IMG/VR virus record: IMGVR_UViG_3300048925_000692 | Coordinates: 1 to 21,863 of that record | From: a virus | DNA length: 21,863 bases | Reading direction: 5' to 3' (one strand) | In this document: positions 1 to 21,863 of the stretch, one piece after another | How positions within the stretch are numbered: position 1 is the stretch's first letter | Layout: the number at the start of each line of letters is the position of its first letter | The notes under the pieces: model-generated | What the model was told of the DNA's origin: nothing | Seen by the model: the letters and a program-made list of their open reading frames with translations, nothing else | The model's database searches: none | Made by a program: the position numbers and the translations under genes

Positions 1-48
1 TTTAATTACGGCAATGATCTGATGCTCAGTAAAACGGGCTTTACGCAT
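1..48 (-). CDS. IS3-family transposase OrfA, N-terminal fragment
   Basis: The minus strand begins ATG at base 48 and reads MRKARFTEHQIIAVIK before leaving the window. This is the familiar start of OrfA proteins of the IS51/IS407-like branch of IS3 elements, the helix-turn-helix subunit that binds the element ends and is joined to OrfB by frameshifting. AAAGGAG lies six bases upstream of the ATG. Only 16 residues are visible, so the family call is good but the exact element is not identified. Confidence 0.8.
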   Translation of the reverse strand, partial: MRKARFTEHQIIAVIK

Positions 49-127
49 AGCGATCTCCTTTGTTGGCAGATTGATTATGCCGGAGGATCTCTAAATGTGA
101 ATGGCACGATTATGCGGGATACTTACA
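1..127 (-). mobile_element. IS3-family insertion sequence, one end only
   Basis: One end of an insertion sequence that continues beyond base 1. On the minus strand it opens with TGTAAGTATCCCGC, and the integrase reading frame is clean up to base 128 and stops matching exactly there. The 5'-TG start is typical of IS3-family ends. A transposase start follows about 80 bases inside, with a strong AAAGGAG ribosome binding site. The other end and any target duplication lie outside the window. Confidence 0.8.
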
Positions 128-919
128 ACCTGAACGGGAAACTGTTAGAATGGAAAACTCTAACGCACGAGCTGATATTCCTTTTTTCTTTCTCAATTCA
201 GACATGAAAGAGCTTATTTCTTCATATGCTAAAGCTGCATGATGATTTTTATCTTGGACTTTACTTGGAAGAGGGAGAAGGGGTTTAAGTGAGCCTTTCC
301 ATGCTGCCGGATTATCACCTTCAAAAAATTCTTTTGCTTTAGCATAATCAATGATGGCTTCGATACGACCACGTAAACGGCTTGCTGTTTCATTCTTTGT
401 TAACCAGATTGGTTCGAGTATCGTTAACAGATCAATTTTTGTGATAGCACTGACAGCTTTATCAGCAATGATAGGATAAGCATACGTTTCAAGAGTAGAT
501 CGCCACTGTGCTACATGCTTTTTGTTCTTTAGCTCATTGCTCTTGATTTCTATCACTGCTTCGGCGCATTCACTAAAGGTCTTTTGCTTACGTGCTTGAG
601 CTTCCTGAGCTGCTTTACGAGCATGTTTTGCTTCCAATGGATCAATACCGCTTTTGATCTGCTTACGTATCTCACGAGCTTTATCACGAGCTTCTGCTAA
701 TGAAAGTTCCTGATAAGCACCCAGCCCCATATTCAAACGACGAGGAACTGTTTTACCTGCTTTGTTGATACGGGTTCCCATAGCAAGACGTAAACACCAT
801 ACACGGGACTGTTTAACGATTCGTAAGTATAAGCCGTCTGCGCCTCCCACATAGTAGTCACCATCTGCTTTCAGTTTAGAAACAGCAAGCGCGGACAGTT
901 CTTTAGCTTTCTTTGTCAT
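110..919 (-). pseudogene. int: Prophage tyrosine integrase, truncated by the IS
   Basis: A P4-type tyrosine recombinase that would integrate and excise the prophage. The N-terminal arm-DNA-binding domain (DUF4102 type) is visible, with LSALAVSKLKADGDYYVGG, DGLYLRIV and LGAYQELSLAEARDKA, followed by the core-binding domain. The normal frame runs from ATG at 919 to base 128, about 264 codons, against roughly 400 for the family. It ends at LTVSRSG, directly after the box I catalytic Arg. The last residues CKYPA and the stop come from the IS end. The remaining catalytic residues, including the Tyr, are beyond the IS or lost, so this copy should be inactive. A TTG at 934 is a possible but poorer start. 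Confidence 0.9.
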
Positions 920-991
920 AAATAAAATATCCAATGGTGCATTGAGTGGTGCATAAAATGACAGATTTCAATCAAATATACAAGACGTTAC

Positions 992-1065
992 TGGACACTA
1001 AATAATGACAACATATTGTTTTATATTGGATAATTAAATCGATAATGGAGTTTTGTGGACACTAA
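992..1065. repeat. Two direct copies of TGGACACTAA upstream of int
   Basis: TGGACACTAA occurs at 992-1001 and 1056-1065 in the same orientation, 64 bases apart, in the AT-rich region behind the integrase start. Integrase arm-type sites are short direct repeats near int, so these are candidates. A chance repeat is not excluded. No core attachment site is recognisable. Confidence 0.3.
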
Positions 1066-1096
1066 TATGGCGGACTGCGCTTCCGCCAGATTAAAC

Positions 1097-1129
1097 AAGG
1101 GCTTACCATTAGGTAAGCCCTTTGTTTTT
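1097..1129 (+). terminator. Intrinsic terminator, plus orientation
   Basis: Perfect 11-bp stem AAGGGCTTACC / GGTAAGCCCTT with an ATTA loop, followed by TGTTTTT. The T tract is on the plus strand side; the minus side has only GTTT. A second small hairpin (TGGCGG / CCGCCA, 1068-1088) precedes it. It lies between the int gene and the leftward small ORFs and may insulate int. Confidence 0.7.
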
Positions 1130-1183
1130 GAGGCGAAGAATAAAAAGACTTTTCGAGAAGAATAGCTCACCCCGCCATTTGCC

Positions 1184-1321
1184 TTAACAGTGATTTTCCC
1201 CAATAACCGCGCGATCACGTCTCAGAATGCTTTGCACTCTTCGGTTGTAGTTCAGCGCCTGACTTTCTGTTTTGGCCTGCTGAATCAAACTCCCCTTATC
1301 AGACACCTGCATCCAGCCCAT
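1184..1321 (-). CDS. Small leftward phage ORF, 45 aa, unknown
   Basis: Reads MGWMQVSDKGSL at the start and ends GENHC; it is basic, with RRVQSILRRDRAVIG near the end. No family is recognised. Its ATG lies inside the preceding 24-residue ORF in another frame, and it has no clear ribosome binding site of its own. Either the two are translationally coupled, or the pair is one gene of about 60 codons (MISFNALFESKKL joined to MGWMQVSDKG) broken by a single-base frameshift near 1321-1330. The composition looks protein-like, but the evidence is limited. Confidence 0.45.
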   Translation of the reverse strand: MGWMQVSDKGSLIQQAKTESQALNYNRRVQSILRRDRAVIGENHC

Positions 1322-1373
1322 CAGCTTGCCGCGTCAACTTTTTGGACTCAAATAATGCGTTAAAACTGATCAT
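1299..1373 (-). CDS. Short leftward ORF, 24 aa, behind the repeated leader
   Basis: ATG at 1373 immediately follows a full copy of the GCGCCTGACCAGCG...GAGGAAAGACC leader, so translation should start here. It reads MISFNALFESKKLTRQADG and stops at 1299. The first 13 residues look like a normal protein start and the tail does not. It overlaps the start of the 45-residue ORF in a different frame, suggesting that the original gene was longer and is now frameshifted. Function unknown. Confidence 0.4.
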   Translation of the reverse strand: MISFNALFESKKLTRQADGLDAGV

Positions 1374-1412
1374 GGTCTTTCCTCAATTGATGGATTTGCG
1401 CTGGTCAGGCGC
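1374..1412 (-). promoter_or_regulatory. Repeated translation leader, copy 1
   Basis: On the minus strand: GCGCCTGACCAGCG, 14 unrelated bases, then GAGGAAAGACC directly before the ATG at 1373. The same two blocks with 12-14 bases between them precede the genes at 2756 and 5384. GAGGAAAG holds the ribosome binding site. The upstream block is conserved for an unknown reason. Confidence 0.7.
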
Positions 1413-1414
1413 GG

Positions 1415-1543
1415 CTAAAACGGGATGTGGCACATGTCTTGCGGCATCGGACTGCACATATCCGTCGTGGAGACCATAAGCTTGTTTCTGGCGTGCGGGT
1501 TTAAATACAGATGAGTTGAAAGCGTGGTGGTGTGCGCTTCCAT
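1415..1543 (-). CDS. Small leftward phage ORF, 42 aa, unknown
   Basis: Starts MEAHTTTLSTHLYLNPHARN and ends MCHIPF. CACAGGAGTCGCT before the ATG is a strong ribosome binding site with good spacing, which is why this frame is chosen over a longer overlapping frame that would need a GTG start at 1577. It is a likely early leftward gene from the promoter at 1846-1874. It ends three bases before the next leader copy, consistent with an operon. Lambdoid phages carry many tiny host-takeover genes here, but I do not recognise this one. Confidence 0.5.
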   Translation of the reverse strand: MEAHTTTLSTHLYLNPHARNKLMVSTTDMCSPMPQDMCHIPF

Positions 1544-1589
1544 AGCGACTCCTGTGATATACTTTCAGCCGGGTCACGGCATAGTCGTT

Positions 1590-1606
1590 GGTCTTTCCTC
1601 GGCGCG
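1590..1606 (-). promoter_or_regulatory. Repeated translation leader, partial copy
   Basis: On the minus strand GCGCCGAGGAAAGACC keeps the ribosome-binding half of the repeated leader, with GCGC joined directly to it and the middle missing. Seven bases later ATG-CCG-TGA encodes only Met-Pro. This looks like a deleted copy whose gene has been lost. Confidence 0.5.
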
Positions 1607-1647
1607 GGATTGGTCTCCCGTTGCCACTACCCGATGGATTGGTCTCC
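1607..1647. repeat. Two copies of GGATTGGTCTCC
   Basis: The 12-mer GGATTGGTCTCC occurs at 1607-1618 and 1636-1647. Both copies lie just upstream, in the leftward sense, of the partial leader. They could be remnants of duplicated leader sequence. No function is known to me. Confidence 0.5.
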
Positions 1648-1661
1648 GCTCGGGGTAAAAG

Positions 1662-1685
1662 AGCCCACTTCGGTGGGCTTTTTTA
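1662..1685. terminator. Hairpin terminator, best on the plus strand
   Basis: Stem AGCCCAC / GTGGGCT closed around TTCG, followed by TTTTTT on the plus strand and flanked by AAAAG on the other side, so it could act in both directions. On the leftward transcript it lies in the untranslated region before the first ORF, the place where lambdoid phages use antitermination. Confidence 0.7.
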
Positions 1686-1801
1686 CATCTTCAAGGTTGT
1701 GGTGTCAGGTGCTTATCTTCTGATTGCTGTCAATGCAACTGCAATTCACTCCGGATCTTACCTCGGATCCTTTGTCTGTCTTTCCAGACTGTCAGAACGT
1801 T

Positions 1802-1821
1802 TTACTGAACAACTGCCGCGT
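1802..1821. repeat. Dispersed 20-base repeat, copy A
   Basis: TTACTGAACAACTGCCGCGT matches 18 of 20 bases of a copy at 5984-6003. Both copies lie in intergenic DNA at module borders, as expected of short shared sequences where lambdoid modules recombine. Confidence 0.6.
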
Positions 1822-1845
1822 GGTTAGTGCGTTGTTGGTCTGATT

Positions 1846-1874
1846 AATTTAGATACGTCTAACACTTTATGCAA
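1846..1874 (-). promoter_or_regulatory. Leftward early promoter pL with operator
   Basis: On the minus strand TTGCAT, a 17-base spacer and TAAATT form a sigma70 promoter. The palindrome TTAGA-CGTA-TCTAA (1849-1862) occupies the spacer and the -10 region, so bound repressor would block it. It would transcribe the small leftward ORFs toward the integrase. A lone half-site TTAGATAAAG lies at about 1883. Confidence 0.7.
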
Positions 1875-1939
1875 CTTTAAAATTAGATAAAGCGAACAAT
1901 GCGAGTAAAGATAAAGTTATGTGATTGAAAAATAACTAA

Positions 1940-2326
1940 TTATTTATTGTTTCTTGCTTTGAGCAATTCTTCGAACAACCGATTGAAATCTGCCACTTTT
2001 TCACGCAAGTCGGACAAATGTCGCTCTTTTTCAGACTCGGGAAGGGATGCGAATAGCGATAACAGCTCTTTTTCACTCTCGTTTAGCTGATTTTGCGGGG
2101 GAATGGGGTCGCTGGGGGCGCTGTTTTCGTCGCCGTAAAGAATCCATGTAGGTGAGCATTGCAGGGCCGAACTAAGGGAAAAGAGGTTCTTGCCCCCCGG
2201 TTCACTATCTCCAGTTTCCCATTGTGAAATAGTAACATGCGCGACTTTAACCAGCTTGGCTAACGCCCTCTGGGTAAGATTCAATTCTTTTCTGCGCGCT
2301 CTAATGCGCTCACCTGGCATCGTCAT
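1940..2326 (-). CDS. Prophage repressor, short form without autocleavage domain
   Basis: CI-type lysogeny repressor of 128 residues. Residues 7-60 form an XRE helix-turn-helix (RIRARRKELNLTQRALAKLV, then VTISQWETGD). The second half is a charged helical region, probably for dimerisation. There is no S24/LexA-like peptidase domain: no Ala-Gly cleavage site and no Ser/Lys dyad. RecA-stimulated self-cleavage is therefore not possible, and induction needs another route such as an antirepressor, as known for Gifsy prophages of Salmonella. The gene faces cro across three matching operators. The ATG follows a likely pRM -10 (TAGAAT, 2341-2336) by about ten bases with no ribosome binding site, so the mRNA may be leaderless like lambda cI. 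Confidence 0.85.
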   Translation of the reverse strand: MTMPGERIRARRKELNLTQRALAKLVKVAHVTISQWETGDSEPGGKNLFSLSSALQCSPTWILYGDENSAPSDPIPPQNQLNESEKELLSLFASLPESEKERHLSDLREKVADFNRLFEELLKARNNK

Positions 2327-2328
2327 AG

Positions 2329-2342
2329 TTAGATAATTCTAA
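2329..2342. promoter_or_regulatory. Repressor operator at the repressor gene start
   Basis: TTAGA-TAAT-TCTAA, a perfect 14-bp palindrome matching the other two operators. It covers the putative -10 of the repressor's own promoter (TAGAAT on the minus strand, with no good -35), so occupancy would control repressor synthesis. Confidence 0.75.
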
Positions 2343-2348
2343 ATTCCC

Positions 2349-2377
2349 TTGACTTCGTTATCTCGAACACCTAGTTT
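2349..2377 (+). promoter_or_regulatory. Rightward early promoter pR
   Basis: TTGACT, 17 bases, TAGTTT. The start would fall inside the operator at 2375-2396, about 25 bases before cro. It would drive cro and the replication genes. Confidence 0.7.
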
Positions 2378-2396
2378 GTTAGAAAAATCTAACAAA
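2375..2396. promoter_or_regulatory. Repressor/Cro operator at pR
   Basis: Perfect 22-bp palindrome with 9-bp arms, TTTGTTAGA / TCTAACAAA, around AAAA. The 14-bp core TTAGA-N4-TCTAA (2379-2392) is shared with the other operators. It overlaps the -10 and start point of pR. The longer symmetry suggests the strongest site. Confidence 0.8.
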
Positions 2397-2407
2397 CGGG
2401 AGAGGAC

Positions 2408-2614
2408 ATGTTAACAAGAGAAGCGATCAACCATTTCGGTAGTAAGAAAAAGCTTGCTGAGGCCGCCGGTGTGAAAGCACCGACCGTATATGCATGGGGT
2501 GAGTTGGTGCCAGAAGGTAAGGCCGCTCGATTAGCGCTGATCACAGAAGGGATTTTGAAATATGACCCTGAGGCTTACAAAAATCGCAGCCATTCAACCC
2601 ATGATGCAGCTTAG
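2408..2614 (+). CDS. cro: Cro-like antirepressor of the lysogeny switch
   Basis: A 68-residue DNA-binding protein of the P22 Cro / YdaS type. MLTREAINHFGSKKKLAEAA begins the helix-turn-helix, and VKAPTVYAWGELVPEGKAAR gives the recognition helix and the characteristic W-x-x-x-V/I-P-E pattern, followed by LALITEGILKYDPEAY, all as in P22 Cro. It should bind the same operators as the repressor and shut off repressor and early transcription in lytic growth. It is the first gene of the pR transcript, with GGGAGAGG as ribosome binding site. The length is normal for the family. Confidence 0.88.
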   Translation: MLTREAINHFGSKKKLAEAAGVKAPTVYAWGELVPEGKAARLALITEGILKYDPEAYKNRSHSTHDAA

Positions 2615-2637
2615 CAACAGGAGCTGGCCAACTGTAA

Positions 2638-2709
2638 ATGACCGCTGCGCTGCTGTTCGATGCGAGAGGCCGACCGCAGCACGTTGCATGCGCCTTACAG
2701 ACCCAGTAG
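2638..2709 (+). CDS. Tiny ORF after cro, 23 aa, doubtful
   Basis: Reads MTAALLFDARGRPQHVACAL and ends QTQ. It lies where a cII-like gene might be expected but is far too short and has no helix-turn-helix. AGGAG is present but about 14 bases from the ATG, which is too far. It could be a real small phage ORF, the remnant of a lost gene, or chance. No function is assigned. Confidence 0.3.
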   Translation: MTAALLFDARGRPQHVACALQTQ

Positions 2710-2717
2710 GAAACACA

Positions 2718-2754
2718 GCGCCTGACCAGCGTTTAACTGTGCCGAGGAAAGACC
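2718..2754 (+). promoter_or_regulatory. Repeated translation leader, copy 2
   Basis: GCGCCTGACCAGCG, a 12-base spacer, then GAGGAAAGACC, ending two bases before the ATG at 2756. The blocks are identical to copies 1 and 3, while the spacer differs. Confidence 0.7.
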
Positions 2755-2755
2755 A

Positions 2756-2968
2756 ATGCAAACACAATGTCTTACATGGCTTAATGGCTTTCGCCTGAAT
2801 GCTGAGCCGGTATTTATTTCTGACGAAGAGGAAATTTATGCGGTGCAGATTTACGCGGAAAACCAGGACGCCCCTGGATCGCGAAAAGCTGAAACTCGTA
2901 AACAACGCCTGTCTATAGCTAATGATGAACACGTGGGCCGATACCAGGCTGAATTGTTGGGGATCTAA
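2756..2968 (+). CDS. Hypothetical early phage protein, 70 aa
   Basis: Starts MQTQCLTWLNGFRLNAEPVF. It has an acidic patch ISDEEE and a charged C-terminal half with SRKAETRKQR. No motif or family is recognised and there is no membrane segment. The start is supported by the repeated leader with its GAGGAAAG ribosome binding site six bases upstream. It ends two bases before the replication initiator gene, so it is cotranscribed with it from pR. Small ORFs in this position often accompany replication genes in Gifsy/ES18-like phages, but no role can be given. Confidence 0.65.
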   Translation: MQTQCLTWLNGFRLNAEPVFISDEEEIYAVQIYAENQDAPGSRKAETRKQRLSIANDEHVGRYQAELLGI

Positions 2969-2970
2969 CG

Positions 2971-3957
2971 ATGAGCATGACGCTGACAGCCCGCGCCATG
3001 AGCATTAAAACGGGCAACCCAATTCGTAAACTGGTCCTTATCAAGCTGGCTGATAACGCCAACGACAACGGTGAATGCTGGCCGTCTTACCAACATATTG
3101 CCGATCACTGTGAATGCAGTCGAAGTGCCGTGCGCGAACATGTTGAAGCCCTGATTGAAATGGGCTTACTACAAAAATTTAATCGTCCAGGCGTTAAAAA
3201 TGGAAAGGGCAATGCATCAAACATTTATACGTTAAATCTTGATAAACCTGTGCCGCGAAAAAGCATACCCCCTGTGCCACAAGAAGACACAGGTATGCCG
3301 CCAGGAAGCACTCCCCCTATGCCAGCTGGTGGCACCAGAATCGGTCACTATTCTGAATCATCCATTGATCCAAAAGATCCCCCTTATCCCCAGCAGGAGG
3401 AGGATATGGGAATTCACGCTGACGCTCAAAAAGCCCTGGACTACTACAACGCCAAAACAGAGACCCGCTGCCGTGACATGAAACCGTTCGTTGTATTGCT
3501 GACACCGACAAGCACCCGGACAGCATATAGCCTGGACGACATCAGACTGGTTATTCGCTGGGTGCTGGCAACCTGGAATCGACGCGGTAGCGGCTTACCA
3601 AAACCGGTGAATATTTGCCGCGTGAACCGGTTCGATGGATATATCGCTGACGCTGAAAAATGGGCCATTACTGAGGCAAACATTGACCCGGCGGCTGTCA
3701 TGGAGGGTTTCAATCAAATTTTTGCCGGGCTTATGCCGATGGCAGAACTGGACGCCGACCGTCGTCGCTCAATTATCCGTCTGGCTGCGCACATGAAAAA
3801 CCAGACAACCGGGGCATTCCTGGGTTACTTCGAGAGATTCCGTGAAACCGCTTCTGATTTTTATTTCGGTGGTGAACACGACGACGGCTGGCGTGCCAGC
3901 TTTGACTACCTAATGAAGCCTGAAACGCTCCGCAAAACACGTGAGGGGGCACTGTGA
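2971..3957 (+). CDS. Phage replication initiation protein (O-like, helix-turn-helix)
   Basis: 328 residues. Residues 10-90 form a winged helix-turn-helix of the type in phage replication initiators (IRKLVLIKLADNANDNGECW, then PSYQHIADHCECSRSAVREH). Residues 90-130 are a Pro-rich linker. The C-terminal part (DAQKALDYYNAKTETRCRDM) resembles the conserved C-terminal domain of phage O-like proteins, and the end has WRASFDYLMKPETLRKTREG, as in many such proteins. It should bind the phage origin and load the helicase encoded next. The helicase start overlaps its stop (GTGA). A second Met two codons in is an alternative start. The iteron-like origin often inside such genes is not obvious. Confidence 0.8.
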   Translation: MSMTLTARAMSIKTGNPIRKLVLIKLADNANDNGECWPSYQHIADHCECSRSAVREHVEALIEMGLLQKFNRPGVKNGKGNASNIYTLNLDKPVPRKSIPPVPQEDTGMPPGSTPPMPAGGTRIGHYSESSIDPKDPPYPQQEEDMGIHADAQKALDYYNAKTETRCRDMKPFVVLLTPTSTRTAYSLDDIRLVIRWVLATWNRRGSGLPKPVNICRVNRFDGYIADAEKWAITEANIDPAAVMEGFNQIFAGLMPMAELDADRRRSIIRLAAHMKNQTTGAFLGYFERFRETASDFYFGGEHDDGWRASFDYLMKPETLRKTREGAL

Positions 3958-5342
3958 CGCCGCAGGAACTGGAATCAATCGTGCTGGCCGGGCTGCTGAA
4001 CGGCGGCGCAACGCCAGACGCGTTTGACGTTATAGCCACGACGCCAGATACGGCATTCAGCACTGGATTTTACCGCCGGGCATTTGCTGAGATAAAAAAA
4101 CAGGCACTGACGGACGGCATGATCGACCTGCTGTTTGTGAGTGAGGCGCTGGGCGGGCAGGGGACTCTGGGTAACCTGGCGGAAATCTGCAAACAACCCG
4201 CTACTGTGCCGAACCTCAAGGGATACGCCGCAAAAATGGTTAAGGCATGGCGTAGTCGAGAAATGGCACGTTTGCTGCAGGATGGTGCTGACGGCATACG
4301 CAATGCCGTCAATCAGGACCAGCGTGACCAGATCACAGAGAACACTATCGCGCAGTTGCTGGATATGACCGCCGACACCGGCCATGTTCAGCCGGTGCAC
4401 ATCCAGGATCTGTTGCCGCGCTACATGAATACGGTTCAAAAACGGATAAATGGTGATGCTGAAACCCGCAATTTAATGACAGGTATAGAAGACCTGGATC
4501 GGGCGACAGGCGGCATTAACACCACCGATTTAGTGGTTGTTGCTGGCCGCCCGGGTATGGGCAAAACCGAATTCAGTCTGAACATTGTTCATGCGGTCTC
4601 CGGACGTGGCGGAGGCGCGCTGGTTTTCAGTATGGAAATGCATGCCGGGCAAATTGTTGAGCGCTCGATCGCGGGCACCGGGAATATGTCAGTTTCGCGC
4701 CTGCGTAATCCGAAAGATATGGAGGATGGGGACTGGGCGCAACTGACCAGCGCGCTGGAGCTACTGAATAACAGGGATATATGGATTGTTGATGCAACGG
4801 ATCTCACCGTTGAGCAAATCCGGGCTATCGCCGAAACCCATAAACGGCGTTATCCGCATCTGTCCATGATCATGGTCGATTACATGGGCCTGATTAAAAA
4901 GCCCAAAGCCGAGCGTCACGATCTCGCCGTCGCGCACATTTCCCGAAGCCTGAAAACCATGGCGATGCGCCTGCATACCCCGGTATTTGCCCTGAGCCAG
5001 TTATCCCGCGCCGTGGACACGCGCCCGGCGGCACAGCGCCGTCCGGTCATGTCTGACCTTCGCGATTCTGGCTCTATCGAGCAGGACGCTGACAGCATTC
5101 TGTTCTTATACCGCGAGGACGTTTACAACCTGGATAAGCCACCAACTAACGTTGCGGAGGTCATCCTTGGAAAATCCCGCTTTAGCGCAGCCGGGACAGT
5201 GATTTATCAGGAATTTCGTAACGGGCATTTCCTGCCCATTGATCAGCATTGCGCAAGAGAGAAAACCCGCATTCAACTGGAGGCAAGCCATCCTAAAAAG
5301 CCACACCGTTACGACCAGAAGTACAGCAAAGAAGCCTTTTAA
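3954..5342 (+). CDS. DnaB-like replicative helicase
   Basis: A 462-residue hexameric DNA helicase of the P22 gp12/DnaB family. The N-terminal DnaB domain (residues 1-110) starts TPQELESIVLAGLLNGG. The RecA-like core has Walker A GRPGMGKT at about 198-205, Walker B LSMIMVDYMG, the LSQLSRAVDTR motif and SGSIEQDADSILFLYRE near the end. Length and motifs are complete. Carrying its own helicase means this phage does not need to capture host DnaB with a P-like loader. The start is GTG at 3954, overlapping the previous stop, because the frame opens with normal DnaB sequence there. Confidence 0.93.
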   Translation: MTPQELESIVLAGLLNGGATPDAFDVIATTPDTAFSTGFYRRAFAEIKKQALTDGMIDLLFVSEALGGQGTLGNLAEICKQPATVPNLKGYAAKMVKAWRSREMARLLQDGADGIRNAVNQDQRDQITENTIAQLLDMTADTGHVQPVHIQDLLPRYMNTVQKRINGDAETRNLMTGIEDLDRATGGINTTDLVVVAGRPGMGKTEFSLNIVHAVSGRGGGALVFSMEMHAGQIVERSIAGTGNMSVSRLRNPKDMEDGDWAQLTSALELLNNRDIWIVDATDLTVEQIRAIAETHKRRYPHLSMIMVDYMGLIKKPKAERHDLAVAHISRSLKTMAMRLHTPVFALSQLSRAVDTRPAAQRRPVMSDLRDSGSIEQDADSILFLYREDVYNLDKPPTNVAEVILGKSRFSAAGTVIYQEFRNGHFLPIDQHCAREKTRIQLEASHPKKPHRYDQKYSKEAF

Positions 5343-5344
5343 CC

Positions 5345-5383
5345 GCGCCTGACCAGCGCTATTGACCAAACCGAGGAAAGACC
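5345..5383 (+). promoter_or_regulatory. Repeated translation leader, copy 3
   Basis: GCGCCTGACCAGCG, a 14-base spacer, GAGGAAAGACC, then the ATG at 5384. It begins three bases after the helicase stop. Confidence 0.7.
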
Positions 5384-5584
5384 ATGACCGCTATTATCTA
5401 TGTTGATCGCACCAAATACGCCGACGACGGTTGCGACTGGACCCATGTCATTGTGTGGCATATGAAGGCCGGTGCACGCGCCCGCAGCCGCTCCGTGTTG
5501 GTTCCGGCACCGCCCCCGTTTGCTGCGCCACAGGTTACAACCACTCTGCCTGAGGTGTGTTCTGCTAAAGAAATCGCAGCCTGA
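5384..5584 (+). CDS. Hypothetical early phage protein, 66 aa
   Basis: MTAIIYVDRTKYADDGCDWT begins a small basic domain with THVIVWHMKAGARARSRSV, followed by a Pro/Ala-rich tail (VPAPPPFAAPQ). No family is recognised. The repeated leader places a strong ribosome binding site at the right distance. It is the last gene of the early rightward unit before a hairpin terminator. Other short genes behind the same leader encode unrelated sequences, so the leader, not the product, is what they share. Confidence 0.65.
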   Translation: MTAIIYVDRTKYADDGCDWTHVIVWHMKAGARARSRSVLVPAPPPFAAPQVTTTLPEVCSAKEIAA

Positions 5585-5612
5585 TGTCATAACCTGTCAG
5601 AAAATCATGATA

Positions 5613-5634
5613 AAACCGCCATCACAGGCGGTTT
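5613..5634 (+). terminator. Hairpin terminator ending the early rightward unit
   Basis: 8-bp stem AAACCGCC / GGCGGTTT with loop ATCACA; the T tract is short (GTTAACCTTTT). It separates transcription from pR from the LexA-controlled promoter that follows. Confidence 0.6.
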
Positions 5635-5711
5635 GTTAACCTTTTGGTAATAAAAGGAAATTTTGTAAATTTTCCAGAAATAGTGATCCTAAGTATTTGC
5701 ACTACGGATGA

Positions 5712-5745
5712 TTGGAGAGTATAAATACTGTTATTATATACAGTA
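5712..5745 (+). promoter_or_regulatory. LexA (SOS) box over a promoter
   Basis: TACTGTTATTATATACAGTA at 5726-5745 fits the enterobacterial LexA consensus (CTGT-N8-ACAG, here with symmetric TA flanks). It covers a likely -10 (TATATA, 5735-5740) spaced 17 bases from TTGGAG (about 5713). Transcription should be off until LexA is cleaved after DNA damage. The next start codon is 14 bases downstream of the box. Confidence 0.85.
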
Positions 5746-5759
5746 CTCTGAGGTGACAC

Positions 5760-5951
5760 GTGATTGAAATTGAGGAGGTAACAGAGCAACTCCCAGCGGA
5801 TGGACGTGTCCTTATAACGTGTAAAAACGGTGTTATCTGCAGCGTGCGCCAGGTGCACGAAAATGAACATGTGGCATCACTTAATGCTCTGATTGAAATA
5901 GCAAAAATGGCTGGTTACACGATCACTAAAAACGGGTGCGTTAAGGTATAA
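5760..5951 (+). CDS. SOS-controlled 63-aa protein, candidate antirepressor
   Basis: Starts with GTG and reads MIEIEEVTEQLPADGRVLIT; GAGGT six bases upstream is the ribosome binding site. It is a small soluble protein with a beta-rich first half (GRVLITCKNGVICSVRQV) and a helical second half (ASLNALIEIAKMAGYTI). I recognise no family. Directly seen: it is the first gene behind a near-ideal LexA box. Known: Gifsy-like prophages have repressors without an autocleavage domain, inactivated by small LexA-controlled antirepressors. Inferred: this protein may have that job here, since the repressor at 1940-2326 also lacks the domain. DinI-like modulators do not match. The identity is unproven, but that it is a gene is likely. 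Confidence 0.7.
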   Translation: MIEIEEVTEQLPADGRVLITCKNGVICSVRQVHENEHVASLNALIEIAKMAGYTITKNGCVKV

Positions 5952-5983
5952 AATGTGGGCTGGCCTGAACAACCGGTAACCAC

Positions 5984-6003
5984 TTACTGAACAATTGCTG
6001 CGT
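5984..6003. repeat. Dispersed 20-base repeat, copy B
   Basis: TTACTGAACAATTGCTGCGT, 18 of 20 identical to the copy at 1802-1821. It lies just before the DUF1367 gene, at the border of the antiterminator module. Confidence 0.6.
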
Positions 6004-6017
6004 TAACGGGGGAACCG

Positions 6018-6449
6018 ATGGCGCAGTATAGCTTTATCAAATCTACTGGCGGGGTATTAATTCCCGCTACACCCGACACACGGGCCTTTATCAACTCAAA
6101 GGTCAAACCGGGTGCTGTTTTATATGCTGATTTCAGGCAAGCGCGTAACCCGGCGTTTCACCGGAAATTCTTTGCGCTCCTTAACCTGGGCTTTGATTAC
6201 TGGCAGCCTGGCGGCGGTGCAATTTTTTCGGCCGATGAAAAGCTGCTTCGAGGTTATGTACAGCTCGTCGCACACCATGCCGGGCATGAGAAAATCCTTC
6301 TGCAATTAGCAGAGCAATATCTTCGCGAACAAGCCGGGATACGCGCCAGAAATAGCAGTCTGGTGAAATCCTTCGACGCGTTTCGGGCATTTCCCACACC
6401 GCAGGCCGCTGAAAACGCCGCCGCTCAGTTGCTGGATTACGCCGCATGA
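6018..6449 (+). CDS. DUF1367 family phage protein, shortened
   Basis: 143 residues. MAQYSFIKSTGGVLIPATPD, the phrase ARNPAFHRKFFALLNLGFDY and SLVKSFDAFRAF are hallmarks of DUF1367, a common lambdoid protein of unknown role encoded between replication genes and Q. From memory, family members are nearer 200 residues, with a segment between the SFDAFRA motif and the terminal ENAAAQL motif. Here FPTPQAAENAAAQLLDYAA follows at once, so about 50 residues appear to be missing without loss of frame. The ribosome binding site is weak (GGGGG). Its end overlaps the next gene by four bases (ATGA). Confidence 0.8.
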   Translation: MAQYSFIKSTGGVLIPATPDTRAFINSKVKPGAVLYADFRQARNPAFHRKFFALLNLGFDYWQPGGGAIFSADEKLLRGYVQLVAHHAGHEKILLQLAEQYLREQAGIRARNSSLVKSFDAFRAFPTPQAAENAAAQLLDYAA

Positions 6450-6628
6450 AAAAAATCGATCTCACCAAATACGTGTGCGGGCGCGCACTGATCGTCCGCA
6501 CTCCTGGTCTCTGTAATTTCAATCCCAGTACCGGCGCTCCGGCGCATTATCGCATCGCAGAAACCTTCGGCACGTCGAGGGGATTTTTCGCACTCAGTAA
6601 ATCTGGAGAGAAGGGGTTTTTAAAATGA
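6446..6628 (+). CDS. Hypothetical 60-aa protein before Q
   Basis: MKKIDLTKYVCGRALIVRTP begins a small basic protein with two Cys and many aromatic residues (CNFNPSTGAPAHYRIAETFG), ending SGEKGFLK. It overlaps DUF1367 by ATGA at its start and Q by ATGA at its end, so all three are translationally coupled. No family is recognised. The coupling is the main reason to believe that it is expressed. Confidence 0.65.
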   Translation: MKKIDLTKYVCGRALIVRTPGLCNFNPSTGAPAHYRIAETFGTSRGFFALSKSGEKGFLK

Positions 6629-7440
6629 AACTGGAATCATCACTCAAACATTTTAGCCCTCAGGGTATGCAGATTAGCGACAGCATAAAAGGGACTTCTC
6701 CGGATCGTCTTACTGGTACTGATGTTAAAGCTGCCATGGGTACCACCAGCACACGGGCACGCTTTGGACTTGCCGCTTTTTTGGGTAAAGCTGGCGTTAG
6801 CAAATCTGATGAGCAACTGGCGGTGCAGATGCTGGTACGGCACGCAATGGAGATTGCACCGAAGAATGTCCGAAAGGCGGCTGGCGGGCAATTCAGTCAT
6901 TGTATGTTGTTGCTGGCACAATTCGCTTTCGCGGATTACTCACGTTCGGCGGCAAGTGACGCAACCTGTTCTAGTTGCAACGGTACCGGAAAGACGACCA
7001 GGACGCAGGTTACACGTAAAGTCTCTTATCCGTGGGGAAAGGCGCCTTACTGGGCCAGCCGATCCCGCGCGGTTCATCCGTCCGACTGGGAAAAATGGAC
7101 AGAGGTAACGGAGATTTTCCCGGTCAAATGCAAAGCCTGCGAGGGCAAAGGCCTACTAAGCGCCCGATGTCGCTGTGGCGGTAAAGGCGAGATACTCGAC
7201 CGTAAGGCGACGAAAGAAAAGGGGGCTCCCGTGTTCAAAACATGCAAGCGTTGCAATGGCCATGGATTTTCGACTGTTTCTTCTGCAACGGTCCATCGCG
7301 CCATCCTGACGTATTTACCAGACCTTCATCAGTCGTCATGGTCACGCAACTGGAAGCCTTTCTTTGAAAGGCTAGTGGATACGCTTCATAAAGAAGAGAA
7401 ACATGCTGCGTCAGAATTCGAGAAGGTGACCTCTTATTGA
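6625..7440 (+). CDS. Q: Late antitermination protein Q (phage 82 type)
   Basis: 271 residues. Q binds DNA at the late promoter and modifies RNA polymerase so that it ignores terminators in the late operon. The family signature is the set of DnaJ-like zinc knuckles, Cys pairs at about 115/118 (CSSCNGTG), 169/172 (CKACEGKG), 182/184 (CRCGGKG) and 207/210 (CKRCNGHG), with a helical N-terminal half and an aromatic C-terminal region (SSWSRNWKPFFERL). Length is normal. Its expected targets, a late promoter and a terminator, follow immediately. It lies downstream of the LexA-controlled promoter with no clear terminator between. Confidence 0.88.
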   Translation: MKLESSLKHFSPQGMQISDSIKGTSPDRLTGTDVKAAMGTTSTRARFGLAAFLGKAGVSKSDEQLAVQMLVRHAMEIAPKNVRKAAGGQFSHCMLLLAQFAFADYSRSAASDATCSSCNGTGKTTRTQVTRKVSYPWGKAPYWASRSRAVHPSDWEKWTEVTEIFPVKCKACEGKGLLSARCRCGGKGEILDRKATKEKGAPVFKTCKRCNGHGFSTVSSATVHRAILTYLPDLHQSSWSRNWKPFFERLVDTLHKEEKHAASEFEKVTSY

Positions 7441-7480
7441 TGCGCCCGGATAAATGACGATAACTTTTTGCATGACGCTG

Positions 7481-7510
7481 TTGACTTTGCATAAACGTGT
7501 CCTGTATGAT
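7481..7510 (+). promoter_or_regulatory. Late promoter pR'
   Basis: TTGACT, 18 bases, TATGAT, directly after Q. The start would be at about 7517, some 35 bases before the hairpin terminator. A short GGG/CCC hairpin (7520-7533) lies at the transcript start, where Q-dependent pausing occurs in lambda and phage 82. The Q binding site itself is not identifiable by eye. Confidence 0.75.
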
Positions 7511-7551
7511 TCTAATCATGGGTATTAACGCCCGTAAGAAATAAATTATAA

Positions 7552-7583
7552 AACCCTGCCTACTGGCGGGGTTTGTTGTTTTT
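7552..7583 (+). terminator. tR'-like terminator, target of Q
   Basis: 9-bp stem AACCCTGCC / GGCGGGGTT (one G-T pair) with TACT loop, followed by TGTTGTTTTT. It would stop transcripts from the late promoter unless polymerase carries Q. Confidence 0.8.
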
Positions 7584-7607
7584 GTGCATTGCTGTTTTTG
7601 TGCATTG
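7577..7607 (+). repeat. Tandem 16-base repeat
   Basis: TGTTTTTGTGCATTG occurs at 7577-7591 and 7593-7607. The first copy is the T tract of the tR' terminator. The duplication joins the terminator to the hicB remnant. Confidence 0.6.
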
Positions 7608-7775
7608 AATGCCCTTGTTCAACGTGGGGTTACAAACGCTGAACTGGCCTGAATAATTGATGCGCGACCGCTGGATGTAACGCGCATTCTGCACTTACAC
7701 CATTCAACAAAAATCGCCACCCTTCAAAACGCGCTGGTGGCTCTCGGGCAAACCCTTGAGCTGAGCGCAGTGTAA
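7605..7775 (+). pseudogene. hicB: Remnant of a HicB-type antitoxin gene, C-terminal part
   Basis: Read in one frame the segment gives LNALVQRGVTNAELA, a TGA stop at 7650-7652, then IIDARPLDVTRILHLHHSTK and ALVALGQTLELSAV with a stop at 7775. The pattern ELA..I......(V/I)TRL..LHH(A/S)TKI....ALG..L...V matches the C-terminal DNA-binding end of HicB, the antitoxin that neutralises the HicA RNase. The antitoxin body, its start and hicA are absent, and an internal stop breaks the rest, so this is a fossil. The upstream border runs into the Q terminator. The stop codon could be a sequencing error, but the missing N-terminus could not. Confidence 0.65.
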
Positions 7776-7792
7776 AAATATTAACGTAAACA

Positions 7793-7817
7793 AAGGTTCG
7801 CTTCGGCGGGCCTTTTT
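7793..7817 (+). terminator. Intrinsic terminator before the lysis genes
   Basis: 9-bp stem AAGGTTCGC / GCGGGCCTT (two G-T pairs) around TTCG, followed by TTTTT. A second barrier between the late promoter and the lysis genes that Q-modified polymerase would have to pass. Confidence 0.75.
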
Positions 7818-7821
7818 CATT

Positions 7822-7879
7822 TCTGGCCTCGGGAATCGCACACAACCTTCACTTTTTACGAAAGAGCCCGAAGGCCAGA
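7822..7879. repeat. Long inverted repeat in the holin leader
   Basis: TCTGGCCTCGGG (7822-7833) pairs with CCCGAAGGCCAGA (7867-7879) with one bulged A, around a 33-base loop. It lies about 40 bases before the holin start and does not cover its ribosome binding site. Confidence 0.5.
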
Positions 7880-7920
7880 TCTCTCTCATATAGCACCCCG
7901 ACTCAATCGGAGGTGAATCT

Positions 7921-8232
7921 ATGGCTAAGTGTATGCACGATAAAGAAGGTATTGCCGGGGTTACCTGGATTGTTCTGCTGGTCATTGCCGGCTGGGGCGG
8001 CCTGGTTCGCTATCTGATCGATATCAGACAAAACAAAGCAGCATGGAGTTGGGTAAACGCGTTAGCTCAAATGGTCGTCTCAGGTTTCACCGGTGTCATT
8101 GGTGGGTTAATTAGCATTGAAAGTGGCCTGAGTATTTACATGATTCTGGCTACTGCCGGAATTAGCGGCTCGATGGGATCGGTCGCACTGACGTATTTCT
8201 GGGAGCGGTTTACCGGGGTAAAAGTTCAATGA
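7921..8232 (+). CDS. Holin
   Basis: 103-residue inner-membrane protein with three hydrophobic segments: about 13-32 ([20 protein letters not shown]), 48-65 ([16 protein letters not shown]) and 70-90 ([20 protein letters not shown]), and a short charged N-terminus. The HDKEGIAG start and overall layout fit the family of phage holins also found in P1 (LydA-like, holin_3 superfamily). It makes the lesions that let the endolysin out and sets lysis time. CGGAGGTGAATCT before the ATG is a strong ribosome binding site. A Met at residue 5 could give a second, shorter form. The stop overlaps the endolysin start. Confidence 0.85.
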
Positions 8233-8858
8233 ATCTCAATCAGTTCCAAAAGGCGGTTCCCATTGACGCCGGTTCAGCTTCGCGCTGGCTCCAGCCACTT
8301 AACGACGCGATGGCCGAGTTTGGCCTTACCAGCACAATCGACCAGGCAATGTTTATTGCCCAGGCCGGACATGAAAGCACCAGCTTTAGCGCGCTGGTGG
8401 AAAATTTTAACTACAGCGTTTCAGGTCTTGCGGGTTTTGTCCGTGCGGGGCGTATCACCCCGCAGCAGGCTCAGGCGCTCGGACGCAAGCCAGATGAGAA
8501 AGTTTTACCCGTAGAGCGTCAGCGCGCGATTGCCAACCTGGTTTACAGCAAGCGTTTTGGTAACACCGCTCCCGGTGATGGCTGGAAATTTCGAGGACGT
8601 GGACTGATTGGCATTACCTTCCTGAACAATTACCGGCGCTGTGGTATCGCGTTGAAACTTGATCTTGTTACCTCTCCTGAACAACTGGAACAGGAGGTAA
8701 ACGCCGCGCGATCCGCCGCGTGGTTTTACGTCACTAACGGTTGCCTGAAATATCCCGGCGACGTGGGCCGGGTCACGCAAATTATTAACGGCGGTCAGAA
8801 CGGCATCGGTGATCGCCTTGACCGTTACAACCGCGCAATATGCGCATTGGGGGAATGA
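8229..8858 (+). CDS. Endolysin, glycoside hydrolase family 19
   Basis: 209 residues. A GH19 chitinase-like muramidase that cuts peptidoglycan. Glu49 in the phrase [10 protein letters not shown] and Glu58 (ALVENFNYS) are the expected catalytic pair, and [20 protein letters not shown] is the conserved substrate-cleft segment. The C-terminal [20 protein letters not shown] is also family-typical. No signal peptide or signal-anchor is present, so release depends on the holin encoded just before it. Length is normal and the frame is intact. Confidence 0.92.
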
Positions 8859-9070
8859 TGGTTATCGAAAACTGGAAACAAAGCTGGAAGTTATTCAGCG
8901 TTCAGGCTCTTGCTGTCGCCGGGACAATTCCCGTTATCTGGTCACAATTACCCGATGACGTCAAAGCAATGATCCCTGCGAGCTGGATGGGGGCAATCAC
9001 TGCGGTTGTGGCGGTGTGCGGCATCGTTGGTCGCCTGGTAAAACAGCCTGCAGCTTCGGACCCGAAGTGA
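8858..9070 (+). CDS. Small two-helix membrane protein of the lysis cassette
   Basis: 70 residues from [20 protein letters not shown], with two hydrophobic stretches (about 13-30 and 44-60, GAITAVVAVCGIVGRLV). It matches the pattern of small proteins (DUF7940 type) encoded between endolysin and spanins in enterobacterial phages, often called second holins or antiholins. Function is inferred only from position and shape. ATG codons at 8840, 8855 and 8858 are in frame. 8858 is chosen because GGGGGA is then a few bases upstream, and it overlaps the endolysin stop by one base. The stop overlaps the Rz start. Confidence 0.7.
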   Translation: MVIENWKQSWKLFSVQALAVAGTIPVIWSQLPDDVKAMIPASWMGAITAVVAVCGIVGRLVKQPAASDPK

Positions 9071-9330
9071 TGGGCGCCCTGGAAGCCATTATCGGCGGCA
9101 TTATCACTCTGGCCCTTCTTCTGTTTGGTGCACACCGTGTCGGAAAGAGTCAGGGTAAAGCAGAGGCAAAGGCCAACGTGCAAGAGCAGACCGCTGCCGC
9201 TGCTATCGCCGCCACTAAACGCCGGGTTGAAGTCATCAAAGAGGCCAGCGATGTACAGCAGACTGTTAACCATATGCCTGATGACGATGTTGATCGGGAG
9301 CTGCGCGACAACTGGACCCGCAAAGCTTGA
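9070..9330 (+). CDS. Rz-like inner-membrane spanin subunit
   Basis: 86 residues starting MGALEAIIGGIITLALLLFG, an N-terminal membrane anchor. A long Ala/Glu/Lys-rich coiled coil in the periplasm follows, then a C-terminal contact region (DDDVDRELRDNWTRKA). With the lipoprotein encoded in the overlapping frame it would bridge and fuse inner and outer membranes at the end of lysis. It is shorter than lambda Rz (about 150). The start is ATG at 9070, overlapping the previous stop; an upstream in-frame ATG at 9016 would lie inside the preceding gene. Confidence 0.78.
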   Translation: MGALEAIIGGIITLALLLFGAHRVGKSQGKAEAKANVQEQTAAAAIAATKRRVEVIKEASDVQQTVNHMPDDDVDRELRDNWTRKA

Positions 9331-9484
9331 CGTTATCGATACTGCTTGCGACTGGGTAAAGCCAGTCTACCTGACTTTAGAAGACATCCGGGTAATGGAC
9401 CCGAACACAAAGAAAGACATCCTGATTCATAACAATTCCTGGCGTAGTCACTGCGCTGCTGAAACAGAATTCGCACCTCACTAA
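9251..9484 (+). CDS. Rz1-like outer-membrane spanin lipoprotein
   Basis: 77 residues in the +1 frame, starting inside Rz and running 154 bases past its end. MYSRLLTICLMTMLIGSC is a lipoprotein signal with the lipid-attachment Cys18 in a LIGS-C lipobox. The mature part is short (ATTGPAKLDVIDTACDWVKP...). AAAGAGG precedes the ATG. A lipoprotein nested in a coiled-coil membrane protein gene just after an endolysin is diagnostic of Rz/Rz1. It is longer than lambda Rz1 and less Pro-rich. The frame beginning at 9125 has no support as a start. Confidence 0.8.
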   Translation: MYSRLLTICLMTMLIGSCATTGPAKLDVIDTACDWVKPVYLTLEDIRVMDPNTKKDILIHNNSWRSHCAAETEFAPH

Positions 9485-9525
9485 AAGAGATCACGGCCAG
9501 TATCATCCTGATCTAAGGAAACGTA

Positions 9526-9618
9526 ATGAAAAAATGTATTTTTGCATTCATCTGCCTTTTTTCTTTATCTGCTCACGCTGAAAAATACCTGACTTATCCT
9601 GACTCCCCGCGGGCTTAG
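9526..9618 (+). pseudogene. Secreted-protein N-terminus cut at the deletion junction
   Basis: CTAAGGAAACGT precedes ATG; the 30 residues begin MKKCIFAFICLFSLSAHAEK, a classic signal peptide with AHA as cleavage site, then YLTYPDSPRA and a stop. A mature part of about 12 residues is too short. The last codons overlap another frame that reads into the gpZ-like remnant. The likely explanation is that a small secreted gene downstream of the spanins was cut when the head genes were deleted. It could also be a genuine micro-protein. Confidence 0.5.
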
Positions 9619-9819
9619 CCCTGCAACCGAAAACTGCAACAACAAAATGAAAGCCAGCAACCGGCGCGACGCGTTTTAGTGGCGTTTCGTTGAGTTAGGT
9701 ACGTCGAGCATTCCCCCGCACCCCTTTGTGCGGCCTGCGTTTGATTCATGCAGAAAGAGGCGGCACGAACTGTTCCTGGCTGGATGAACAGAGACATTAA
9801 TGAGGGGCTATCAAAATGA
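9611..9819 (+). pseudogene. Remnant of a gpZ / HK97-gp10-like tail completion gene
   Basis: One frame reads GLSPATENC...KASNRRDAF, a TAG stop at 9677-9679, then WRFVELGTSSIPPHPFVRPA and FDS. The end of the gene is in another frame: KEAARTVPGWMNRDINEGLSK with TGA at 9817-9819. The phrases WRFVE.GTS and HPF.RPAFDS are hallmarks of HK97 gp10-like proteins, the lambda gpZ equivalents that prepare tails for joining heads. The N-terminal part is absent, there is one nonsense codon, and about one base is lost near 9745. The stop overlaps the next start (ATGA), as expected for the old operon. The gene is dead and marks the edge of a large deletion. Confidence 0.75.
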
Positions 9820-10163
9820 CGGAGGCAACAATTTATGCCCTGATCGGTGCACTAGCGAACGGTCAGGTTTATCCCTATGTGGTACCGCTGAATGCGCAGA
9901 AGGAGCCTACAGTAAATCCACCCTGGGTTATCTTCTCGCTGCCTACTGTTACAGTGACCGATATGCTTTGTGGGCAGGCCGAATCAACCGTTTCGATTCG
10001 AGTGGATGTTTATTCGCTGGATGTGAATGAGGCACGTGAAATCCGTGATCAGGCACTTGCCAGTCTGTCTGTTCTTGGGTTGGAACATATCAAAAAGTTG
10101 CAGCTATATGAACCGGAGACCCGTCTTCATCGCGCCTCGCTCGAGGCAACTGTGATTGTCTGA
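9816..10163 (+). CDS. Tail terminator protein (gpU-like, DUF3168)
   Basis: 115 residues starting MTEATIYALIGALANGQVYP. The layout fits DUF3168 tail-completion proteins: a conserved IFSLPTVTVTDMLCGQAEST sheet, VRVDVYSLDVNEAREIRDQA and a final LHRASLEATV strand. This ring protein caps the tail tube, stopping its growth and forming the surface that meets the head. It is intact although the gene before it is broken. The length is typical. It is the first complete tail gene after the deletion and is followed by a terminator-like hairpin. Confidence 0.8.
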   Translation: MTEATIYALIGALANGQVYPYVVPLNAQKEPTVNPPWVIFSLPTVTVTDMLCGQAESTVSIRVDVYSLDVNEAREIRDQALASLSVLGLEHIKKLQLYEPETRLHRASLEATVIV

Positions 10164-10187
10164 ATCGTCACGTATTATCAATCTACT

Positions 10188-10210
10188 AACCCGCACCGGC
10201 GGGTTTTTTT
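10188..10210 (+). terminator. Terminator-like hairpin after the tail terminator gene
   Basis: Stem AACCCGC / GCGGGTT with loop ACCG and seven T. It lies inside the tail operon, so full expression downstream needs Q-type readthrough or another promoter. Confidence 0.75.
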
Positions 10211-10229
10211 ACGTCTGGAGAAAATATGA
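10204..10229 (+). repeat. 26-base repeat at a gene start, copy A
   Basis: Seven T, then ACGTCTGGAGAAAATATGA, including the terminator T tract, ribosome binding site and ATG of the tail tube gene. The same 26 bases with one change stand before the fiber gene at 20675-20700. Confidence 0.7.
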
Positions 10230-10702
10230 CCAGTAAATATGAAAGAACAAAGGGTACGAAAATTGGTATCTCTAATGCCCCGGTTACCGAAGCCGATTTT
10301 GTTGCTGCCGGTTTTCCGACGGCGGGCGTGACATTCCTTGAAGCTGAATGTGCCACGAAAGAGATCAGCTATACGGGTGGCCAGAAAAGTGACATCGATG
10401 TCACCACGCTTTGCTCAACCGAGCAGGAGCAGATCAATGGTCTGGCTGCGCCGGCAGAAATGTCCATTTCCCGCAACTGGGTGGGCGACGAAGAAGCGCA
10501 ATTATCGTTGCAGACTGCGTATGAGAATGACGAGCTGCGTGCGCTGAAAGTCGTTTTTCCCTCCGGTAATGGCTTTTATGTGCTGGTAGAGGTTCGTCAA
10601 AGCAGTTGGTCTGCTGCGACATCTCAGGTTGTTAGCGCAACCTATTCGCTGCGCGTGAAAGGCAAGCCAAAACGCATCACCGCGCCAGCATCTGGTTCTT
10701 AA
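10226..10702 (+). CDS. Major tail tube protein (gpV-like)
   Basis: 158 residues starting MTSKYERTKGTKIGISNAPV. Features fit lambda-type tail tube proteins: an early SNAPVTEADFVAAGFPTAGV segment, SDIDVTTLCSTEQEQINGLA, and a beta-rich core ending ATYSLRVKGKPKRI. Hexamers stack to form the tube. Position between tail terminator and assembly chaperone is exactly that of gpV. It lacks the extra C-terminal Ig-like domain of lambda gpV (lambda 246 residues), as in many relatives. CTGGAG is the ribosome binding site. It ends in a terminator-like hairpin overlapping its stop. Confidence 0.85.
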   Translation: MTSKYERTKGTKIGISNAPVTEADFVAAGFPTAGVTFLEAECATKEISYTGGQKSDIDVTTLCSTEQEQINGLAAPAEMSISRNWVGDEEAQLSLQTAYENDELRALKVVFPSGNGFYVLVEVRQSSWSAATSQVVSATYSLRVKGKPKRITAPASGS

Positions 10703-10720
10703 GCGCCTTCGGGCGCTTTT
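10701..10720 (+). terminator. Terminator-like hairpin after the tail tube gene
   Basis: Stem AAGCGCC / GGCGCTT around TTCG followed by TT and CCTTT. It begins in the stop codon of the tail tube gene and could lower expression of the chaperone relative to the abundant tube protein. Confidence 0.65.
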
Positions 10721-10749
10721 CCTTTAATTGAAACGCAGAGAGTATAAAA

Positions 10750-11130
10750 ATGTTGAATTTACGTGAGCTCGCTCTGGCATCTAATTTGGCTTTCCGCACT
10801 AAAAGCATCACTGTTCCTGAATGGGATAACGCAAAAGTCATTCTTCGCGAACCCTCCGGCGAAGCATGGGCGCGAGTCAGGGATTTTATCGCCCCAACAG
10901 TCACGGAAGATGAAGAGCTTGTGAAGCTGACAGAAACACAGGCGTTTATCCGGAATAAAGAGGCAGATGCAATTCTTTTCGTTGACGTGCTTCTGGATCA
11001 AGACGGGAAACGGGTTTTTTCTGACGATGATGTTAGTGTTGTCGCCGAAATTTACGGACAGGTTCACAAACGCCTTCTTGGTGTTGCGATGTCGCTGAGC
11101 ATTGATCAGGACCAGGCCGAAAAAAAGTAA
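10750..11130 (+). CDS. Tail assembly chaperone G
   Basis: 126 residues starting MLNLRELALASNLAFRTKSI, equivalent to lambda gpG. It coats the tape measure during tail assembly and is not part of the finished tail. It ends in SIDQDQAEKK just before the stop. The slippery heptamer A-AAA-AAG occupies the last two codons, and the -1 frame downstream is open into the next ORF, so a fraction of ribosomes should make a G-T fusion of about 223 residues. Helix-rich, acidic and of normal length. GCAGAGAG is the ribosome binding site. Confidence 0.85.
   Translation: MLNLRELALASNLAFRTKSITVPEWDNAKVILREPSGEAWARVRDFIAPTVTEDEELVKLTETQAFIRNKEADAILFVDVLLDQDGKRVFSDDDVSVVAEIYGQVHKRLLGVAMSLSIDQDQAEKK
11121..11127 (+). 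promoter_or_regulatory. -1 programmed frameshift site of G/G-T
   Basis: A-AAA-AAG in the G frame, directly before the TAA (11128-11130). Slipping back one base gives ...EKK-VKQPFTFFL-MALALRLG..., continuous with the next ORF. This is the standard E. coli slippery sequence in the standard place for tail chaperones. No obvious stimulatory stem is seen beyond the adjacent stop. Confidence 0.8.
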
Positions 11131-11153
11131 AACAACCCTTCACCTTTTTCCTC

Positions 11154-11420
11154 ATGGCTCTGGCACTCCGATTGGGGCGCACCCTTCACGAACTTCGCAG
11201 CACAATAACCGCCAGCGAGCTGAAAATGTGGATTGCCTATGACCGTCTGAGCCCCATTGGCGACTGGCGTGGTGACGTTCAGGCAGCTCAGATATCGGCA
11301 TCGGTATTCAATGCCCAGCGCGGTAAAGCGAATATAGCTGACCTGCTGCTGAAATGGGGAGGGGAGGAAGAGGAGGGGGAAGAAGATTCTGAGCTTGAAA
11401 AATGGATGTCTGATCTTTGA
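11154..11420 (+). CDS. Tail assembly chaperone T part (DUF4035)
   Basis: 88 residues from the first ATG; the functional product is the G-T fusion made by -1 frameshifting at 11121-11127, which enters this frame at 11127. MALALRLGRTLHELRSTITA and YDRLSPIGDWRGDVQAAQIS are typical of DUF4035 / gpT-like segments. The C-terminus is strongly acidic (EEEEGEEDSELEKW). T recruits tube protein to the G-coated tape measure. There is no ribosome binding site before the ATG, which supports expression mainly as a fusion. Confidence 0.82.
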   Translation: MALALRLGRTLHELRSTITASELKMWIAYDRLSPIGDWRGDVQAAQISASVFNAQRGKANIADLLLKWGGEEEEGEEDSELEKWMSDL

Positions 11421-11421
11421 T

Positions 11422-11444
11422 GCCCGCTGAGCGCGGGCTTTTTT
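11422..11444 (+). terminator. Terminator-like hairpin after G-T
   Basis: Stem GCCCGC / GCGGGC with loop TGAGC and six T, just before the tape measure gene. Confidence 0.75.
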
Positions 11445-11455
11445 AGGGGGGAAAT

Positions 11456-12790
11456 ATGGCTACGCTGCGTGAAGTGATCATCAAAGTCTCCGCTGACTCC
11501 GGCTCGTTTCAGAGCGAAATCGCTCGCGCCTCACGGATGGGGCTGGATTATTCCAAAATAATCGAGCAGGGCGGTAAGCAGGCGGCAGCCGTCACCAGGG
11601 AAACACAGCGATCGATTGCCGCACTGAATACCGAGCTTGTCAGCGCCAAAACTACGGCGACGGGGCTGGCTGGTGTTGCTACCAATAAGCAGGGTGGTTT
11701 TGACCCGCAGGATAAGGTGCGTTCTGAGCCGGATAACTCTGAGTCAGCCCGCTGGACGCAGCGTGTAGTTGGCGTGAAGGAATCGAACGATCAAGTTGAG
11801 GTGCTGAAACAACTTACCGAAGCTGTGCAGAAATTTGACGATGAAGCCAATACAACGATGGATACCGCTGGATTGAGCGACAGGCAGCGGCAACGTTATG
11901 GCGAAGAACATCAGATAAAGCAAACCTTCGAAAAGGCTGGCGGTAATAATTCCAACGAAGCCCGCACCAAGCAAGATGCAGCGCTGACTTCGCTTAATAA
12001 GAAGTACAAGGCTATTGAGAAGTCAGAAGGCAACTGGCGTAACGGTGTTTCTCGGGGGTACAACACCTGGCTTGAGGAAATGTCGAATATCTCCGGGACC
12101 GTGTCGGATGGCGTTAAATCATCGCTAAATGGTGCATTCAGTAACGTTACGTCAATGCTGGAGGGGAATAAGGTCTCCTGGAAATCCTGGGGTATTTCGG
12201 TTCTGCAAATCCTTGAAAAAGTCGCACTGCAGATGGCTGCTGTGAGTCTTCTTGGCGGATCGTCATCCTCTTCTGGGGGACTGCTGGGCACAATCGTAGG
12301 TGGTTTTGCTGGCTTTTTCGGAGGTTCGGCGGCGTCAAATGGAGGCACGGTCAACGTAGAGGCGCTACAGGGATATGCCGACAACCTGCAGTTTTTCGCC
12401 AAGGGTGGTGTGCAAAATTCCCCGTCCCTTAGCGCATACAGCAACGGTGTTTACAGCACCCCGAAAACATTCGCTTTTGCAAAAGACACGGGAGTTTTCG
12501 GAGAGGCAGGACCAGAAGCCATTATGCCACTGACCAGAGCCTCTGATGGCTCTCTTGGCGTTCGTGCTGTTAGTTCAGATGTAAATAACGTTCAGACGGC
12601 AGGCGGTTCGCCGCAGGTTTATATCACCATCGAAGGTAATGGTAATACCAGCGTTCAGGCTGGTGGCGGTATGACAGAACAATTCGGCAAGGAGATTGGT
12701 AGCTATGTTGAGCGCCGTTATCGCGAACTGATGGCGCGTGATATTGCTCCAGGCGGTGCCGTATGGAATCTGGCTAAAGGAGGTCGTTAA
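11456..12790 (+). CDS. Tape measure protein (gpH-like), probably internally deleted
   Basis: 444 residues. MATLREVIIKVSADSGSFQS and ASRMGLDYSKIIEQGGKQAA are the conserved N-terminus of lambdoid tape measures. SDRQRQRYGEEHQIKQTFEK, the Gly-rich hydrophobic stretch at about 258-295 (GGLLGTIVGGFAGFFGG) and FGEAGPEAIMPLTR belong to the C-terminal domain. The family usually has 850-1100 residues; lambda gpH has 853. The N-terminal part passes at about residue 65-85 (TGLAGVATNKQGG) straight into sequence normally far downstream, so several hundred residues including the long helical middle appear to be missing with the frame kept. Since tape measure length sets tail length, tails would be roughly half of lambda's. 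A natural short variant is possible. Confidence 0.85.
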   Translation: MATLREVIIKVSADSGSFQSEIARASRMGLDYSKIIEQGGKQAAAVTRETQRSIAALNTELVSAKTTATGLAGVATNKQGGFDPQDKVRSEPDNSESARWTQRVVGVKESNDQVEVLKQLTEAVQKFDDEANTTMDTAGLSDRQRQRYGEEHQIKQTFEKAGGNNSNEARTKQDAALTSLNKKYKAIEKSEGNWRNGVSRGYNTWLEEMSNISGTVSDGVKSSLNGAFSNVTSMLEGNKVSWKSWGISVLQILEKVALQMAAVSLLGGSSSSSGGLLGTIVGGFAGFFGGSAASNGGTVNVEALQGYADNLQFFAKGGVQNSPSLSAYSNGVYSTPKTFAFAKDTGVFGEAGPEAIMPLTRASDGSLGVRAVSSDVNNVQTAGGSPQVYITIEGNGNTSVQAGGGMTEQFGKEIGSYVERRYRELMARDIAPGGAVWNLAKGGR

Positions 12791-13128
12791 TGGCTATCGA
12801 AACATTTACCTGGTGCCCGCGCATCAACCCGGAGCAGGAAGTCAATTTCCGAACACGCAAAGCACAGTTTGGGGATGGTTATGCGCAGGTTTCCGGCGAT
12901 GGACCTAATCCGCGCTCGCAACAGTGGAATCTGGAGTTTACGGGGAACGAAGCCTATATCGCTGCGATAAAAGCTTTTCTGGACAGGCATGGCGGGGTGA
13001 AAGCATTTCAGTGGACGCCACCCCTTGAACCGTTGGGCTTATACCGTTGTGCGGGCTATAAGCCCACGCCACTGGGCAACAAAAAATACACCCTTTCCGT
13101 GACCTTTGAACAGGCGTTTGCACCATGA
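12790..13128 (+). CDS. Minor tail protein M
   Basis: 112 residues starting MAIETFTWCPRINPEQEVNF. Clear lambda gpM family: VNFRTRKAQFGDGYAQVSGD near the start, FTGNEAYIAAIKAFLDRHGG in the middle and KYTLSVTFEQAF at the end. It is part of the tail tip, the ring joining tube and tip complex. The start overlaps the tape measure stop (TAATG) and the end overlaps L by four bases, as in lambda. AAAGGAGG is an ideal ribosome binding site. Complete. Confidence 0.92.
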   Translation: MAIETFTWCPRINPEQEVNFRTRKAQFGDGYAQVSGDGPNPRSQQWNLEFTGNEAYIAAIKAFLDRHGGVKAFQWTPPLEPLGLYRCAGYKPTPLGNKKYTLSVTFEQAFAP

Positions 13129-13880
13129 ATCTAAACAATGATTATCAGAAACTGGAACCGGGTAACACCGTTCGGTTGTTTGAGGTGGACGGTACCGCGT
13201 TTGGCGTTGGCGAGGTTTTGAGGTTTCATAATCACAATATTCCCCATGCAGAAGCGGAAATAGTCGCTGCTGGTGGGGATGAGTCAAAACTTCCGGCTAA
13301 ATCCATCTGGTGGCAGGGTATCGAGTATTCGGCGTGGCCCTGCCAGATTGACGGACTGGAAAAATCGACAACCGGTAGTGGTGCCACGCCAAAACTGACA
13401 GTTGCGAACCTTGACGGTTCAATCACGGCGCTTTGTCTTGCATATGACGACTTGTTGAAAGCGACGGTTACTATACATGACACGCTGGCGCAGTACCTTG
13501 ATGCGCGAAATTTCCCATCCGGTAATCCAACTGCAGATCCCACTCAGGAAACATTGCAGGTCTGGTATATAGACGGGAAAAATACAGAAACGTCAGAGGC
13601 AATCGAGTTTCTGTTAACCAGCCCGATGGACCTGCAGGGCTTAATGATCCCGACCCGTCAGCTTCATTCTCTCTGTTCCTGGTGTATTCGTGGTAAGTAC
13701 CGCAGCGGTGATGGCTGTGATTATGCAGGCACGAACTACTTCGACAAAAACAACAACCCGGTAACTGATCCTTCATTAGACCAGTGCAACGGCACGCTAA
13801 CGGCCTGCAAGTTACGGTTCGGTGAAAATAACGAACTTTCCTTTGGTGGATTCCCCGGCACGTCACTCATCAGGAGCTGA
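13125..13880 (+). CDS. Minor tail protein L, iron-sulfur type
   Basis: 251 residues starting MNLNNDYQKLEPGNTVRLFE. Tail tip protein of the lambda gpL family. The C-terminal domain keeps the four Cys that hold a 4Fe-4S cluster in lambda gpL: one in LCSWC (about 188), GDGCDYAG (about 197), DQC (about 220) and TAC (about 228). WWQGIEYSAWPCQIDGLEKS and VTIHDTLAQYLDARNF are family-typical. It forms the ring between the hub protein J and M. Complete, with overlapping start and close spacing to K. Confidence 0.92.
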   Translation: MNLNNDYQKLEPGNTVRLFEVDGTAFGVGEVLRFHNHNIPHAEAEIVAAGGDESKLPAKSIWWQGIEYSAWPCQIDGLEKSTTGSGATPKLTVANLDGSITALCLAYDDLLKATVTIHDTLAQYLDARNFPSGNPTADPTQETLQVWYIDGKNTETSEAIEFLLTSPMDLQGLMIPTRQLHSLCSWCIRGKYRSGDGCDYAGTNYFDKNNNPVTDPSLDQCNGTLTACKLRFGENNELSFGGFPGTSLIRS

Positions 13881-13881
13881 T

Positions 13882-14592
13882 ATGCGTCAGAAAACCATAA
13901 ATGCCATCATGGCGCATGCCGCTAGTGAATATCCCCGTGAGTGTTGTGGTGTCGTGGCGCAAAAAAGTCGAGTGGAGAGATATTTTCCTTGCCGTAATCA
14001 GGCTAACGAACCAACTGAACATTTTGTTCTGTCGCCGGAAGACTACGCCACCGCCGAAGACTGGGGAACGGTTACGGCTATCGTGCATAGCCATCCTGAC
14101 GCAACGACTCAGCCCAGCGAACTGGATAAGGCGCAATGCGATTTGATGGCGGTGCCCTGGCACATCGTCAGTTGGCCGGAAGGCGACCTGCGTACAATCA
14201 ACCCGCGCGGCGAATTGCCGTTGCTGGAGCGGCCTTTTGTGTTGGGGGTTTACGACTGCTGGGGGCTGGTAATGTCCTATTATCGGCAAACCTACGATAT
14301 CGAATTGCCGGATTACCGCGTTGATTATCCGTGGTGGGAGGACCAATACCCCGACAATTTATATCAGGATAACTGGCATAAATGCGGGTTCAGGGAAGTG
14401 ATTGACGCCCCACAGCCGGGTGATGTTGTGATCATGCAAGTGCAGGCTAACAAATGGAATCACGCCGGAGTTCTGCTGGAAGGTAATCTGTTGCTCCATC
14501 ATCTTTATGGGCGGCTCAGTAATCGCACTCCGTACGGTGGCTACTGGATAGAACGAACAATGAAAATTTTGCGTTATAAAACTTTGTGTTAA
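13882..14592 (+). CDS. Tail tip protein K: JAMM and NlpC/P60 domains
   Basis: 236 residues from ATG at 13882 (AGGAG seven bases upstream; an in-frame ATG at 13822 would lie within L). The N-terminal domain is a JAMM/MPN isopeptidase with HSHPDATTQPSELD (His69, His71, Asp82). The C-terminal domain is an NlpC/P60 cysteine peptidase with YDCWGLV (Cys126), WNHAGV (His194) and a following HH. In lambda gpK this pair is needed for tip assembly and probably local cell wall digestion during DNA entry. Both sets of catalytic residues are present, so the enzyme should be active. Complete. Confidence 0.9.
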   Translation: MRQKTINAIMAHAASEYPRECCGVVAQKSRVERYFPCRNQANEPTEHFVLSPEDYATAEDWGTVTAIVHSHPDATTQPSELDKAQCDLMAVPWHIVSWPEGDLRTINPRGELPLLERPFVLGVYDCWGLVMSYYRQTYDIELPDYRVDYPWWEDQYPDNLYQDNWHKCGFREVIDAPQPGDVVIMQVQANKWNHAGVLLEGNLLLHHLYGRLSNRTPYGGYWIERTMKILRYKTLC

Positions 14593-14598
14593 CATATT
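14569..14598 (+). promoter_or_regulatory. Weak candidate promoter of the lipoprotein gene
   Basis: TTGCGT, 18 bases, CATATT in the AT-rich end of gene K. With its own terminator downstream the lipoprotein gene looks like an independently transcribed cargo unit, but the -10 match is poor. Confidence 0.3.
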
Positions 14599-14623
14599 TT
14601 TTTATTGCTAATTGGATAGGGAT

Positions 14624-15034
14624 ATGAAAAACGCATTGCTGTTGTTTTTTGTGATTAGTTTGGTTGGTTGCTCTACTGAGCCGGTTAACCCAAATTATGC
14701 GAAGGAAGTTTCCCCCAAAGCGTCTTTTGGAAAAAAAGAAAATCGCGTCCCGGTTACGATAGTTAGAGATAAGGGGTTTATAGCAGGTGGGTGCGCAATA
14801 ACTACTTTTATCGATGGTAAGCCTGTTGCTGATTTGAATACGTCCGAAAAGGTAACAGCTTATGTTAATCCCGGTGAGGTTATAGTTGGAGCTGGATTTA
14901 TGGGGAAAGTCTTATGCTCCGGAGCACCAAAAAAAGAACGGGAATTTATAGTTAGAGAAAATACTCCTAGATTTCTCAGAGTGTTTATAGATCAAAGCGG
15001 CAACGTCGATATATTGCCAATGACCTTAAACTAA
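14624..15034 (+). CDS. Lipoprotein cargo gene inside the tail operon
   Basis: 136 residues from ATG at 14624 (AGGGAT upstream; a GTG/ATG farther up lacks support). MKNALLLFFVISLVGCSTEP is a lipoprotein signal with Cys16. The mature domain carries VTIVRDKGFIAGGCAITTFI, DGKPVADLNTSEKVTAYVNP and GEVIVGAGF, a pattern of small beta-sandwich lipoproteins found in bacteria and phages. It lies between K and I, where no tail gene is expected, is AT-rich compared with its neighbours and has its own terminator. Phage lipoproteins in such positions often block superinfection or alter the cell surface; here that is an inference, and no specific family is claimed. Confidence 0.75.
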   Translation: MKNALLLFFVISLVGCSTEPVNPNYAKEVSPKASFGKKENRVPVTIVRDKGFIAGGCAITTFIDGKPVADLNTSEKVTAYVNPGEVIVGAGFMGKVLCSGAPKKEREFIVRENTPRFLRVFIDQSGNVDILPMTLN

Positions 15035-15038
15035 AAAC

Positions 15039-15061
15039 AACCACCTACGGGTGGTTTTTTG
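15039..15061 (+). terminator. Terminator of the lipoprotein gene
   Basis: Stem AACCACC / GGTGGTT with loop TACG and a run of T. It closes the cargo unit. Confidence 0.8.
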
Positions 15062-15072
15062 TTGGGAAAAAC

Positions 15073-15681
15073 ATGAAAGAGATAATGATACAAATCGAGC
15101 TTGGCGGAATTCTCGGAAAAACTTTTGGTAAAACTCATCACCGCTTAATAAGCACAACTCATGAAGCAACTCGCTCTCTAGCAGCAACTATCCCCGGCTT
15201 TGAAAAATTCATGATATCCAGCCAGCGACGCGGGCTGACTTATGCTGTTTTTCGCGGCAAAAAGAATATCGGTGAGGATGATCTTGGCTTTCCTGTGTCC
15301 GATGAAGTTATTCGAATTGTTCCTGTTACGATTGGTAGTAAACGTGGCGGCGTCCTTCAAACTATTCTTGGAGCTGTATTGGTTGTAGTTGGTGCTATAG
15401 GGTCATTCACGGCATTTGGTCAGGCGCTGGGAGGTGCCACCTGGGGACCATATGCCATGCAAATGGGTGCAGCAATGATGGCTGGTGGTGTTATTCAGAT
15501 GTTGTCGCCACAGCCCGCAGGTCTTGCCAGCAAACAGGGCGCAGATAACAAACCGTCTTACGCATTTGGCAGCGTTACGAATACAGCCGCTCAGGGGTAT
15601 CCTGTGCCGCTTCTTTATGGAAAACGGCGTATCGGTGGGGCTATTATTTCTGCCGGAATATACGTTGAAGACCAGCAATAA
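15073..15681 (+). CDS. Tail assembly protein I
   Basis: 202 residues starting MKEIMIQIELGGILGKTFGK, the lambda gpI family. The N-terminal ubiquitin-like part (FRGKKNIGEDDLGFPVSDEV) is followed by a Gly-rich hydrophobic segment (about 95-145, VLQTILGAVLVVVGAIGSFT) and a C-terminal stretch with PVPLLYGKRRIGGAIISAGI. It is needed to assemble the tail tip around J but is not found in mature lambda tails. In lambda it follows K directly; here the lipoprotein gene has separated them. Length is normal. It ends before another terminator-like hairpin. Confidence 0.88.
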   Translation: MKEIMIQIELGGILGKTFGKTHHRLISTTHEATRSLAATIPGFEKFMISSQRRGLTYAVFRGKKNIGEDDLGFPVSDEVIRIVPVTIGSKRGGVLQTILGAVLVVVGAIGSFTAFGQALGGATWGPYAMQMGAAMMAGGVIQMLSPQPAGLASKQGADNKPSYAFGSVTNTAAQGYPVPLLYGKRRIGGAIISAGIYVEDQQ

Positions 15682-15698
15682 AATCACTTCAATTTAAT

Positions 15699-15721
15699 AA
15701 CCGCCGCCTGGCGGTTTTTTT
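15699..15721 (+). terminator. Terminator-like hairpin between I and J
   Basis: Stem AACCGCC / GGCGGTT, loop GCCT, seven T. The J start codon is 12 bases after the T tract. Confidence 0.75.
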
Positions 15722-15732
15722 ATGGGCGCATT

Positions 15733-18700
15733 ATGGCAAATAAGAAAATTCAGGGGCGCAAGGGCGGCAGTTCCAGCTACCGTACGCCGACAGAACAGCC
15801 TGACGATCTCCAGTCAGTTGCGAAAGCGAAAATCCTGCTGGCGCTGGGGGAGGGTGAATTTTCCGGCGGCCTCACCGGGCAGTCTATTTTTCTGGATGGC
15901 ACGCCGTTACTTAATGCTGACGGTTTGTCAAATTTCAGCGGTATAACCTGGGAGTTTCGCGCAGGTACACAGGCGCAAACATATATCCAGGGTATACCTG
16001 GCAGTGAAAACGAGATTAGCGCGGGCGGCATTACCATTTCCAGCGCAACAGCCTGGACGCGCACCTTCACGAATACACAGGTTTCGGCAGTTCGCCTGCG
16101 CCTTAAATGGCCGTCGATTTATAAACAGGAAGACGACGGCGATCTGGTGGGTTACAGCATCAACTACGCCATTGACCTGCAGACAAATGGCGGCGCTTTC
16201 CAGACGATAATCAACACATCTGTAACGGGGAAGACGACCAGCGATTACGAGCGCAGCCATCGCATCAATCTGCCAGCCGGTGCTACAACGTGGACGGTTC
16301 GCCTGCGTAAAATTACTCCGGACGCGAACAGCGCAAAAATCGGCGACGTAATGACGCTGCAAAGCTACACGGAAGTGATCGACGCTAAATTGCGCTATCC
16401 AAACACGGCGTTGCTATATGTTGAATTTGACTCCAGCCAGTTTAATGGCTCCATTCCGCAGATATCCTGCGAGCCGCGCGGGCGCGTTATCCGCGTCCCT
16501 GATACCTACGCCCCTGAAACACGCACCTACAGCGGTACATGGTCAGGGGCGTTTAAGTGGGCGTGGACAGATAATCCGGCATGGATTTTTTATGATCTGG
16601 TAGTGAATGACAGATTTGGGCTGGGTGACAGGCTGACGGCAGCTAACATCGATAAATGGATGCTGTATCAGGTTGCACAGTACTGTGATCAACTGATCCC
16701 TGACGGTAAAGGTGGCAATGGTACCGAGCCACGCTATACCTGCAACGTTTACGTCCAGGATCGTAACGACGCTTATACCGTCCTGCGCGACTTTGCGGCT
16801 ATTTTCCGGGGGATGACGTACTGGGGCGGAAATCAGATTGTAGCCCTCGCAGACATGCCCCGAGATATTGATTACAGCTACACGAATGCAAATGCCGTTG
16901 ACGGTAAATTCACTTACAGCAGCAATACCTCCAAAACCCGCTATACCACTGCGCTGGTTTCATATTCAGACCCTGCGAATGCGTATTCCGATGCTATGGA
17001 ACCCGTGTTTGAACAGGATCTGGTGCGTCGCTTTGGTTTTAACCAGCTTGAACTGACAGCTATTGGTTGCACCCGACAATCGGAGGCAAACCGTAAGGGG
17101 CGCTGGGGTATTCTGACCAATAACAAAGACCGTGTGGTCACCTTCTCTGTTGGTCTTGACGGGAATATCCCACAGCCGGGATACATCATTGCAGTCAGCG
17201 ACAGGGACCTGGCCGGAAAAGTGACTGGTGGCCGCATCAGCGCAGTAAGTGGTCGGGTACTGACGCTCGACCGTGTGCCGGATGCCGTAGCGGGTGATCG
17301 CATCATGGTGAACCTCCCGACAGGCGCATCACAAAGCCGCACCATTCAGGCTGTCAGTGGTAATAAAGTCACCGTTTCGACGGTGTTCACTACAACGCCA
17401 GAAGCCCAGGCGGTGTGGGTGGTTGAGTCAGATTCGCTTTATGCCCAGCAGTACCGCGTCGTCAGTGTTACGGAAAATGACGACGGCACATTCACCATCG
17501 TGGGTGCCGCACATGATCCGGATAAATATGCCCGTATCGATACAGGCGCGATTATCGATCAGCGCCCGGTAAGCGTCATTCCGCCGGGTAATCAGGCCGT
17601 GCCTTCGCATATCGTCATTTCCAGCTACGCCGTTGTGAATCAGGGGATCAGCCTGGAGACAATGCGCGTCAGTTGGGACCAGGCACCAAACGCGATTTCG
17701 TACGAGGCACAGTGGCGGCGCAACGATGGCGACTGGGTGAACGTGCCCCGCAGTTCTACCGCATCGTTTGAGGTGCCGGCCATTTACACCGGACGTTATC
17801 TTGCGCGGGTGCGGGCTATTAACGCGGCTGAAATTTCCTCAGGCTGGGGATATTCAACCGAGACAACACTGACCGGGAAAACGGGAAATCCGCCTAAACC
17901 TGTCGGTTTCACCGCATCAGACACTGTGGTTTTCGGCATTGAACTGAATTGGGGATTCCCTGCGAACACTGATGACACGCTGAAAACGGAAATTCAGTAC
18001 AGCGCCACGGGTACGACTGATGATGCGGTTTTACTGGCGGACGTGCCTTATCCGCTGCGCAAATATCAGCAGATGGGCCTCAAAGCGGGGCAGGTTTTCT
18101 GGTACCGCGCGCAACTGGTGGACAGGACCGGGAACGAGTCGGGTTACACCGACTGGGTGAGGGGGCAGGCCAGTGTTGATGTGTCTGACATCACTGATGC
18201 CGTGCTTGAGCAGATCAAGGATACCGAACTGTTCAAGGATCTGATTGAAAATGCCGTGGAGAGCAGTGAAAAGGTTGCTGAACTGGCAGAGGCGGTCAGG
18301 CAAAACGCCGACCAACTGGCGGCGGCAGTGGGCGCGAACCGGCAGGCGGCAGAGGCTATCATTGGTAATGCCCTGGCTATCGCTGATGTGGTGGTGAGGC
18401 AGTCGGCGCAGAACGGCGCAAACAGTGCCTCATTCACTCAGTTGCGTGAGGTGATTGCCACCGAAACACAGGCCCGCGTTACGGACGTGACGCGCCTGGA
18501 GGCGAAAACTGACCAGAACGCGGCACAGGTAACTCAGCTCACGCAGGCGCTTTCTGACGAGGCTCAAGCCCGCGCTACGGCGGTTGATACACTGACGGCA
18601 CAGACGCAGGACAATACCGCTAACGTAACCCAGCTCACACAGGCGGTGTCCACCCTCGACAGTTCTACCGCATCCCGTTTCGACGAACTGTCAGGGAAAA

Positions 18701-19515
18701 CGGCTAACGCCGCTGGTGGGGTGCAAAACACGGCAGTGGCGCTGATTCAGGAGACGCTGGCTCAGGTTAACACCCGGATGACGCTCAGTGCTCAGTACGG
18801 CGCAAACAGTGCCGGTATCCAGCGCGTTGATAACGTGATGGTGGACGCGAGCAAAGCCGTTGCGGAATCGTTGAAAACCCTGGATGTGACCGCTGGCGGC
18901 AATGCCAATATCACGGACTTCGCAAAAACGATGTCTGATTTTACGCAGACCTCTGCAACGAAAATCAACTCACTGAGCGTCACGGTAAACGGCCAGGCTG
19001 CGGCAATTACCACTAACGCCCAGGCAGTAGCAGATATCAACGGCAACTTGAACGCGATGTACTCGATTAAGGTCGGCGTGGATGCCAACGGTGTGCAGTA
19101 CGCGGCAGGGATGGGGCTGGGTGTGCAGAACACGCCTGGTGGTATGCAGTCGCAGGTTATTTTCCTTGCTGACCGTTTCGCTGTTATGTCTCAGGCTGGT
19201 TCAGCCGTCACGCTGCCGTTTGTTATTCAGAACGGCCAGACGTTTATTCGTGACACGTTTATCCAGGACGGGACCATCACCAACGCAAAAATAGGGGCGT
19301 ATATCCAGTCGAATAACTACGTGGCTGGCTCAGCTGGCTGGCGAATTGGTAAAGATGGCTCATCTGAATTCAGCAATGTGACGGTTCGCGGTGCGCTTTA
19401 CGCCACATCGGGCAATTTCAGTTTTAACGGTGCGAACAATGCCGTGGTGATTGATGGAAACGGGCTTACTGTAAATTTACCTGGTGGTGGTTTAATAAGG
19501 TTGGGGACTTGGTAA
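15733..19515 (+). CDS. Central tail tip / host specificity protein J
   Basis: 1260 residues; lambda J has 1132. MANKKIQGRKGGSSSYRTPT begins the conserved N-terminal hub domains (DDLQSVAKAKILLALGEGEF, and WTDNPAWIFYDLVVNDRFGL at about 275). Fibronectin type III domains lie at about 620-705 and 715-800 (VSWDQAPNAISYEAQWRRND). A long coiled coil with repeated VTQLTQA units follows at about 820-1000, then a DUF1983-type tip segment at about 1105-1190 (SIKVGVDANGVQYAAGMGLG) and a final NLPGGGLIRLGTW. It forms the trimeric hub and contacts the host receptor. The frame is fully open. The receptor cannot be named. The start has only a weak ribosome binding site. Confidence 0.93.
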   Translation: MANKKIQGRKGGSSSYRTPTEQPDDLQSVAKAKILLALGEGEFSGGLTGQSIFLDGTPLLNADGLSNFSGITWEFRAGTQAQTYIQGIPGSENEISAGGITISSATAWTRTFTNTQVSAVRLRLKWPSIYKQEDDGDLVGYSINYAIDLQTNGGAFQTIINTSVTGKTTSDYERSHRINLPAGATTWTVRLRKITPDANSAKIGDVMTLQSYTEVIDAKLRYPNTALLYVEFDSSQFNGSIPQISCEPRGRVIRVPDTYAPETRTYSGTWSGAFKWAWTDNPAWIFYDLVVNDRFGLGDRLTAANIDKWMLYQVAQYCDQLIPDGKGGNGTEPRYTCNVYVQDRNDAYTVLRDFAAIFRGMTYWGGNQIVALADMPRDIDYSYTNANAVDGKFTYSSNTSKTRYTTALVSYSDPANAYSDAMEPVFEQDLVRRFGFNQLELTAIGCTRQSEANRKGRWGILTNNKDRVVTFSVGLDGNIPQPGYIIAVSDRDLAGKVTGGRISAVSGRVLTLDRVPDAVAGDRIMVNLPTGASQSRTIQAVSGNKVTVSTVFTTTPEAQAVWVVESDSLYAQQYRVVSVTENDDGTFTIVGAAHDPDKYARIDTGAIIDQRPVSVIPPGNQAVPSHIVISSYAVVNQGISLETMRVSWDQAPNAISYEAQWRRNDGDWVNVPRSSTASFEVPAIYTGRYLARVRAINAAEISSGWGYSTETTLTGKTGNPPKPVGFTASDTVVFGIELNWGFPANTDDTLKTEIQYSATGTTDDAVLLADVPYPLRKYQQMGLKAGQVFWYRAQLVDRTGNESGYTDWVRGQASVDVSDITDAVLEQIKDTELFKDLIENAVESSEKVAELAEAVRQNADQLAAAVGANRQAAEAIIGNALAIADVVVRQSAQNGANSASFTQLREVIATETQARVTDVTRLEAKTDQNAAQVTQLTQALSDEAQARATAVDTLTAQTQDNTANVTQLTQAVSTLDSSTASRFDELSGKTANAAGGVQNTAVALIQETLAQVNTRMTLSAQYGANSAGIQRVDNVMVDASKAVAESLKTLDVTAGGNANITDFAKTMSDFTQTSATKINSLSVTVNGQAAAITTNAQAVADINGNLNAMYSIKVGVDANGVQYAAGMGLGVQNTPGGMQSQVIFLADRFAVMSQAGSAVTLPFVIQNGQTFIRDTFIQDGTITNAKIGAYIQSNNYVAGSAGWRIGKDGSSEFSNVTVRGALYATSGNFSFNGANNAVVIDGNGLTVNLPGGGLIRLGTW

Positions 19516-19516
19516 A

Positions 19517-20461
19517 ATGCCAAATGGACTGTATATAAACTATAATGATGGTCGCCCTCCGATGGAAATTACGGCAGGAATGAAATGCCCTTCGTTGTGC
19601 CAAGATTTTGGAGGATATGATGACAGAAGAGAAGCTCTTATCCCTGAGATATTGCAAGGGGGAACTCCGTTTTTTACAACTGATTATACTGCGTCTTATG
19701 CTCCACCTACAGGTGTTAGTATAATAGGTACTATTAGTTACCTTAATAAGGTTTCATTTGACGGAACGTTAATGAGACAAGAAGTTAAATTAGGTAGTAC
19801 TGTTTTAAATAGTATGGTTAGTGGGCAGGTTTGGCAAATTTTTCCGGCAAGTGCTCCGCAAGGCAATAGAGGACTGTTAATAGCTGATTCTACTGACTTT
19901 ACTGCCATAACAGATACATCAAAGATAGCAACCTGTGTATTTAGTGGGTGGGTGCATATAAATGGCGAATATACTTTACCCGCAGATGGGCTAGTATTTG
20001 CTAAGTGGAGCCATGCTGAAGCTACTTTAACAAAAGAAGGTGGTAAGATACTAGCCTACCGCAACTATAAAGATTCTGGTGATTTTTCTATTGAGTTAGA
20101 TGTTTATATTTCTATATTTTCAGTTAGTTCCCCGGTTCCTGGTACTGGTTTGAATATATTTAATGCAGCAGGGCAATGTACGTTTTCCACAACTAGAAAG
20201 CCTCTAATACTTGGTGGTTTTAGAGTATTTAATTCAGACTGGCAAGATGTGGGAAATAACATGGTTTTGCTTGGTACAAACGGCTATGAGTCGTCTAGTC
20301 ATGGTGGTTGGTGTAGGTTAAGGAAACGAGGGTTAATGATGTTGGGTAATAGTATAAGAACAGGTAACAGTAAGACGCGATCAATATGGACTTCTCAATA
20401 TGCGATAGTCTCTTCTGCTAATTCAAATATATCAATTCCGTTAATACCATACATTTATTAG
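19517..20461 (+). CDS. AT-rich tail-tip protein next to J (possibly DUF6453)
   Basis: 314 residues starting MPNGLYINYNDGRPPMEITA, followed by GMKCPSLCQDFGGYDDRRE. Proteins of this size with this kind of start are often encoded just after J in enterobacterial lambdoid phages (some named DUF6453); I make that link with moderate confidence. The body is Ser/Thr/Gly-rich and beta-like, without a membrane segment or enzyme motif. Base composition and codons (many ATA, AGA, TTA) are much more AT-rich than J or the fiber, pointing to separate acquisition. The ATG is one base after the J stop with a weak GGGGA site, so it is probably coupled to J and displayed at the tip. Confidence 0.7.
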   Translation: MPNGLYINYNDGRPPMEITAGMKCPSLCQDFGGYDDRREALIPEILQGGTPFFTTDYTASYAPPTGVSIIGTISYLNKVSFDGTLMRQEVKLGSTVLNSMVSGQVWQIFPASAPQGNRGLLIADSTDFTAITDTSKIATCVFSGWVHINGEYTLPADGLVFAKWSHAEATLTKEGGKILAYRNYKDSGDFSIELDVYISIFSVSSPVPGTGLNIFNAAGQCTFSTTRKPLILGGFRVFNSDWQDVGNNMVLLGTNGYESSSHGGWCRLRKRGLMMLGNSIRTGNSKTRSIWTSQYAIVSSANSNISIPLIPYIY

Positions 20462-20696
20462 TCAGATTTGTTTATTTTAAGCATTGAAAATGTAAGTTGA
20501 GAATATCATAAGGCCAGGCAGACTATATCACACTCGCGCTTCAAGCCCGGAGACCAGAAAAATATCACCGTAATGATATTATTTCAGTTAAAAATAAGTC
20601 TTTAACCCGCTCAGTGAGCTATACATCTATCGATTGGTTTAATGTCCAATTTTTTAGGTACGGTTCATTCGGCATTTTTTTACGTTTGGAGAAAAT
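20462..20696 (+). other. Noncoding spacer before the fiber gene
   Basis: 235 AT-rich bases without a supported ORF. A hairpin AATATCA / TGATATT with loop CCGTAA lies at 20561-20580, without a T tract. The right end carries the 26-base repeat shared with the tail tube gene start. It looks like the leftover of a cassette exchange rather than a regulatory region. Confidence 0.5.
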
Positions 20697-20700
20697 ATGA
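20675..20700 (+). repeat. 26-base repeat at a gene start, copy B
   Basis: Seven T followed by ACGTTTGGAGAAAATATGA; 25 of 26 bases match the copy at 10204-10229, including the ribosome binding site and ATG. The hairpin that precedes the T tract at 10188 is missing here. Confidence 0.7.
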
Positions 20701-21863
20701 ATTACACAACTGGCACTATTGCTATTGTCGGAAACACGCTGACGGGTACCGGTACGAATTTTATAGCAGCAGGGTCGCTTATCCGCGTTGGGTGCACGTT
20801 AATTTCCCTGTCTGCTTCCCCACAGGTTTTTCAGATAACGAACATCAACAGCGCAACCCAGCTCACCGTGACGCCAGCGGCAAACCCGGCAATTGCTGCG
20901 GGTACCGCTTACGCCATCCTGCTGAGCGATAGTCTGAGCGTTGACGGCCTGGCTCAAAACATCGCTGAGACGCTGACGCTGTATCAAAAAAATATGAGCG
21001 GTTTCGCCGACGTGATGAATGGGGCGGGTGACGTCACTATCACGACTAACGGTGCTGCTATCACGGTTCCCGGTCAGAAGTCGCTGGCAAAAAAAGGCGC
21101 GAACAACGATATCACCAGTTTGTCCGGATTAACAACACCCCTCAGTCAATCCCAGGGGGGAACGGGATTAGCAAATCCATTCGGCACTACCCCCGGATCG
21201 TTTTGCCAGGGCAATGATTCGCGGCTGAATACAATTAACGGGAAAACCGGCGGAATTATTACGGGAGACGCCTACATTCGTGCTGCATCTCCTGCCACTT
21301 TTCCCGCAGCCAACACTGAAACAGTGACACCATTATTCAGTGCAGGCTGGTCAAGTGGTGTTTATCAGCAAGTGCAAGTGTTGTTTCATGGATCGGTGGT
21401 ACAGAACGTTGGCTCGCGCGCCATTATTGCTATTCAGACCAGTTCCACAGGGAATTACACGCGCTATGTGTTTGATCAGGGCGGTTCTGCGACTGCACCT
21501 GGCTCGTGGATTTCAAACTCCGACGAGCGCCTGAAAACTAATATTGAACGCATTGCGGACCCTCTGGAGAAAATGCAGGCTATTCGCGGTGTTTCGTGGA
21601 AACGTCTGGATGGTGTCTCGCCTGGCATCGGGTTCATTGCTCAGGAGGTTCAGTCCGTATTCCCGGATAATGTGTTCGTGACTGGCGACAGAGAATTAGA
21701 CGACGGTACCGTAATTAAAAATGTTCTAAGCCCTGATACTGCGGGTGTAGCGGCTGCGTTACATCATGAAGCCATCCTGGCGCTAATGGCTCAGATTGAG
21801 GCGTTGACTGCTCGCGTTGCAGCACTTGAGCCCAAAAAATCCGAGGAACCAGCAGCAGAATAA
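20697..21863 (+). CDS. Tail fiber with S74 self-cleaving chaperone domain
   Basis: 388 residues, ending exactly at the window edge with a stop. The N-terminus MNYTTGTIAIVGNTLTGTGT is typical of lambdoid side-fiber proteins, with a short collagen-free shaft (SLAKKGANNDITSLSGLTTP, then SQSQGGTGLAN). The C-terminal 115 residues form an intramolecular chaperone of the peptidase S74 family. The catalytic Ser-Lys pair is in SNSDERLKTNI (about 275), followed by IGFIAQEVQSVFPDNV, a DGTVIKNVL strand and a terminal coiled coil (HHEAILALMAQIEALTARVA). The domain trimerises the fiber and then cuts itself off just before that Ser. Intact, so mature fibers should form. Receptor unknown. Confidence 0.88.
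   Translation: MNYTTGTIAIVGNTLTGTGTNFIAAGSLIRVGCTLISLSASPQVFQITNINSATQLTVTPAANPAIAAGTAYAILLSDSLSVDGLAQNIAETLTLYQKNMSGFADVMNGAGDVTITTNGAAITVPGQKSLAKKGANNDITSLSGLTTPLSQSQGGTGLANPFGTTPGSFCQGNDSRLNTINGKTGGIITGDAYIRAASPATFPAANTETVTPLFSAGWSSGVYQQVQVLFHGSVVQNVGSRAIIAIQTSSTGNYTRYVFDQGGSATAPGSWISNSDERLKTNIERIADPLEKMQAIRGVSWKRLDGVSPGIGFIAQEVQSVFPDNVFVTGDRELDDGTVIKNVLSPDTAGVAAALHHEAILALMAQIEALTARVAALEPKKSEEPAAE

Follow-up and report, generated by a model that had tools for sequence, protein, structure and literature searches.

A small LexA-controlled gene of PHROG 340 as a probable antirepressor of a DicA-family prophage repressor

The stretch of DNA analyzed here (the window) spans the 21,863 bases of a viral record in IMG/VR. 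One segment of it carries, in order, a hairpin, a LexA box, a 63-aa open reading frame (ORF) with a GTG start, DUF1367, YbcO, and Q. The features of this segment are as follows.

5613-5634, plus strand: G+C-rich, terminator-like hairpin ahead of the SOS promoter, its T tract weak (from folding)
5697-5702, plus strand: weak, poor -35 element TTGCAC (from sequence)
5720-5725, plus strand: tentative -10-like TATAAA abutting the LexA box (from sequence)
5726-5745, strand not applicable: LexA (SOS) box TACTGTTATTATATACAGTA (from matrix score and homologous loci)
5760-5951, plus strand: 63-aa candidate antirepressor gene (PHROG 340; FsoA/Rem family), from its GTG start and a profile match
5959-5977, plus strand: conserved stem-loop with an invariant TGAACA loop, between the candidate antirepressor gene and DUF1367
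6018-6449, plus strand: DUF1367 gene in the irsA-homologue position, internally shortened (Pfam PF07105, E 9e-43)

The box at 5726-5745 is the sole CTGT-N8-ACAG of the window (0.23 expected). It scored 24.3 bits in a matrix scan, against 9.2 for the second-best site in the window and a top score of 14.3 in 60 first-order Markov randomizations of it; the 15 E. coli LexA sites underlying the matrix themselves score 14.0 to 26.7. These values bear out the initial annotation, which had called a near-ideal LexA site here. Its further claim, that the site lies over a promoter, holds in part: the -10-like hexamer is present, and GTATAAA or GTATATA ahead of the box is kept in most aligned relatives, but the promoter is weak and was missed by a consensus promoter scan of the window, for which reason the TATAAA is graded as tentative. 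The hairpin at 5613-5634 was not called by an automatic terminator scan. A LexA box behind a terminator-like hairpin has likewise been described for the Gifsy prophages, whose antirepressors GftA and GfoA also face non-cleavable repressors (Lemire et al. 2011; PMC3121763). As in Gifsy-type operons, the box lies outside the immunity region, 3.3 kb from the repressor/cro region.

The GTG start of the ORF stands 14 bp past the LexA box and is preceded by GAGG at 5750-5753. Among relatives of the ORF, dN/dS is ~0.06 to 0.4 in pairs with enough change, and this purifying selection marks the ORF as a real gene. The initial annotation had placed its product in no recognized family; in fact it is a member of PHROG 340 ("unknown function"), with a match at E 3.3e-20 over residues 2 to 57 of 63. 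The same profile matches Rem (E 4e-21) and the presumed FsoA (E 1e-26). Membership does not extend to PHROG 4847, the family of GftA, against which the ORF scored E 0.17. An hhalign comparison of the ORF family with GftA gave a probability of 8% and a score of 19.3, versus 14.7 at most when the columns were shuffled 40 times, so that a remote homology is plausible and the comparison suggestive, short of proof. The ORF matched none of the DinI profiles in Pfam, PHROGs, and NCBIfam and nothing in PADLOC. Readings of it as a DinI-like protein and as a leader peptide were both rejected on the family and selection evidence. An AlphaFold2 model of the product (pLDDT 81.5, pTM 0.50) matched nothing in the PDB from which a function could be read; a profile search of PDB sequences returned nothing significant, and a search of genome contigs gave a partial match of the kind expected by chance.

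The layout of the operon is that of Gifsy-2, where a terminator-like hairpin, a LexA box, dinI, gftA with a GTG start, and DUF1367 follow one another (PMC3121763). According to Lemire et al., gftA is flanked by dinI and an irsA homologue (PMC3121763), which identifies DUF1367 as that homologue. The 63-aa ORF, also a small GTG-start gene directly upstream of irsA/DUF1367, is therefore the positional counterpart of gftA. The difference lies in dinI, the first gene of the Gifsy operons, which is absent from the window and its group; it is reported to be dispensable for induction (PMC3121763). One relative (L315) has an intermediate order: LexA box, dinI, PHROG 340 gene, DUF1367.

The DUF1367 product is 143 aa long in the window and in L010, versus 198 aa in L011 and L012, through an in-frame internal loss of ~55 aa, and YbcO (in the region 6018-6628 together with DUF1367) has 60 aa, versus 97 aa in relatives. 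Ahead of DUF1367, the stem-loop at 5959-5977, of the form GCTGG-CCTGAACAA-CCAGC, recurs in L006, L012, L001, L325, and many other loci, whether the antirepressor gene there is of PHROG 340 or gftA. Four of its five stem pairs change on both sides, and covariation is 0.52 versus 0.30 after shuffling (0 of 500 shuffles reached it), a count that leans towards structure because the 28 alignment rows were chosen by their TGAACA core and mostly pair. The element had no match in Rfam; possibly it acts as a regulatory RNA structure in the nin-like region. At many loci a second TGAACA copy, here CTGAACAATTGCTGCG at 5988-6004, lies past the stem-loop and shortly before the DUF1367 start.

The repressor and its surroundings comprise the following features.

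1849-1862, strand not applicable: operator-like palindrome TTAGATACGTCTAA (TTAGA-N4-TCTAA), on the left side
1940-2326, minus strand: DicA-family prophage repressor of 128 aa without an autocleavage domain (HTH_3, NF007257)
1943-2068, minus strand: residues 87-128 of the repressor, a C-terminal tail conserved among repressors with different HTH heads
2329-2342, strand not applicable: operator-like palindrome TTAGATAATTCTAA (TTAGA-N4-TCTAA)
2379-2392, strand not applicable: operator-like palindrome TTAGAAAAATCTAA (TTAGA-N4-TCTAA)
2408-2614, plus strand: Cro/DicC-like regulator (P22_Cro, profile match) adjoining the repressor

That this repressor lacks an autocleavage domain, as had been proposed at the outset, was confirmed by profile searches: it belongs to the DicA family (NF007257, 181.8 bits against a cutoff of 101, E 5e-54), carries HTH_3, and has no match to Peptidase_S24, which we used as the mark of a self-cleaving repressor. 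PADLOC returned only generic HTH matches for it. Its AlphaFold2 model (pLDDT 84.8) contains the HTH helices and two C-terminal helices, at residues 83-93 and 97-127, with a lower-confidence linker ahead of these tail helices. TTAGA-N4-TCTAA occurs three times in the window, flanking the repressor/Cro pair, and not once in 100 shuffled windows; the three palindromes are likely operators.

Relatives of the 63-aa ORF were gathered from viral contigs, a few of the counted loci being duplicate records. Among the close loci (those of the window, BUCT708, and 705R4 types), a LexA box stands ~25 bp or less from the ORF in all 54 that include upstream DNA, and DUF1367 follows 70 to 88 bp downstream in every one of them. 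No LexA box lies upstream of the gene in 82 FsoA-like or 81 Rem-like loci. The type of repressor differs as well: Peptidase_S24 was found in 2 of 51 LexA-group records versus 49 of 51 FsoA-like (left-operon) records, where, as in the tail- and P22-C2-selected sets described below, the records inside a group are related and the counts not independent. Its rarity in the LexA group indicates that LexA-driven copies pair with repressors that are not inducible by cleavage. One of the two S24 records (G043, 79 kb) also has a DicA-like, tail-bearing repressor of its own. The other (L020/G011) does break the pattern: a LexA-driven PHROG 340 gene whose product is 98% identical to the BUCT708 protein sits beside a 273-aa S24 repressor. 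This suggests that the immunity region was exchanged recently or that the gene has a role in crosstalk with other prophages. In one clade (L290-L297), the tail, PHROG 340, and DUF1367 are kept, with no recognizable LexA box within 1.2 kb. L012 has two more strong LexA boxes (20.6 and 22.5 bits, at positions 7272 and 7665) just upstream of the antirepressor box and near genes absent from the window; they possibly control additional SOS cargo.

The tail of the repressor is shared by proteins that otherwise differ. When 93 unique repressors were clustered at 45% identity, their DNA-binding heads formed six clusters; in comparisons across clusters, mean identity is 24% for the heads and 45% for the C-terminal ~40 residues, the tail being more similar than the head in 15 of 15 cluster pairs. 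The tail consensus is ELLxLFxxLPESEKERHLxELRxKVxGFNRLFEELLxxRK. A single ORF cluster (60% identity) is paired with four of the head clusters. Tail and gene co-occur in both directions. The tail was found in the same record as the LexA-driven ORF in 43 of 48 LexA-group records, the misses being four records of 16 to 28 kb and the S24 exception, and had no convincing match among 51 FsoA-like records. Conversely, records selected by the tail alone contained PHROG 340 in 46 of 50 cases, and a LexA box lay within 200 bp at 52 of the 61 tail-selected loci with the ORF in the fetched DNA. Records selected by P22 C2, a repressor with a DicA-like head and a cleavable C terminus, contained PHROG 340 in 0 of 41 cases; the search was sensitive enough, since it found the family in the tail-selected set.

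We propose from these sequence comparisons that the antirepressor targets the tail. A Mantel-type test of ORF against tail distances gave no coevolution signal (r of 0.14, or -0.28 when controlling for DUF1367), and the tail may be too conserved to show one or may be needed for dimerization alone. In the literature that we covered, which was incomplete, we found no description of this tail.

Two characterized members of PHROG 340 bear on function. Rem, of the Qin prophage of E. coli K-12, relieves repression by DicA, a repressor of the same family and with the same C-terminal tail as the one described here, and raises DicA-repressed dicBp 165-fold (PMC10448788). Rem differs from the 63-aa product in its length (83 aa, with an insertion) and in its location away from DUF1367; no LexA box was found upstream of it, and dicBp has been reported to be unresponsive to mitomycin C. 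FsoA of Fels-1 is almost certainly STM0898.2n, to judge from position and similarity: FsoA was mapped to an interval next to STM0896 (PMC3121763), STM0898.2n lies in that interval, and within Fels-1 it gives the top match to a GftA profile (E 0.014). It shares ~40% identity over 38 aa with the 63-aa ORF. Like GftA, FsoA derepresses Gifsy-2 (PMC3121763); it does not act on its own prophage. Its gene differs in being part of a left operon that a cleavable CI-type repressor controls and in having no LexA box. Fels-1 (L002) has a 24.0-bit LexA-like site at position 6826, inside the annotated repressor-gene region.

GftA shares at most a remote similarity with the ORF, and the tail of its counterpart repressor GftR matches the conserved tail weakly (E 0.011). 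GftA and GfoA form stable complexes with their repressors (PMC3121763), the GfoR-GfoA complex being A2B2. Binding of GftA to GtgR was seen by far-western blotting after denaturation (PMC3121763), which suits a short linear binding target. Tum of phage 186 and AntC of N15 are also LexA-controlled antirepressors; Tum differs in having 146 aa with a DinI-like half, and neither is among the family matches of the ORF.

The 63-aa ORF very probably encodes an SOS-controlled antirepressor that binds the DicA-family repressor, most likely through its tail, and so triggers the lytic genes. The initial annotation had favored an antirepressor, and this is still the best reading given a family that includes Rem and the presumed FsoA, the position of gftA, and non-cleavable, tail-bearing partners. 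It had also put the antirepressor forward as new, which is not supported: GftA/GfoA and DicA/Rem are direct precedents, and the family was known. In a lysogen, LexA would occupy 5726-5745 and keep the ORF off. After DNA damage, RecA-driven cleavage of LexA would free the promoter, and the 63-aa protein would be made. It would then bind the non-cleavable repressor (1940-2326), most likely at tail residues 87-128; the repressor would leave the TTAGA-N4-TCTAA operators, and the lytic genes would be switched on.

A different role for the protein would be to disarm mainly the repressors of other prophages, with induction of its own prophage incidental. The action of FsoA on Gifsy-2 is of this kind, the L020 record places a LexA-driven copy beside a cleavable repressor, and a common tail would permit cross-action. 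LexA-driven copies nevertheless share their record with a tail-bearing, non-cleavable repressor in 43 of 48 cases, whereas the FsoA group, which is of the crosstalk type, shows the opposite pattern, and we regard this role as unlikely to be the main one. It is very improbable that the ORF encodes an SOS accessory protein, such as a DinI-like RecA modulator or a lysis or toxin protein, that merely shares the LexA promoter. Gifsy operons do have dinI behind their LexA box, and the structural model of the ORF points to no particular function, but family searches revealed no DinI similarity, the protein shares its PHROG with Rem and the presumed FsoA, and a tie to tail-bearing repressors is not expected of a RecA modulator.

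The switch appears to be housed in a damaged prophage. The integrase (110-934, minus strand) has arm-binding and central domains only, its catalytic part missing. A minus-strand peptide, MRKARFTEHQIIAVIK, lies at the left end of the window; it looks like the start of an IS3-family OrfA, and an insertion sequence may interrupt the integrase. No terminase, portal, or capsid genes were seen between the lysis genes and the tail genes, which come immediately after them (9330-9816); at 444 aa, the tape measure gene is short. By its gene content the prophage looks defective, the switch intact and the particle not. That the ORF is a relic, a former antirepressor with no inducible phage left to trigger, would fit these losses and the shortened DUF1367 and YbcO, but it is scarcely credible where every part of the switch (LexA box, ORF, repressor, Cro, operators) is intact, relatives of the ORF show purifying selection, and such a circuit can function even where particles cannot be made.

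The SOS-controlled antirepressor proposed here is thus of a kind already known from Gifsy and from Rem/DicA. What this adds is that many prophages have their PHROG 340 genes directly controlled by LexA, which holds for neither FsoA nor Rem, and that head-swapped, tail-conserved repressors accompany these LexA-driven genes. A largely unannotated family of small proteins is tied to prophage induction, and the Rem/DicA pair is linked to SOS control in many phages. There is perhaps an even chance that the tail is a portable antirepressor receptor: heads would be swapped, making phages heteroimmune, and the tail kept, so that one SOS-controlled family could trip many repressors and synchronize the prophages in a cell. 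If so, the cross-induction that has been reported between heteroimmune Gifsy prophages would have a mechanism. The head-and-tail architecture of these repressors allows testable predictions of which prophages will respond to an antirepressor and could account for induction across immunity groups, an otherwise unexplained result.
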